From: Alphaproteobacteria bacterium
GTDB taxonomy: Bacteria; Pseudomonadota; Alphaproteobacteria; Geminicoccales; Geminicoccaceae
Direction: 5' to 3'
Length of the DNA: 55,527 bases
NCBI GenBank assembly: GCA_030431615.1
Contig: JAUIID010000006.1
Span: forward strand, 1-55,527
The notes under the pieces are model-generated. The model saw only the letters and a program-made list of their open reading frames with translations. It made no database searches and was not told the DNA's origin. The translations under genes were made by a program, and so were the position numbers. This document shows, piece by piece, positions 1 through 55,527 of this stretch; the first letter of the stretch is position 1, and the number at the start of each line of letters is the position of its first letter.

Positions 1-2
1 GG

Positions 3-446
3 GCCTTCTACCCACCCGAGAAGCTGACCGAGGCACGCCTCAAGATGGCCGAGACGCCGGAAGGGGCCACCCTCATCGACAACCCGGTCAGCGTGGCGCC
101 CGGCTTCATCGTCGAGAACGTGCATGTCCTGGCCGGCGTGCCGAAGATCATGCAGGCCATGCTCGACATCCTGAAGCCGAAGCTGGTCGGCGGGGCCCTG
201 GTGCAGTCGCGCACGCTCGTCGTCTTCAAGGGCGAGGGCGACATGGCGGCGACGCTCGGCGCCATCCAGGAGCGCTACCCGGCCATCGACATCGGCAGCT
301 ACCCGTTCTTCCGGATGGACAAGCCCGGCACCAGCATCGTCTTCCGCGGCGACGACGTGGCGGCGATCGACGCCGCCTTCGCCGAGCTCGAGGCCTATTG
401 CCGGACCAATGGCGTGGAGTGCCGCGAGGAAGTGCTGCTCGCCTGA
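3..446 (+). CDS. CinA-like / molybdopterin-binding domain protein, C-terminal part
   Basis: The reading frame is open at the left edge of the window, so only the last 147 codons are present. The segment LAGVPKIMQAMLD matches the conserved G-V-P loop of the MoaB/Mog-type domain found in competence/damage-inducible protein A (CinA) relatives. After it come about 95 residues of alternating strands and helices, ending in a Cys-containing tail. The family binds molybdopterin-like or nucleotide ligands in the cytoplasm; its exact role in this short alphaproteobacterial form is not settled. It converges on the EEP phosphatase gene, whose 3' end overlaps it by about 50 bases on the other strand. The N-terminal half, including the ligand-binding loop, lies outside the window. 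Confidence 0.75.
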   Translation, partial: AFYPPEKLTEARLKMAETPEGATLIDNPVSVAPGFIVENVHVLAGVPKIMQAMLDILKPKLVGGALVQSRTLVVFKGEGDMAATLGAIQERYPAIDIGSYPFFRMDKPGTSIVFRGDDVAAIDAAFAELEAYCRTNGVECREEVLLA

Positions 447-1198
447 TCCTCGACCCCGTTACCCCCGTCCTCGCCATCGGGCGACGGCAGGGCCTCGAGC
501 GGCTCGAGATCGGCAACCAGCGGCAGGTGGTCCGAGGCGATGCGTGTCAGCCGCGTCTCGATCCGCCGGGCCCGGCCGTCGGGATCGGCCGAGCGCAGGG
601 ACCTCACCCCGATCCGGTCGAGGCGGAGGATCGGCAGCCGGGCCGGGAACGTCGCCGGCGAGTGCAGGAAGCGGACGGTGCGGTCGAGCGAGCGCAGCGC
701 CACGCGCCGGCTCCACCACTCATTGAGATCGCCCATCAGCACCGCCGGCACGTCCGGCCCGTCCGTCAGGAGCGCTTCGAGCTCGCGCAGCTGCGTCGAG
801 CGGATGCGGTGGTTGCGCACCTCGAGATGAGTGACGATCACCCGAAGCCGGCCGAAGAGCGGATGCGCCACCACCGCGTCGAGCAGGCCGCGGGTCTGGC
901 TGCCCGGCCGCTGGTAGACGCGGCGCTCCACCTCAAGCACCGGGTGGCGCGACAGCAGCACGTTGCCGTAGCCGCCCATCCCCTCGAGCAGCAGCGGGCC
1001 GGCGACCAGATGATAGTCCTCCAGGGCCTCGCCGAGATGCTGCGCCTGGTCGATGCGGCTGCGGCTGCGCCGGCCCTCGACCTCCTGCAGGCCGACGATG
1101 TCGGCATCGAGGCTCTTGATGACCTCGACGATGCGCTCGGGCCGGCGCCGCCGGTCGAGCCCGACGGCACCGTGGATGTTGTAGGTGGCCACCCGCAT
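395..1198 (-). CDS. Endonuclease/exonuclease/phosphatase (EEP) family protein
   Basis: A predicted cytoplasmic metal-dependent phosphoesterase of 267 residues. The EEP signature blocks are in order: YNIHG at residues 5-9, LQEVE near 38 (metal-binding Glu), MGDLNEW near 155 (Asp/Asn pair) and SDHLPL near 220 (catalytic Asp-His). Members cleave phosphodiester or phosphomonoester bonds in nucleic acids, lipids or inositol phosphates; the substrate cannot be read from sequence. The start was chosen because the ATG overlaps the stop of the upstream phospholipase D gene (TGATG), implying translational coupling. Pairs of a PLD-type and an EEP-type enzyme are often adjacent in alphaproteobacteria, which suggests a shared lipid or phosphodiester substrate. 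The last 25 residues are polar and low in complexity and probably disordered. Confidence 0.9.
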   Translation of the reverse strand: MRVATYNIHGAVGLDRRRRPERIVEVIKSLDADIVGLQEVEGRRSRSRIDQAQHLGEALEDYHLVAGPLLLEGMGGYGNVLLSRHPVLEVERRVYQRPGSQTRGLLDAVVAHPLFGRLRVIVTHLEVRNHRIRSTQLRELEALLTDGPDVPAVLMGDLNEWWSRRVALRSLDRTVRFLHSPATFPARLPILRLDRIGVRSLRSADPDGRARRIETRLTRIASDHLPLVADLEPLEALPSPDGEDGGNGVEDQASSTSSRHSTPLVRQ

Positions 1199-2802
1199 CA
1201 GTGTCGCTCCAGCCGCCAGGGTCGCTCGCCGAACGCCCAGCCGAGGATGAGCGCCAGGCTGGCGGCCACGACCACCCAGCCGGTGACCAGGTCGATCCCG
1301 CCGAGGAACCAGGCGAGGAGCACGGCGACGCCGATGATGCCGGCGACCCGGCCGAGCCAGCGGCGCAGGTTGCGAAAGCGCTTCGGCAGGCCGAAATCGG
1401 CAAGGAGCTGCGCGCCGATGATCGGCTCCGGCGGGTCGGCGAACTCGGTGACGTCGACCAGGTCCGCGAACGGCTCGGGTATCGGCTGGGCATCGAGCTC
1501 GAGCGGCGCCAGGTAGTGCGCGGCCTGCGTATCGGAAAGCCGTTCGACCATGGCGATGGTCGAGCCGAGCTCCGCCTCGAGTTCTGCCACCTCGTCCGGG
1601 TCCCGGCCGACATGCTCGGCGAGCAGGCGGTGCCGCCAGCCGCGGATGACCGGATCGGCCTCCGGCCATTCGATGACGACGTTGATCTCGGTGTCGACGC
1701 CCATGGAGCGGTTGGCGAGATTGGCGCTGCCGACGGTGAACAGGCGGTCGTCGACGATCATCAGCTTGGCGTGGACATTGACCCTAAGGCCGTGGCTCTG
1801 CGCCGTCAGCACGCGGACCCGGTCCCGGGCGGCAGCTTCGAGCGTCGCCTTGAACTTCTTGCGGCCGGCATCCATCACCGCGGTCTCGAGCGGGCCTTCG
1901 CAGGCCTGGGGGGTCACGATGACCACCTCGAGGTCGGGCACGTTGCGCAGGCGCGAGGCCAGGGCGCGGGCCACCGCCGGCACGGTCAGGTACTGGTTCT
2001 CGATATAGACGAGCCGCTGTGCCCGCGTGATGGCGGCGAGATAAAGGGCCTCGATCTCGCGGGCGGCCTCGAGCCCGTCGATCTCCGGCCGTGTCCGGGC
2101 AATGGCGACCGGCACGTCCCGGGCCTCCGCCTCGACCCCTTCGGGCCAGAGGTCGCCCGCAACCGGCTCGCAGGGTGCGAGGCGCTCGTCGGTCGCCACG
2201 TGCCAGCGCTCGACGGCGAGCTCGCCCAGAGCGGCGGCGACCGGGCCTTCGACCATCAGCATGACGTCATGGAACGGCGCCCGGTCGGGGCCGCTCTCGA
2301 CCTCGAGCCGGCGCAGGTTGCCCGGATGGTGGTCGGGCGTGTCCCAGCGGCCGGCGGTGAGGTCGAGACCGCCGACGAAGGCGAGCCGGTCATCGATGAC
2401 CACCAGCTTCTCGTGATGCGCGCCGCCGACCGGGATCTCGTCGTCGAGGACGAAGGTCAGCCGCTCCTCGAGCGGACCAAAGCTCCAGTGCGGCAGCACC
2501 TCCCGGCCCGCACCCATCACGATCGGCCAGTCCCAGATCAGGATCCGCACATGGAGGTCGGCACGCGCCTCGATCAGCCGGTGCAGCCTTTCGGCCAGGG
2601 TCTCTCTCGAGTTCAGCGGGTCGAGCAGGAGGTCGCTGCGCAGGTCCCAGCCGAGGATGAAGATCGAGCGCTCCGCCTTCTCCAGGGCGGCGGCGAGTGC
2701 GCGGAAATACGCGTCCCCGTCGACCAGCAGCGCCGCGCGCGTCGCCGCCTCGATCCGCCAGTGCGTGCCCGGCTGGCCGAGCGCTCCCTCAGCCGAGACC
2801 AT
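1198..2802 (-). CDS. Phospholipase D-like protein with C-terminal membrane segments
   Basis: 534 residues with two HKD motifs: HHEKLVVIDD near residue 130 and VHAKLMIVDD near residue 355. Each is followed by the usual G-S/G-x-N/D-L block (GGLDL, GSANLANRS), so both halves of the PLD active site are present. The family hydrolyses or transfers phosphatidyl groups through a phospho-His intermediate. The last 50 residues form two hydrophobic segments (IIGVAVLLAWFLGG and VVVAASLALILGWAF), so the enzyme is probably anchored to the inner membrane. Homologues often carry a full DedA/VTT domain here, and this one keeps only a stub. The start at MVSAEG overlaps the upstream epimerase gene by 14 bases; in-frame extension further upstream would run through that gene. 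Confidence 0.88.
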   Translation of the reverse strand: MVSAEGALGQPGTHWRIEAATRAALLVDGDAYFRALAAALEKAERSIFILGWDLRSDLLLDPLNSRETLAERLHRLIEARADLHVRILIWDWPIVMGAGREVLPHWSFGPLEERLTFVLDDEIPVGGAHHEKLVVIDDRLAFVGGLDLTAGRWDTPDHHPGNLRRLEVESGPDRAPFHDVMLMVEGPVAAALGELAVERWHVATDERLAPCEPVAGDLWPEGVEAEARDVPVAIARTRPEIDGLEAAREIEALYLAAITRAQRLVYIENQYLTVPAVARALASRLRNVPDLEVVIVTPQACEGPLETAVMDAGRKKFKATLEAAARDRVRVLTAQSHGLRVNVHAKLMIVDDRLFTVGSANLANRSMGVDTEINVVIEWPEADPVIRGWRHRLLAEHVGRDPDEVAELEAELGSTIAMVERLSDTQAAHYLAPLELDAQPIPEPFADLVDVTEFADPPEPIIGAQLLADFGLPKRFRNLRRWLGRVAGIIGVAVLLAWFLGGIDLVTGWVVVAASLALILGWAFGERPWRLERH

Positions 2803-3919
2803 CGATCTCGTCGACCATCGCCCCGAGGGCGGCCTCGCCGACCACGCCCTCCAGCTCGAGGCGGTAGGCGCGACTGTCGCCGTGCTCCAGCCAGGCCATC
2901 TCGTTGCGCTTCTTCCAGTCCTCGCGGCTGCCGGCATGGCAGGTGGCCGGCTCGATGCCGATGACATAGTCGCCCTCGTGCAGGTTCTGCCACTGGTAGA
3001 ACGCCGGCAGGCTGCGGCCGTCATAGCGCATGGCGAGGCCGATGCCGCGCGAGCCCGGCAGGCCGCTGAAGGCCGGGTTGGCGAGGAGGACCGGCACCAT
3101 GCCGTCGCCGCGGCGCCTGAGCGCGTGCTCGTAGACCTGCTCCCTGAACCCGACCTGGGGAGCCGCCTGCTCGAGCGGCCCGATGCTCGTCGCATGCGGG
3201 TCGTGGGCATGGAAGACCGTGCGCTCGAGCGGCAGGCTGAGGCGCGACTCGGCCGCCACCACCGGCCAGCCGGCATTGACATGGTAGAGCAGCGCGTGCG
3301 GCGTCGTGCGGTAGCCGAGATTGGTCACCCTGTCCGTGATCGTGATGGTTCGCCCGCCGACCGCCGCCTCGATGCGGCGTGCCAGCTCGAGGTTCTCGCC
3401 GAACATCGTGACCTGGCGCACGGTTCCCTCGGCGTAGAGGACGCACGCGTCGCCGTCCCAGCGCTCGCCGAAGCCCTGCAGCCGCGCCGGGGTGAAGGCG
3501 ACGCGGCCGTGGATGCCGTGGGCGACCCGGTCGCGGTAGGGGTAGTTGAAGTGGTCCGCCCCCTCCTCGGCCATGCCCATGATGTGGTCGAGGCCGCAGG
3601 TGTTGACGAGGCCGGAGAACGAGCGGAGCCAGCCGAGGCCGCCCTCGGCGTCGTGCTCGTGCAGCCAGGGATGGCGAAAGCCGTTGCCCGAGCGCCAGCC
3701 GAGCGGCACGCCGCAGACGCTCATCGTCCCCACATCCATGGCCCGGTCGACCAGCACCTCGAACTCGAGCCCGCCGCCGGTGCGAAAGCGCAGCACCCGA
3801 AGGCCGCGCTCCGGCCCGTCCTCGTGGGTGACGAGGTCGACGCCGAAAATCTGCGACGTATCGCCCACATGCCGGGTTAGTTCCGACCGGGTGAAGGGGC
3901 GGCTGAAAATCTCCGGCAT
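2789..3919 (-). CDS. Aldose 1-epimerase-family protein (DUF4432 type)
   Basis: A galactose-mutarotase-fold protein of 376 residues. Recognisable segments are VDRAMDVGTMSVCG, VNTCGLDHI, PHALLYHVNAGWP and WQNLHEGDYVIGIEPATC, typical of the DUF4432 group that binds sugars but has no firmly known reaction. Conserved His, Glu and Asp residues (HVNAG, GIEPA) sit where mutarotases place their catalytic pair. The ATG was chosen over the longer frame because AGGGAG lies 7-8 bases upstream. It is the first gene of a three-gene minus-strand operon with the PLD and EEP genes, all overlapping or touching. The operon's role is unclear; a sugar-headgroup lipid or glycerophosphodiester is one possibility. 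Confidence 0.85.
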   Translation of the reverse strand: MPEIFSRPFTRSELTRHVGDTSQIFGVDLVTHEDGPERGLRVLRFRTGGGLEFEVLVDRAMDVGTMSVCGVPLGWRSGNGFRHPWLHEHDAEGGLGWLRSFSGLVNTCGLDHIMGMAEEGADHFNYPYRDRVAHGIHGRVAFTPARLQGFGERWDGDACVLYAEGTVRQVTMFGENLELARRIEAAVGGRTITITDRVTNLGYRTTPHALLYHVNAGWPVVAAESRLSLPLERTVFHAHDPHATSIGPLEQAAPQVGFREQVYEHALRRRGDGMVPVLLANPAFSGLPGSRGIGLAMRYDGRSLPAFYQWQNLHEGDYVIGIEPATCHAGSREDWKKRNEMAWLEHGDSRAYRLELEGVVGEAALGAMVDEIDGLG

Positions 3920-4198
3920 GCCGGCTCTCCCTGATGCATGGACCCACCAGAACCGGCCCATCGCGCCGCCACAAACCGGCACGGTTGCCAGTCTTCGTCA
4001 ATGGGCTCGCGGCACCAGGCCGCCCCGACACACCGGCATCGGCCGGCGCGCCCGGTTGCATTGCAGTTTCGTCATGTTAGGGTAGCCGGAACATTATGCG
4101 TTGGTGCGGCCGGTGGCGGGCAAGATTGCCCGCCCCTTTGGTGCTGCGCTGCCGCGGGGCGCATAGTTGATGCCCGTATCAAGCCCTGGAGACTCCCG

Positions 4199-5662
4199 AT
4201 GAGCGAACCCGTTCAACCGGACTTTACTGTCGATTCGACCGATTACGAGGTCGGTCAGGATAATGTCCAGGTGATGGGCCTCGATATCCACAATCCGGTC
4301 TTCATGATCTCGGCGGTGACGGTCGTCGCCTTCGTGATCTTCACGCTCATGTTCCAGGAGGGTACGGGGGTCTTCTTCGGCTGGCTGCGGCCATGGCTGA
4401 CCTCGACCTTCGACTGGGTGTTCATGTCGGCAGCCAATATTTTCGTGCTGTTCTGCTTCTTCCTGGTCCTCTCGCCCTGGGGGCGGATCAGGCTGGGCGG
4501 CGCCGACGCCACCCCCGACTATTCCTATACCGGCTGGTTCGCCATGCTGTTCGCCGCGGGCATGGGCATTGGCCTCATGTTCTTCGGCGTGCTCGAGCCG
4601 GTCTACCACTTCCAGAACCCGCCTCTGGGCGTGAACCCGGAGGACGTCGAGGCGGCCCGAGCCATGGGCATGGCCGCCACCATCTTCCACTGGGGCCTGC
4701 ATCCCTGGGCGATCTATGCGGTGGTGGCGCTCGCCCTCGCCTTCTTCACCTTCAACAACGGCCTGCCGCTCACCATCCGCTCCGCCTTCTACCCGCTGCT
4801 CGGCGACCGGGTCTGGGGCTGGCCCGGCCACATCATCGACACGCTCGCCGTGTTCGCCACACTCTTCGGCCTCGTCGCACTGGTCTCGGTCGTCGACGGG
4901 CTAGAGGCCGGCGTGAAGCGGCTCTCCGAGATCAACATGGCCCTGGCGCTGGCCCTCTTGCTCTTCGTCATCATCGCCGGGCCGACCGTCGGCGTGCTCA
5001 CCGGCTTCTTCGCCAATGCCGGGCACTATTTCGGCAACGTCCTGTCGCTCAGCAACTTCGTCGGCCGCGAGGACACCGACTTCATGCATGGCTGGACGAC
5101 GTTCTACTGGGCCTGGTGGATCTCCTGGTCGCCGTTCGTCGGCATGTTCATCGCCCGGGTCAGCCGCGGCCGCACGGTGCGCGAGTTCATCACCTGCGTG
5201 CTCATCATCCCGACCCTGGTCTCGATCCTCTGGATGACCGCCTTCGGCGGCACCGCCATCGAGCAGATCGTCGACGACAACTACCAGGGCGTCGCCGAGA
5301 CGGTCGCCGCCTACGTGCCGGAGCTCTCGCTCTTCAAGATGCTCGAGGTCCTGCCGCTCACCATGGTCTCCTCGCTCATCGGCATCGTCCTGGTGATCGT
5401 CTTCTTCGTCACCTCGTCGGATTCGGGCTCGCTCGTCATCGACACCATCACCGCCGGCGGCAAGACCGACGCGCCCGTCGTGCAGCGGGTGTTCTGGGCG
5501 ACCTTCGAGGGCCTCGTCGCCATCACGCTCCTGCTCGGCGGCGGGCTGGCCTCGCTCCAGGCGGCCGCCATCGCCACCGGCTTTCCCTTCGCCATCGTCC
5601 TCGTCGTGATGTGCTGGTGCCTGTTCAAGGGGCTCCGCGCCGATCCGCAGATGCTGCGCTAG
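4199..5662 (+). CDS. BCCT-family betaine/choline/carnitine transporter with apparent internal deletion
   Basis: A 487-residue inner-membrane protein of the betaine/choline/carnitine family, which takes up compatible solutes with Na+ or H+. The glycine stretch AAGMGIGLMFFG, the block HWGLHPWAIY, the signature WAWWISWSPFVGMFIAR and the helix FFVTSSDSGSLV are all present. Around residue 225 the text runs TLFGL directly into VALVSVVDGLEAG. In family members I know, TLFGL is followed by ATSLGxGxxQ and about 40 further residues before ALxSVVxGLDxG. This copy therefore seems to lack most of helix 5 and part of helix 6, in frame. The ATG follows a short purine run (CTGGAG). Two universal stress protein genes and trkH follow, suggesting an osmotic-stress group. 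Confidence 0.85.
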   Translation: MSEPVQPDFTVDSTDYEVGQDNVQVMGLDIHNPVFMISAVTVVAFVIFTLMFQEGTGVFFGWLRPWLTSTFDWVFMSAANIFVLFCFFLVLSPWGRIRLGGADATPDYSYTGWFAMLFAAGMGIGLMFFGVLEPVYHFQNPPLGVNPEDVEAARAMGMAATIFHWGLHPWAIYAVVALALAFFTFNNGLPLTIRSAFYPLLGDRVWGWPGHIIDTLAVFATLFGLVALVSVVDGLEAGVKRLSEINMALALALLLFVIIAGPTVGVLTGFFANAGHYFGNVLSLSNFVGREDTDFMHGWTTFYWAWWISWSPFVGMFIARVSRGRTVREFITCVLIIPTLVSILWMTAFGGTAIEQIVDDNYQGVAETVAAYVPELSLFKMLEVLPLTMVSSLIGIVLVIVFFVTSSDSGSLVIDTITAGGKTDAPVVQRVFWATFEGLVAITLLLGGGLASLQAAAIATGFPFAIVLVVMCWCLFKGLRADPQMLR

Positions 5663-5688
5663 GTCCGGGACGAGACAAGGAGAATTCG

Positions 5689-6102
5689 ATGTACAAGGTG
5701 ATTGCCGTGCCGGTCGACCTCGCCCATGTCGAGCGGCTGCCGAAAGCGCTCGAAACGGCGGCCGGCCTGGCCAAGGCCTATGGCGCCACGCTCTACTACG
5801 TCGGCGCCACGACCGAGACCCCGTCGAGCGTCGCGCACACGCCGAAGGAGTTCCAGGCGAAGCTCGAGCGGTTCGCCGCCGAGCGCGGTGCCGCACTCGG
5901 TATCGAGGCCCGGGCCAAGTCGCTGGTCAGCCTCGATCCGTCGGTCGACCTCGATCGCGACCTGCTGAAGGCGTTCAAGGAGATCGATGCCGACCTCGTG
6001 GTCATGGCGTCGCACATCCCGGGCATCAAGGACCACCTGATCAGCTCGAATGCCGGCTGGATCGCGAGCCACGCCAAGGTCTCGGTCTTCGTCGTCCGGT
6101 AG
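5689..6102 (+). CDS. Universal stress protein (UspA family)
   Basis: A 137-residue single-domain USP. The N-terminus KVIAVPVDL and the later DADLVVMASHIPG match the usual first strand and the fourth strand/loop. The C-terminal strand VSVFVVR closes the Rossmann-like fold. The ATP-binding G-2x-G-9x-G(S/T) loop is not clean (SHIPGIKDHLISSNAGW), so nucleotide binding is uncertain. AAGGAG stands seven bases ahead of the ATG. The gene starts 26 bases after the BCCT stop and is probably co-transcribed with it. USPs next to transporters commonly act as nucleotide-responsive regulators of the transporter; here that is inference from position. Confidence 0.88.
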   Translation: MYKVIAVPVDLAHVERLPKALETAAGLAKAYGATLYYVGATTETPSSVAHTPKEFQAKLERFAAERGAALGIEARAKSLVSLDPSVDLDRDLLKAFKEIDADLVVMASHIPGIKDHLISSNAGWIASHAKVSVFVVR

Positions 6103-6177
6103 CAGCGGGGCGCCGCCCGTGGCATGATCGCTGCGGCCGGCGAGCGCCTCGCCGGCCCCTGAGCGGAGCGCCGGAAG

Positions 6178-6585
6178 TTGCCCAAGAAGATCCTCCTGCC
6201 CATCGACCTGACCAGCCCGGATGCCTGGCGGCACGCCATCGACGCCGCCGCGGCCCTGGCCCGGCGCTACGCCGCCACGCTCGCCGTGCTCTGGGTGGCG
6301 CCACCCGCCGCCGCCGACCCGGCGACGCTGCCGGAGACCTACCTGCCGGCACTGCACGACTTCGTCGCCGGGCGCTTCGCCGACGACATCACCGTCGAGG
6401 CGCATGTCCGCGCCGACTGGGGCGACCCGGTCCGCGAGATCTGCCATGCCGCCGCCGAGCTCGGCGCCGACCTGATCGTCATGGGCACGCACATGCCGCA
6501 GGTGGACGAGACGCTCGAGCACTCGAACGCGGCACAGGTCGCCCTGCAGGCCGGCTGCTCCGTCTGGGTCGTTCGCCAGCAATAG
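6178..6585 (+). CDS. Universal stress protein (UspA family), TTG start
   Basis: A second 135-residue USP. It begins PKKILLPIDLTSPDA, followed by a typical DLIVMGTHMP strand-loop and the closing strand CSVWVVRQQ. The loop after MGTHMP lacks the full Gly-rich ATP motif. No ATG in frame precedes the conserved N-terminus. A TTG directly before PKKILL gives the expected length, with GAGCGGAG about ten bases upstream as a weak ribosome site. The protein is only distantly similar to the preceding USP, so this is not a recent duplication. It sits 75 bases after that gene and 13 bases before trkH, which suggests a role with potassium uptake. Confidence 0.85.
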   Translation: MPKKILLPIDLTSPDAWRHAIDAAAALARRYAATLAVLWVAPPAAADPATLPETYLPALHDFVAGRFADDITVEAHVRADWGDPVREICHAAAELGADLIVMGTHMPQVDETLEHSNAAQVALQAGCSVWVVRQQ

Positions 6586-6598
6586 CCCGGGCACGGCC

Positions 6599-8044
6599 AT
6601 GATCGGGCTCGGTCCGGTCGCACGGGTCATCGGGCTGCTGCTCGGGGTGCTGGCGCTCGTGATGCTGGTGCCGGCCACCGTCGACGCAGCCGCCGGCAAC
6701 CCGGACTGGCTCTCCTTCGTCGTCTCGGCGGCGATCACGGCCTTCTTCGGCGGGATGCTGATCCTCGTCACCGCCCGGCCTGGATCGTTCCAGCTCGACC
6801 TGCACCAGGCCTTCCTTCTCACCACGCTCGCCTGGATCGCCGTGCCCGCCTTCGCCGCCCTGCCGATGATCGGTCTCGGGCACGGCTACACGGACGCCTT
6901 CTTCGAGGCGATGTCGGGGCTGACCACGACCGGCTCCACGGTCCTCTCCGGCCTCGACCACCTGCCGCCCGGCATCCTGCTCTGGCGCTCGCTGCTGCAA
7001 TGGCTCGGCGGCATAGGCATCATCGTCATGGCGATCGTCCTGCTGCCCTTCCTGCGCATCGGCGGCATGCAGCTCTTCCGCACGGAGAGCTCGGAGCAGT
7101 CGGAGAAGGTGGTGCCGCGCGCCTTCCACATGGTGGCCGGCATCGGCCTCGTCTATCTCGGCCTCACCGTCGCCTGTGCCGTGGCCTACGCGCTCGCCGA
7201 GATGAGCGTCTTCGATGCAGTCAACCACGCCATGGCGACCCTCTCGACCGGCGGCTACTCGACCCACGACCTGAGCTTCGGCTATTTCCAGCGCCCGCTG
7301 ACGCACTGGATCGGCACGCTCTTCATGATCGCCGGTGCCCTGCCGTTCCTGGCCTATGTCCGGACCCTGCGCGGCGACCGCGGTGCCCTGCTCAGGGACA
7401 CGCAGGTCAGGGCACTCTTCGTCTTCTTCTTCCTGGTCATCGGCAGCAAGGCCGCCTGGCTCGCCGTCACCCAGGAAATGCCGTTCGACGACGCCCTGCA
7501 GCACACCGCCTTCAACGTCGTCTCGGTGGTGACCACGACGGGCTTCGCCAGCACCGACTACACGCTCTGGGGGCCGGGTGCGGAGGCCATCTTCTTCGTC
7601 CTCATGTTCCTCGGCGGCTGCGCCGGCTCGACCTCGGGTGCCGTCAAGGTCTATCGCCACCTGATCATCTGGCAGCTGATCCGCCTCAAGCTGCGCCGCC
7701 TCGTGGCGCAGCACCAGGTCGTGCCGCTGCGCTATGCGGGAAGGCGGGTGCCCGAGGACGTGCCGGGTGCCGTGCTCGCCTTCGTCGCCGCCCTGCTCGG
7801 CATGGTCGCCATCTTCACCGTGCTGCTCGGCCTCATGGGGCTCGATCTCGTGACGGCGCTCACCGCCAGCGCCACGGCGATCACCAATGTCGGCCCCGGC
7901 CTCGGCCCGATCATCGGCCCCGCCGGCAACTTCGCCAGCCTGCCCGACGCCGCCAAGTGGCTCCTCGCCCTCGCCATGATGCTCGGCCGCCTCGAGATCT
8001 TCACCGTGCTCCTGCTCCTCACCCCGGATTTCTGGCGGCGGTGA
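6599..8044 (+). CDS. trkH: TrkH-family potassium uptake protein
   Basis: A 481-residue inner-membrane K+ transporter subunit, close to the usual TrkH length. The four selectivity-filter repeats can be followed: SGLTTTGS near residue 110, ATLSTGGYS near 215, SVVTTTGFAS near 310 and ITNVGPGLG near 430. WLGGIGIIVMAIVLLPFL and LGGCAGSTSGAVK are further TrkH hallmarks. TrkH normally works with the cytoplasmic NAD-binding TrkA; no trkA is in the window. The gene follows the second USP by 13 bases and converges on iolB with only three bases between the stop codons. Together with the BCCT transporter and USPs it forms an osmoadaptation group. Confidence 0.95.
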   Translation: MIGLGPVARVIGLLLGVLALVMLVPATVDAAAGNPDWLSFVVSAAITAFFGGMLILVTARPGSFQLDLHQAFLLTTLAWIAVPAFAALPMIGLGHGYTDAFFEAMSGLTTTGSTVLSGLDHLPPGILLWRSLLQWLGGIGIIVMAIVLLPFLRIGGMQLFRTESSEQSEKVVPRAFHMVAGIGLVYLGLTVACAVAYALAEMSVFDAVNHAMATLSTGGYSTHDLSFGYFQRPLTHWIGTLFMIAGALPFLAYVRTLRGDRGALLRDTQVRALFVFFFLVIGSKAAWLAVTQEMPFDDALQHTAFNVVSVVTTTGFASTDYTLWGPGAEAIFFVLMFLGGCAGSTSGAVKVYRHLIIWQLIRLKLRRLVAQHQVVPLRYAGRRVPEDVPGAVLAFVAALLGMVAIFTVLLGLMGLDLVTALTASATAITNVGPGLGPIIGPAGNFASLPDAAKWLLALAMMLGRLEIFTVLLLLTPDFWRR

Positions 8045-8047
8045 CGA

Positions 8048-8845
8048 TCAGGTGAGGAGCCAGCGGTGGCATTCCTCGGTATTGATCCGCCAGGTGCGCT
8101 TCGGGCCGGCCATGACGTTGAGATAATAGAGGTCGTAGCCGTGCGCGGTGCCGCATGGGTGGTAGCCCTTCGGCACCATGACGAGGTCGCCGTCCTCGAT
8201 GGTCATCGTCTCGTCGAGCGAGCGGTCGTCCGTGTAGACGCGCTGGAAGCCGAAGCCCTGGGCCGGCTGGAAGCGATGGTAATAGGTCTCCTCGAGCAGG
8301 GATTCGTGCGGCAGGTTGTCGGTGTCGTGCTTGTGGCTCGGATAGGACGACCAGCCGCCCGCCGGGGTCACCACCTCGACCACGAGGAGCGAATACGCCG
8401 GCTCGGTCTCCGGCAGGATGTCGTGGACGTGGCGCGTGTTCGTCCCCTCCCCGCGCCTGCTGTAGGCGACGTCGTCCGGGCCGATCAGCCGGACACCGTG
8501 GTCGCCGCCACCCGGTGCCGTGCAAAGTGCGAGCTCCAGCCCGCTCTCGGCGGTGATGGCGAAGGCCGTGTCGCACGGCACGTAGACCGCGACGGGCTTG
8601 CCGGCGAAGGGGCTCGCGCGGCCACCGATCGAGCGGAAGATCTGCGGGCCCGCCTCGACCGTGGCGCTGCCGGTGACCAGCACGATGCAGGTCTCGTCGG
8701 CGCCGCCTTCGACCTCCAGCCGCTGGCCCGGTGCCAGACGGTGCAGGGCGAAGCCGACATGACCCCAGCCGGCACTCTTCGGCGTCACGGCGTGGACCAG
8801 CCCGGCGGCGTCGGGCGCGTGGTTCTTCAGAAGCAGGCGGCTCAT
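8048..8845 (-). CDS. iolB: 5-deoxy-glucuronate isomerase (IolB)
   Basis: A 265-residue bicupin that converts 5-deoxy-glucuronate to 2-deoxy-5-keto-gluconate in myo-inositol breakdown. The block YPSHKHDTD followed by ESLLEETYYHRF supplies the His/Glu metal ligands of the C-terminal cupin, and VMVPKGYHPC is a strong IolB signature. The length agrees with the family. Its ATG overlaps the iolC stop as ATGA, so the two proteins are translationally coupled and made from one message. No iolD, iolE, iolG or mmsA was found in the window, so the pathway must be completed elsewhere. Confidence 0.95.
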   Translation of the reverse strand: MSRLLLKNHAPDAAGLVHAVTPKSAGWGHVGFALHRLAPGQRLEVEGGADETCIVLVTGSATVEAGPQIFRSIGGRASPFAGKPVAVYVPCDTAFAITAESGLELALCTAPGGGDHGVRLIGPDDVAYSRRGEGTNTRHVHDILPETEPAYSLLVVEVVTPAGGWSSYPSHKHDTDNLPHESLLEETYYHRFQPAQGFGFQRVYTDDRSLDETMTIEDGDLVMVPKGYHPCGTAHGYDLYYLNVMAGPKRTWRINTEECHRWLLT

Positions 8846-10791
8846 GGCGTTTCTCCGGCACGGGCCCGGTCCCAGGCCTCGATCAGTCGACCGTAGCTCG
8901 CGGCCATCCCGTCGATGGCGGCAGCGTCGTCGATCCTTCCTGCAAACCAGTCGAGGGCGGCCGCGCCGAAGATGCTGCGGCCGACGGCGAAGCCCTTGCA
9001 GATCGGGTGCGCGGCGGCCCGCCGGAAGGCCTCCTCGAGGGTCGCCTCGGGTGCCTCGAGGCCGAGCAGCAGGACCCCCTGGCAATGCGGGTCGTAGGCG
9101 CCCACGGTGTCGGCGACCGCCCGCCATGCCGCGTCGCTGCCGGGATCCGGCAGCTTCCACCAGTCCGGGAAGAGCCCGGCCCCGTAGAGCTGGCGGATCG
9201 CGCGGGCGAGCGTGGTCGTTTCCTCCGGCAGGCCGGACTTGCTGGCGATGATCTCGATCAGGAGGTCGTGGAAGGTGCTGCGCGCTGCGTCCTGGAGGAC
9301 CTGGAGCCGCTCGATCTGGGTTTCCCGCAGCTCCGCCGGATCGTCCGGGTGGTAGAAGGCGAGGCACTTGACGCAGTGCTCGCGCGGCCATTCGCGCAGC
9401 ACCCGCCCGAGGTCCGGCCCGTCCTCGAAGCGGAGCGGCCGGGAGCCAGGCAGCTCGATCGGCCGGCCGATCCAGATCCCCTGGCCGGTCGCAAGGGGCA
9501 GCGTGGCGCCGCCATAGCGGCCGTCGAGCAGGATGCCGAGGTCATCGCGGGCGGCGCGCTGCCGCTCCACCGCCTGCCAGCACAGGGACTTGAAGTGGTC
9601 GATATGCGGGCGGCTGACCCCCGCCTCGTCGGCCATCGCCTCGAGCTGGCTGCGATGGTCGAAGGCGAAGGCGAGCACTTGCGGGAAGTGGCGCTCGCGA
9701 TTGGTGCTCCAGTGCAGCTGCTCGAGCGTGCGGTCCTTCCGGAGTGCGCGCACCGGCGAGCCGTGCTCGAGGAAGTGGCTGAGCTCGATCCAGGAGGGAA
9801 TGGCCGGCGCGCAGCCGTGGCGCGAGACGGCGAAGGCGCCGCAGGCATTGGCCAGCCTACAGCATTCCTCGACCGGCAGGTCGCGCAGATAGCCCCGAAG
9901 GAAGCCGCTCATGAAGGCGTCGCCGGCGCCGAGCACGTTGTAGACGTCGACCGGAAAGCCCGGCCCCTTGATCCCCTCTTCGATGTCCTTGGGAATCGCA
10001 CCCGGAAAGGCGACGCAGCCCATCGGCCCGCGCTTGCAGACGATGAGGGCATCGGGTGCGTGCTCGCGGACGGTGCGGATGGCGGCCAGCGTGTCGGTCG
10101 AGCCGCCGGCGATGTGCAGCTCCTCCTCGGTGCCGACGACGACGTCGCAGAGCGGCAGGATGGTCTGGAGATGGGCCGAGACGCTGCCGCTCGCGACGAA
10201 GCGCTCCTCGCCGAGCCCGTGCCCGGTTAGGCCCCAGAGCACCGGCCGGTAGTCGATGTCGAGGATCACCTTGCGCCCCTTCGCCCGGGCCACGGTCGCG
10301 GCCTTGCGCGAGGCGCGGTCGAGATTGGGCCTGGAGAAATGCGTGCCGGTGACGACGACCGCCCGTGCGGCAGCGATGTACGCCTCGTCGATGTCGGCTT
10401 CGTCCAGGGCGGAATCGGCGCAGTTCTCGCGAAAGAAGATCAGCGGAAAGCTGTGCTCGTCGCGGATGCCGAGGATGACGAGGGAGGTGAGGCGCGCGGG
10501 ATCGGTCTTGAGGCGGCTGGTGTCGACGCCCCAGCGCTCGACCTCCTCGCGCACGAAGCGGCCCATGTGCTCGTCGCCGACGGCGGTGATCAGGCCCGAG
10601 CGCAGGCCGAGCTTGGCCGTGCCAATGGCGATGTTGGTCGGGCAGCCGCCGACATACTTGGCGAAGCTCGACATATCCTCGAGCCGCCCGCCGGCCTGCT
10701 CGCCATAGAGATCGACCGACGAGCGGCCGATGGTCACGACATCGAGCGCAGGGGAGAGCCCCGGCTCGGGCGGCGTCTGGCTTTCTGGCAT
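8842..10791 (-). CDS. iolC: 5-dehydro-2-deoxygluconokinase fused to DUF2090 aldolase-like domain (IolC)
   Basis: A 649-residue two-domain protein. Residues about 15-335 are a PfkB/ribokinase sugar kinase: VGGCPTNIAIGTAKLG near the N-terminus and the anion-hole/base motif VLGAGDAFMSGF near residue 300. Residues about 340-645 are a DUF2090 TIM-barrel-like domain (AFAFDHRSQLEAM, ILLDGRYGG, VGRSIFG), related to class I aldolases. The kinase phosphorylates 2-deoxy-5-keto-gluconate; the fused domain is plausibly the following aldolase step, a common arrangement in Proteobacteria. The start was chosen because GAAGG lies seven bases before the ATG; an upstream in-frame ATG has no such site. The 5' region carries two GGAA-N6-TTCC type palindromes. 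Confidence 0.93.
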   Translation of the reverse strand: MPESQTPPEPGLSPALDVVTIGRSSVDLYGEQAGGRLEDMSSFAKYVGGCPTNIAIGTAKLGLRSGLITAVGDEHMGRFVREEVERWGVDTSRLKTDPARLTSLVILGIRDEHSFPLIFFRENCADSALDEADIDEAYIAAARAVVVTGTHFSRPNLDRASRKAATVARAKGRKVILDIDYRPVLWGLTGHGLGEERFVASGSVSAHLQTILPLCDVVVGTEEELHIAGGSTDTLAAIRTVREHAPDALIVCKRGPMGCVAFPGAIPKDIEEGIKGPGFPVDVYNVLGAGDAFMSGFLRGYLRDLPVEECCRLANACGAFAVSRHGCAPAIPSWIELSHFLEHGSPVRALRKDRTLEQLHWSTNRERHFPQVLAFAFDHRSQLEAMADEAGVSRPHIDHFKSLCWQAVERQRAARDDLGILLDGRYGGATLPLATGQGIWIGRPIELPGSRPLRFEDGPDLGRVLREWPREHCVKCLAFYHPDDPAELRETQIERLQVLQDAARSTFHDLLIEIIASKSGLPEETTTLARAIRQLYGAGLFPDWWKLPDPGSDAAWRAVADTVGAYDPHCQGVLLLGLEAPEATLEEAFRRAAAHPICKGFAVGRSIFGAAALDWFAGRIDDAAAIDGMAASYGRLIEAWDRARAGETP

Positions 10792-10826
10792 CGGACGACC
10801 TTCGGCGATTCCCTGATACCGCCAAT

Positions 10827-10870
10827 GAAACATGCATTCCAGGCATGTTCAAGAGTGGAATACCTATTCC
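10827..10870 (-). promoter_or_regulatory. iolCB promoter region with paired GGAA-N6-TTCC operators
   Basis: A perfect GGAA-TACCTA-TTCC palindrome lies at 10857-10870 and a one-mismatch copy (GAAA-CATGCA-TTCC on the plus strand) at 10827-10840, exactly 30 bases apart. Read toward iolC, TTGAAC is followed 17 bases later by TTCATT, a plausible weak sigma-70 promoter with the weaker site in its spacer. The stronger site overlaps the last codons and stop of the RpiR-type regulator gene. GGAA-N6-TTCC resembles the motif I recall for rhizobial IolR; that link is from memory. Confidence 0.65.
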
Positions 10871-11709
10871 TGACGTCTGCCCCGAGCGCTCACCAGCCGC
10901 TTGCCCGTCTCGATCACGAGGGTCGTCGCGAGGCACATCGAGGCGCTCAGCGAGCGGACGTTCTGGATCTCGGCGTCACGGACGAAGAGCGTCGGCCGGC
11001 CGTGCGCGGCGAGCGGGCTGAGCTGCAGGTCGGTGATGGCGACGATGACGAGCCCCAACGCCTCGGCGGCGCGCACCGCCTCGAGCGTCTCGGGCGCATA
11101 GGGGCGGTAGCTCGCGGCCAGCAGCACGTCGCCCGGCGCCAGCGTCTTCAGCTGCTGGCCAAGCATCCCCCCCTGGTTGTCGAGGAGCTGGACCGGCCGC
11201 TCGAGGTTGAGCAGGCCGTAGAGCAGGTAGGTGGCGACCGGCAGGCTGCGCCGCTGGGCGACGATGAGGATGCGCCCGGCACCGGCGAGCCGGTCGGCCG
11301 CGGCCGCGAGGTCGGCGCGGGGTGTCTCGGCCGCGAGCTCCGCGATTGCCCGTTGCGCTGCCTGGGCCAGCCGGTCGAGGCTGTCGCCCTGGGCCGCCTC
11401 GCCGCTCTCCCGCTGCGCCAGCCGGTCGGCATAGCTCGGCATCTGCTCGACCAGCCTGAGCCGGAAGAGCCGCTGCATGTCGCTGAACCCGTCGAAGCCG
11501 AGCGCCTGGGCAAAGCGCACCAAAGCCGAAGGCGGCACCTTGGCCTGCTCGGCGACGCTGGCGACGGTCTCCAGCGCTATGGTGTTGGGATGGGCCAGCA
11601 CGAAGGCCGCGATCTCCTTGAGCCGCGCGCTCAGCCCGCCATGCCGCGCGGCAATCAGCTGCTCCAGGTTGGTGAAATTCTCGGGCGTCAGGGGAGACGT
11701 TTGCTTCAT
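10864..11709 (-). CDS. RpiR-family transcriptional regulator with SIS domain, probable inositol regulator
   Basis: 281 residues. An N-terminal RpiR helix-turn-helix (residues about 10-80, with ETVASVAEQAKVPPSALVRF as the recognition region) is followed by a SIS sugar-phosphate binding domain (about 125-255, VLLAASYRPYAPETLEA). RpiR/IolR regulators of this form repress inositol genes until an inositol-derived sugar phosphate binds. It is transcribed toward iolC, and a sugar ABC importer is divergent from it. Matching palindromes at both target promoters make it the likely repressor. Neither candidate ATG has a clear ribosome site: the one used gives MKQTSP, and an alternative 15 bases upstream adds five residues. 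Confidence 0.87.
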   Translation of the reverse strand: MKQTSPLTPENFTNLEQLIAARHGGLSARLKEIAAFVLAHPNTIALETVASVAEQAKVPPSALVRFAQALGFDGFSDMQRLFRLRLVEQMPSYADRLAQRESGEAAQGDSLDRLAQAAQRAIAELAAETPRADLAAAADRLAGAGRILIVAQRRSLPVATYLLYGLLNLERPVQLLDNQGGMLGQQLKTLAPGDVLLAASYRPYAPETLEAVRAAEALGLVIVAITDLQLSPLAAHGRPTLFVRDAEIQNVRSLSASMCLATTLVIETGKRLVSARGRRQE

Positions 11710-11761
11710 CGGCGGCGCATGCATTCCGGCTGCGGCAAGTCTGGATTCCCGTTCTGGAGAC

Positions 11762-11818
11762 TTGACCTTTTGCTGGAATGTGTATTCCATAAATGCAAGC
11801 AGATGGAAACGCTGTTCT
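11762..11818 (+). promoter_or_regulatory. Importer promoter with paired GGAA-N6-TTCC operators
   Basis: TTGACC at 11762-11767 is followed by a 17-base spacer and TTCCAT, a weak sigma-70-like promoter. A perfect palindrome TGGAAT-GTGT-ATTCCA occupies 11774-11789, covering the spacer and the -10. A one-mismatch copy GGAA-ACGCTG-TTCT lies at 11805-11818. The start-to-start distance is 30 bases, identical to the iolC promoter pair. This placement is what a repressor would use to block the importer promoter. Confidence 0.65.
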
Positions 11819-11868
11819 GACAGCGCTGTCGGACAAGGCGATCTGCACCCACGAACCGGGAGGTTTCC

Positions 11869-12804
11869 ATGACCTTGAAAAAGACGCTGACGGCTGCCGC
11901 CCTTGCCACCGCCCTCGCCGCCGGCACCGCCCTGGCGCAGGACACCAGCATCATCGTGGTCAGCCACGGCCAGGCCTCCGACCCGTTCTGGTCGGTGGTC
12001 AAGAACGGCGTCGACGAAGGCGCCCGCGACTACGAGGTCAATGTCGACTACCGCGCACCCGAGACCTTTGACATGGTGGCGATGGGCCAGCTCATCGACG
12101 CCGCGGTCAACCAGGAGCCCTTCGGCCTCGTCGTCTCGATCCCCGATGCCGACGCGCTCGGCCCGTCGATCCAGCGCGCCGTCGATGCCGGCATCAACGT
12201 CATCTCGATGAATTCCGGCTCGGACGTGGCGCACGGCCTCGGCGCCCTCCTCCATGTCGGCCAGTCCGAGTTCGACGCGGGCAAGATCGCCGGCGCCGAG
12301 CTCGCCTCGATGGGCGGCTCGAACGCCATCTGCATCAACCAGGAAGTCGGCAATGTCGCCCTCGACCTGCGCTGCGCCGGCTTCGCCGAGGGCTTCGGCG
12401 GCAATGTCACGATCCTGCCGGTGACCATGGACCCGGCCGAGATCACCGCCAAGGTCAAGGCGGCGATGGAGACTGACGCGTCGATCGACACCATCCTCTC
12501 CCTCGGCGCCTCCACCGCCGGCGAGCCGGCGCTGAAGGCCCTCGAGGAGGTCGGCAAGGCAGGCGAGATCAACCTCGCCAGCTTCGACCTCTCGGCCAAC
12601 TTCCTGCAGGCCATCGTCGACGGCAAGGCCGCCTTCGCCATCGACCAGCAGCAGTTCCTCCAGGGCTACCTGCCAATCGCCTTTTTGGCCCTGCAGTCGC
12701 GCTACGGCCTGATGCCGGGCGGCGACGTGCCCTCCGGCCCGAACCTGATCACCGCCGACAAGGCCGGGCAGGTCATCGAGCTCAGCGCCAAGGGCATCCG
12801 CTGA
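11869..12804 (+). CDS. Sugar ABC transporter periplasmic substrate-binding protein (probable inositol)
   Basis: A 311-residue periplasmic binding protein of the ribose/inositol type (Peripla_BP_4). Residues 1-23 are a classical Sec signal peptide: KK charge, hydrophobic ATALAAG core, cleavage after ALA before QDTS. Recognisable features are [20 protein letters not shown] in the first lobe and [17 protein letters not shown] in the hinge region. It captures the sugar outside the membrane for the permease and ATPase encoded next. Its position opposite an inositol-type RpiR gene and its shared operator suggest myo-inositol or an inositol derivative, as for IbpA-type proteins; the ligand itself is inferred. 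Confidence 0.88.
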
Positions 12805-12845
12805 GCCACGCACAGCTCCGTCGGGGCCGGCTCTGGCAGCCGGTC

Positions 12846-12922
12846 CCGACGAACGGCTGAAGCACGACCGGAACCAACCAGAAGCCTGGGGAGGCGGCGA
12901 TGGCCGACGAACGGCTGAAGCA
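12846..12922 (+). repeat. 19-bp perfect direct repeat spanning the permease start
   Basis: CCGACGAACGGCTGAAGCA occurs at 12846-12864 and again at 12904-12922. The second copy encodes codons 2-8 of the permease (ADERLKQ) and the first is non-coding. The 58-base offset is not a multiple of three, so the first copy is not a duplicated reading frame. It looks like a local duplication, and the first copy lies in the untranslated leader just ahead of the ribosome site. Confidence 0.9.
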
Positions 12923-13985
12923 GGCGTCCTTCATGACGCGGCTGATGCGACGCCCAGAGCTCGGCGCCTTCTCGGGGCTCGTGCTGGTCTCGATCTTCTT
13001 CTACATCCTGGCCAGCGGCCAGATGTTCACGCTCTCCGGCATCCTGACCTTCATGTCGCCGGCGGCCCAGCTCGGCATCCTCGCGATCGGTGCCGCGCTC
13101 CTGATGATCGGCGGCGAGTTCGACCTTTCGGTCGGCTCGATGGTCGCCTTCGCCGGGCTGATCTTCGGTGCTTCCGTGACGGCGCTGCACCTGCCGCTGC
13201 TGCCCGCCATCCTGGTCACCTTCGCCATGGCGGCGGCCTTCGGCACGCTCAACGGACAGATCGTGCTGCGCACGGGCCTCCCCTCCTTCATCGTCACGCT
13301 CGCCTTCCTCTTCATCCTGCGCGGTCTGACCCTGGTCGGGCTGAAATGGGCGACCGGCGGCTCGACCCAGATGCGCGGCATAAGGGAAGCGGTCGGCGAC
13401 AGCGTGCTGGCCCCGCTCTTCTCGGGCCAGGCCTTCAAGGGCCTGTTCGCCTGGCTCGCCGAGCGCGGCATGATCGAGACCTTCTCGAGCGGCATGCCCA
13501 AGGTCACCGGCATCTCGGTCGACATCCTCTGGTTCTTCGGCATCGCCGCCGTCGCCACCATCGTCCTCACCCGCACCCGGGCCGGCAACTGGATCTTCGC
13601 CGCCGGTGGCGACGCCAATGCCGCCCGCAACTCGGGCGTGCCGGTGGCGCGGGTGAAGACGGTGCTCTTCATCGTCACCGCCTGCTGTGCCGCCCTCGTC
13701 GCGATCCTGACCGTCATGGACACCGGCAGCACGGATGCGCGGCGCGGCTTCCAGAAGGAGTTCGAGGCGATCATCGCCGCGGTCATCGGCGGCTGCCTGC
13801 TCACCGGCGGCTACGGCTCGGCGATCGGCGCCTTCTTCGGGGCCATCATCTTCGGCATGGTGCTGATCGGCCTGACCTACACCCAGATCGACCAGGACTG
13901 GTACCTCGTCTTCCTCGGCGGCATGCTGCTGATCGCCGTCTTCTTCAACAACATCGTCCGCAAGCGGGCGACCGGCGAACGCTAG
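12900..13985 (+). CDS. Sugar ABC transporter permease (RbsC/IatP type)
   Basis: A 361-residue inner-membrane protein with about nine to ten hydrophobic segments. The segment [15 protein letters not shown] near residue 75 is the signature of ribose-type (BPD_transp_2) permeases, and [22 protein letters not shown] near residue 240 is the cytoplasmic coupling loop that contacts the ATPase. GGAGGCGGCG lies just ahead of the ATG. It completes a one-permease importer with the flanking binding protein and ATPase, in the usual B-P-A order. The likely substrate is inositol, judged only from the neighbourhood. Confidence 0.9.
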
Positions 13986-14002
13986 GACGGAGGAGACCCG
14001 AG

Positions 14003-14833
14003 ATGGCAACCGCAACGGTCGAAACCTCCGGCACACCCGGCGCGTGGGGTCGCTCCGGCCCGCCCTTGATCGAGGTCGACAACATCACCAAGCATTTCGG
14101 CTCGGTGATCGCGCTCGGCGGGGTCAGCCTCAGCGTCAACCGCCACGAGGTGCACTGCCTCCTCGGCGATAACGGTGCCGGCAAGTCGACCCTCATCAAG
14201 ACGCTCTCCGGCGTCCACAAGCCGAGCTCGGGCACGTTCCGGGTCGAGGGCGAGGCGGTCGCGTTCGACAGCCCGCGCGAGGCGCTCGATGCCGGCATCG
14301 CCACGGTCTACCAGGACCTCGCGATGATCCCGCTCATGTCGATCACCCGCAATTTCTTCATGGGCCGCGAGCCGCTCAAGGGCATCTGGCCGTTCCGCTT
14401 CTTCGACTTCACCGAAGCCGATCAGGTGGCGCGCGAGGAAATGGCAAGGATCGGCATCGACGTCCGCGATCCGGAGCAGGCGGTCGGCACCCTCTCCGGC
14501 GGCGAGCGGCAATGCGTGGCGATCGCCCGCGCCGTCTATTTCGGCGCCAAGGTCCTGATCCTCGACGAGCCGACCTCGGCGCTGGGCGTGCGGCAGACCT
14601 CGATGGTGCTCAAATACATCAACATGGTCCGCCAGAAGGGCCTCGGCGTCATCTTCATCACCCACAATGTCCGCCACGCCCACGCCGTCGGCGACCGCTT
14701 CACCGTCCTCAACCGCGGCCAGACGCTTGGCACCTACGGCAAGGACGAGGTCGACCTCGAGGAGCTGCAGAACCTCATGGCCGGCGGCAAGGAGCTCCAG
14801 GACCTCTCCGCCGAGCTCGGCGGGACGGTCTGA
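14003..14833 (+). CDS. Sugar ABC transporter ATP-binding protein, single-domain
   Basis: A 276-residue ABC ATPase with one nucleotide-binding domain. Walker A is GDNGAGKST near residue 55, the Q-loop is [11 protein letters not shown], the signature is [14 protein letters not shown] near 165, Walker B is [11 protein letters not shown] near 190 and the switch His is in FITHNV. Ribose-type importers usually have a fused two-domain ATPase. This shorter form works as a homodimer and is typical of the fructose/inositol (FrcA-like) subgroup. The start follows GGAGGAG by a suitable distance. The gene's stop is three bases from the convergent hydrolase stop. Confidence 0.92.
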
Positions 14834-14836
14834 GCT

Positions 14837-15877
14837 TCAGGGCGCCGGCTGCAGATACGGCCGAAACGCGTCGGCGATCAGCCGGGCGAGCTCGGCATGG
14901 ATCGCCGCACGCGTCCGGCCGTCCCCGTCACGGCAGATGATGTCATCCTCGCCCTCTTCCAGGAGGATCGCCACCGCCTTCGGCTTGCAGACACTGAACG
15001 AGCTGAACGGCGTGGCATCCGGCACGGTGGCGTAGCGGGCAGTCGGGATCGCGGCCGCGACATCTGAAGCCTGCAGACCGGGCCTGATGGTATCCGGCCG
15101 GCCGAGATTGATGACCAGCACCGGCGCCTCGATGCGCGCCAGGCTCGCCGCCTCGAAGCTGCCGCCCAGCTCCGGATCGACCGCGACGGCGACGGCGATC
15201 CGCTCGTCGAGGTTCGAGCGGGCCAGCGGCGCCAGCTCGATCGCGTGCAGGTCGATGCCGCCCTGCTCGAACCAGGCACAGTCCAGCCCGGTGCCGCCCG
15301 CGTCGCACGAGCCGCGATAGCTCGCTTCATCCAGCCGGCCACCGACCAGCGCCAGGGCGGACGTCCCGCCCAGGAAGAACCCGAGAGCACCGACCCGATC
15401 CAAGGCCATGTGGCCGGCCAGGGCCGGATCCTCGGCGAGGGCTGTCAGGGTCGCCCCGAGGTCGGCCGGGCGCAGCCAGATCTCCGGGACCGCCGCTTCG
15501 GCCCCCCGCTCGCCGAGCGCTGGCGGCTGAACCACGGCGACCGCGAAGCCCTCACCGACCAGTCGTGCCGCGATCCAGCCGGTGACGTTCGGGGCCGCCC
15601 GCATGCCGCCATGCGACACCAGAACGAGCGGGAAGGGCCCCTCGACCAGCGGCGCATCCAGCCCTGCCGGCACGCCCTCGAAGATCCCGCTCTCACCGAA
15701 GCGCACGGGCGTGCCGCCCGCCGCCGCCGGATACCAGAGCGCAATGTCCAGCGCCTGCCCCCGTTCCGGCGCCATCACCGCCAGCTGGCGCAGCCCGACA
15801 CCATCGGCAGCACCGGCCGGAGCCGCCACCGCGGTCGCCATGCATACCATGACCAGAGCAAGCAACGATCGCATCAT
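14837..15877 (-). CDS. Exported alpha/beta hydrolase-fold protein lacking catalytic Ser and His
   Basis: 346 residues with a signal peptide (MMRSLLALVMVC core, cleavage near AAPAGA/AD). The fold is that of predicted dienelactone hydrolases/PAF-acetylhydrolase relatives: FPLVLVSHGGMRAAP is the oxyanion-hole strand. The nucleophile elbow, normally G-F-S-L-G-G, reads GFFLGGTSAL, with Phe (codon TTC, 15374-15376) at residue 168 instead of Ser. The usual A-x-H-F-x-F-L near the C-terminus reads ATPFSSFSVC, with Pro at residue 290 where His is expected. The Cys pair nearby (VCKP, IICRDG) is kept. The protein is therefore probably an intact but non-hydrolytic family member, or a decaying gene with few changes. 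It is monocistronic and convergent with the importer ATPase gene. Confidence 0.8.
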   Translation of the reverse strand: MMRSLLALVMVCMATAVAAPAGAADGVGLRQLAVMAPERGQALDIALWYPAAAGGTPVRFGESGIFEGVPAGLDAPLVEGPFPLVLVSHGGMRAAPNVTGWIAARLVGEGFAVAVVQPPALGERGAEAAVPEIWLRPADLGATLTALAEDPALAGHMALDRVGALGFFLGGTSALALVGGRLDEASYRGSCDAGGTGLDCAWFEQGGIDLHAIELAPLARSNLDERIAVAVAVDPELGGSFEAASLARIEAPVLVINLGRPDTIRPGLQASDVAAAIPTARYATVPDATPFSSFSVCKPKAVAILLEEGEDDIICRDGDGRTRAAIHAELARLIADAFRPYLQPAP

Positions 15878-16000
15878 GACCCCCACACCGGCGGGCTGCC
15901 GGAGCCTCGACGGCATCCCGACGCTCTGCACCTGTGGCCGGGACGGGGTCAAGCCCGGGCGGCCGGCGGGGCTCTTCACGGCACTCCGGGCACCATCCGG

Positions 16001-16843
16001 TCAGAGCCGCGACAGGCCCCAGCCCAGGGCACCGACAATGGCAAGGATCAGCGCGAACGGCACCAGCGGATGGATGTTGTTCAGCAGCCGCATGATGTTG
16101 CAGAGATAGCCCACGACATACTGCGCGGGCGTCTTCGGGCTCTTCGAGTACTCCATCGCCGCCTTGACGACGTAGAAGACGCCGGTGTTGGCCGCGAGCA
16201 GCGCCTTCGTCACCCGGACCGCGTTTTTGGGTGCTATCAGATAGTTGCACTTGAGCAGGATGCGCTGCCGGTCCTCGGGGTTGTAGTCGCCCTCGACCCA
16301 GTGCAGCTCCTTGTGGAAGTCGAGCAGCCCGAACTCGTAGGATCCGAACGCCTTCTCGACCCGGCTGTCGGCGAAGACGACCTTGTAGGTCGCGTCCGAC
16401 TGCAGGTAGATCAGCGCCCGGACGACCGCCCCCACCGGCATGAAGCGCAGGTTGCCGTCATAGTGCCGGGTGAAGAGGCCGTGGTCGCCGCCGAAATCCT
16501 TGTTGTAGTGCGAGATGTATAGCTCGTCGGTGTGCTGCATCGGCGTGACGACCGAATCGGCCGGGAACTGCTCGAGGATGGCGCGCCGGATGACCTCGCC
16601 GTCGCGCAGGCGGTCCATCTCGGCCGTGACCTCCGCTGGCAGGTGCCGGAGATAGACGTGCTTGGAGGGCCGTGCCTTCAGCTCCTCGTAATAGGTCGCC
16701 TCGACCCAGCGGGCGAGCCGGTCCATGAGCGCGCGGTCCGCCGGGTCGTCGAAGCGCCCGATCCGGGCCTTGAACATCCGCCCGGCCGGCCGGCGGCGAC
16801 GCTCGCCGCTGTCGATCGCGGCCCCGGTCGATGGAACGGTCAT
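16001..16843 (-). CDS. Unknown protein with possible Fe(II)/2-oxoglutarate oxygenase motif and C-terminal membrane anchor
   Basis: 280 residues, not assigned to a family with confidence. Residues 124-132 read FTRHYDGNL, giving an H-x-D pair (127/129). Residues 173-182 read LLDFHKELHW, and RQRILLK follows at 192-198. H-x-D...H...R in this order and spacing is what a double-stranded beta-helix Fe(II)/2-oxoglutarate oxygenase would show. The last 20 residues (PFALILAIVGALGWGLSRL) are a single hydrophobic helix, suggesting tail-anchoring in the membrane. The ATG overlaps the stop of the upstream membrane methyltransferase-like gene as ATGA, so the two are translationally coupled and probably act on the same membrane substrate. 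The oxygenase call is inference from motif order only. Confidence 0.65.
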   Translation of the reverse strand: MTVPSTGAAIDSGERRRRPAGRMFKARIGRFDDPADRALMDRLARWVEATYYEELKARPSKHVYLRHLPAEVTAEMDRLRDGEVIRRAILEQFPADSVVTPMQHTDELYISHYNKDFGGDHGLFTRHYDGNLRFMPVGAVVRALIYLQSDATYKVVFADSRVEKAFGSYEFGLLDFHKELHWVEGDYNPEDRQRILLKCNYLIAPKNAVRVTKALLAANTGVFYVVKAAMEYSKSPKTPAQYVVGYLCNIMRLLNNIHPLVPFALILAIVGALGWGLSRL

Positions 16844-17601
16844 GTCGGCTTCTCCCGTTTGATGCCCCCGCCTGCCGCCGTCGCGTAGCGGCGAACGAGC
16901 ACGGCACCGAAGGCGGCGGCGCAGAGGATGGCGGCGAGCGCGAACGGCCACACGTCCCGGAAGGCAGTGAGCAGCAGGAGCGAACCGGCTGCGAGGGCGA
17001 GGATTGGCACGAGCGTGCCGGGCATGCTGCCCGGTCGGGCGCGCGCCTCCATCAGGATGATGGCGAAGTTGAGGAGGACATGGAGCACCGCGAGCGGCCA
17101 CCAGTCCTGCCTGAACCCCTCGTCCAGGAGGGCGCCGCCATAGCCCGCCATGTTGCCGATGAGCATCGGGTGCGCCGTGACCGAGTAGGGGAACGCGGTG
17201 ACCTGCGCGGGCGGCAGGGCCTGGAGCTCGACGCCGTAGAAGGTCCGCGCGTCGCCGAGCGCCCGGTAGGCGGCATTGTTGAGCGCAAAGCCGGCCGCCA
17301 TGACGAGGATCGCGAGCAGGCTCGGCAGGGTCGGCAGGAAGGTGCTGGCAAGCGCGACGAGCGAGATGGTCTTCAGCAGCACGGCGTCGCGCTGGAAGCG
17401 CTCGGGCGTGATGGAACGCCAGAGGAAGGCGAGCGCATAGACGAGGTAGTGCCAGAAGCTGAGGGTGTAGACCGCCAGCCCCCGGCTGTCGGCGAGATAC
17501 GCGATCACCAGGACCGCGACGACGAAGATCGCCGCGGCGAGCGTCGTCCGCTCGCCCGACATCCCGCCCGCTCGCCGCATTGCCGTCGTCAGCTTGTTCA
17601 T
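16840..17601 (-). CDS. Integral membrane protein resembling PEMT/ICMT-type methyltransferases
   Basis: 253 residues with about seven hydrophobic segments. In the second half, FPYSVTAHPMLIGNMAGYGG is followed about 30 residues later by HVLLNFAIILME. This layout (aromatic-P-x-x-V-T-x-x-P-M-x-x-G, then a membrane helix ending in Glu) recalls the SAM-binding region of phosphatidylethanolamine and isoprenylcysteine methyltransferases. If so, it would methylate a lipid headgroup or a membrane-bound small molecule. It is the first gene of a two-gene operon with the oxygenase-like protein. A 2-TM-only or transport role cannot be excluded, since sequence identity to characterised enzymes is clearly low. 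Confidence 0.6.
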   Translation of the reverse strand: MNKLTTAMRRAGGMSGERTTLAAAIFVVAVLVIAYLADSRGLAVYTLSFWHYLVYALAFLWRSITPERFQRDAVLLKTISLVALASTFLPTLPSLLAILVMAAGFALNNAAYRALGDARTFYGVELQALPPAQVTAFPYSVTAHPMLIGNMAGYGGALLDEGFRQDWWPLAVLHVLLNFAIILMEARARPGSMPGTLVPILALAAGSLLLLTAFRDVWPFALAAILCAAAFGAVLVRRYATAAGGGIKREKPT

Positions 17602-17986
17602 CCCGCTATCGGTGCCCAGTCACCTGCTCCGCTCGTTTAAGGCGGGAGAGTTGCGGTCCCATGACGCCGGAGCATGAAAAACGTCGGGGCGCATCGCCGG
17701 TCGGCCACCAGCCGGTCAGGTTCGGTGGCGATCGACGCATCGGCCCGGGCGACGGACCAGGAACGTCCCGCCGCCGGCCGGCTCTGTCCCTGGATTGCGC
17801 CCAAGAAGCAGCCCGCCGTCAATGACCGGGGCCGTGACGACAGGCACCGGCCAATCGGCACCCCGCCTTGCCAATCGGCACCCCGCCTTGCCAATCGACA
17901 CCCCGTCTAGCCAATTGACAGCCCGCCTTGAAAGCGCCGCGGCGGCACGGCATAGCAGCCACCTGCCAATGGAGGAGGAAGCCTCG
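17602..17986. other. Divergent intergenic region with tandem repeat
   Basis: This 385-base gap separates two divergently transcribed genes. Apart from the four-copy 20-bp repeat at 17851-17930 and the ribosome site GGAGGAGGAA before the dehydrogenase gene, I see no gene, tRNA or clear promoter. Short frames here are compositional. Confidence 0.7.
17851..17930 (+). repeat. Tandem repeat, four 20-bp units
   Basis: The first two units (17851-17870 and 17871-17890) are identical, CCAATCGGCACCCCGCCTTG. The third (17891-17910) and fourth (17911-17930) differ at a few positions each. Every unit joint reads TTG-CCAAT or TAG-CCAAT, giving short palindromic TTGCCAA-like cores at 20-base intervals, about two helical turns. 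The array ends 57 bases before the dehydrogenase start. It may be a multi-site operator or a slipped-strand expansion. Confidence 0.9.
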
Positions 17987-19114
17987 ATGGGACGGACCGG
18001 CATCGGCTGCGGCGTCATCGGCACGGGCTACATGGGCGCCTGCCACGCCCAGGCGCTGGCCCGGGTGGGCCACAGCTTCGAGCCGGCGCTCAGGCCGGAG
18101 CTCGTCGCCGTTGCCGATGCCGCACTCGACAGTGCGGCGGCAGCCCGGGACCGCTTCGGCTTCGCCCGCGCCACCGACGACTGGCGGGAGCTCCTGGCCG
18201 ACCCGAAGATCGAGCTGGTCTCGATCGCCACCCCGAACGTGCTGCACAAGGAAATGGCGCTGGCCGCCCTCGCCGCCGGCAAGCATGTCTGGTGCGAGAA
18301 GCCGCTGGCGCTGACCGCCGCCGACGCGAGGGAGCTCGCCGCAGCGGCCGAAGCGGCCGGCACGACCACGCTCGTCGGCTACAATTACCTCCGCTCGCCC
18401 GCCGTGGCCTTTGCGAAAAAGCTGGTCGAGGGTGGCGAGCTCGGTGCCGTGACGCAGTTCCGCGCCATCTTCGACGAGGATTTCATGGGGCCCGCGAGCT
18501 TCCCCTTCTCCTGGCGCTGCGAGACCGCCAAAGCGGGGACGGGAGCGCTCGGCGACATGGGCAGCCACCTGGTCAATCTCGCCCATTTCCTGGTCGGCCC
18601 GATCGCCGAGGTCAGCGCCGGGCTTGCCACCGCGATCACCGAGCGCCGCGATGCGGACAGGCAACTACGCCAGGTCGAGAACGACGACGTGAGCGAGACC
18701 CTGGTCCGCTTCGCCAACGGGGCGCTCGGCCATATCGGCTGCTCGCGCATCGCCTGGGGACGCAAGAACGGCCTCGACTTCGAGCTCTACGGCAGGGAGG
18801 GGGGGCTCCGCTTCACCCAGGAACGGTTCAACGAGATCCAGCTCTTCAAGCCGGCCGAACGTGCCGACGACAACGGGTTTCGCACCATCCTGACCGGCCC
18901 GCCGCACCCGCCCTTCGCCCGCTTCACGCCAGGCTGGGGCCACGGGCTCGGCTTCAACGACCTCAAGGTGATCGAGGCGGCCCATCTGCTCGAGGCCATC
19001 GCTCTCGGCACGCCCGCCTGGCCGGACTTCGCCGAGGGCTGGCGGGTCGAGGCGGTGGTCGAGGCGATCGCCAAGAGCGCTGCCGCGAAGCGCTGGGAGC
19101 CCGTGCCCGCCTGA
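17987..19114 (+). CDS. Gfo/Idh/MocA-family oxidoreductase
   Basis: 375 residues. The N-terminal Rossmann fold starts CGVIGTGYMGACHAQAL (dinucleotide GxGxxG). WCEKPLALTAADAREL near residue 100 carries the conserved E-K-P lysine, and GALGDMGSHLVNLAHFLVG near 185 holds the D...H catalytic pair of inositol/glucose-fructose dehydrogenases. These enzymes oxidise a sugar or cyclitol hydroxyl with NAD(P). The substrate is not readable; an inositol isomer is possible given the iol locus 8 kb away, but that is weak. GGAGGAGGAA is placed correctly for the chosen ATG, and a longer in-frame start (MEEEAS) would bury that site. The gene has its own leader with a tandem repeat. Confidence 0.93.
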   Translation: MGRTGIGCGVIGTGYMGACHAQALARVGHSFEPALRPELVAVADAALDSAAAARDRFGFARATDDWRELLADPKIELVSIATPNVLHKEMALAALAAGKHVWCEKPLALTAADARELAAAAEAAGTTTLVGYNYLRSPAVAFAKKLVEGGELGAVTQFRAIFDEDFMGPASFPFSWRCETAKAGTGALGDMGSHLVNLAHFLVGPIAEVSAGLATAITERRDADRQLRQVENDDVSETLVRFANGALGHIGCSRIAWGRKNGLDFELYGREGGLRFTQERFNEIQLFKPAERADDNGFRTILTGPPHPPFARFTPGWGHGLGFNDLKVIEAAHLLEAIALGTPAWPDFAEGWRVEAVVEAIAKSAAAKRWEPVPA

Positions 19115-19189
19115 CCGCCGGGCCAGGCCGCACGACCGGCGCACACGGCCGGACAGGCTCGCGGCTGCACTGCCGGTACGGCGGTGCTC

Positions 19190-20155
19190 CTAGCCGCCGG
19201 CGGCGGCGCCGACGGTGGCGGGCAGGCCGGTGGTCGCGTCGCGCAGCAGGACGAGCGAGATCCGCCGGTTGCGCGCATCCGCCGGATCGTCCGGGAAGAG
19301 CGGCTCGGACGGGCCCTTGCCGATGACGTCGGCAATGCGTGAAGTCGGCAGGCCCGCCTCGACCAGCGCCACCCGCGTGGCGTTCGCCCGGTCCGAGGAC
19401 AGGCGCCAGTTGTCGTACTTCGCCCCCCGGGCGAAGGGCCGGGCGTCGGTGTGACCGCGGATCGAGAGTCGGTTCGGGAGGCCCTTGATGGCCTCGGCAA
19501 CGAGGCCGATCAATGCTTGGGCATTGTCCAGCATGTCGGCCGAGGCGGTCGGGAACATGGCGTTCTGCTCGCGGTCGACGATCTGGATGCGCAGGCCCTC
19601 GGGCGTGTCGTCGACGATCAGGCTGTCGGTGAACTTCGCGAGGTCCGGGCGCTGGCTCAGCGCGTTCAGCATCTCCGCCTTGGCCGCGTCGAACGCCGCC
19701 TGCTCGCGGCGTCGCTGCTCTTCGGCAAAGGCCTCGTCGTCGAGCGGGCCGCGCCCTCCCGCATCCGCCGCCTCGTCGAGGCCGAAGGCGAGTGCGAGGT
19801 CGAGGGCGAACGCGTCCGGATCGTTCTCCTCCGGCGTCGCCGTCAGCGGCAGGCTGGAGGGGGCGAAGGGCGAGACCGGCGCCTGGATCGCCATGTCCGG
19901 CGTGACGAAGGAAACGCCGTCGAGCACGCCGCCCATGCCGCCCGGCTGGCTCTTGTTCTCGGCCGCATCGCTGAAATACTCGGCGAGCCCCTTCAGCTGC
20001 TGCTCGTCGGCCGTGCTGAGCAGCCAGAGCATGAGGAAGAAGGCCATCATCGCCGTCACGAAATCGGCATAGGCGACCTTCCAGGCACCGCCGTGATGGC
20101 CGTGCCCATCCTCCTCGATGATCTTGCGGATGATGATCGGGCTGTTGTCGGCCAT
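19190..20155 (-). CDS. motB: Flagellar motor protein MotB
   Basis: 321 residues. Residues about 27-47 are the single transmembrane helix (VTAMMAFFLMLWLLS) preceded by WKVAYADF, whose Asp is the proton-carrying residue of the stator. A variable linker containing an EEQRRREQ helix leads to a C-terminal OmpA-like peptidoglycan-binding domain with the hallmark LSIRGHTDARPF and NWRLSSDRANATRV. MotB anchors the stator to the cell wall and forms the ion channel with MotA. The gene follows motA by 24 bases. No flagellin or basal-body gene is in the window. Confidence 0.96.
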   Translation of the reverse strand: MADNSPIIIRKIIEEDGHGHHGGAWKVAYADFVTAMMAFFLMLWLLSTADEQQLKGLAEYFSDAAENKSQPGGMGGVLDGVSFVTPDMAIQAPVSPFAPSSLPLTATPEENDPDAFALDLALAFGLDEAADAGGRGPLDDEAFAEEQRRREQAAFDAAKAEMLNALSQRPDLAKFTDSLIVDDTPEGLRIQIVDREQNAMFPTASADMLDNAQALIGLVAEAIKGLPNRLSIRGHTDARPFARGAKYDNWRLSSDRANATRVALVEAGLPTSRIADVIGKGPSEPLFPDDPADARNRRISLVLLRDATTGLPATVGAAAGG

Positions 20156-20179
20156 GGCGGATCAGGCGGTGTCCATGGC

Positions 20180-21058
20180 TCAGGAGGCCAGCGGATCGGC
20201 CGGCAGGGCCTGCAGCACCTCGTCGATCTCCTGGAAGCTCGGCTGCAGCTCGGTCGGCACGTTGCCGCGCGCCAGCTCCACCGCGATCGGTGCCGAATGA
20301 CCCTGCAGGTAGGCGACGAGGCAGTCGCGGATGATGGCGTAGAACTGGCCGTCCTGCTCGTAGGTCTGGTTCAGACGTGCCGTCATAGGCCCGACGAAGC
20401 CATAGGCGAGGTAGACGCCGAGGAACGTGCCGACGAGCGCACCGCCGATCATCCCGCCCAGCACGTCGACCGGCTGGTCGATCGACGCCATGGTCTTGAT
20501 GATGCCGAGCACGGCGGCGACGATGCCGATCGCCGGCAGGGAATCGGCGACGTTCTGCAGCGCCGCGGCCCGGCCGTGCAACTCCTTGTGGTGCTTCTTG
20601 AGCTGCCGCTGCATGCAGTCCTCGACCTGGTAGGGGTCGTCCATGCTCATCGTCATCATCCGCAGCGTGTCGGTGATGAAGTCGAGGGCGAAGTGGTCGT
20701 GCTGGATGCGCGGGTACTTGGCGAAGAGGCTGCTCTCGTGCGGATCGTCGACATGCGGCTCGAGGGCGAGGACGCCGCGCGTCTTCAGGAGCTTGACGAT
20801 GACGTACATGAGCGAGAGCACGTCGCGGTAGTCGTCCTTCTTCCAGTGCGGGCCGGCGAAGACGCGCTTGAGGTCGCCGAGTGCTCCCTTGGCGACGCCC
20901 ATGCCGTTGGCGACGAGGAAGGTGCCGGCAGCACAGCCGCCGATCATCATGAACTCGAAGGGCAGCGCCTTGACGATGATGCCGAACTTGCCGCCGGCGA
21001 GCGAGTAGCCGCCGAAGACCAGTCCGATGACCAGGACGATGCCGATGATCGCTAGCAT
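20180..21058 (-). CDS. motA: Flagellar motor protein MotA
   Basis: A 292-residue inner-membrane stator subunit with four transmembrane helices: IIGIVLVIGLVFGGYSLAG and IGGCAAGTFLVANG near the N-terminus, then IGIVAAVLGIIKTM and GTFLGVYLAYGFVGPM after the large cytoplasmic loop. The loop, which contacts FliG in the rotor, lies at about residues 70-190. The length and the extended GGMIGGALVGTFLG block fit the alphaproteobacterial MotA group. With MotB it converts ion flow to torque. It is first in the motAB operon. Confidence 0.96.
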   Translation of the reverse strand: MLAIIGIVLVIGLVFGGYSLAGGKFGIIVKALPFEFMMIGGCAAGTFLVANGMGVAKGALGDLKRVFAGPHWKKDDYRDVLSLMYVIVKLLKTRGVLALEPHVDDPHESSLFAKYPRIQHDHFALDFITDTLRMMTMSMDDPYQVEDCMQRQLKKHHKELHGRAAALQNVADSLPAIGIVAAVLGIIKTMASIDQPVDVLGGMIGGALVGTFLGVYLAYGFVGPMTARLNQTYEQDGQFYAIIRDCLVAYLQGHSAPIAVELARGNVPTELQPSFQEIDEVLQALPADPLAS

Positions 21059-21075
21059 TGCCGCTCCCGCTGGCG

Positions 21076-21113
21076 GGCTCGGTCCGAGCCGCGCCCCTCG
21101 GGTTCTAGCCGAG
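21076..21113 (-). terminator. Hairpin pair between smpB and motA
   Basis: GGCTCGG-T-CCGAGCC at 21076-21090 is a perfect 7-bp stem, followed by a second stem CTCGG...CCGAG ending at 21113. They lie between the smpB stop and the motA start on the minus strand. There is no long U-run, so intrinsic termination is only a possibility. Confidence 0.35.
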
Positions 21114-21143
21114 CGGCCTTAAGATTTCGTAACCGTGAGCCGC

Positions 21144-21623
21144 TCAGCTGTCCCGGGCCGAGTGGCGCATGAGCCGCTGCTTGTCGCGCTGCCAGTCGCG
21201 ATCCCGCTCGGCGTGGCGCTTGTCGTAGGCCTTCTTGCCGCGGGCGAGGCCGAGCTCGACCTTGGCGAAGCCGCGCGACGAGAAATAGAGGGCGAGCGGG
21301 ACCAGCGTCATGCCCTTGCGCTTGACAGCGCCCAGGAGCTTGTCGATCTCGCGCTTGCGGAGCAGGAGCTTGCGGGGCCGCTTCGTCTCGTGGTTGAAGC
21401 GGTTGCCGGCCTTGTACTCCGGGATATAGGCGTTGAAGAGCCAGAGCTCGCCGCCCATCTCGCCGGCATGAGCCTCGTTGATCGTCGCCCGGCCCTCGCG
21501 CAGCGACTTGACCTCGGTGCCGGCGAGGACGAGGCCGGCCTCGATGCGATCCTCGATGCTGTAGTCGTGGAAGGCGCGCCGGTTGCGCGCGACGCTGCGC
21601 TGCGCCTTCAGCCGCTCATTCAT
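21144..21623 (-). CDS. smpB: SsrA-binding protein SmpB
   Basis: A 159-residue tmRNA partner for rescue of stalled ribosomes. AHDYS-type start ([19 protein letters not shown]), [18 protein letters not shown] and [17 protein letters not shown] are the standard SmpB blocks. The basic tail [19 protein letters not shown] is the part that enters the empty A site. The start gives MNERLK; the next in-frame options would cut conserved residues. It lies directly downstream of dapA, 16 bases away, as often seen in alphaproteobacteria. The ssrA RNA itself was not found in the window. Confidence 0.97.
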
Positions 21624-21639
21624 CTCATGTGCCTCGGGT

Positions 21640-22521
21640 TCAGGCGGTGTCGAGGAGCCCGGCGTGGCGCATGGCCGCCTCGACGGCTCTGGCCGTCGCC
21701 TCGCCGACGGGGACGAGCGGCAGGCGCAGCTCGGGGCCGGAGCGGCCGAGCCGCTCGAGCGCCCATTTCGCCGGGGCCGGGCTGGTCTCCAGGAAGAGAT
21801 CGCGATGCAGGGGATAGAGCCGCTGCTGGATGGCCAGCGCCTCCGCACTCCGGCCGGCGGCCCAGGCATCCTGCATGGCGGCACAGAGGGCCGGCGCCAC
21901 GTTGGCGGTCACCGAGATGCAGCCATGGCCGCCATGCGCGAGAAAGGCCAGCGCGTTGCCGTCCTCGCCGGAGAGCTGGCAGAAATCCGGGCCGCACAGC
22001 TCGCGTGTCGCGAGCGGCCGTGTAATATCATTTGACGCATCCTTAACCCCTATGATGTTAGGGAGTTCGGCGAGGCGTGCCATGGTCTGCGGTGTCATGT
22101 CGATGACACTGCGACCGGGGATGTTGTAGATGATGATCGGCAGCTCGACGGCATCGTGGATGGCCTTGTAATGCGCGAAGAGACCGGCCTGGGTCGGCTT
22201 GTTGTAATAGGGTGTGACGATCAGCGCGGCATCGGCGCCGGCCTCCTTGGCGTGCCTTGTCAGGCTGACCGCCTCGGCGGTGGAATTCGAGCCGGTGCCG
22301 GCGATCACCGGGCGACGCCCGGCCACGATCTCGATGCAGAGCTCGACCACCCGCGCATGCTCCGCATGGTCGAGGGTCGGGCTCTCGCCGGTCGTGCCGA
22401 CCGGCACGAAGCCGTGCGTGCCGCTCTCGATGTGCCACTCGATCAGCCCGGCGAACGCTTTCTCGTCGATGGCACCCCCGCGCATCGGTGTGACCAGGGC
22501 GACGAACGATCCACGAAACAT
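21640..22521 (-). CDS. dapA: 4-hydroxy-tetrahydrodipicolinate synthase (DapA)
   Basis: A 293-residue cytoplasmic TIM-barrel aldolase that condenses pyruvate with aspartate semialdehyde at the entry to lysine and diaminopimelate synthesis. [10 protein letters not shown] near residue 45 carries the Thr pair, [10 protein letters not shown] near 130 the catalytic Tyr, and NIIGVKDAS near 160 the Schiff-base Lys. [10 protein letters not shown] is the usual glycine-rich loop. GAGGAAAG stands before the ATG at good distance. It is divergent from the lytic transglycosylase gene and precedes smpB, linking cell-wall precursor supply with turnover by position. Confidence 0.97.
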
Positions 22522-22537
22522 TCGGGCTTTCCTCGAG

Positions 22538-22600
22538 AGATCGGACCTCGAAAGATCGGGCCTGCGAAACCGGCTTGCCGGATGAGCGGCGAAGCCGGTT
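22538..22600. repeat. Short direct and inverted repeats in the dapA / transglycosylase divergent region
   Basis: AGATCGGACCTCGAAA (22538-22553) is nearly repeated as AGATCGGGCCTGCGAAA (22553-22569). Immediately after it, AACCGGCTT (22568-22576) pairs with AAGCCGGTT (22592-22600), a 9-bp inverted repeat with a 15-base loop. They sit in the 113-base divergent promoter region. A regulatory role is possible but not shown. Confidence 0.6.
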
Positions 22601-22634
22601 GCGTGGAGTCGGTCCCGACATCGGGTGCGAACGG

Positions 22635-24767
22635 ATGAAGACGCTGCCGGCCTTGGTGAGGAACGGCGGGACGGCAGAGGATAGTGCGCCGTCGCCGGGC
22701 CGGCAAGGCGCCGGCTTCGCCGGTTGCTTCCGGCTGGCGTCGCTCGCCGGCCGCCGCCTGGCACTCCTGGCACTCCTGGTGCTGGCACCCGCCCTGCAGG
22801 GGAGGGCGGCAGCACCGGCCGGGCTCGATTCCTTCGGGCAGGCCGCGCTCATGCGGGCACTCGACGCCACCGACCGGGGCGAATGGAGCGTCGCCCGGCA
22901 GGCGCTGGTCGAGCTGCGCTCGCCGCTCCTCTTCACCTATGTGGACTGGCGCGAGCTCGCCGAGAGCAGTGAGCCCATCGCCTTCGGCCGCTACCGCGCC
23001 TTCATCGAGAACCACGCCGACTGGCCGCGCCTCGGCACGATCCGCGCCCAGGCCGAACGCCGCCTCGATTCGGGGATCGGCTATACCGAGCGCCGCGCCT
23101 TCTTCGCCAACCACGCGCCGCGCACGCGCGAGGGTCGCATCCGGCTGGCCGAGGCCGAGCTCGCCATCGGCCATCAGGAACAGGGCGGCGAGCTCGTTCG
23201 TCAGGCCTGGGTCCAGGACAATTTCAGCGCCAGCGAGGAAGCCTTCTTCCTGCAGCAGTTCGGCCATCTGCTGACCACCGACGACCACGCGGCGCGGTTG
23301 CGCCGGCTGCTCTGGGACAAGCGCCAGGATGAGGCCCGGCGGATGTTCCGGCGTGTCGATCCCGGGCTCGTGAGCCTGGCCGAGGCACGGCTCGCCCTGC
23401 AGGACATGGCGCCGGGCGTGGATCGGCGGCTCGCGGCGGTGCCGCAGCGCCTCGCCCGCGACCCGGGCCTGCTCTACGACCGGTTGCGCTGGCGGCGGCT
23501 GAAGGGTCGCGACACCGACGCCAGGGAGATCCTGCTCGACCCGCCGGCCGCGCTGGAGCGGCCGGAGGCCTGGTGGGACGAGCGGGCCTATCAGATCCGC
23601 CAGGCCCTCGCCGATCGCGACTTCGCCGGTGCCTACCGGCTCGCGAAGCTGCACGGTCAGTCCCCCGCCCAGGCGGCGGCCTTCGCCGAGGCCGAATGGC
23701 TGCTCGGCTGGCTGGCGCTCCGCCACGCGAACGAGCCTGCCCAGGCGCTCGGCCGCTTCGCCCAGATGTACGACGCCGTGCGCACGCCGATCAGCCGGGC
23801 CCGGGCCGCCTATTGGGCCGGGCGGGCGGCAGCGGCCCTCGGCGACCAGCGGGCGACGTCGCGCTGGTACCGGCTCGCCGCCGAGCATCCGACGACCTAT
23901 TACGGCCAGCTGGCGCTCGGCGAGCTCGGCGAGCCCTTGGCGCTCGCCGTCCTGGCCGCCCGCTTCGCCGCCCCGCCGGTCGTCGACCCGCTCTTCGACA
24001 ACCAGCCGCAGGTCCAGCTCGTTCGCCTCTTCTGCGCGCTCGAGATTGCCGACCGGGCGATGCCCTTCCTGCAGCGCCTCGTGCTCGATCAGGAGGACAA
24101 GGCGCGGGTCATGCAGCTCGCCCACGACTGCGGCCGCCCCGACATGGTGGTGGAGCTCGGCAAGCACGGCGTCTCGGCCGGCGTGGTCGACCCGCTCGTC
24201 AGCTTTCCCATCCCGGCACATAACGGCCTGCTCTATCCCGAGGAGGGCAGCGTGGAGCCGGCACTCCTGCTCGCCATCGCCCGGCAGGAGAGCCATTTCG
24301 ACCCCAGTGCGACGAGCTCGGCCGGTGCGGTCGGGCTGATGCAGGTGATGCCGGGCACCGGCAAGGCCGTGGCGGAGCGCCACGCCATGCCCTGGTCGCA
24401 GCGCCTCCTGCAGCGCGATCCGCATTACAACGCGCGGATCGGTGCCCGCTATCTGGCGATGCTGGCCGAGCGCTATGGCGGCCGCATCGAGCTCATGGCG
24501 GCCGCCTACAATGCGGGCCCGATGCGGGTCTCGACCTGGCTCGCGACGAATGGCGACCCGCGCGAGCTCGACCGCGAAGCGATGGTCGACTGGATCGAGC
24601 TCATTCCCTTCCGCGAAACACGCAACTACGTGCAGCGCGTCGTCGAGGGCCGCAACATCTATCGCGACCTCCTGAACTCGGCGGCCGTCCGGCCGGTGAG
24701 CTTCGTCGTCGATCGCGGGCCGCTCCTGCCGCCGCCCGTCCCGGCCGCCAAGCCGCGCGACTTCTGA
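22635..24767 (+). CDS. Soluble lytic murein transglycosylase (Slt family)
   Basis: A 710-residue exported enzyme that cleaves peptidoglycan between MurNAc and GlcNAc with anhydro ring formation. An N-terminal hydrophobic stretch ([15 protein letters not shown], about residues 41-55) follows a basic lead and acts as signal sequence; an internal start closer to it is possible. Residues about 60-520 are a long alpha-helical superhelix (U/L domain) of TPR-like repeats. The C-terminal SLT domain begins [14 protein letters not shown], with catalytic Glu in ARQES, then [13 protein letters not shown] and [13 protein letters not shown]. Length and domain order match Slt70 relatives of alphaproteobacteria. 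It is divergent from dapA. Confidence 0.93.
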
Positions 24768-24840
24768 GCTTCCGCGGCGTGCCGGCCGCAGGCAGCCACA
24801 GGGTCTCGACCCCGGCGGGCGCCGGCGGCATTCTCGCCGC

Positions 24841-25578
24841 ATGTGCAACGCCTATTCGCTGACCCATCCGAGGGAAGCTCTCGTCGACCTCGCCGAAGCC
24901 CTCGCCCGCCAGGGCGGCTGGCGGCTGCACGCCGATCTCCTGCCCGAGCCGCTCGCTCCGCGCTACCGCATCAGCCCGCGGCAGCAGGCGCCGATCCTCA
25001 GGCTCGACCGGTCCGGCCGCCTCGTCTGGTCGATGGGGCTATGGGGCTTCCTCGTGGCCGGCAGCAAGCCGGGCTTCGCGCCCACCAATGCGCGCGACGA
25101 CAAGCTGACCGGTTCCTGGCCTTGGCGGCAAGTGTCCGAGACACAGCGCTGCCTGATCCCGGCCGACGGGTTCTTCGAGCCCGAGAAACCGGCCGGGGCC
25201 AGGGGCACGGTGCCCTGGTCGTACTACACCCTGGGCAACCGCCAGCTCTTCCTCATGGCGGGCTTGTGGAATCCGGCGGAACATCCGTCGACCGGGTCGA
25301 AGGTGGCGAGCTACACCGTGGTCACGACCGGGGCGAGCGAGGCGATCCGCCTGCACGACCGCATGCCGGCGATCCTCGATGGCGACACCGCCATGCTCGA
25401 CTGGCTCCGGCCCGGCGCAGTGCCGGCGGAGAGGCTCGGCCCCTGGCCCGCTGCCCGCATGCGCGGCTGGCGCGTGGCGGACGCGACGCGCAACTCCCGC
25501 CTGCCCGACACGCCCGCCATAATCCAGCCGGTCGAGGAGGACGCCACGGAACCACCGGGTCAGCTGCCACTCGGCTGA
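24841..25578 (+). CDS. SOS response-associated peptidase (SRAP/YedK family)
   Basis: A 245-residue relative of HMCES/YedK, which crosslinks to abasic sites in single-stranded DNA through its N-terminal cysteine. Cys2 (MCNAYS) is in place once Met is removed. APTNARDD supplies the conserved Asn-Ala-Arg DNA-binding motif, ADGFFEPEK the catalytic Glu and IRLHDRMPAIL the conserved His. It is the only DNA-repair gene in the window. It is 73 bases downstream of the transglycosylase gene with no obvious LexA box seen. Confidence 0.93.
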   Translation: MCNAYSLTHPREALVDLAEALARQGGWRLHADLLPEPLAPRYRISPRQQAPILRLDRSGRLVWSMGLWGFLVAGSKPGFAPTNARDDKLTGSWPWRQVSETQRCLIPADGFFEPEKPAGARGTVPWSYYTLGNRQLFLMAGLWNPAEHPSTGSKVASYTVVTTGASEAIRLHDRMPAILDGDTAMLDWLRPGAVPAERLGPWPAARMRGWRVADATRNSRLPDTPAIIQPVEEDATEPPGQLPLG

Positions 25579-25590
25579 CCGGCCGGCCGG

Positions 25591-27057
25591 TCAGCCCCGG
25601 GTCTGTGCGGTGCTCTGGGCGCAGCCGATGCCGAGGAGGGCGGCGAAGGTGAGCGCCACGGCCGGCATCAGGAGGCTGAAATCTGTCACCGCGTGCAGCG
25701 CCACGATGCAGCAGGCACCGGCGCCGACCAGGGGGTAGAGCCGGCGACGGCGGCGCGCCAGGGCACCGTAGACACAGAGCCCGAAGAGCAGGAGCTGGGC
25801 GAACCAGAGGGCCGAGGCAGCGGGCAGGCCGAGCTCGGCAGCGGTCTGCAGCCAGTCGTTGTGGGCATGGTCCAGGACGCCGAAGCCCATCGCCGCATCG
25901 TGCTGGAGATAGAAAATCTCGACATAGGCGCCGTGCCCGTACCCCAGGAGCGGGCGCTCGCGTATGGCATCAAGGCTCATCTGCCATGCGAGGAGACGAA
26001 CGTCACCCTCGTCGAGATCCATGGAGCCGAAACGTCCGAGGAGAGTTTCCCCGGTGAGCCAAGTGACAAGCCCCAGGGCGGCGAGACCGGTGAGGATTAC
26101 TGAAAGCTTGGTAGCGGCACGCACTTTGCTCACCAGCAGCACCACGAGAAACACGAACGCGGCGGCCCCGATGAGGCTGAGGAAGCCGCCGCGCGAATAA
26201 CTGCCGACCAAGGCGAGCAGCAGGATGGCGGCAGCCATCAGGGGGTAGCGTCGCTCCTCGAGCATAAGCGTGATCGCGGCAGCGATGCGCCGTCCGAGCC
26301 GGTCGTCGGAGGTCTCGGCCTGCCCGCGCAGGAGCGGCTCCAGGATGAAACCGAGCGCGATGACGAACCCGAGATTGGCGTAAGTCGCGAAGTGGTTGTG
26401 GTAGACGAAGGTCGCGGTAACTCTGCTCTTGAAGCCGACGCCCTCGGCGAACCGCCAGGCGAGGAGCTGGTCGGCGAGGCCGTAGAGTGCATAGCCCGTG
26501 ATGATCACGAGGATGGCGACCAGCAGGAGCCGGGCGTCGGCCTCGCGCTGCGCCAGGAGGAAGGCGAGGAGGAACATGCCGCACGCGGCGAGAAGGCGCA
26601 TCAGCGCCTCGCCCGAGGCCGAGCGGTTGAGGCTTACCACGCCCTCGACGTCGAGGCCGGCGGCCGCCGCCCGCTCCCAGATGGGATGGCTCCAAGCCTC
26701 GGGCAGGAGGCCCGGAGTCACCTGGAGCAGGCTCCAGGCGCTGACCCCGGCGACCAGCAGGGCCGCCACCGGCAGGACCCATGGCACGTGCGGCTGGAGC
26801 GAGCGCCGCTCTGCGACGACGCACCAGGCGAGCAACAGGCCGGCCACGAGGCAGGCGGCGAGCGTGCCCGCCCAGTCGGGCTCGCCGCCATTGGGCAAGG
26901 GCACCCAGGCGAGCAGCGCTACGGTGGCAAAAAGCAGCGGCCGCGGCAGGCTGGTCGCAGCACCGCGGCGCCGCCGCTTGCCGCGCCGGCTGCCCCTCGA
27001 CCGACGGACGACCGGCGGTTCGCTGTCGTCTTCGGCCTCTGCCGTCGTCGTCGCCAT
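25591..27057 (-). CDS. O-antigen ligase / Wzy-type polymerase family membrane protein
   Basis: A 488-residue polytopic inner-membrane protein with about eleven to twelve hydrophobic segments. The Wzy_C/WaaL core is visible: VGSYSRGGFLSLIG, then the periplasmic loop with LLGYGHGAYVEIFY and LDHAHNDWLQTAAELG, whose Arg and His residues are typical of O-antigen ligases. The N-terminal 35 residues are strongly basic and cytoplasmic (RRSRGSRRGKRRRR). Such proteins join or polymerise undecaprenyl-linked glycans. The start was chosen for GGGAG five bases upstream. No glycosyltransferase or polysaccharide cluster adjoins it, so its glycan partner is encoded elsewhere. Confidence 0.85.
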   Translation of the reverse strand: MATTTAEAEDDSEPPVVRRSRGSRRGKRRRRGAATSLPRPLLFATVALLAWVPLPNGGEPDWAGTLAACLVAGLLLAWCVVAERRSLQPHVPWVLPVAALLVAGVSAWSLLQVTPGLLPEAWSHPIWERAAAAGLDVEGVVSLNRSASGEALMRLLAACGMFLLAFLLAQREADARLLLVAILVIITGYALYGLADQLLAWRFAEGVGFKSRVTATFVYHNHFATYANLGFVIALGFILEPLLRGQAETSDDRLGRRIAAAITLMLEERRYPLMAAAILLLALVGSYSRGGFLSLIGAAAFVFLVVLLVSKVRAATKLSVILTGLAALGLVTWLTGETLLGRFGSMDLDEGDVRLLAWQMSLDAIRERPLLGYGHGAYVEIFYLQHDAAMGFGVLDHAHNDWLQTAAELGLPAASALWFAQLLLFGLCVYGALARRRRRLYPLVGAGACCIVALHAVTDFSLLMPAVALTFAALLGIGCAQSTAQTRG

Positions 27058-27225
27058 GGCTCCCGCCCCGAATGCGCTCCGGTCGCGCCGGCACTCTGGC
27101 CAAGGCGTTCGCGGTCCGCAAGCCTGCGGTGCGGGCGGCGTGCCGCTTCCCGGCACGCCGGTCAGGCACTAGGTTGGCCGCCGCATCGCTTGCAAATCGG
27201 ACACCGAGAGGGGGAGCACGTTTTC

Positions 27226-27951
27226 ATGGTCGAGCTGGCAGGACAGGTGGCGATCGTCACAGGCGCCACATCGGGAATCGGCGCCGCGCTCGCCCGGGCG
27301 CTCTACGCGCGCGGCGTCAAGCTGATCCTGACCGGCCGCCGCGCCGATCGCCTCGAGACGCTCGTGGCCGAACTCTCCACCGCCCGCGCGGTCGCCGGCG
27401 ACATCACCGACCCGGCCCTCCCGGGACAGCTGGTCGAGGCGGCGCTCGAGACCCATGGCCGGCTCGACATCGCCTGCAACAATGCTGGCCTCCTCGCCTT
27501 CGGCACGATCGAGGAGATCGACCTCGAGCGCATGGCCACCATGGTCCGGGTCAATGTCGAGGCCGCCTACCGCATGGCCTATACCGTGCTCAGGCACTTC
27601 AAGGCGCAGAACCGGGGGCATCTCGTCAATACCTCGAGCGTCGCCGGGACCAAGGTCCGCCCGACCATCGGCGCCTATGCGGGCACCAAGCACGCCATCG
27701 AGGCTTTGGCACACGGGCTCAGGATCGAGCTCGCCGAGACCGACGTCCGGATCTCCAACGTCCAGCCCGGCCTCGTCGCCACCGACATCTTCGCCCACAT
27801 GCCGGCGGACGAGCATCCCGGCCGGCAGCAGGGCATCGACCAGCCGCTCCGGCCCGAGGACGTCGCCCGCGCCGTCGTCTTCATGCTCGAGCAGCCGGCC
27901 CATGTGAGCATCCCGGCCCTGATGCTGAAGCCGACCCACCAGCCCATGTGA
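27226..27951 (+). CDS. Short-chain dehydrogenase/reductase (SDR)
   Basis: A 241-residue classical SDR. VTGATSGIGAALARAL is the NAD(P)-binding Gly motif, followed by TGRRADRLE, whose Arg pair favours NADP. NNAG and the catalytic Ser (NTSSVAG), Tyr and Lys (YAGTKHA) are all present. The C-terminal segment VARAVVFMLEQPAHVSIPALMLKPT matches the YdfG/clavulanate-dehydrogenase-like subgroup. Substrate unknown. GAGGGGGAG lies just upstream. Its stop codon lies about five bases from the left end of the IS630 element. Confidence 0.93.
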   Translation: MVELAGQVAIVTGATSGIGAALARALYARGVKLILTGRRADRLETLVAELSTARAVAGDITDPALPGQLVEAALETHGRLDIACNNAGLLAFGTIEEIDLERMATMVRVNVEAAYRMAYTVLRHFKAQNRGHLVNTSSVAGTKVRPTIGAYAGTKHAIEALAHGLRIELAETDVRISNVQPGLVATDIFAHMPADEHPGRQQGIDQPLRPEDVARAVVFMLEQPAHVSIPALMLKPTHQPM

Positions 27952-27973
27952 GCGGCTAGAGTATCCGTGTTGG

Positions 27974-28594
27974 TCAAGCGGGTTCGGGCGTCCATTTTCG
28001 GTTGCGGCGGAGCAGGGCATCGACGGTTCGGGCCGAGGCTTTCCGCAAGAGGTGCTTGAGCTTGGCGAAGACCTGCTCGCCTCCGCCGCCTCCTGGCGGC
28101 GTCCATTTCATGGATCGGATCAAAGGCCTCCTGGCCTTTGATGGGTTGAGGTCAGGGCTGTAGGGCGGCAGATAGACGAGTTGGGCTCCCCGAGCCTCGA
28201 TGGCTGTCCTGACGCCGGCGACCTTGTGGCTGCTGAGATTGTCGAGGATGACGATGTCGCCGGGCTCCAGCGTCGGCACGAGGGCCTGCTCGGTCCAGGC
28301 CTTGAAGGCGGCGCCGTTGATCGGGCCGTCGAACACGCAGGGTGCGGTGATCCGGTCGTGGCGCAGCGCGGCGACGAAGGTGGTCGTCTTCCAGTGGCCG
28401 TGTGGGGCGATGCCATCGACCCGCTGACCTTTCGGGCCACGGCCGTAGCGTGGCGCCATGTTGGTGGACGCCCAGGTCTCGTCGACGAAGACGAGCTTGC
28501 CAGGGCTCAGCCCGCGCTGCCATTCGAGCCAGGCCCGGCGGGCCGCGGCGATGTCCGCGCGCGCTTGCTCGGCGGCTCTTGCCATCTTTTTTTT
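27974..28594 (-). pseudogene. IS630 transposase catalytic part (orfB), interrupted and truncated
   Basis: It is read in the -1 frame from the A8 run shared with orfA (KKMARAAEQARADIAAARRAW). The first catalytic Asp is in LVFVDETWAST and the second in IVILDNLSSHK. The third block should read SPDLNP-I-EQVFAKLKHLLRKA. Instead about 20 extra residues (SKARRPLIRSMKWTPPGGGG) separate LNP from EQVFAKLK, encoded by the hairpin insert at 28084-28142. The frame is kept. After ARTVDALL the normal C-terminal 25-30 residues are replaced by RRNRKWTPEPA and a stop. Activity is unlikely. Confidence 0.85.
28084..28142. repeat. Three-hairpin palindromic element inserted in IS630 orfB
   Basis: Three consecutive perfect inverted repeats: CGCCGCC-TCCT-GGCGGCG (28084-28101), TCCAT-TTC-ATGGA (28102-28114) and ATCAAAGGCC-TCCT-GGCCTTTGAT (28119-28142). 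The outer two share the same TCCT loop. The block adds about 60 bases relative to the expected transposase coding sequence and preserves the frame. Its size and structure resemble small palindromic repeats such as REP or the in-frame RPE elements of Rickettsia; no relationship by sequence is claimed. GGCGTCCATTT from this block recurs at the eroded left end of the IS (about 27988). Confidence 0.8.
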
Positions 28595-28929
28595 CGCGTC
28601 AGGCCCAGCTTGCCGAGAAACCTGGCAAGGGCCGCCGGGCTCGTCCGCGTGCCACGCTCCAGAAGGAGCGCCTGCAACTCGGCCAGGGTGATCTCGGAGC
28701 GTTCGGCCACCCAGCGCCGCAGGTCCGCCTCGTGCGCCGCCAGCGGCGAGACCTTGTAGCCGCCGAACTGCGCCGGCGACACGCCACCGGTCGCACGAAC
28801 ACGCTGCATCAGCTTGATGACGAAGCTGACGCTGACCTTGAACAGCCCGGCTGTCTGTCGGCACGACGTGCCGGACTCCACCGTCTCGACGATCTTCCGG
28901 CGCAGGTCGTTCGAAAAAGGACGCGGCAT
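28507..28929 (-). CDS. IS630 transposase N-terminal part (orfA)
   Basis: 140 residues. The N-terminal helix-turn-helix region (DLRRKIVETVESGTSCRQTA, then FKVSVSFVIKLMQR) binds the transposon ends, and a second winged-helix segment follows (ITLAELQALLLERG). At LTRKK the message passes through eight A residues (28587-28594 on the minus strand), a slippery run that would allow a -1 shift into orfB, as known for this family. Read without shifting it ends in an unrelated basic tail (RWQEPPSKRARTS). The orfA half appears intact. Confidence 0.85.
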   Translation of the reverse strand: MPRPFSNDLRRKIVETVESGTSCRQTAGLFKVSVSFVIKLMQRVRATGGVSPAQFGGYKVSPLAAHEADLRRWVAERSEITLAELQALLLERGTRTSPAALARFLGKLGLTRKKRWQEPPSKRARTSPRPAGPGSNGSAG

Positions 28930-29022
28930 CCATGGCTGGCCTCCTCGTCCAGCCCAAAGCTTGAATCACATCTACCAGGGGATGGGAATCCCTGAAATGA
29001 TTCCAACTTTTAGAAATTTGCT

Positions 29023-30063
29023 CTAGTCTCCGCCCTTCTCGGATGGTCGCAGCTGGCGGACGACAAGGGCGGAGACGAAGGGTTCGCTGATGGAGCACAG
29101 CAGGCCGATCATGATGCCGATCGCCGGATTCTCTAGGACGTCGTTGAGATTGAGGTTGCCGACCCCCAGCACGACGATGTTGAAGCCGACAATGGCGAGT
29201 ACCGTAAGTCCGAGGCAGGAGATGAAAAGCAGGTAGAGGCTCGGCGCCATCCGGTAGCGGAAGATGCTGTCGAAATTGTCATAAGAGATCAGCCGGTTTC
29301 GCAGAAAACCGATGAGCAGCAGTCCGAGCGCAATGCCGACGAAGGCGAGGAGTGCTGCGCCCGCGAGGTTCGAGGCGATCCGGAAGGTTTTGACCACCTC
29401 GGCGCCGGGAGCGTTGTCGAACGTCGTCCAGCCGGCGAGTTCGAGTGCCAACCGGATCGGGGCATCGGCACAGACCGAAGGCGCGCCGGCGGTGCCACTG
29501 CAGGTCGCGAGCGCCGTGGCCACGTTCGTGAAGACGAGCCCGTGCATCGGCAGCCAGATGGCGAGGAGGAACAAGGCGATAGCGATCGCGATCAGGTTCA
29601 CGACGATCGTCTGCGACAGGAAACGGCCGCGGATGATGTCGGCCGCTGCCGCCACGCTGATCTTGAAGTTCTCGAAGTCGATCAGCGCCGTCTTCGGATG
29701 CGGGTGCTGGCCCACGAGGCCGTTGTTGGCGATCGCTTTCAGCCCCTCGAAGAGCCGCCGCCGCTCCGCCGGGAAATCACGGAACGCGATCTGCACGCGG
29801 ATCGAGGCGAGATTGATGGTGGCGAGAAGCTGCGCGGCTTCCGCCGACAGGTCGCCCTCGTTGGCGCGGCGCAGGGCCACGTCGATCGGCGCATTGTCGC
29901 TGCCATAGACAAGTCCGACGTCGCTGAACCAGGGCAAGCCCTGTCCTGCCGCCGGAATCTCTGACGCGGGCTGCGTGGCCGCAGTGTCGTCTGCCGCCGC
30001 GTCGCCATTGGCGTCGCCCGGCCCGTGCTGATCGAGGCTAGTCGTCGAAACTTGCTCCGGCAT
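29023..30063 (-). CDS. Hypothetical four-helix membrane protein
   Basis: 346 residues, family not recognised. The first 150 residues are soluble: an acidic, Ala-rich start, then a helical region (ANEGDLSAEAAQLLATINLA). Four hydrophobic helices follow: VVNLIAIAIALFLLAIWL, AGAALLAFVGIALGLLLIG, LLFISCLGLTVLAIVGFNIV and IGIMIGLLCSISEPFVSALV. The loop between helices 1 and 2 has two Cys (TCSGTAG, VCAD) and probably faces the periplasm. The last sense codon GAC is followed by TAG, which overlaps the IS630 target TA; joining the flanks shows that the stop existed before insertion. Its distribution and function are unknown. It follows a small gene by 15 bases and shares its promoter. Confidence 0.75.
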   Translation of the reverse strand: MPEQVSTTSLDQHGPGDANGDAAADDTAATQPASEIPAAGQGLPWFSDVGLVYGSDNAPIDVALRRANEGDLSAEAAQLLATINLASIRVQIAFRDFPAERRRLFEGLKAIANNGLVGQHPHPKTALIDFENFKISVAAAADIIRGRFLSQTIVVNLIAIAIALFLLAIWLPMHGLVFTNVATALATCSGTAGAPSVCADAPIRLALELAGWTTFDNAPGAEVVKTFRIASNLAGAALLAFVGIALGLLLIGFLRNRLISYDNFDSIFRYRMAPSLYLLFISCLGLTVLAIVGFNIVVLGVGNLNLNDVLENPAIGIMIGLLCSISEPFVSALVVRQLRPSEKGGD

Positions 30064-30078
30064 TGAGGTGATGCGGGA

Positions 30079-30246
30079 TCAGGTCCGTTCCTCCCGCCGC
30101 TCCGGCTGCTCCTCGAACGGTCGCCGATCAGGCTCGGGTTGCGGCTCCGGCCCCTTTGGCGGCCAGGGCGCGTGATCCGGCACCACGATCTGGATCCGCT
30201 CGTCGCGCTTTCTCTTGACCTTGTCCCGATCCGTGCTCGATGGCAT
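30079..30246 (-). CDS. Small charged hypothetical protein
   Basis: A 55-residue frame, very rich in Arg, Lys, Glu and Pro (KVKRKRDERIQIVVPDHAP, then a Pro/Glu/Arg tail), with no membrane segment and no known motif. It ends 15 bases before the membrane-protein start. GGTGGGG precedes the ATG. A longer frame starting at 30321 is unlikely because it would begin upstream of the predicted promoter. Coding status rests on position, the promoter and the ribosome site rather than on homology. It could be a soluble partner of the membrane protein. Confidence 0.5.
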   Translation of the reverse strand: MPSSTDRDKVKRKRDERIQIVVPDHAPWPPKGPEPQPEPDRRPFEEQPERREERT

Positions 30247-30280
30247 CAGCAGCCCACCCCCCACCTTACCGACTCTATCT

Positions 30281-30309
30281 ATTCTACCACAAGACGTGGT
30301 GATTCCCAA
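30281..30309 (-). promoter_or_regulatory. Sigma-70-like promoter for the small-ORF / membrane-protein operon
   Basis: On the minus strand TTGGGA (30309-30304), a 17-base spacer and TAGAAT (30286-30281) form a good promoter. The spacer contains the inverted repeat ACCAC-AAGAC-GTGGT (30286-30300), a plausible operator. The start codon of the small gene is about 35 bases downstream. Confidence 0.5.
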
Positions 30310-30398
30310 GAATCCCGCCATTCCGATTTGCCAGGGACTGCATGGCCGGCTTCGACCGAGGCTTCCCCCGCCCCCGGGTTCCGGCTAAATCCGTGACC

Positions 30399-30416
30399 TT
30401 CGGGATCGGTCCCGAA
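30399..30416. promoter_or_regulatory. Palindrome upstream of the ribose-type importer
   Basis: TTCGGGA-TCGG-TCCCGAA is a perfect 7-bp inverted repeat ending 30 bases before the binding-protein start. Its place between any promoter and the ribosome site suits an operator. LacI-type and GntR-type regulators use sites of this size, and a GntR gene lies in the same block. A leader hairpin is the alternative. Confidence 0.45.
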
Positions 30417-30445
30417 AAGAAACGACATCCGGGAGGCAAGGAACC

Positions 30446-31465
30446 ATGGAACGCATGCTGCAGGGCGTCTCGCTGGCGGTGCTCGCTCTCGCCCTGGCGG
30501 GCGGCACGGCCGTCGCCGACACCTCGGACAAGCGCATCGCGCTCTCCAACAACTACGCCGGCAATTCCTGGCGGCAGGCCATGCTCCGGAGCTGGGACAA
30601 GGTGACGAGCCAGGCAGTGGCCGACGGCGTGGTCGCCGCCGCCGATGCCTTCACCACGGCCGAGAACCAGGTCACCGAGCAGGCGGCCATGATTCAGAAC
30701 CTGGTGCTCCAGGGCTACGACGCCATCGTGCTCAACGCCGCCTCGCCGGATGCGCTGAACGGTGCCGTGCGCGAGGCCTGCGACGCCGGCATCACCGTCG
30801 TCTCGTTCGACGGCATCGTCACCGAGCCCTGCGCCTGGCGGATCGCCGTCGACTTCCACCAGATGGGCAAGGACGAGGTCCTCTACCTCGCCGAGAAGAT
30901 GCCGGACGGCGGCAAGCTCCTCGAGATCCGCGGCCTCGCCGGGGTCTTCGTCGACGACGAGATCTCCAACGGCATCCACGAGGGCGTCGCCGAAAACCCG
31001 CAGTTCGAGATCGTCTCCTCCGTCCATGGCGACTGGGACCAGGCGGTGGCGCAGCGCGCGGTCGCCGGCATCCTGCCGAGCCTGCCCGAGATCGATGCCA
31101 TCGTGACCCAGGGCGGCGACGGCTATGGCGCCGCCCAGGCCTTCGACGCCGCCGGCCGCGACATCCCGCTCATCATCATGGGCAACCGGCACGACGAGCT
31201 GACCTGGTGGAAGGAGCAGAAGGATGCCAGCGGCTACGAGACCATGTCGGTCTCCATTGCCCCCGGTGTCGCCACCCTCGCCTTCTGGGTCGCCCAGCAG
31301 ATCCTCGACGGTGCCGAGGTGCCGCAGGACCTGGTCGTGCCGTTCCTGCGGATCGACCAGGACAATCTCGAGGAGAACCTGGCGAACACCGAGCCCGGCG
31401 GCGTCGCCAATGTCGAGTACACGCTCGAGGACGCGCAGGCGGTGATCGCCGCTGGCGGTCAGTGA
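30446..31465 (+). CDS. Ribose-type ABC transporter substrate-binding protein
   Basis: 339 residues with a signal peptide ([17 protein letters not shown], cleavage before DTSDK). The mature part is a Peripla_BP_4 protein: [20 protein letters not shown], then the hinge [20 protein letters not shown] and [17 protein letters not shown], typical of ribose-type binding proteins. [17 protein letters not shown] in the second lobe closes the site. GGAGG lies upstream of the ATG. It heads a block of thirteen co-directional genes. The ligand is unknown; the downstream M24 peptidase and racemase-family enzyme argue for an amide-containing or acidic compound rather than a plain sugar. Confidence 0.9.
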
Positions 31466-31490
31466 CGCAGCCAGGGGGGCGCCAGCGCCC

Positions 31491-32936
31491 GTGACGTCGC
31501 CGATCGTCGAGCTGGACGGCGTCGCCCGGAGCTTCGGCGCCGTCCAGGCCCTGGCCGGCGTCGATCTCGCGGTCGATGCCGGCACCTGCCTCGGGCTCGT
31601 CGGCCACAACGGCGCCGGCAAGTCGACGCTGATGCAGGTCCTGGCCGGCACGCTCGCCCCCGACCGGGGGCGGATCGGCGTGGCCGGAGAGGACCTGACC
31701 CGGGGCTACGACGTCGTGACGGCGCAGCGCCACGGCATACGCTGCGTCTTCCAGGAGCTGTCGCTCTGCCCGAATCTCACCGTCGCCGAGAACGCAAGGG
31801 TTCTCCACCCGTCGATCCGGGGCAGGGCCTGGCGCCGGCGCGCCGGCGAGCTGGTCGGGGCGGTGCTCGACCAGATCTTCCCCAGGCACGGCATTGCCGC
31901 TGACGCCGTGGTCGGCGACCTCTCCATCGCACGCCGGCAGATGGTCGAGATCGCCCGCGCCTTCTCGGTCACCGACGTGCCGGTCCGGCTCGTCATTCTC
32001 GACGAGCCGACCTCCTCGCTCGACGCCCTCGTGGCGGAGCAGCTCCTCGCCTTCGTCCGCCGCTTCGTCGCGGAAGGCGGCAGCACCATCCTGATCTCGC
32101 ATCTGCTCGGCGAGATCCTCGAAACCGCCGACCGGGTCGTCGTGATGCGCGACGGCCTGGTGGTCGAATCCCGGCCGGCCGGCGACTTCAGCCGGGAATC
32201 CCTGGTCGCCGCCATGGGCAGCGTCGCCGAGGCGGCCTCGGACCGTGCCGCCGGCTTCGTCTCGAGGCGCCAGGGCGAGCCCGCCTGCCGCGCCCGCCCG
32301 GTCGGCCAGGGCGCCGGCGAGGGTCCCGAGCTCCTGGCCCATCCGGGCGAGGTGGTCGGCCTCGCCGGGCTCGCCGGGCACGGCCAGACCGACATGCTGG
32401 TCGCCCTCTTCGAGGAGCTCGGCCCCAGGCGCTCCGCATTGGTCGCCGGCGACCGGCAGACGGACGGCATCTTCCCCCTCTGGTCGATCGCCGCCAACAT
32501 TTCGGTGGGCTCGCTCCGCGACATGGTCCGCGGCCTCCTGATCGAGCGCGGTGCGGAGACGGAGCTCGCCGACGAGTGGCGGCGGCGGATCGGCATCCGC
32601 ACCCCCGACATGAAGGACAACATCCTCTCGCTCTCCGGCGGCAACCAGCAGAAGGCGCTCTTCGCCCGCGCCCTCGGCTCTACCGCCAGGATCGTGCTCA
32701 TGGACGACCCGATGCGCGGCGTCGATGTCGGCACCAAGCAGGAGGTCTACGCCATCATCCGCGCCGAGGCGGCGAAGGGGCGGACCTTCGTCTGGTACAC
32801 GACCGAAATGGACGAGCTCGCCCATTGCGACCACGTCTACGTCTTCCGCGACGGCCGGATCACGGCTGAGCTCGCCGCCGACGCGCTGACCGAGGAGAAG
32901 GTGCTGCACGCCTCGTTCGCGGACGAGGCGGCGTGA
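31491..32936 (+). CDS. Ribose-type ABC transporter ATP-binding protein, two-domain, GTG start
   Basis: 481 residues with two fused nucleotide-binding domains, as in RbsA. The first has Walker [10 protein letters not shown], signature-like [15 protein letters not shown] and Walker [13 protein letters not shown]. The second has the usual degenerate Walker A ([11 protein letters not shown]), an intact signature [15 protein letters not shown] and Walker [13 protein letters not shown]. It is somewhat shorter than the common 495-510 residues because the linker between domains is reduced ([15 protein letters not shown] follows quickly). The GTG start is supported by AGGGGGG 12 bases upstream and by the absence of another suitable start. 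The stop overlaps the next start as GTGA. Confidence 0.9.
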
Positions 32937-33874
32937 CGAGAGTTCTCCTCGCCCCCCGCACGCTCCGCGCCATCCTGCCGGCCGTTTCGCTCGCCTTGCT
33001 GCTCGCCGCCATCTTTTGGCTGCAGCCGCGCACCATGAGCTACACCGGCCTCAACCTCATGCTCAACCTGGCGATCCCGATAGCGCTCGCCACCATCGCC
33101 CAGATGTTCGTGCTCTGCGTCAACGAGCTCGACCTCTCGATCGGCGCCTATGTCGGCTATGTCGCCTGCGTCACCGCCACCTGGCTGGTCGACAACCCGC
33201 CGCTCGGCATCGCCGCCCTCCTGGCCGGCATCCTCGTCTATGCCGGGCTCGGTGCGCTGATCCACCTGCGCAACCTGCCCTCCATCGTCGTCACCCTCGG
33301 CATGAGCTTCGTCTGGCTCGGCGTCGCCGTCCTCATCCTGCCCCGGCCGGGCGGCACCTCGCCCGAGTGGATCCGCTGGCTGATGAAGCTGCACACGCCG
33401 GTGGTCCCCTTTCCCATCATCGCCGCCACCGTCATCGCCGTCGTCGTGCACGTCGCCCTCATGCGCACGGCCTACGGCTCGATCCTGCGCGGCGCCGGCG
33501 GCAATCCCCGCGCCATCGACCGGGCCGGCTGGTCGCTCCTCAAGATCAAGGTCGTGATGTTCGCTCTCGCCGGGCTCTTCGGCATGCTCGCCGGCATGGC
33601 GCTGATCGGCCTCACCACCTCGGGCGACGCCAATATCGCGGCCCGCTACACCCTCCTCTCCATCGCCGGTGCCATCCTCGGCGGCTGCGAGTTCGTCGGC
33701 GGCCGGGTCTCGCCCGCCGGTGCCGTCATCGGCGCCATCACGCTGACCCTCGCCGGCTCCTTCCTCTCCTTCCTCAGGATTTCGCCGGACTGGCAGATCG
33801 GCGCCACCGGGGCGATCCTGATCCTCGTCCTGGCGCTCAGGGCCCTGATCAACCGGGCGGAGGAGCGGCGGTGA
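32933..33874 (+). CDS. Ribose-type ABC transporter permease 1
   Basis: A 313-residue inner-membrane protein. The permease signature region reads [19 protein letters not shown] near residue 60, the family's glycine-acidic-L-S-[IV]-G motif with Asn in place of the usual Gly. The coupling loop [20 protein letters not shown] lies near residue 180. About nine hydrophobic segments can be counted. The GTG start overlaps the ATPase stop. A second, different permease follows directly, so the channel is probably a heterodimer, unlike RbsC-type importers that use one permease gene. Confidence 0.9.
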
Positions 33875-34842
33875 GCGCAGCCCGCAACCCCCTGGCCCGC
33901 CCCCTGGCGCGGCTCCTCGAGAAGCCCTGGCTCTGGGCCTTCGTCGGCGCCACGCTGGTCTGGCTCGCGACCATCCCCTTCACGCCCGGGCGCGGCGCCG
34001 GCGACGTGCTGACCGCCGCCTTCACCTTCGCCACCTTCTTCGTCATCGTCGGCATCGGGCAGATGTTCGTCATCACCCTCGGCCCCGGCAATGTCGATCT
34101 CTCGATCCCGGCGACCATCACGCTCGCCGGCTCCGTCGCGACCAAGCTGATGGACGGCCAGGACGCGCTGATAGCACTCGGCTTCGTCGCCGCCCTCGGC
34201 TGTGGCCTCGCCGTCGGCGCCGTCAACTACGCGCTGATCCGGGCGCTGCGCATCCCCCCCATCATCGCCACGCTCTCCTCCAGCTTCCTCATCCAGTCGA
34301 CCGCCATCGCCTATGGCCGCGGCCTGCGCATCAAGCCGCCGCCCATGCTCGCCGAGTTCACGACCGCCCGAATCTTCGGCATGCCCGTGCTCGCCATCTG
34401 CGTCATCCTGCTGGCCGCCGTCATGGCGGTCGTGCTGGAGCGCACGATCTACGGCCGCTCGGTCATCGCCATCGGCCAGAACCAGCGCGCAGCCCGGCTC
34501 GCCGGCATCGCCGTCGACCGCACCCGTCTCGCCACCTACGTGATGAGCGCCCTCTTCGCCTCGCTCTGCGGCTACCTGCTCGCCGCCTTCTCGGGCGGCG
34601 CCTCGCTCAACATGGGCGAGGAGTACCTGCTCGCCTCGATCGCCGTCGTGGTGATCGGCGGCACCTCGGTCGCCGGCGGCTTCGCCAACCTGCCGGGCCT
34701 GTGGGGTGCTGCCCTCTTCCTCTTCCTCATCGTCACCATGCTCAACACCTACGGCCTCGGCGCCGGCATCCGCTACGTGCTCACCGGCCTCATCATCATC
34801 GCCGTCATCACTGCCGCGGGCGGCCGCAAGCCGCTGCGCTGA
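33871..34842 (+). CDS. Ribose-type ABC transporter permease 2
   Basis: 323 residues. FVITLGPGNVDLSIPATITLAG is the variant signature and IYGRSVIAIGQNQRAARLAGI the coupling loop. LTGLIIIAVITAAGG closes the membrane part. It is only distantly similar to permease 1, so the pair is an old duplication. The GTG start overlaps the previous stop as GTGA. It ends 10 bases before the M24 peptidase start, which places the peptidase in the same message. Confidence 0.9.
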   Translation: MSAARNPLARPLARLLEKPWLWAFVGATLVWLATIPFTPGRGAGDVLTAAFTFATFFVIVGIGQMFVITLGPGNVDLSIPATITLAGSVATKLMDGQDALIALGFVAALGCGLAVGAVNYALIRALRIPPIIATLSSSFLIQSTAIAYGRGLRIKPPPMLAEFTTARIFGMPVLAICVILLAAVMAVVLERTIYGRSVIAIGQNQRAARLAGIAVDRTRLATYVMSALFASLCGYLLAAFSGGASLNMGEEYLLASIAVVVIGGTSVAGGFANLPGLWGAALFLFLIVTMLNTYGLGAGIRYVLTGLIIIAVITAAGGRKPLR

Positions 34843-34852
34843 GGAACTGGCC

Positions 34853-36016
34853 ATGCAGGCACCGCTCCCCGACTTCGACAATGCAGAGTTCGAGAGCCGG
34901 ACGACGGCCCTCCAGGCGGGCATGCAGAAGGCTGGCATCGACGCCCTCCTGCTGACCACCGAGCCGGATGTCCGCTATGTGAGCGGCTTCCTCACCCGGT
35001 TCTGGGAAAGCCCGACGCGGCCCTGGTTCCTCGTGGTCCCGTCCCTGGGCGAGCCCGTTGCCATCGTTCCGGCGATCGGCGCCGCCCTGATGGCGAGGAC
35101 CTGGATCAGGGATATCCGCACGTGGGATTCGCCCGATCTCGCCGATGACGGGGTGACCCTGCTGGCAGCCGCCCTGCGCGAGCTCGTGCCGGAGCGGGGG
35201 CGGATCGGCCTGCCGATGGGCCCGGAGACCCATCTGAGGATGCCGCTTGCCGACTTCGCGAAGCTGCGCGAGCTGGTCGAGCCCCGGGCCCTGGTCGATG
35301 CCACACCGGTCGTCCACCGGGTCCGCGAGGTGAAGTCGCCGGCCGAGATCGCGCGCATCCGGGCCGCCTGCATCATCGCCGGCAGCGCCTTCGACGCAGT
35401 CCCCTCCTTCGCCGGCACGGGAAAGCCGCTCGAAGCGGTCTTCCGCGCCTTCCAGGTCGCCTGCCTCGAGGCCGGCGCCGACTTTGTGCCCTATCTGGCC
35501 GGCGGCGCCGGCCCGGACGGCTATGCCGACGTCATCTCGCCCGCGACCACGGCGCCGCTCGCCACGGGCGACGTCCTGATGCTGGACACCGGCCTCGTGA
35601 AGGCCGGCTATTTCTGCGACTTCGACCGGAACTTCGCCATCGGCCACGCCAGCGACGCGGTCCGCCGTGCCCACGAGACGCTCTACGCCGCCACCGAGGC
35701 CGGCCTCGCTTTGGCCCGCCCCGGCATCAGCGCCGCAAAGCTGCATGCCGCCATGCAGAACGTCATCGTCCGCTCGGGCGGCAGCTGCGAAGGCGGCCGG
35801 CTCGGACACGGCCTCGGGACCCAGCTCACCGAATGGCCCTCCCTCATGCCCGGCGACCAGACGCGGCTCCGCACCGGCATGGTGCTGACCCTCGAACCCT
35901 GGCTGGAGCTGTCGCCCGGCCGGCTCATGGTGCACGAGGAGAACATCGTGCTGACCGAGAACGGCGCCGAGCTCCTCTCGCGCCGCGCCCCCGCCGAGCT
36001 GCCGGTGCTGGACTAG
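34853..36016 (+). CDS. M24-family metallopeptidase (Xaa-Pro/creatinase type)
   Basis: 387 residues in a pita-bread fold. The N-terminal creatinase domain (residues 1-160, with EPDVRYVSGFLTRFWE) is followed by a catalytic domain with all five metal ligands: Asp in DVLMLDTG, Asp in YFCDFDRNF, His in LGHGLGTQL, Glu in VLTLEPW and Glu in VHEENIVLT. Members hydrolyse Xaa-Pro peptides, creatine, ectoine or other amides. No signal peptide is seen, so it acts in the cytoplasm on the imported compound. Together with the racemase-family gene downstream it recalls the EutD/EutA pair of ectoine breakdown, but the N-terminal domain does not look like ectoine hydrolase, so the substrate stays open. Confidence 0.88.
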   Translation: MQAPLPDFDNAEFESRTTALQAGMQKAGIDALLLTTEPDVRYVSGFLTRFWESPTRPWFLVVPSLGEPVAIVPAIGAALMARTWIRDIRTWDSPDLADDGVTLLAAALRELVPERGRIGLPMGPETHLRMPLADFAKLRELVEPRALVDATPVVHRVREVKSPAEIARIRAACIIAGSAFDAVPSFAGTGKPLEAVFRAFQVACLEAGADFVPYLAGGAGPDGYADVISPATTAPLATGDVLMLDTGLVKAGYFCDFDRNFAIGHASDAVRRAHETLYAATEAGLALARPGISAAKLHAAMQNVIVRSGGSCEGGRLGHGLGTQLTEWPSLMPGDQTRLRTGMVLTLEPWLELSPGRLMVHEENIVLTENGAELLSRRAPAELPVLD

Positions 36017-36024
36017 GGAAACTC

Positions 36025-36774
36025 ATGACCCGCCTCCCCTACGATCTCACCGGCCCGATCGGCGCCCGCGCCAGCCTCGGCCTTGTCGTGCTGCAGTCCG
36101 ACGAGGTGATCGAGCAGGACTTCCGCCGCCTCTTTCCTGTCGGCGACACCGCCCTCTACGTCACCCGCATCCCGAGCGGCGCCGACGTGACCGGCGCGAC
36201 GCTGGCCGCCATGGAAACCGCCCTCCCGGCCGCCACGGCCCTCCTGCCGCCCTCGGTCGACTTCGCCGCCATCGGCTATGCCTGCACCTCCGGTGCGACG
36301 GTCATCGGCCCGACCCGGGTAGCCGATCTCGTCCGGGGTGCCGCCAAAGTCGCCGCCGTCACCGACCCACTCTCCGCCACCCTCACCGCCTTCGCCGCCC
36401 TCGGCTGCCGGCGGATCGGCCTCGTCTCGCCCTATGTGGCCGAGGTCTCCGATGCCCTGCGGGCAGCCCTCACGGCCCATGGTCTCGAGATCGGCGCCTT
36501 CGGCTCGTTCGAGGAGAAGGAGGAAGCCCGCGTCGCCCGCATCGCCCCCGCCTCGATCCGCGCGGCGGCCCTCGCCATCGGCAGCCCCGACGAGGTCGAC
36601 GCCGTCTTCCTCTCCTGCACCAACCTCCGCACCCTCCCCATCATCGCCGACCTCGAGGCCGAGCTGCAAAAGCCCATCGTCAGCAGCAACCAGGCCCTCG
36701 CCTGGCAGATGGCCCGCCTCGCCAGCCTCGAGCCGCTCGATCCGGCCTTCGGGCGCCTGATGACCCAGGGCTGA
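36025..36774 (+). CDS. Asp/Glu racemase-superfamily enzyme (maleate isomerase / arylmalonate decarboxylase type)
   Basis: 249 residues. The two catalytic cysteines of the superfamily sit in IGYACTSGATVIG (near residue 90) and VFLSCTNLRTLPII (near residue 195), in the form seen in maleate isomerase and EutA proteins. LGLVVLQSDEVIEQDFRRL is the usual N-terminal strand and helix. Members isomerise, racemise or decarboxylate small carboxylic acids without a cofactor. The gene starts eight bases after the M24 peptidase stop. A logical sequence is hydrolysis by the peptidase, then conversion of the released acid here. Confidence 0.87.
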   Translation: MTRLPYDLTGPIGARASLGLVVLQSDEVIEQDFRRLFPVGDTALYVTRIPSGADVTGATLAAMETALPAATALLPPSVDFAAIGYACTSGATVIGPTRVADLVRGAAKVAAVTDPLSATLTAFAALGCRRIGLVSPYVAEVSDALRAALTAHGLEIGAFGSFEEKEEARVARIAPASIRAAALAIGSPDEVDAVFLSCTNLRTLPIIADLEAELQKPIVSSNQALAWQMARLASLEPLDPAFGRLMTQG

Positions 36775-36790
36775 CAGCGGCCCCCTGTCC

Positions 36791-36819
36791 TTGACGCCCC
36801 ACTGACACCCGCCTAACAT
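36791..36819 (+). promoter_or_regulatory. Sigma-70-like promoter ahead of the GntR gene
   Basis: TTGACG, a 17-base spacer and TAACAT match the sigma-70 consensus well. The GntR start codon is 27 bases after the -10. A short inverted repeat GACAG...CTGTC (36773-36789) lies just upstream. This allows the regulator and following genes to be transcribed separately from the ribose-type importer. Confidence 0.55.
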
Positions 36820-36845
36820 TTCAGTGCGAGATCAGGGAAGAACGC

Positions 36846-37562
36846 GTGAACGAAGCGCGAGACAGCGCCATTTCGGCCCCGAGCACGGCCGAGCCCATCG
36901 CCGGCGACGGGGCGCGTGCGCCCATGCTGCGCGAGCAGGCGGTCATCGCCTTCAAGGAGCGTCTCTTCCGTGGCGACCTCAGGCCCGGCCAGTTCCTCAG
37001 CCAGCGCGAGCTGACCCTCTTCCTCGGCCTGCCGCTCGCCCCCGTCCGCGACGCCGTCCGGCGGCTCGAGAGCGAGGGGCTCGTACGCGTCATCCCGCAG
37101 CGCGGCATCGCCGTCGCCGAGGTGAGCCTGCAGTTCGTCCGGGAGTCGTTCGAGCTCCGGAAGGCGCTCGAAACCTGGTCCGCCCGGCGCTTCGCCGAGA
37201 CCGGGCCGGTGGCGCTCCTCGACTCACTGACCGACGAGGTGCGCACGCTCGAAGCCGAGGTTGCCAAGGGCCTCGATCCGGAGCTGCGCGGCCGGGTGAT
37301 CCTGCTCGATCGCCGGCTGCACGAGACCATCGTCGTCTCGCTGAAGAACCAGCTCCTCGCCGAGGTCACCCGCCAGACCTTCGACAAGATCCAGCTCGTG
37401 CGGCTGGTCCATCCGGTCACCCACGACCGCCTGCGCCGCGCCTTCGGCGAGCACCTCGCCATCCTGGAAGCGCTCCGCCGGCGCGACGGCGAAGGGGCCG
37501 CGGCGGCGATGGACGCGCATCTCGACAGCGCCATGCGGCACGCCATCGGCATCGTTGATTGA
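36846..37562 (+). CDS. GntR-family regulator, FCD (FadR) type, GTG start
   Basis: 238 residues. Residues about 30-95 are the winged helix-turn-helix (FLSQRELTLFLGLPLAPVRD, then RLESEGLVRVIPQRG). An all-helical FCD ligand domain follows, whose metal/ligand residues appear in LLDRRLHETI, HDRLRRAFGEHLAIL and AMDAHLDSAM. FCD regulators sense small carboxylic acids, which fits the acid-handling enzymes next to it. The GTG is supported by AGGGAAG seven bases upstream. It stands between the two importer modules and could control both, possibly through the palindrome at 30399-30416; that link is inferred. Confidence 0.9.
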   Translation: MNEARDSAISAPSTAEPIAGDGARAPMLREQAVIAFKERLFRGDLRPGQFLSQRELTLFLGLPLAPVRDAVRRLESEGLVRVIPQRGIAVAEVSLQFVRESFELRKALETWSARRFAETGPVALLDSLTDEVRTLEAEVAKGLDPELRGRVILLDRRLHETIVVSLKNQLLAEVTRQTFDKIQLVRLVHPVTHDRLRRAFGEHLAILEALRRRDGEGAAAAMDAHLDSAMRHAIGIVD

Positions 37563-37570
37563 AGGAAACC

Positions 37571-39067
37571 ATGACCAAGCGACCCAACCTGCTCTTCCTC
37601 TTCTCCGACCAGCACGCCCAGCGGGTCGCCGGCTGCTACGGCGACGGCGTGGCGCTCACCCCCAATCTCGACGCGCTGGCCGCCCGCGGGGTCACCTTCG
37701 ACAACTGCTACTGCCCCTCGCCGATCTGCGTGCCGTCGCGCATGTCGATGCTGACCGCCCGCCATCCCTCGGCCCAGGCCTGCTGGACCAATGACGACCA
37801 CCTCTCGACCGAGGCCCCCACCTTCGCCCATGCGCTGGGTGCTGCCGGCTACCGGCCGACCCTCGCCGGCCGCGCCCACTTCATGGGCCCGGACCAACTG
37901 CACGGCTATGTCCAGCGCTTCGTCGGCGACCACAGCCCGAACCATGCCGGCCTGCCGCGCCACGACCTCGGCGTGCTCGAGGGGGCGAATGACCCCTGGA
38001 GCGTGGGCGTCATCCGCTCCGGCCGCGGGCAGTGCGCCTACCAGCTCAAGGACCAGGCCTCGACCGACGCCGCCGTCGAGCACCTGCACGAGCTCGGTCG
38101 CCGCCAGCGCCAGGGTGGTGCCGAGCCCTTCGCCATGACGGTCGGCTGGATCCTGCCGCACGCCCCCTTCGTCGCCACGGCCGAGGACTATGCACCTTTC
38201 GACGGCAAGGTCGGCCCGCCCGACCTCGCCCCGCCCGCCACAGGCGACGAGCACGCCTGGATCGGCTGGTGGCGGCAGAACCGCGAGCTTCATGAGCGGA
38301 CCGACGACGAGATCATGCGGGCGCGCACCGCCTATTACGGCCTCGTCATGCGGCTCGACCGGATGATCGGCGAGGTGCTGGCCGCCCTCGAATCGGCCGG
38401 CCTCGCCGAGGACACGCTCGTCGTCTACGCCAGCGACCACGGCGAGCAGATCGGTGAGCGCGGCCTCTGGTGGAAGCACACGCTCTACGACGAATCGGCG
38501 AAGGTGCCCTGCGTCCTCGCCTGGCCCGGCAGGCTGCCCGAGGGCGAGCGCCGCGCCGCCGTCACCAACCTCACCGACCTCACCGCCACCATGCTGGACG
38601 CCGTGGGCGCCGCCCCCCTGCCGAACGCCCAGGCCTCCAGCTTCCTCGACGTCGCCCGGGACGGCTCGACGCCCTGGCTCGATACGACCTTCTCCGAGTA
38701 CTGCACCGACGCCGTGCCGGCCTGGACCGGCGGCATGGCGGTCCAGCAGCGGATGCTGCGTGCCGGCCGCTACAAGCTGATCTACTATCACGGCTACGAG
38801 CCGCAGCTCTTCGACCTCGAGGACGACCCGAGGGAGCAGCACGACCTCGCCCGAAGCCGCCGCCACCAGGCGGTCAGGGAGCAGCTCTTGCGCCAGCTCC
38901 TCGCCGACTGGGACCCCGAGGCCATCGCCCGGCGGATGCGCGAGCGGCGCCGGGAGAAGGACGTGCTCGCCCGCTGGGCCGGCGCCACGCTGCCACCGGA
39001 CCAGTATCGCTGGCCGATGACGCCGGAGATGAACCGGCTCGACGACTTCGACCCCAACAACACCTGA
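37571..39067 (+). CDS. Sulfatase-family hydrolase with CxPSR motif
   Basis: 498 residues of the alkaline-phosphatase/sulfatase fold. FLFSDQHAQRVAGCYG gives the first metal Asp, and ICVPSRMSMLTAR carries the C-V-P-S-R sequence whose Cys53 is converted to formylglycine. VVYASDHGEQIGERGLWWKH supplies the Asp-His metal ligands. There is no signal peptide, so the enzyme is cytoplasmic and acts on an imported sulfate ester or related substrate. The formylglycine-generating enzyme is not in the window. The ATG at 37571 follows GAAGGAAACC; it begins eight bases after the GntR stop. The taurine-type importer downstream may bring in its substrate. Confidence 0.92.
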   Translation: MTKRPNLLFLFSDQHAQRVAGCYGDGVALTPNLDALAARGVTFDNCYCPSPICVPSRMSMLTARHPSAQACWTNDDHLSTEAPTFAHALGAAGYRPTLAGRAHFMGPDQLHGYVQRFVGDHSPNHAGLPRHDLGVLEGANDPWSVGVIRSGRGQCAYQLKDQASTDAAVEHLHELGRRQRQGGAEPFAMTVGWILPHAPFVATAEDYAPFDGKVGPPDLAPPATGDEHAWIGWWRQNRELHERTDDEIMRARTAYYGLVMRLDRMIGEVLAALESAGLAEDTLVVYASDHGEQIGERGLWWKHTLYDESAKVPCVLAWPGRLPEGERRAAVTNLTDLTATMLDAVGAAPLPNAQASSFLDVARDGSTPWLDTTFSEYCTDAVPAWTGGMAVQQRMLRAGRYKLIYYHGYEPQLFDLEDDPREQHDLARSRRHQAVREQLLRQLLADWDPEAIARRMRERRREKDVLARWAGATLPPDQYRWPMTPEMNRLDDFDPNNT

Positions 39068-39081
39068 AGGGAGGCTTGAAG

Positions 39082-40116
39082 ATGCTGAGAAGAACGCTGC
39101 TCGCGACGGCCCTGGCCCTCGGCCTGGCCCCGACCCTCGTGAATGCCCAGGCGATCGAGTTCAAGATCGGCGCCGCCAACTCCGTCGACCACGCGCCGGC
39201 CTTCGTCGGCGTCGAGAAGGGCATCTTCGCGAAGCACGGGCTGGATGCGAAGATCGTCATGTATCAAACCGGCGTCGAGATGATCAACGGCCTGCTCAAC
39301 GGCGCGCAGGACGTCAACATCATGGGCTCGATCCCCTTCCTCGCCGGCGTCTCGCGCGACCAGCCGCTCATGCTGATCGGCCACCTGCACGGCGACGCGA
39401 CCACGACCTCCTACACCGAGAACGTGTCGATCGTGGCCTCCGCCGAATCGGGCATCACCGAGGGCGATATCGCCTCGCTCAAGGGCAAGAAGATCGGCAC
39501 GCCCAGGGGTGCGGGGGCCGAGGGCTTCCTCGTCGGCCTGCTGCCCGAGCACGGGCTCGGCGTCGACGACGTCACGCTGCTCAACATCAAGCCCGCCGAC
39601 CTCGTCACCGCCCTTCGCCAGGGCGACGTCGACGCCATCGCCATCTGGGAGCCCTGGGGCACCACGGCTGCCCTGCGTGTCCCCGGTGCCGTGCTCGTCC
39701 AGCGCGGCGGCTGCGGCCAGTGCTACGACCCCGGCACCATCCTCACCACCCAGCAGGTGATCGCCGACAAGGCCGAGGCGCTGAACCGCTTCATGGTGGC
39801 CTTCGCCGAGGCCGAGCAGTGGGTCCGCCAGAACTACGACGCGGCGGCCGAGATCAACATGCGCTGGATGCAGGGCGTCGACCAGGACGTCATGACCGTC
39901 GCCATCCGCCACTCGATCTACGATCCGCGGCCGAGCCTCAACACGCTCGAGGGCTACAGGACCAACACCATCCCGCAGCTCCTCGCCGACGACCGCATGG
40001 CCAAGGAGGTCGACCCGGCCGACATCGTCGACCCGCAGTTCTACCTCCACGCCCTCGAGACGGCGCCGGAATACTTCGACGACCTGCCCGAGATCCCGGC
40101 AGACCAGAGCTTCTGA
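39082..40116 (+). CDS. ABC transporter substrate-binding protein, NMT1/SsuA (taurine/nitrate) type
   Basis: 344 residues with a signal peptide (LLATALALGLAPTLVNA, cleavage before QAIEFK). The mature protein has the NMT1-type layout: AANSVDHAPAFVGVEKGIFA, LNGAQDVNIMGSIPFLAG, then the hinge LKGKKIGTPRGAGAEGFLVG and VDAIAIWEPWG. IWEPW is typical of taurine/sulfonate and related binding proteins. Two Cys in RGGCGQCYDPG may form a disulfide or touch the ligand, unusual in this family. The gene lies 14 bases after the sulfatase stop, so a sulfated or sulfonated ligand is likely by context. Confidence 0.9.
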   Translation: MLRRTLLATALALGLAPTLVNAQAIEFKIGAANSVDHAPAFVGVEKGIFAKHGLDAKIVMYQTGVEMINGLLNGAQDVNIMGSIPFLAGVSRDQPLMLIGHLHGDATTTSYTENVSIVASAESGITEGDIASLKGKKIGTPRGAGAEGFLVGLLPEHGLGVDDVTLLNIKPADLVTALRQGDVDAIAIWEPWGTTAALRVPGAVLVQRGGCGQCYDPGTILTTQQVIADKAEALNRFMVAFAEAEQWVRQNYDAAAEINMRWMQGVDQDVMTVAIRHSIYDPRPSLNTLEGYRTNTIPQLLADDRMAKEVDPADIVDPQFYLHALETAPEYFDDLPEIPADQSF

Positions 40117-40133
40117 GCGGCGGCCGGGGACCG

Positions 40134-40934
40134 ATGACCACGACCCAGACAACGGACACGAAGATCCGGCTCGACGCCGTCCGGCTCGAGTACGTCAAGG
40201 AAGAGGGACGCTCGCGCCATCTGGCGGTCGAGAGCATCTCGCTCGACATCCGGGACAAGGAGTTCCTCGTGGTCGTCGGCCCCTCCGGCTGCGGCAAGTC
40301 CACCCTCATCTCGGCCATCGCCGGCTTCCTCAAGCCGACCGGTGGCCACATCACCATGGACGGCAGGGAGATCACCCGCCCGGGGGCAGACCGCGGCGTC
40401 GTCTTCCAGGAATACGCCCTCCTCCCCTGGAAACGGGTCATCGACAACGTCGCCCTCGGCCTCAAGTTCAAGGGCGTGCCGAAGGCCGAACGCTACGCCA
40501 CCGCCAGGCGCTTCCTCGCCATCACCAACCTCGCCGACGCCGAGCAGAAATTCCCGCACGAGCTCTCGGGCGGCATGAAGCAGCGCGCCGCCGTCGCCCG
40601 CACCCTCGCCAACGCGCCCGAGGTCATGCTCATGGACGAGCCCTTCGCGGCCGTCGACGCGCAGACCCGCATGACCCTGCAGGAAGAGCTCGTCCGCGTC
40701 TGGGAGCAGGCCCGGCTCACCGTCCTCTTCGTCACCCACAGCGTCGAGGAGGCCGTCTTCCTCGGCGACCGCGTCGTCGTCCTCACGCCAGGGCCCGGCC
40801 GCATCAAGTCCATCGTCGACGTGTCCATCCCGCGCGCCCGCCGCAACTGGCAGGAAATGAACCAGGACCCGGAATTCATCCGGCTGCGCGACGAGGTGCT
40901 CGTCCAGGTGCGGGGCCAGCCGGTCGCCGCATGA
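40134..40934 (+). CDS. ABC transporter ATP-binding protein, taurine/nitrate type
   Basis: 266 residues with a single nucleotide-binding domain. Walker A is GPSGCGKST, the Q-loop is VFQEYALLPW, the signature is LSGGMKQRAAVARTLA, Walker B is VMLMDEPFAAVD and the switch is FVTHSVEEA. VFQEYALLPWKRVIDNV is characteristic of the TauB/SsuB/NrtD group. The stop overlaps the start of the next small gene as ATGA, tightly coupling the two. Confidence 0.93.
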   Translation: MTTTQTTDTKIRLDAVRLEYVKEEGRSRHLAVESISLDIRDKEFLVVVGPSGCGKSTLISAIAGFLKPTGGHITMDGREITRPGADRGVVFQEYALLPWKRVIDNVALGLKFKGVPKAERYATARRFLAITNLADAEQKFPHELSGGMKQRAAVARTLANAPEVMLMDEPFAAVDAQTRMTLQEELVRVWEQARLTVLFVTHSVEEAVFLGDRVVVLTPGPGRIKSIVDVSIPRARRNWQEMNQDPEFIRLRDEVLVQVRGQPVAA

Positions 40935-41263
40935 AGCCCCTCCTCCATTTCCTCCGCTTCCCCCCGGTGGCGGCGACGCTGGCGCTCCTCGTTCTCTGGC
41001 TCGCCTGGAGCACCTGGCTCGACGCCGGCGGTGCGGCCCGGCTCACCCCGGACGAGCTGCCCGCCGACGGCAGTGCCGCCCCCCTCGAGGTCGAGCTCCG
41101 CTTTCGCCCCGAAGCCTTCCACATGACCCGGCTGCAGGACATCGGCCGCCTCATCCGGGTCGAGGACCGCTCCGTCTTCCTCATGGACGTCGATCCCGAG
41201 GCCGCGCGGACCATGGCGCGCAATTACTGGGTCGCCGACATCCGCCCCTGGGACGGGGTCTGA
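40931..41263 (+). CDS. Small membrane-anchored protein within a taurine-type ABC operon
   Basis: 110 residues, family not recognised. A short N-terminal cytoplasmic stretch leads to one transmembrane helix (VAATLALLVLWLAWSTWL, residues 13-30). The remaining 80 residues are soluble and presumably periplasmic. They contain LEVELRFRPEAFHMTRLQDIG and RNYWVADIRPWDGV, with hydrophobic strands but no Cys. The ATGA overlap with the ATPase gene and the four-base gap before the permease make it an integral part of the importer operon. TauABC and SsuABC systems do not normally include such a subunit. It may stabilise the permease or aid capture; this is inference. Confidence 0.75.
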   Translation: MKPLLHFLRFPPVAATLALLVLWLAWSTWLDAGGAARLTPDELPADGSAAPLEVELRFRPEAFHMTRLQDIGRLIRVEDRSVFLMDVDPEAARTMARNYWVADIRPWDGV

Positions 41264-41267
41264 GCGC

Positions 41268-42068
41268 ATGAACGCGGGCCTGCTGACCCCCGCCACCGAG
41301 CGGTTCCTCAAGGGCGCCGCCGGCGTGCTCGTCCTCGTCGCCCTCTGGCAGGCCTCCGTGCCGCTGGTCGGGCTCGAGCCCTATTTCTACCCCTCGCCCG
41401 CCGACGTCTGGCACGCCTTCGTCGAGCTCATGGAGAAGGGCATCCTGCCCGTCTACCTGGTCGACAGCCTCTACCGCTATCTCCTGGGCGTCGGCCTCGG
41501 CATCGTGCTCGGCATCGCCGCCGGGCTCCTGATCGGGCTCTCGGCCACGGCATCCCGCATCCTCACCCCGCTCATCAACTTCCTCTTCGCCATCGTCGAG
41601 GTCGCCTGGATCCCGATCTTCGTCATCTGGTTCGGCTACGGCTTCAAGACGATCCTCATTGCCCTCGTCTACGTCGTCCTCTTCCCGCTCCTCTACAACA
41701 CGCTGCTCGGCGTCAGGACCGTCCCCCAGGTCTACGTCAACGCCGCCCGCTCGCTCGGCGCCACGCGCTTGCAGCTCATCAAGGACGTCATCCTGCCGGC
41801 AGCACTCCCCAACATCATCACCGGGCTGCGCGTCGGCGCCGGCTTCGCCTTTCGCGGCCTCATCTTCGCCGAGATCATCGCCGCCAAGACCGGCATCGGC
41901 TACCTCATCTTCGAGGGCGCCTCGACCCAGCAGACCGCCCGCACCATCGTCGGCATGATCGTCATGGGCCTGCTCTGGCTCTTCCTCGACCGCTGCTACC
42001 TGAAGCCCATCGAGCGCGTCACCATCGAGCGCTGGGGCCAGGTCACCACGGCGGAAGACCGCGAATGA
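41268..42068 (+). CDS. ABC transporter permease 1, taurine/nitrate type
   Basis: A 266-residue inner-membrane protein with six hydrophobic segments. The coupling motif reads ARSLGATRLQLIKDVILPAALPNIITGLRVG near residue 160, the standard EAA-type loop of TauC/SsuC permeases. FFYPSPADVWHAFVELM near the N-terminus is also typical. It overlaps the next permease gene as ATGA. Two different permeases indicate a heterodimeric channel. Confidence 0.92.
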   Translation: MNAGLLTPATERFLKGAAGVLVLVALWQASVPLVGLEPYFYPSPADVWHAFVELMEKGILPVYLVDSLYRYLLGVGLGIVLGIAAGLLIGLSATASRILTPLINFLFAIVEVAWIPIFVIWFGYGFKTILIALVYVVLFPLLYNTLLGVRTVPQVYVNAARSLGATRLQLIKDVILPAALPNIITGLRVGAGFAFRGLIFAEIIAAKTGIGYLIFEGASTQQTARTIVGMIVMGLLWLFLDRCYLKPIERVTIERWGQVTTAEDRE

Positions 42069-42844
42069 CCCGCCTCGCCCCCCGCCTGCACGACCTCGCC
42101 CTCGGCACCCTGCCCTTCGTCCTGATCCTCGTCGCCTGGTTCCTGCTGCCGCATCTGCTCGACTATCCGAGCTACATGCTACCGTCGCTCGGCACCGTCA
42201 TCGACCGCGCCATTGGCTCGATCGAGGACGGCTCGCTCCTTGAGAACACCCTCGCCAGCCTGCAGCGCCTCGCCATCGGCTTTATCATCGGCAATGGCGT
42301 CGCCATCCCCCTCGGCATCGCCATCGCGCTCAACCGCCACGTCGCCGACACGCTCCGCCCGGTCCTCACCTTCCTCCAGTCGATCGCCGGCATCGCCTGG
42401 GTGCCGCTCGCCATCATCTGGTTCGGCATCGGCCAGGGGGCCGTCGTCTTCGTCATCGCCAACACCATCTTCTTCGCCGGCATCTACAACACCGTCGTCG
42501 GCGTCGAATCGATCCCCAACACCCTCTACCGCGCCGTCCGCAGCCACGGCGGCAAGGGCATCCAGATCTTCACCGAGCTCATCCTCCCGGGCGCCCTCGT
42601 CCAGATCATCCTCGGCCTCCGGACCTCCATGGCCTATGGCTGGCGCGCCCTCGTCGCCGGCGAGATGATCGCCGGCACCAACGGCCTCGGCTACATGAGC
42701 ATCGAAGCCGTCCAGTGGTACCAGACCGAAACCGTCATCCTCGGCATGATCCTCATCGGCATCCTCTGGCTCATCCTCGACCGCCTCCTCTTCGTGCCCC
42801 TCGAGCAGCGGACCATCGTCCGCTGGGGCCTCATCCAGCGTTAG
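42065..42844 (+). CDS. ABC transporter permease 2, taurine/nitrate type
   Basis: 259 residues, six hydrophobic segments. YMLPSLGTVIDRAIG near the start and VRSHGGKGIQIFTELILPGA in the coupling loop fit the BPD_transp_1 family, though the EAA loop (normally A-x-x-L-G-A) is altered to V-R-S-H-G-G. It is the last gene of the 12.4-kb co-directional block. After it the base composition falls sharply into the foreign island. No terminator with a U-run was seen. Confidence 0.9.
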   Translation: MTRLAPRLHDLALGTLPFVLILVAWFLLPHLLDYPSYMLPSLGTVIDRAIGSIEDGSLLENTLASLQRLAIGFIIGNGVAIPLGIAIALNRHVADTLRPVLTFLQSIAGIAWVPLAIIWFGIGQGAVVFVIANTIFFAGIYNTVVGVESIPNTLYRAVRSHGGKGIQIFTELILPGALVQIILGLRTSMAYGWRALVAGEMIAGTNGLGYMSIEAVQWYQTETVILGMILIGILWLILDRLLFVPLEQRTIVRWGLIQR

Positions 42845-43215
42845 CGCCCGCCGGCCGGTCGCATACTTCGTCGGAGCTTCGGTCGAACCGTGCTCACGTA
42901 GCGCTGCTACGCTCCGCGCGGATCGCCTCGCCCTCCTCGTCTCCGACTCGGCCGTCGGGCGCTCGGGGCATCCTGGGCAGACGGAAAAAGAGCTGACGAT
43001 CCCCTCTACTTTGACCGTTTACTGATATGTGGTTACTCTACCCATCAAGAGCAAAATTTGTCAGAACCCATGCGTCAGTTCTGGGACTGGACACCTTCGA
43101 AGCGAGTTCAAGGGCCTTACCTCCGCTTCGGCAGTATTTCCGAAGCTTGCGATGAACGCATAGCTTTGGAAAGAACAACAAGCCGATCTGCGCGAAATTC
43201 ATCGGGCAAGACAAG
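42845..43215. other. Boundary of the AT-rich island, upstream of the OLD-like gene
   Basis: The first 150 bases are high-GC host-type DNA with a hairpin CGTAGC-GCT-GCTACG (42897-42911). From about 42985 the composition becomes AT-rich. TTGACC (43011-43016), 17 bases and TACTCT (43034-43039) form a possible weak promoter for the ATPase gene, which would give a leader of about 170 bases. No tRNA, integrase or terminal repeat was found. Confidence 0.5.
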
Positions 43216-45165
43216 ATGAAAAAATTTGGACTGAAGTATATATCTTCTCATCTCTCTATACGTCCTTTTGATACAGTTCCTATAAATAATTTTGTTCTTA
43301 TTACTGGAAGAAATGGATCCGGGAAAACCCACCTACTTCAAGCTATCCTGAACGAAAAAGTGCTAGTAGATGGACTAAATTATAGCAAAAATGACATACG
43401 ATACTATGATTTCAACACTCTCATTCCAAGAGACAAAGAGAGTAGAGTAAATACCTCGAGCGAGGTTAATCAAAAGGCGCGATCTGCATTTCGCTCAGTT
43501 ACCAAGCAACGATCTGAGCTCGAACATCAAATACGAGAAATGTGCGACATTGATGCTCTTGGATACTCGTTTGACCGAATATTGGTCGCTCCTATAGACG
43601 AACTTAAGACATGTTTACAAGACGAAGAGCTTGCAAAAAATATAATTGATCTAATAAGAGAAAAATCTCAAGATGCATTGTCAAGTTTGGCACTCAATGA
43701 GAGATTAGACCCAAACATGGAGACAATATTCTCGAATTTATGCGCTCGATATGACCGTCCATTTCTATCATTTGCGCTAAGCGAGATAATGGCCATTAAT
43801 TTTCACCAGATAAATCCTTTCGAGCAGAATGCAACAGCTCTCTTCCAAAAATACATTGACGAATACAAGAGCTTCGCTCTCTCGAAGTTCCTTGGGACGG
43901 ATGCGTCATCAAGGATTTCAGACTTTGAAAGTCGCAGTGAATTTGCGCAGTCGTGGGGCCCCCCACCGTGGGATATTTTGAATGCGGCATTTGCCGACGC
44001 AGATCTCGATTTTGCGATTTCCAAGCCATCCCTTAAAGATACTGAGCCTTATCAGCCAAGATTGAAAAAGAAAAGTAGTGGCGCCATTGTGCAGTTCGGC
44101 AGCCTCTCTTCCGGTGAGAAAGTGCTCGTTTCATTCGTTTTTTCAATATTCTGCACGATCGAGCTCCGACAATATGCAGTATTTCCCAAGATTTTACTGC
44201 TGGACGAGGTGGATGCTCCTTTGCATCCATTGATGGCTCGTCAGTTTCTTGATTCTGTAGTCAAAACACTAATTGGGCGGCACGATATGGTCGTAATTGC
44301 CGCCACTCACGCAGCTTCTACTGTAGCCCTAGCTCCAGAAGATTCTTTGTTTGTTATGGACGCTGGCTCCGCCGGTATTGCCAAAGTTAGCAAGGAAAAG
44401 GCTCTCGCTGCACTTACAATTGGGGTCCCTACTCTTTCGATAAGTTTCGAGGACCGCCGTCAAGTCTTCGTAGAGAGTGGGAATGATGCACGGGTCTACA
44501 CACAGCTTTATGATCAATTAAAACAAACATTGGACTCGGAACGAACTCTGCAGTTTATTGGCGCAGGCATCAAGACAAGCAAGGGCGATGTACATAACGG
44601 ACTTCCGGTTGTTAAAAGCATCGTTTCCCGACTTTATGAGGCAAAAAACAAAAGTGTATTTGGGTTGATTGACTGGGATGGCGTTAATCAAGAGAACGAG
44701 CGGATAATCGTCTTGGCTAGAGGAACACGGAATGGCCTGGAGAATGTTTTACTTGACCCATTGCTTCTCGCAGCGGCAATCGCACGTGATGCTCGCTTAG
44801 AATGCGGACCACTTATTGGTTTGGATACATCAAAGGGGCTGCGTCAGCTATTAGTGGAAGACGATCATGTCGTGCAAGAATTGATGAATTCGGTTCAAAA
44901 AAGAGTCCTAGGCGTTAGCGCCATTGGAGATTCAACACAAGTAGGTTACTTATACGGTAAAAGATATCTTGTTTCTAGAAAATATCTAGGAATAGACGAT
45001 CATGAGCTTTTAAACAGAGTGCTCGAATCGTTTCCCATATTTCGAGGGATTCAAAATAGACATGATGGATTGCTAATAAATTATATAGTGGAAAAGGTTC
45101 TTATTGATGTTCCGGAACTAACTCCATTGGAAATTCTGGAAGCATTCGGCAGACTTCTTGATTAA
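43216..45165 (+). CDS. AAA-family ATPase with TOPRIM-like C-terminal region (OLD-type), candidate defence gene
   Basis: 649 residues. FVLITGRNGSGKTHLLQAIL (residues 27-46) is Walker A. FGSLSSGEKVLVSFVF near 294-309 is the ABC/SMC-type signature, and ILLLDEVDAPLHPL near 327-340 is Walker B. AATHAASTVAL gives the switch His. A predicted helical insert lies between them. After residue 410, RQVFVESGNDARVYTQLYDQ and FGLIDWDGVN (residues 482-491, Asp485 and Asp487) match the Glu and D-x-D positions of a TOPRIM nuclease. This order is that of OLD/DUF4435-type proteins, several of which block phages. Codons end mostly in A/T, quite unlike the neighbours, marking recent transfer. It stands alone, like class 1 OLD. 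The nuclease assignment is inference. Confidence 0.8.
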   Translation: MKKFGLKYISSHLSIRPFDTVPINNFVLITGRNGSGKTHLLQAILNEKVLVDGLNYSKNDIRYYDFNTLIPRDKESRVNTSSEVNQKARSAFRSVTKQRSELEHQIREMCDIDALGYSFDRILVAPIDELKTCLQDEELAKNIIDLIREKSQDALSSLALNERLDPNMETIFSNLCARYDRPFLSFALSEIMAINFHQINPFEQNATALFQKYIDEYKSFALSKFLGTDASSRISDFESRSEFAQSWGPPPWDILNAAFADADLDFAISKPSLKDTEPYQPRLKKKSSGAIVQFGSLSSGEKVLVSFVFSIFCTIELRQYAVFPKILLLDEVDAPLHPLMARQFLDSVVKTLIGRHDMVVIAATHAASTVALAPEDSLFVMDAGSAGIAKVSKEKALAALTIGVPTLSISFEDRRQVFVESGNDARVYTQLYDQLKQTLDSERTLQFIGAGIKTSKGDVHNGLPVVKSIVSRLYEAKNKSVFGLIDWDGVNQENERIIVLARGTRNGLENVLLDPLLLAAAIARDARLECGPLIGLDTSKGLRQLLVEDDHVVQELMNSVQKRVLGVSAIGDSTQVGYLYGKRYLVSRKYLGIDDHELLNRVLESFPIFRGIQNRHDGLLINYIVEKVLIDVPELTPLEILEAFGRLLD

Positions 45166-45469
45166 TTTTTTAAGTAGTGCCCTGGTTGGCACGAATTTGG
45201 TTTTGCCATACCACAGCATCCTTCTGTCGGGAACAGATCATGCGATACTTCTTTTTCGACCGATGAGCTGAGCTGGCGATGCTCGTCGCCGCCAACGGGT
45301 ACCGACGCCTCACCCTCGCGAACCGCGACATCTCCGTTCCCAAGATACCGACACCACTCTTTCGAACCTCTCCCACCAAAAGACCGGTGGGGCCAGGGGA
45401 GGCGTGCCTCCCCTGCTCTTGCCCTTTCGACCCTTGTTGGAACGCTACCCTTGCCGAGCCGCCCGCCGC
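45166..45469. other. Right boundary of the AT-rich island
   Basis: AT-rich DNA continues for about 100 bases past the ATPase stop, then returns to host composition. No gene is supported. The remainder holds two hairpins in front of the next minus-strand gene's 3' end: CCCACC...GGTGGG (45372-45391) and the long stem at 45394-45415. No attachment-site duplication with the left boundary was recognised by eye. Confidence 0.5.
45394..45415 (-). terminator. Strong hairpin downstream of the 147-residue protein gene
   Basis: CAGGGGAGGC-GT-GCCTCCCCTG is a perfect 10-bp stem with a two-base loop, 55 bases beyond the stop of the minus-strand gene. The minus-strand message then forms a second stem from CCACC...GGTGG with TTTT in its loop. 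There is no long U-tract, so termination is plausible but unproven. Confidence 0.45.
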
Positions 45470-45913
45470 CTACCGCGGCAGGCGTTCGTTCTCGATGTCG
45501 TCGATGATCGGCGGGTAGATCTTGCCCAGGAGATCGTCGAGCTTCTTGCCCACGATCTCGGCGATCTCCTTCCAGTCGGGACGGCTCTCGATCTCGATCA
45601 TGAGTTCCATCGCCTCGAAGAACAGGCGGTTGGCGGTGCGGCGTGCCTTCGGGCTGGCGGAAGGGTCGCTCATGACGGACAGGGCGAATTCGCTGAGCGC
45701 CTGGGCGTTGCCATAGACGACGGCGGCCTGGGCGGTGTTGAACCGGCTGATGACCTTGGCGGCCGCGGTGAGGTAGCGGATGCCCTTGTTCATGAACTCG
45801 ATCTGGTCGTCCCAGTCGATGTTCGGGTTGGCGAGGAAGTTGTCCAGAAAGGTGTTGTAGCCGCGGCGACCGGCGTGCATGCGCCACCAGACGTTATTGT
45901 AGAACTTCGACAT
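45470..45913 (-). CDS. Hypothetical helical protein
   Basis: 147 residues, family not recognised. The sequence is almost entirely predicted helix. It starts SKFYNNVWWRMHAGRRGYNT, with an unusual aromatic and basic cluster, and includes WDDQIEFMNKGIRYLTAAAK and ANRLFFEAMELMIEIESRP. It has no signal peptide, membrane segment or Cys. Codon use is host-like, so it is not part of the neighbouring AT-rich island. GGGAGA precedes the ATG. It is monocistronic with a strong hairpin after it. Confidence 0.75.
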   Translation of the reverse strand: MSKFYNNVWWRMHAGRRGYNTFLDNFLANPNIDWDDQIEFMNKGIRYLTAAAKVISRFNTAQAAVVYGNAQALSEFALSVMSDPSASPKARRTANRLFFEAMELMIEIESRPDWKEIAEIVGKKLDDLLGKIYPPIIDDIENERLPR

Positions 45914-46130
45914 CGGCAGTCTCCCGGTTGAAGCGAAATGCAGGACCGGAATTCATGCCAGGTCGACATCCCCCCAGATCACCTGCGCCTGCCACCTTTA
46001 TTGTCAAAATTCGACGCGGGATCAAACGCTCCGCGCGAGGCGGGCTCCGGACGTCTCCCGGTGCAGGCCGTTTCCCGGGCGACGGCTCGGGCCAGTTTGC
46101 AAAGGACTGCCCGCCTCCTGATTGCCCGGA

Positions 46131-46544
46131 TCAGTCCCCCTGGCCGTCCTCGAGCCAGTTCTCCAGCCGCAGCTCGCCGATCCGCGCGAACTCTCGCGTA
46201 TTGGCGGTGACCAGGATGCAGTCGAGGGTCAGGGCATGGGCGGCGATCAGCAGGTCGTTGGCACCGATCGGCCGGCCCGTGACAGCGAGGCGCGCCCGCA
46301 GCTCGCCATAGACCCGGTCGGCTGGCGGCGCCAGGGGCAGGACATCGACCCGCTGGAGCAACCCGTCGACCAAGGCCGTGAGCCGGGGCGAGCCCTTGTG
46401 CATGGCACCGAAGCGCAGTTCCGCTGCGACGACGATGCTGGTGCAAACGCTGTCCACGCCTGCGCTCGCGATCCGCCCCGCCACCGAGCCCAGGGGATGG
46501 CGGAGGAGGTCCGAGAGGATGTTGGTGTCCAGCAGGTAGCGCAC
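46131..46544 (-). CDS. vapC: PIN-domain toxin VapC, GTG start
   Basis: 137 residues. The PIN-domain acidic residues are in place: Asp in LLDTNILSDLL, Glu in SIVVAAELRFG, Asp in IGANDLLIAAHA, and the closing LVTANTREFARI. VapC toxins are Mg2+-dependent RNases that cut tRNA or rRNA when not bound by VapB. The frame starts with GTG; there is no in-frame ATG near the conserved N-terminus. It lies 13 bases downstream of the antitoxin gene, the standard order. Confidence 0.93.
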   Translation of the reverse strand: MRYLLDTNILSDLLRHPLGSVAGRIASAGVDSVCTSIVVAAELRFGAMHKGSPRLTALVDGLLQRVDVLPLAPPADRVYGELRARLAVTGRPIGANDLLIAAHALTLDCILVTANTREFARIGELRLENWLEDGQGD

Positions 46545-46557
46545 GGGCCCCGGCCGA

Positions 46558-46791
46558 TCAGAGCTCGACGGGCTCCGGTGGCACGTCCTCGACCTCCGGG
46601 AAATCCTCGTCCAGCGGCTCGATCGTGGCGAGCCACGCCAGCAGCGACCGTGCCGGTGCCGGCTCGAGGATCAGCCGGTCACCCTCCCTGCGCATCACCG
46701 CCTCGTCACCCGGCAGCTCGAACTCGCGCGGAATGCGCACGGCCTGATTGCGGCCATTCCTGAAGAGCCTGACGTGACGCGTGGCATGCAT
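46558..46791 (-). CDS. vapB: Antitoxin VapB (SpoVT/AbrB type)
   Basis: 77 residues. RHVRLFRNGRNQAVRIPREF is the AbrB/MazE-type swapped-hairpin DNA-binding domain of VapB antitoxins (N-G-R-N-Q-A-V-R-I-P is the hallmark). The acidic C-terminal half (LDEDFPEVEDVPPEPVEL) would wrap the VapC active site. VapB-VapC complexes usually repress their own promoter. Its start contains a double ATG (ATGCATG), and the first was used. Confidence 0.92.
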   Translation of the reverse strand: MHATRHVRLFRNGRNQAVRIPREFELPGDEAVMRREGDRLILEPAPARSLLAWLATIEPLDEDFPEVEDVPPEPVEL

Positions 46792-46886
46792 GGGCGGGCT
46801 CCCGTTGGCATAGGCCGAAACATAGGCCACGGTGGCTGCATGGTGCAAGGGGAACGGCTGGCGGATCTTGCCGCCGCCGCGTGCCC

Positions 46887-47360
46887 TCAGCCGGTCGGGC
46901 TTGCGACGGTGGCCGGGCGGTCCGCGGTGCCCGCCTTCAGCATGATGAACGCCATCAGCGTGGTCATTCCGACATGGGCGACGAAGGACGACTGGGTATA
47001 GCTGCCGAAGCCCATCATGAAGGTGCGGCCCACCACCTGGGCGAGAAATCCCTGGGCGACGAACCACAGCCCCAGGCCGACGCCCACCCCTGAGACGACC
47101 GGGCCGGCCCGCGTGATCAGGTGTGCCAGGAGCACCAGGGCCGGAAAGGCCAGCGCACCGATGGCGAAATGCAGGATGAACCCGAGCCAGTAGGGCAGGC
47201 TGAGGCCGAAGGCGGTTTGGGCCAGCGCCACGACCAGGTTCGCCGGCTGCAGCGTGACGCCGAAGACCATCGGAGAGATCAGCCAGGCATAGACCTCGAA
47301 GGCGATCTGTCCGGAAAGCCCGGCAATGAGGAAGTTCCGTGCGGTGATGCAGGCAGGCAT
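46887..47360 (-). CDS. Hypothetical small membrane protein
   Basis: 157 residues with four hydrophobic helices: FLIAGLSGQIAFEVYAWLIS, YWLGFILHFAIGALAFPALV, VVSGVGVGLGLWFVAQGFLA and VAHVGMTTLMAFIMLKAG. Helix 2-3 contains LTRAG-like short loops; no catalytic motif is visible. It may belong to the broad DUF1440/YagU-like membrane group, but the match is loose. Codon use is host-like. It is followed on the minus strand by the vapBC pair, about 95 bases away, and preceded by the repeat array region. Confidence 0.65.
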   Translation of the reverse strand: MPACITARNFLIAGLSGQIAFEVYAWLISPMVFGVTLQPANLVVALAQTAFGLSLPYWLGFILHFAIGALAFPALVLLAHLITRAGPVVSGVGVGLGLWFVAQGFLAQVVGRTFMMGFGSYTQSSFVAHVGMTTLMAFIMLKAGTADRPATVASPTG

Positions 47361-47515
47361 CTGGAGCGTGTCTTCCGGTTGCGGTTGTCGGGGCTTGCGC
47401 TCGTCGCGCGTCGCGCATGTGTCGGTGTCCCCGGCCCGCTTCCAGAGTGATCGCCGAGACGTGTGCGTCCGTTACCCCCGGTTGGTGCTCACCGTCGCCA
47501 CCCGCTCGCCCGGGG

Positions 47516-47661
47516 TGTCGCAGATTCCGCGACAGCAACGCCCGGGGTGTCGCGTATAACGCGACACCTGCCCCCGAACTGTCGCGCTATACGCGACAGT
47601 GGACCCCTGGCTGTCGCGTTATACGCGACAGTTGGCCCGGAATGTCGCGGAATACGCGACA
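47516..47661. repeat. Array of five 19-bp palindromes with 32-bp period
   Basis: Units at 47516-47534, 47548-47566, 47580-47598, 47612-47630 and 47643-47661 share TGTCGC-N7-CGCGACA or TGTCGCG-N5-CGCGACA, with arms TGTCGCG/CGCGACA and a variable centre such as TATAA, CTATA, TTATA or GAATA. The spacers are 12-13 bases and differ from each other (GCAACGCCCGGGG, CCTGCCCCCGAAC, GTGGACCCCTGGC, GTTGGCCCGGAA). Start-to-start distances are 32, 32, 32 and 31, about three helical turns, so dimers bound to each would lie on one DNA face. The first unit is the most diverged. Confidence 0.92.
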
Positions 47662-47667
47662 GTTGAC

Positions 47668-47772
47668 GACGAACGAACCCGCCAAATCGACGAACGAACC
47701 CACAGAATCGACGAGCGAACCCGGCGATTCGACGAATGAACCCAAGCTTTCGACGAACGAACCCGAGCGCCC
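47668..47772 (+). repeat. Array of five 21-bp direct repeats
   Basis: Five contiguous units share GACGAACGAACCC followed by eight less conserved bases: starts at 47668, 47689, 47710, 47731 and 47752. Unit 3 has GAGCGAAC and unit 4 GAATGAAC in place of GAACGAAC. The array begins only six bases after the palindrome array. A 21-bp period equals two helical turns. Both strands are open in one frame (a Ser-Thr-Asn-Glu-Pro heptad on plus), but no start or ribosome site supports coding. Confidence 0.92.
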
Positions 47773-47857
47773 GGTCCAGCAATTTCGGGCATCCGGCCGC
47801 CGTCCCGCCAGCTAAGGAAGCCCGAAAAGCAGGATTTGCCGAAGGAACCCGCGACCC

Positions 47858-47886
47858 TTGACCTGGCCGCCGATATAGGCTATTAT
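47858..47886 (+). promoter_or_regulatory. Near-consensus sigma-70 promoter of the SABATH-type gene
   Basis: TTGACC, a 17-base spacer and TATTAT each match the consensus at five of six positions, exceptional in this GC-rich DNA. The expected transcript start is near 47893, giving a leader of about 110 bases that includes the palindrome at 47965-47982. Confidence 0.7.
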
Positions 47887-47964
47887 TCCTTCATCGGTTG
47901 AAGAAGTTTCGCCCGGCTTTGACCATGCCGGCCTCTAGCGCCATCCTGTCGTTCGTGCTCCACC

Positions 47965-47982
47965 GGCGGTTCTCGAACCGCC
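47965..47982. promoter_or_regulatory. Palindrome in the leader of the SABATH-type gene
   Basis: GGCGGTTC-TC-GAACCGCC is a perfect 8-bp inverted repeat ending 19 bases before the start codon and adjacent to the GGAGG ribosome site. It could be an operator, or a hairpin that limits translation. Confidence 0.5.
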
Positions 47983-48001
47983 TGCAGCCCGGAGGAAGAG
48001 G

Positions 48002-49081
48002 ATGACCGTCACCACCGGCATGGTCGGCCACGGGTTCTACAACCGCAACTCGGCCCCGCAGATGTCGGCGATCGAGCATGTCCTGCCCTGGCTCGACGAG
48101 GCGGTGGCCGGGCTGCCGCTCGAGGGTGGCGGGGCCGGCGGCACCATCGGGCTCGCCGATTTCGGCTGCTCGGAGGGGCGAAACTCCATCGCCGTCATGC
48201 GCCGCGTCGTCGAGGCCCTGCGCGCCCGCACCGATCGGCCGGTGCTGACCGTCCACAGCGACCTGCCGACCAACGACTTCTCCCGGCTCTTCACCGACCT
48301 CCGCCCCGAGGGCGGCTCGGTCTACGCCGCGCCCGAGGTCTGGTCGGCCGCCGTCGGCGGCTCGATGTTCGACCGGCTGCTGCCGCCCCGCTCGCTTCAC
48401 CTCGCCACCACCTTCAACGCCATCGGCTTCTTCAGCCGCCGCCCGCTCGACCGCCTGCCGGGCTACATCCAGCCCAACGGCCCGAGCCGGGTCAGCGGCA
48501 ATGGCGAGGTCACCCCGGCCGAGCACCAGGTCTTCGCCGACCAGGCCAGCCACGACATCGCCGCCTTCCTCGAGGCCCGCGCCGCCGAGCTCGTGCCCGG
48601 CGGCAAGGTGCTGATCCAGGTCTTCGGCGCCAGCGAGACGGCTCGCACCAATGACGGCCTCTACGACGTGCTCAACGACGCCGTGCTCGAGGTCATGGCC
48701 GCCGGCCGGATCGACCGCGCCGCCTACGAAGCCTACTACCAGCCCATCTACTGCCGCACGCTCGAGGAGCTGACCCGGCCCATAGCCGAGGCAGGCCTGC
48801 CCTTTACCATCGACAAAAAGGCCACCTACGAGGCCCCCGTCCCCTTCGTCGAGGACTTCGCGGCGAACGGCGACCTTGCCGCCTACGCCCGCGACTACAC
48901 CAACTTCCACCGCGCCTTCACCGAGGCCGTGCTCCGCCTGGCCTTCGCCGGGCACGGCGAGCTGGATTCCCTCGTCGAGGACGTCTACGCCCGCGCCGAG
49001 CGCCTGATCGCCGAGGCCCCGGAGCGCTACCCCTTCACCTATGTCGCCATCGCCGCCCTGCTGACCCGGACCGAGGCGTAG
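48002..49081 (+). CDS. SABATH-type (plant carboxyl-methyltransferase-like) SAM-dependent methyltransferase
   Basis: 359 residues. The N-terminus VGHGFYNRNSAPQMSAIEHV corresponds to the G-x-G-x-x-S-Y-A-x-N-S-x-x-Q region where SABATH enzymes bind SAM and substrate carboxylate. GLADFGCSEGRNSIAVM is the SAM-binding motif I. TVHSDLPTNDFSRLFTDL matches the family's D-L-P-x-N-D-F block, and SLHLATTFNAIGFFSRRP the H-S-S-x-S-L-x-W-L-S-x-x-P block. Plant members methylate carboxylic acids such as salicylate and jasmonate; bacterial ones are few and mostly uncharacterised. GGAGGAAGAG precedes the ATG, and a strong promoter drives it. The substrate cannot be read. Confidence 0.85.
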   Translation: MTVTTGMVGHGFYNRNSAPQMSAIEHVLPWLDEAVAGLPLEGGGAGGTIGLADFGCSEGRNSIAVMRRVVEALRARTDRPVLTVHSDLPTNDFSRLFTDLRPEGGSVYAAPEVWSAAVGGSMFDRLLPPRSLHLATTFNAIGFFSRRPLDRLPGYIQPNGPSRVSGNGEVTPAEHQVFADQASHDIAAFLEARAAELVPGGKVLIQVFGASETARTNDGLYDVLNDAVLEVMAAGRIDRAAYEAYYQPIYCRTLEELTRPIAEAGLPFTIDKKATYEAPVPFVEDFAANGDLAAYARDYTNFHRAFTEAVLRLAFAGHGELDSLVEDVYARAERLIAEAPERYPFTYVAIAALLTRTEA

Positions 49082-49091
49082 GGGAAGCGGC

Positions 49092-49646
49092 CTATTCGAG
49101 ATTGGTGTGGTTGGCCCGCATCGCCTCGGGCGTGACCTCGAGCCGCTCGATCAGCTTCAGCACCATGACCTCGAAGAGCACGAACAAGGCCCCCTCGTAG
49201 AGCGAGCCCATGGGCAGGACGGAGCTACGCGCCTCGCCCTGGTCGTCGGCCATGGTCTGCGCCGGCAGATGCAGCACGCAGTCCGCCCGCGCCGCCGCCC
49301 GCCCCTCCGGCTGGGCGGTGATCACGACGACCCGCGCCCCCGCCGCCTTCGCCACCTCGATCAGTGCGAGGGCCGTCGAGATCTCGCCGGGCCCGCAGGT
49401 GACGAGGAAGAGGTCGCCCGCACCCACCGGCGGCGTCGTCATGTCGCCCTCGACCGCGACGGCGAGGCCCATGTGGAAGAGCCGCATGGCGAAGCCCATG
49501 ATCTGCAGCTTCTCCCGCCCGCCACCGAAGACGACGATCCGCCGGGCCGTGGCGATCTCCTCGACCGCCCGGTCGACCCGGTCGTCGTCGAGCCGGTCGA
49601 AGACGCCGGCGAGCTCGTCCAGGGCGGTCCGGTAGAGGCTGCTCAT
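49092..49646 (-). CDS. SIS-domain protein, HxlB-like
   Basis: 184 residues, a single sugar isomerase (SIS) domain. RRIVVFGGGREKLQIMGFAM and LVTCGPGEISTALALIEVAK are the two phosphate-binding segments. VVVITAQPEGRAAARADCVL follows the usual third strand. Length and layout resemble 6-phospho-3-hexuloisomerase (HxlB), but several members of this group are of unknown sugar specificity. No hexulose-phosphate synthase is nearby. It is 43 bases downstream of the PLD lipoprotein gene and may share its message. Confidence 0.85.
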   Translation of the reverse strand: MSSLYRTALDELAGVFDRLDDDRVDRAVEEIATARRIVVFGGGREKLQIMGFAMRLFHMGLAVAVEGDMTTPPVGAGDLFLVTCGPGEISTALALIEVAKAAGARVVVITAQPEGRAAARADCVLHLPAQTMADDQGEARSSVLPMGSLYEGALFVLFEVMVLKLIERLEVTPEAMRANHTNLE

Positions 49647-49689
49647 CTCGTCCGTTCCTCCATGCTGGGCCGCCGTGCCGACACGCCGC

Positions 49690-51297
49690 TCACAACTGGT
49701 CCTGGATGGGCAGAAGGCCGATGGCCCAGATGAGGAAGCGGCGCCAGGGGCCGACCAGCGGCTCCTGGTAGTAGCGCACCTCCTCGCCGTCGATCTCCGT
49801 CACCCAGACGATGCGCTCGTCGCCGGTCTCCGCGTCCGTCTCGAGCATCACATGGTAGCTGTTGTCTGGCCGCACCCCCTCGTCGAGATAGGCGAGGACC
49901 CGCTCGGCGAAGGCGGTGCTCTCCACGAGGATGACGATCTCGGTGTTCAGCCCGATCGAGCGCGGGTCCAGGTTGAACGAGCCGATGACCACGATCTTCC
50001 GGTCGGCGACGATGGCCTTGGTGTGCAGGCTCGCCTGCGACCGGCCGGCGAGCAGCGACCAGCCCCGCTTCAGCTCCGGCGCATCGGGCCGCAGCTCGTA
50101 GAGCTCGACGCCGTTGGCGAGCAGCTCCCTCCGGCTCCTGGCATAGGCGGCATGCACGGCGATGACGTCGTTGGTGGCGAGCGAGTTGGTCAACAGGCGC
50201 TGCCGCACGCCCTTGCGCCATTTCGCCTGGTCCCGCTCGTGGACCTCCGCCGTCGGCACGAAATAGCCGGCCTCGAAGACGATCTCGTGGTCCTGCTCGC
50301 CGCCGATGCCGATCAGCTCGTCCGCGATCGCCGCCTCCTGCGTCTCGAGCTTGTCCGGGGCGTCGTAGAGGGCCCGGGCAGGCGCCCAGATCAGGTCGCC
50401 GCGCCGCTCCTCGAGCAGCGCCAGCAGGGCATCCCCGGTCACGTCGATCGGGTAGGGAAAGTCCGTCTGCGCCTGCACCCAGCCATAGAGCTGCTCCTTC
50501 GCCGCCTCGAACTCTTCCGCGTCCAGCCGCTCCTTGATGACGGCCGCGACCGGCACCGCGAGCTCGCTGTTCCAGTAGACGTCGAAGCTCTTCGAGACGT
50601 CCTGCACCACCGGCCCGACCATGGCGAGATCGAGGTCGCGATAATTGGCGGCGGCGTCCACGCCGAAATAGTTGTCGCCGATATTGCGCCCACCGACGAT
50701 GGCGATGGCGTTGTCGACGATGAACGCCTTGTTGTGCATGCGATGGTTGAGCCGCTCGAAGCTGAAGGCCAGCTCGAACTCGCGAAACGTGCGATTGGCG
50801 AACGGGTTGAAGAGCCTGATCTCGATATTGGGGTGTCGGTCGAGGCGCGCGAAGCGGAAGTCCGTGTCCTTGGTCGTGACATGGTCGAGCAGCAGGCGCA
50901 CGCGCACGCCGCGATCGGCGGCGCGCAGGATGCGCTCCGCCAGGATGGAGCCGGAGGTGTCGACGTCCCAGATGTAGTACTGCGCGTCGATCGTCTTTTC
51001 GGCGAGGTTGGCGAGGCCGGCGCGGGAGCGAAAGCTCGTCTCGCCGGTGGTCATCAGGGTCAGCCCCGAAAGACCGGGATTCGCCGCCATCTCGGCCGCG
51101 AAGAACTGCCCGAGCTCGGTGGTCTCCGGCGTCCCGAACGCATTCGACACCGTCCGGTACTGCAGGTCGGGAACATTCGTGGCGCAGCCGGCCAGGAGCC
51201 AGGCGCCGAGCAGCGCCAGGACCAGGGCCCGGACCAAGCCCGACCACCTGCCGGGGCTGACCGCCGCGCCATTGCCCGCAATGGCAATCGTCGTCAC
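49690..51297 (-). CDS. Phospholipase D-family lipoprotein (cardiolipin synthase-like), GTG start
   Basis: 535 residues. Residues 22-39 form a hydrophobic stretch ending LLAGC, a lipobox, so the protein is probably a lipoprotein facing the periplasm. Two HKD motifs are visible: MHNKAFIVDN with VGGRNIGDNYF near residue 190 and LHTKAIVADR with IGSFNLDPRS near residue 420. This architecture is that of the YmdC/ClsC-like group. The GTG start is supported by AAGGAG 11 bases upstream. It is unrelated in detail to the membrane PLD protein near the left of the window. A SIS gene follows, and tctABC precedes. Confidence 0.88.
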   Translation of the reverse strand: MTTIAIAGNGAAVSPGRWSGLVRALVLALLGAWLLAGCATNVPDLQYRTVSNAFGTPETTELGQFFAAEMAANPGLSGLTLMTTGETSFRSRAGLANLAEKTIDAQYYIWDVDTSGSILAERILRAADRGVRVRLLLDHVTTKDTDFRFARLDRHPNIEIRLFNPFANRTFREFELAFSFERLNHRMHNKAFIVDNAIAIVGGRNIGDNYFGVDAAANYRDLDLAMVGPVVQDVSKSFDVYWNSELAVPVAAVIKERLDAEEFEAAKEQLYGWVQAQTDFPYPIDVTGDALLALLEERRGDLIWAPARALYDAPDKLETQEAAIADELIGIGGEQDHEIVFEAGYFVPTAEVHERDQAKWRKGVRQRLLTNSLATNDVIAVHAAYARSRRELLANGVELYELRPDAPELKRGWSLLAGRSQASLHTKAIVADRKIVVIGSFNLDPRSIGLNTEIVILVESTAFAERVLAYLDEGVRPDNSYHVMLETDAETGDERIVWVTEIDGEEVRYYQEPLVGPWRRFLIWAIGLLPIQDQL

Positions 51298-51503
51298 TCC
51301 GGTGCTCTCCTTGCGTCGTCTCTGCGCCGGAGCGACGGTGTCATGCGCATCTCCGGCGGGCCGAGGCCGCCGGGGCAGGCAGGGACGACTGTCAGGTGGC
51401 GTCTCTCGATCATCGCTGACCGCGGCGCTGCTTGCCAGCGTCTTCTGGTCGCGGCGGCGGAACCTTCAACCATGCCGCTTCGGCACTCGATACGTCCGAT
51501 CGC
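51298..51503. other. Gap between tctA and the PLD lipoprotein gene
   Basis: 206 bases of host-type DNA. Nothing is supported other than the ribosome site of the lipoprotein gene; no clear terminator after tctA was seen. Confidence 0.5.
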
Positions 51504-53000
51504 TCAGCGGGAACTTGCTGCCTGCCGTCCCGAACGCAGGGCGAAAAACGCCACCGCCAGCCAGATCGCCAGCGTGAGCACGCCGAGCGTGCCGGCGATC
51601 GGCCGGCTGAAGAACGCGAGCAGGTCGCCGTCCGCCTTGATGATCGACTGCATGAAGCTCTCCTCGATCTGCGGGCCGAGGATCAGGGCCAGGATCATCG
51701 GCGCCAGCGGGTAGCCGTTCTCCTCCAGGACGAAGGCGAAGAGGCCCACCACCAGCATGATCCAGATGTCGAAATAGGCATTGTTGGTGGCGAAGGCGCC
51801 GATCGCGCAGAAGAGCAGGATGATCGGGAAGAGCACGTTCGCGGGCACGGCGAGCAGCCGCTGCGACAGGAGGATGGCGGCGGCACCGAGCGGCAGCAGG
51901 AGGACGTTGGCGACGACGAAGATCGCGAAGATGGCGCCAACGAGGCCCTGGTCCATGACGAAGACCATGGGCCCGGGCGTCACGCCCTTCATCATCAGGA
52001 CACCGATCAGGATGGCCGTGATGGTGTCGCCCGGGATGCCGAAGACGAGGGCCGGGACGTAGGCGCCCGACAGGGCGGCGTTGTTCGAGCTCGATGCGCT
52101 GACGATGCCTTCCGCGTGGCCCGTGCCAAACTTTTCCGGCTCGCGCGAGAAGCGCTTGGCGACGGCGTAGCTGATCCAGGCGGCGATGTCCGCCCCCGCC
52201 CCGGGCAGGGCACCGATGAAGGCGCCGAGGAACGACGAGCGGGCGACACCGCCCTTGTAGCGCCAGATCGTGCCGCCGACGCCCGCGAAGAGCGCACCGA
52301 CCCGCAGCGCCTCGGGCCTGGAGGCCGGGGCGGGCGTGGCGCATTTCCGCAGGATCTCGGTGATCGCGAACATCCCGATGAGGACCGGGATGATCGACAC
52401 CCCGGCAATTAAGGGCGTGTCACCGAAGGTGAAGCGCTGGATGCCCGTGACGATGTCGATGCCGATCATCGAGATCAGGAGGCCGGCGCAGATCGAGAGC
52501 CCGCCCTTGACCGCCGAGCCCCGGCTCACCGCGGTGGCGCAGGAGAGCCCGAGCAGGGCCAGCCAGAAATACTCGTAGCTCGAGAAGCCGAGCGAGAAGC
52601 GGGCGATCCGCGGCGCCGCGAGCACCAGAATGGCGACGCCGATCAGGCCGCCCATCACCGAGCAGACGAGGTTCGTGCCGAGCGCCAGCCCGGCCTGCCC
52701 CTTTTGCGTCAGCCGATAGGCGTCATCCGTATAGGCTGCCGACGCCGGCGTGCCCGGGATGCGCAGGAGGGCGCCCGGGATGTCGCCGGCGAAGATCGCC
52801 ATGGTCGAGGCGGCGACGATCGCACCGATGGCCGCGAGCGGCTCGAGGAAGAAGGTGAGCGGCACCAGCAGGGCCGTCCCCATGGTGGCGGTCAGACCCG
52901 GCACGGCGCCGATGAAGAGGCCGTAGACGGCGGCCGCCACCACGACCAGGAGCACGGGCGGCGCCAGGGCGGCGCCGAAGGCCGCAAGGAGCGCTTCCAT
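51504..53000 (-). CDS. tctA: Tripartite tricarboxylate transporter, large permease TctA
   Basis: 498 residues with about eleven to twelve hydrophobic segments. GLFIGAVPGLTATMGTALLVPLTF near the start and FIGALPGAGADIAAWISYAVAKR near residue 255 are the two inverted-repeat TctA signatures, and ALVFGIPGDTITAILIGVLMMKG is a third conserved block. TctA is the main channel of the tripartite system that takes up citrate-like carboxylates from TctC with an ion gradient. Its start overlaps the tctB stop by one base (TGATG). Confidence 0.95.
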   Translation of the reverse strand: MEALLAAFGAALAPPVLLVVVAAAVYGLFIGAVPGLTATMGTALLVPLTFFLEPLAAIGAIVAASTMAIFAGDIPGALLRIPGTPASAAYTDDAYRLTQKGQAGLALGTNLVCSVMGGLIGVAILVLAAPRIARFSLGFSSYEYFWLALLGLSCATAVSRGSAVKGGLSICAGLLISMIGIDIVTGIQRFTFGDTPLIAGVSIIPVLIGMFAITEILRKCATPAPASRPEALRVGALFAGVGGTIWRYKGGVARSSFLGAFIGALPGAGADIAAWISYAVAKRFSREPEKFGTGHAEGIVSASSSNNAALSGAYVPALVFGIPGDTITAILIGVLMMKGVTPGPMVFVMDQGLVGAIFAIFVVANVLLLPLGAAAILLSQRLLAVPANVLFPIILLFCAIGAFATNNAYFDIWIMLVVGLFAFVLEENGYPLAPMILALILGPQIEESFMQSIIKADGDLLAFFSRPIAGTLGVLTLAIWLAVAFFALRSGRQAASSR

Positions 53001-53467
53001 CAGTAGACGATCTCGGTCAGGAGCCCGAGCGGCAGCGGCACGCCGAGCAGCCGTGCGAAGACGAACCAGATGCCCGCCGTCGCGGCGATGGCGACGACGA
53101 GGGCGGTCACCGGCCGGACCGTCATCACCAGGAGAAGCGCGAAGAGCAACGGTGGCGTTACCAGCGGGAAGCCGACCGGTCGCAGGAGCAGAACGAAGAC
53201 AGCTACGAAGATCGGCACGGCCGCCATGCGCCAGAGGGCCCCGGGTGCCTGCATCCAGGCGTCGAGGCGGATCGCCGGGGCATGGCTCCTGAGGCCCGTG
53301 ACGATCTGTGCCGCACCGAGGCAGAACATCACCGTCGCCACCAGGGTCGGCAGGGTGCCGGAGCCGTAGGACTGCCCCGGCAGATCGGGAAAGCCGCGCG
53401 CATCGAGGGCGACGACGACGGCCACGATCATGAAGATCGCGCCCAGCACGGCATCGTTCCATCTCAT
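53000..53467 (-). CDS. tctB: Tripartite tricarboxylate transporter, small permease TctB
   Basis: 155 residues with four hydrophobic helices: VLGAIFMIVAVVVALDARG, LPTLVATVMFCLGAAQIVTG, AVPIFVAVFVLLLRPVG and ALVVAIAATAGIWFVFARLL. The block DLPGQSYGSGTLPTLVA matches the conserved TctB loop. It pairs with TctA in the membrane. It lies between tctC and tctA in the usual C-B-A order. Confidence 0.93.
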   Translation of the reverse strand: MRWNDAVLGAIFMIVAVVVALDARGFPDLPGQSYGSGTLPTLVATVMFCLGAAQIVTGLRSHAPAIRLDAWMQAPGALWRMAAVPIFVAVFVLLLRPVGFPLVTPPLLFALLLVMTVRPVTALVVAIAATAGIWFVFARLLGVPLPLGLLTEIVY

Positions 53468-53510
53468 GCGCGCGGCTCCGCCGGCGCCGACCGGCCGTTG
53501 TCGGGTGCGG

Positions 53511-54479
53511 CTATTGGCCGAGCCCGAGCTGCTCGATCGATGCCGCAGCGCTCTCCTCGGCGGTCGCCATGAACTCGCCGAACTCGGCCGCCGGCAGCCA
53601 CTGCCGGCCGAAGCTGCGGCCGTCCATGAAGGACACATAGGCCTCGCTCTCGGCCACCGCCTGGAGCGCTGCCTCGAGCCGCTCGGCAATCTCCGGCGGC
53701 AGGTCGGCCGGGCCGACCACGCCGCGCCAGGAGCCGCCGACCGACTGCGTGCCGGCCGCCTCGATCGCCGTCGGCACGTCGGGATAGGCCGGCAGCCGCT
53801 CGGGTGACAGCACGGCAAGCGTGCGGACCAGGTTGCTCTCCAGCATCGGCGCCGCTTCCGGCAGCGAGGACGGGACGATCTCGACGCCGCCCGAGACCAG
53901 CTCCTGGAAGCCCGGCGCCGCACCCTGGCTGGGTACCACCGCGATGGCCTTGGGATCGATGTCGTTGTCGGTCAGCAGACCGGAGAGGGCGAGGTGATAG
54001 CCGGCGCCGACCGGGAAACCCGATGCCTTGTAGGTGCCGGCCGGTGCCGCCTTGATCGCCGCCAGCGCATCGGCCAGCGTCGCCCACTCGCTGTCGGCGC
54101 GGACGCTGAAGGCCGCCGCATCGAAGTTCATGAGGGCGATCGGCGTGACGTCAGCCGGCGAGATCTCCGACGTGCCCATGGCACGGTAAGTGCCGAGCTC
54201 GGCCGTGGCGAAACCGATCGTGTAGCCGTCGGGATCGGCATCGACCATTTCCTTGTGCCCGACGATCCCGCCCGCCCCGGTGCGGTTCACCACGTTGACC
54301 GGCTGGCCCAGCTCTTCCTGCAGGCCCTGGGCGATCATCCGCCCGATCGCGTCCGTCCCGCCGCCGGCGGCCCAGGGCACGATCAGCGTGATCGGGCGCT
54401 CCGGATAGGCCGCGTCCGCGGTGCCGGCAAAGGCAGCCACAAATGCCGCTGCGGCGAGCAACCTGCTCGTCTTCCTCAT
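53511..54479 (-). CDS. tctC: Tripartite tricarboxylate transporter, binding protein TctC
   Basis: 322 residues with a signal peptide (LLAAAAFVAAFAGTADA, cleavage before AYPERP). AYPERPITLIVPWAAGGGTD is the classic Bug/TctC start; NRTGAGGIVGHKEMV and GAAPGFQELVSGGVEIV are later conserved segments. The ligand is a small carboxylate; an Asp-rich pocket cannot be pinned down from sequence. The start follows GGGGGGAAGG. It heads the tctCBA operon. Confidence 0.94.
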   Translation of the reverse strand: MRKTSRLLAAAAFVAAFAGTADAAYPERPITLIVPWAAGGGTDAIGRMIAQGLQEELGQPVNVVNRTGAGGIVGHKEMVDADPDGYTIGFATAELGTYRAMGTSEISPADVTPIALMNFDAAAFSVRADSEWATLADALAAIKAAPAGTYKASGFPVGAGYHLALSGLLTDNDIDPKAIAVVPSQGAAPGFQELVSGGVEIVPSSLPEAAPMLESNLVRTLAVLSPERLPAYPDVPTAIEAAGTQSVGGSWRGVVGPADLPPEIAERLEAALQAVAESEAYVSFMDGRSFGRQWLPAAEFGEFMATAEESAAASIEQLGLGQ

Positions 54480-54633
54480 TCCTTCCCCCCTCATCGGTCG
54501 CCCTGTCCACTGTCGCGGCAGCAGCTCGGTTTGCAATGCGCGCGAAAATGCCCGCGCGGCAGCCGGGCTTGCAAGCTCTTTCACGACGCCCGGCGCGACG
54601 GCGTACCGGCAATGGCAGGCCGGCCACCCCGGC

Positions 54634-55527
54634 CTATTGATCCTCGTCCTGGATCCCCTCCATGGCCCAGCTCACGGTGAAGCCGTGCAGCATCGTCGAG
54701 AGGAGGATGACCAGCGCCACCAGCGACCAGATCTGCGCCTCGTTGGCGAACTCCACGTGGCTGCCGGCGTAGCAGAGATAGTAGATCGAGCCGATGCCGC
54801 GCACGCCGTAGACCGCGACCCGCAGCCGCGAGCCGTGCTCGAGGCTGGTGCCGAGCAGGGATAGCCAGCCGATGAGCGGCCGGGCGACGAAGAGCAGCGC
54901 CAGGGCCACGACCACATGCATGATGGTGAGGTCGGCCAATAGCAGTGGCAGGACGCTGCCCAGCGCCACCAGCAGGATGGCGGTCAGCGCATGCTCGATG
55001 GCCTCGCCGAAATCGTGCAGCCGCCGGTGGAAGTGGTGCTCCACCTCGACCCGCCTGAGCGTCAGGCCCATCACCGCGACGGCGATGAAGCCATAGCCCT
55101 CCGCCAGCTCGGTGGTGCCGTAGCAGAGCATGACGCCGGCGAGCGCCACCACGCCGGAAGCCGTGTCGGCGAGCACGGCACCCCGCGGCAGGACGAAGAG
55201 CACCTGACCGAGCGCCCAGCCCCCGGCAGCACCCAGCGCGACGCCCAGGGCGATGCGGTAGGCGACATCGACCAGGAGCCATTCCCCCAGCCAGGATGCG
55301 GGACTCAGCCCCTCCGCCGCGACGATCAGCCCGAGATAGACGAAAGGGAACGCCAGGCCGTCGTTCAGGGCCGCCTCGGTCGTCAGCGTGTAGCGGACCG
55401 GGTGCTCCCTGCCCTCGTGGGGCGGGCCGACCTGGACGTCGCCGGCGAGCACCGGATCGGTCGGGGACAGGACGGCACCGAGCAGGATCGCGCCCGCCGC
55501 CGTCATGCCCATCAACCCGACACCGAG
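54634..55527 (-). CDS. Na+/H+ antiporter, CPA1/NhaP type, C-terminal part
   Basis: The frame is open at the right edge of the window; about 297 residues remain. LLGAVLSPTDPVLAGDVQVG carries the T-D-P motif of the unwound helix, and LTTEAALNDGLAFPFVYLGL the N-D ion-binding pair of CPA1 antiporters. Several hydrophobic helices follow, with LYG-type segment VYGVRGIGSIYYLCYA near the end, containing the conserved R-G. The N-terminal helices are missing. It exchanges Na+ or K+ for H+ and would add to the window's salt and ion genes. The short tail (AMEGIQDEDQ) indicates that no large cytoplasmic domain is present. Confidence 0.9.
   Translation of the reverse strand, partial: LGVGLMGMTAAGAILLGAVLSPTDPVLAGDVQVGPPHEGREHPVRYTLTTEAALNDGLAFPFVYLGLIVAAEGLSPASWLGEWLLVDVAYRIALGVALGAAGGWALGQVLFVLPRGAVLADTASGVVALAGVMLCYGTTELAEGYGFIAVAVMGLTLRRVEVEHHFHRRLHDFGEAIEHALTAILLVALGSVLPLLLADLTIMHVVVALALLFVARPLIGWLSLLGTSLEHGSRLRVAVYGVRGIGSIYYLCYAGSHVEFANEAQIWSLVALVILLSTMLHGFTVSWAMEGIQDEDQ

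Follow-up and report, generated by a model that had tools for sequence, protein, structure and literature searches.

The window, that is, the whole 55,527-nucleotide stretch of DNA that was analyzed, contains a 641-base intergenic gap (47361-48001) in which two arrays of short DNA sites lie next to each other. The first consists of five 19-bp palindromes, at 47516-47534, 47548-47566, 47580-47598, 47612-47630 and 47643-47661; all five were read directly, the first carries one arm change, and the other four match the exact pattern. Their starts are 32, 32, 32 and 31 bases apart. Six bases further on begins the second array, five direct repeats with a GACGAACGAACCC core on the forward strand (47668-47680, 47689-47701, 47710-47722, 47731-47743 and 47752-47764), found with the repeat pattern, every step being 21 bp. 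An earlier note on this DNA had described the gap and both arrays, and their coordinates and spacings were confirmed to the base. The element continues beyond what was described there, with a promoter-proximal sixth repeat (GCCGAAGGAACCC, 47838-47850, forward strand), kept in most other copies, and a sigma70-type promoter motif, TTGACC-17-TATTAT (47858-47886, forward strand), with which the conserved stretch ends on the right. The window copy thus measures 371 bases (47516 to 47886) and comprises the palindromes, the 21-bp repeats, the lone repeat and the promoter end. One such motif was found at this place against a shuffle mean of 0.2.

The motif faces a SAM-dependent carboxyl methyltransferase gene (PF03492; 48002-49081, forward strand) that starts 115 bp further on, which puts the window copy among the minority facing a gene start. 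On the other side, an ORF (46887-47360, reverse strand) without a Pfam or NCBIfam match at E 0.001 is transcribed away from the element. Next to the element, positions 46131-46830 (reverse strand) hold a PIN-domain (VapC-like) gene above the Pfam cut-off and a VapB-like gene that falls below the NCBIfam cut-offs. An AAA/AbiEii-type ATPase gene (43216-45165, forward strand) was left unlisted by the codon-usage gene caller despite being one of its seeds, and it was possibly acquired. Within the window, palindromes at up to 3 mismatches are not above chance (10 matches against a shuffle mean of 11.7, a number reached in 77 of 100 shuffles), but half of these matches, five, stand in register and have 0-1 mismatches; the 12 matches to the repeat pattern, against a shuffle mean of 2.6, were reached in none of 100 shuffles.

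The genome to which the window belongs (G000) was compared with two congeners (G001 and G002); L numbers denote fetched stretches or copies. Genome-wide, G000 has 58 sites of the exact palindrome pattern (reversed control 0) and 113 of the 15-base repeat at one mismatch or fewer (control 0). A BLAST search with positions 47500-47775 placed the composite on many contigs, and a profile search of 36 fetched stretches plus the window gave 37 aligned copies above 55 bits; with a further truncated copy on contig C80, about 38 copies are present in 5.3 Mb. The element is non-coding, dispersed and about 370 to 470 bases long. Nearly every copy has the same layout, in which five palindromes at steps of 31 or 32 bp are followed, after 25 bp, by about five 21-bp repeats and then by the lone repeat and an outward sigma70-type motif. 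Order and orientation are constant except in three copies in which some of the repeats are inverted and two in which only two palindromes are left (L147 and L153). The former (L151, L149 and L150, on contigs C4, C120 and C150) have two direct and then two inverted repeats instead of five direct ones, and they form a distinct branch of the tree (100/100). Two copies each, 10-22 kb apart, occur on four contigs. A few decayed or truncated copies without some of the palindromes, repeats or promoter were seen (L147, L152, L153 and L162). The earlier note had considered that the units might be ordinary REP-type repeats scattered without phasing, or arrays whose length varies by random slippage. Scattered they are, and the phasing is kept; five palindromes are found in 32 of the 37 copies, so that slippage was not seen for them, and the length of the repeat array varies somewhat more.

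Single-locus ideas, such as an origin, a partition site or the operators of one promoter, were rejected on the strength of the genome-wide copies. Dispersal in about 38 places does not support the single partition site or replication origin proposed before: the copy number argues against a centromere-like partition site, and an iteron replication origin was rejected on the number of loci and on the lack of a replication initiator among the right-hand genes scanned (30 of 36). CRISPR arrays have unique spacers of about 30 bp and are accompanied by cas genes; this reading was rejected, as the spacers here are 12-13 bp and no cas gene was found among the same 30 genes. A regulator gene marked by isolated palindromes was also rejected, since a scan of 37 sequences (the 36 stretches and the window) found only the truncated copy outside the aligned copies.

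The spacing of the sites was then considered copy by copy. Palindromes were scanned with up to 4 arm mismatches, and a site was accepted if a near-perfect one was present within 45 bp. In each arm, the outer six positions are identical in 172-176 of 176 palindromes, and position 7/13 is R/Y. Gaps between adjacent palindromes in G000 are 32 (97 cases), 31 (39), 42 (2) and 41 (1) bp, all 139 corresponding to three or four helical turns; two of the three long gaps are in the sister copies L144 and L146, so there were fewer events than cases. The step from the last palindrome to repeat 1 is 25 bp in 34 of the 37 copies and 56 (31 + 25) in the remaining three, in which the last palindrome is altered or beyond the strict pattern. 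About five repeats follow at 21 bp, the final step often being 20. Among the 24 copies with the exact 0/32/64/96/127 layout, pairwise likeness is 93% in the arms and 41-57% in the 12-13 bp spacers, with 26% expected by chance. In G001 and G002, palindrome gaps are 31 or 32 in 46 of 46 cases and the step to the repeats is 35 bp in 12 of 12, ten more (one turn) than in the own copies; this count is based on 13 copies with enough upstream sequence, the thirteenth (L162) having no sites left. Gaps of 31/32 versus 41/42 and steps of 25 versus 35 mean that length changes in the palindrome-to-repeat part are of about one turn. Between repeat 1 and the promoter-proximal repeat, the distance is 183/184 in only 19 of 36 copies; the others range over 137-205 and do not keep to whole turns; hence, the tight geometry stops short of the promoter in about half of the copies. 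That exact spacing is kept while the spacers diverge suggests that the phase of the sites is under selection in standing copies, and the whole-turn spacing together with the conserved half-sites points to cooperative binding on one face of the DNA. Both proposals, same-face binding read from whole-turn periods and selection acting on half-sites, had been made for the window copy, and the comparison of copies lends support to each.

Further sites occur in some copies. A quasi-palindromic site (CATAAGC or CATCACG, N3, CGTGATG or GCTTATG, in either orientation; up to 3 mismatches allowed) is present in 14 of 37 copies, at -83 (12 copies), -84 (1) or -73 (1) from palindrome 1, and these 14 have a partner site at +81, inside the spacer that separates palindromes 3 and 4. 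Three more copies are convincing for the +81 site only, one of them weak. Copies with the pair reach about 470 bases. The motif CAAN4TTG, which we take to be the core of the IHF consensus, is found at +105 or +84 from repeat 1, exactly in 11 of the 37 copies and with one mismatch in 6. In these scans the window copy had neither the quasi-palindromic sites nor the IHF-like core. The right end is composed of the lone repeat TTTTGCCGAACGAACCCG, CTTGAC or CTTGC, 17 bases and a TATAAT-like box, and conservation stops just after it; this form presumably resembles the RpoD consensus of alphaproteobacteria. The promoter motif stands at the right end of most copies. L129 is without a clear promoter and L124 without a clear -35 box, and the promoter positions are doubtful in L127, L129, L154 and L162.

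With respect to placement, the right-hand gene is convergent with the promoter motif in 26 of the 36 own copies that have a called gene (one more copy has none) and in 14 of 17 copies in other genomes (three further ones have none); these counts, 26:10 and 14:3, come from a codon-usage gene caller seeded with window genes, most of which have Pfam support. Taken together, 40 of 53 cases have the motif directed at the 3' end of a convergent gene (p = 2.7e-4, related copies being treated as independent), and in 19 of the 26 convergent own cases no more than 50 bp lie between the stop codon and the -10 site. Left-hand genes show no lean, with 16 of 36 directed towards the element and 20 away from it. 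Pfam matches in the called frame were obtained for 27 of the 30 right-hand genes scanned, and the genes are unrelated to one another. A linked transposase was rejected, as no neighbor family common to most copies emerged among 393 proteins at 54 loci; the largest cluster of similar neighbor proteins has 14 members at 8 of the 54 loci.

BLAST of 96 genomes, the own one included, gave matches in five, and outside G000 the strong ones were confined to the 21-bp array of the two congeners. The congener loci have the whole layout, with other palindrome letters: the halves are ATGAGTCG, ATGCGTCA, ATGGCGCA, TTGTGCCG and ATGTGTCG around a mostly TATA-like center, and the two halves of a site are usually unlike each other. 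Both congeners are drafts, 82-86% complete and often breaking at the element, with at least nine loci each. The exact repeat-pair pattern was found in 16 stretches of the genome_contigs collection, one in Bacteroidetes and 15 in three MAGs of this group (recorded as Geminicoccaceae S10.Bin091, Rhodospirillales CSSed165cm_57 and SRR4030105_bin.67); the exact palindrome TGTCGCGTTATACGCGACA was found in none, and the own genome may be absent from that collection. SRR4030105_bin.67 keeps the layout, with two copies in the draft and, by eye, halves like CGTTGCG; the sites of G096 were read by eye. Among 385 alphaproteobacterial genomes three matched: G000, plus two genomes whose hits, one or two in number, had 2 mismatches; the control pattern gave one hit as well. 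Eight of 31 family genomes matched. Arrays are limited to the three that belong to the genus, and none was seen in ten stretches read from the remaining five. A wide distribution of the element was rejected, as matches with arrays are confined to this group (genome_contigs, 385 and 31 genomes). A phage or plasmid origin was rejected as well, there being no match in phage and plasmid collections and 0 stretches in viral contigs for each of two exact patterns.

Positions of the element were compared between species by searching 22 gene 3' ends in three genomes, 16 of these ends giving the 24 loci that were read in G001 and G002. One locus has an element, one a remnant and 22 have none; on adding G002:C629, the numbers become 2, 1 and 22 of 25 for 16 genes. 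Here, none means no repeat core with one mismatch or fewer within 700 bases; two such loci offered fewer than 400 bases to examine, and some of the matched genes, at just 49-60% identity, may be paralogous. Since 22 of 25 matching gene ends are without the element, its positions turn over. At one clean empty site, that of G000:C229, the element is missing from G001 and about 35 bp separate the two convergent genes there; the flanks are too diverged for a target site duplication to be read. The element is present at matching 3' ends in both species twice (G000:C296/G001:C14 and G000:C4/G002:C629), each copy with the palindromes of its own species; the G001:C14 copy is cut by the contig end. A tree built without the palindromes separated 35 own copies from 17 others (99/100); it took 52 of 57 copies, leaving out the own copies L147 and L153 as well as L162, L164 and L171, and its bootstrap was not settled. 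The copies at matching sites are unpaired in this tree, which implies separate insertions or later conversion. The median end branch is 0.28 changes per site, and such long-branch copies keep intact sites.

The explanation that we favor, with some confidence, is that of a non-autonomous repeat element which carries a promoter and on which a phased nucleoprotein array would be built. The two arrays would be the core of this dispersed, non-coding element of one genus of Geminicoccaceae. A predicted dimeric protein would occupy the five palindromes, three helical turns apart, and a second predicted protein the 21-bp repeats, two turns apart, both together coating one face of about 250 bp of DNA. 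In some copies, the two quasi-palindromic sites and the IHF-like core would be added, and the latter may bend the DNA in the direction of the promoter. This assembly would control the putative sigma70 promoter, from which transcription would leave the element and mostly enter a convergent gene at its 3' end, in antisense; in the window copy it would be directed at the methyltransferase gene. The element presumably spreads and is lost within lineages, with selection maintaining the sites of standing copies. Between lineages the palindromes differ in their letters, and they do so across the whole set of copies, as if following a changing DNA-binding protein. Against this explanation counts the fact that the genes faced are unrelated, so that transcription may be incidental, and confidence in it is lowered by the promoter spacing being unphased in about half of the copies.

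The main rival is a chromosome-organising role, in which the element would be a host nucleoid or domain site, like BIME or RIB at gene 3' ends, with DNA architecture coming first and the promoter secondary. The number of copies in the genome, their frequent position at convergent gene ends and the preservation of sites in standing copies agree with it, and REPs between convergent genes and targeting by gyrase are described in PMC3733652, in which IHF and RIB appear as a cited title. However, the spacing of copies is uneven, as seen on the four contigs with two copies each, most of the matching congener loci are empty, and a conserved outward promoter motif would not be expected of such a site; we consider this role unlikely, if well worth keeping in mind. 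Still less probable is an ordinary selfish MITE or REPIN with the arrays as transposase-binding ends, a reading suggested by an element that is dispersed, lineage-specific and differently placed in relatives. No terminal inverted repeats were found on comparing the left 160 with the right 90 bases, the mean score being 16.5 within a copy and 16.4 between copies, and a search for the Y1 transposase family (PF01797) gave 0 in G000 and G001 and 2 in G002, with 6 of 31 family genomes having one. For lack of both terminal inverted repeats and a Y1 transposase in G000, the element was not filed as a MITE or REPIN; the intact sites of long-branch copies and the scarcity of decayed ones also speak against that reading.

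A multi-operator control region for a regulon of host genes could be imagined from a complete promoter motif with sites upstream, as the window copy has in front of the methyltransferase gene. Of the 36 own copies for which a gene was called on the right, however, only 10 have the motif facing it in sense; the Pfam-matched right-hand genes are unrelated and most matching sites in relatives are empty. We consider the idea very improbable. The palindromes might alternatively act as transcript hairpins, for the seven-base arms could pair and three Rfam miRNA models matched, all below their gathering scores. Position 7/13 goes against pairing (G-C 62, A-C 52, G-T 52 and A-T 10 of 176), as do the usually different halves of a site in G001 and G002, and an RNA element is hardly credible.

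Considered as a kind of element, the closest known examples are Correia and BrickBuilt elements, and on the best reading the present one would work most like a promoter-bearing intergenic element of that sort. Correia elements, a MITE of Neisseria, are described as dispersed and intergenic, with sigma70-like promoters and an IHF site, about 105-204 bp long, bounded by terminal inverted repeats and in most cases placed immediately upstream of genes (PMC2229807, PMC10969869). The present element shares with them its dispersed intergenic position; a sigma70-type motif stands in most copies and an IHF-type core at the fixed place in 17 of 37 (none in the window copy). It differs in its length of 370-470 bp, in that no terminal inverted repeats were seen and in its phased site arrays. 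BrickBuilt, a MITE of Porphyromonas gingivalis with a 23-nt minisatellite, is reported to have 19 intergenic copies, internal tandem repeats without spacers, promoter activity and small inverted-repeat ends (PMC4596501). Intergenic copies, internal tandem repeats and a promoter, here only as a motif, are common to both; free spacers at exact spacing and a palindrome array set the present element apart. Putative mobile promoters likewise place one promoter type beside unrelated genes, unlike them, however, the element has a large phased operator array and is mostly antisense. BIMEs are mosaics of short protein-binding motifs. REP, BIME and RIB repeats are described as being often downstream of genes and between convergent genes (PMC3733652). 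The element resembles these in its position and as a mosaic of short motifs, in contrast to its long fixed layout, base-exact register and promoter motif and the fact that no Y1 (RAYT-type) transposase was found in G000. The earlier note knew of no element with this combination of arrays, and none was found described in the open-access literature, most subscription papers lying outside that search; among the matches listed for the sequence strings in open literature, all are unrelated by title and the start of the abstract.

A more far-reaching and tentative possibility is that some forty interchangeable nucleoprotein platforms are kept by selection as a set, with their operator letters rewritten in every copy along with a DNA-binding protein that evolves fast between lineages. 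Each would combine two or three site types in one base-exact phased array and have an outward promoter to itself, in most cases set against convergent gene ends, and single positions would come and go. If true, such platforms would be a bacterial counterpart of centromere or recombination-hotspot proteins that co-evolve with dispersed sites. In bacteria, dispersed repeats usually take the form of short palindromes or of MITEs, and their internal grammar is slight. The present repeat is long and has an exact multi-site grammar in nearly every copy, despite the turnover of positions and the lineage-specific operator sequence. Two questions can be put to the test on it: whether elements of this kind act selfishly or benefit the host, and how a DNA-binding protein changes specificity in concert with dozens of its sites. 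The copies, some forty, are also natural replicates for a direct test of helical-phase constraints.

Traces of the repeat motif are seen beyond the genus. The repeat core is dispersed in three family genomes of other genera (G020, 121 exact copies; G010, 58; G025, 30; controls 0-1), often as CTCGGGTTCGTTCGTGCAAAA, clustered and without the 21-bp register; ten G020 clusters (L253-L262) had no repeat pairs 20-22 bp apart and no own-type palindromes. A Y1 transposase as the owner of the motif in these genera was rejected, as the motif was within the fetched stretch at 1 of 10 such loci. The Bacteroidetes stretch (L176, RIFCSPLOWO2_12_FULL_37_12) is a 21-bp minisatellite on the same GAACGAACCC core, in a distant phylum, with 0 own-type palindromes and is probably a coincidence. 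In G001 and G002, a terminator-like hairpin, GGGGAGG..CCTCCCC, beside a GGAGGGGC tag was seen by eye to recur near elements and genes (left flanks of L158, L160, L167, L169 and L171; also L195) and is perhaps another dispersed repeat.
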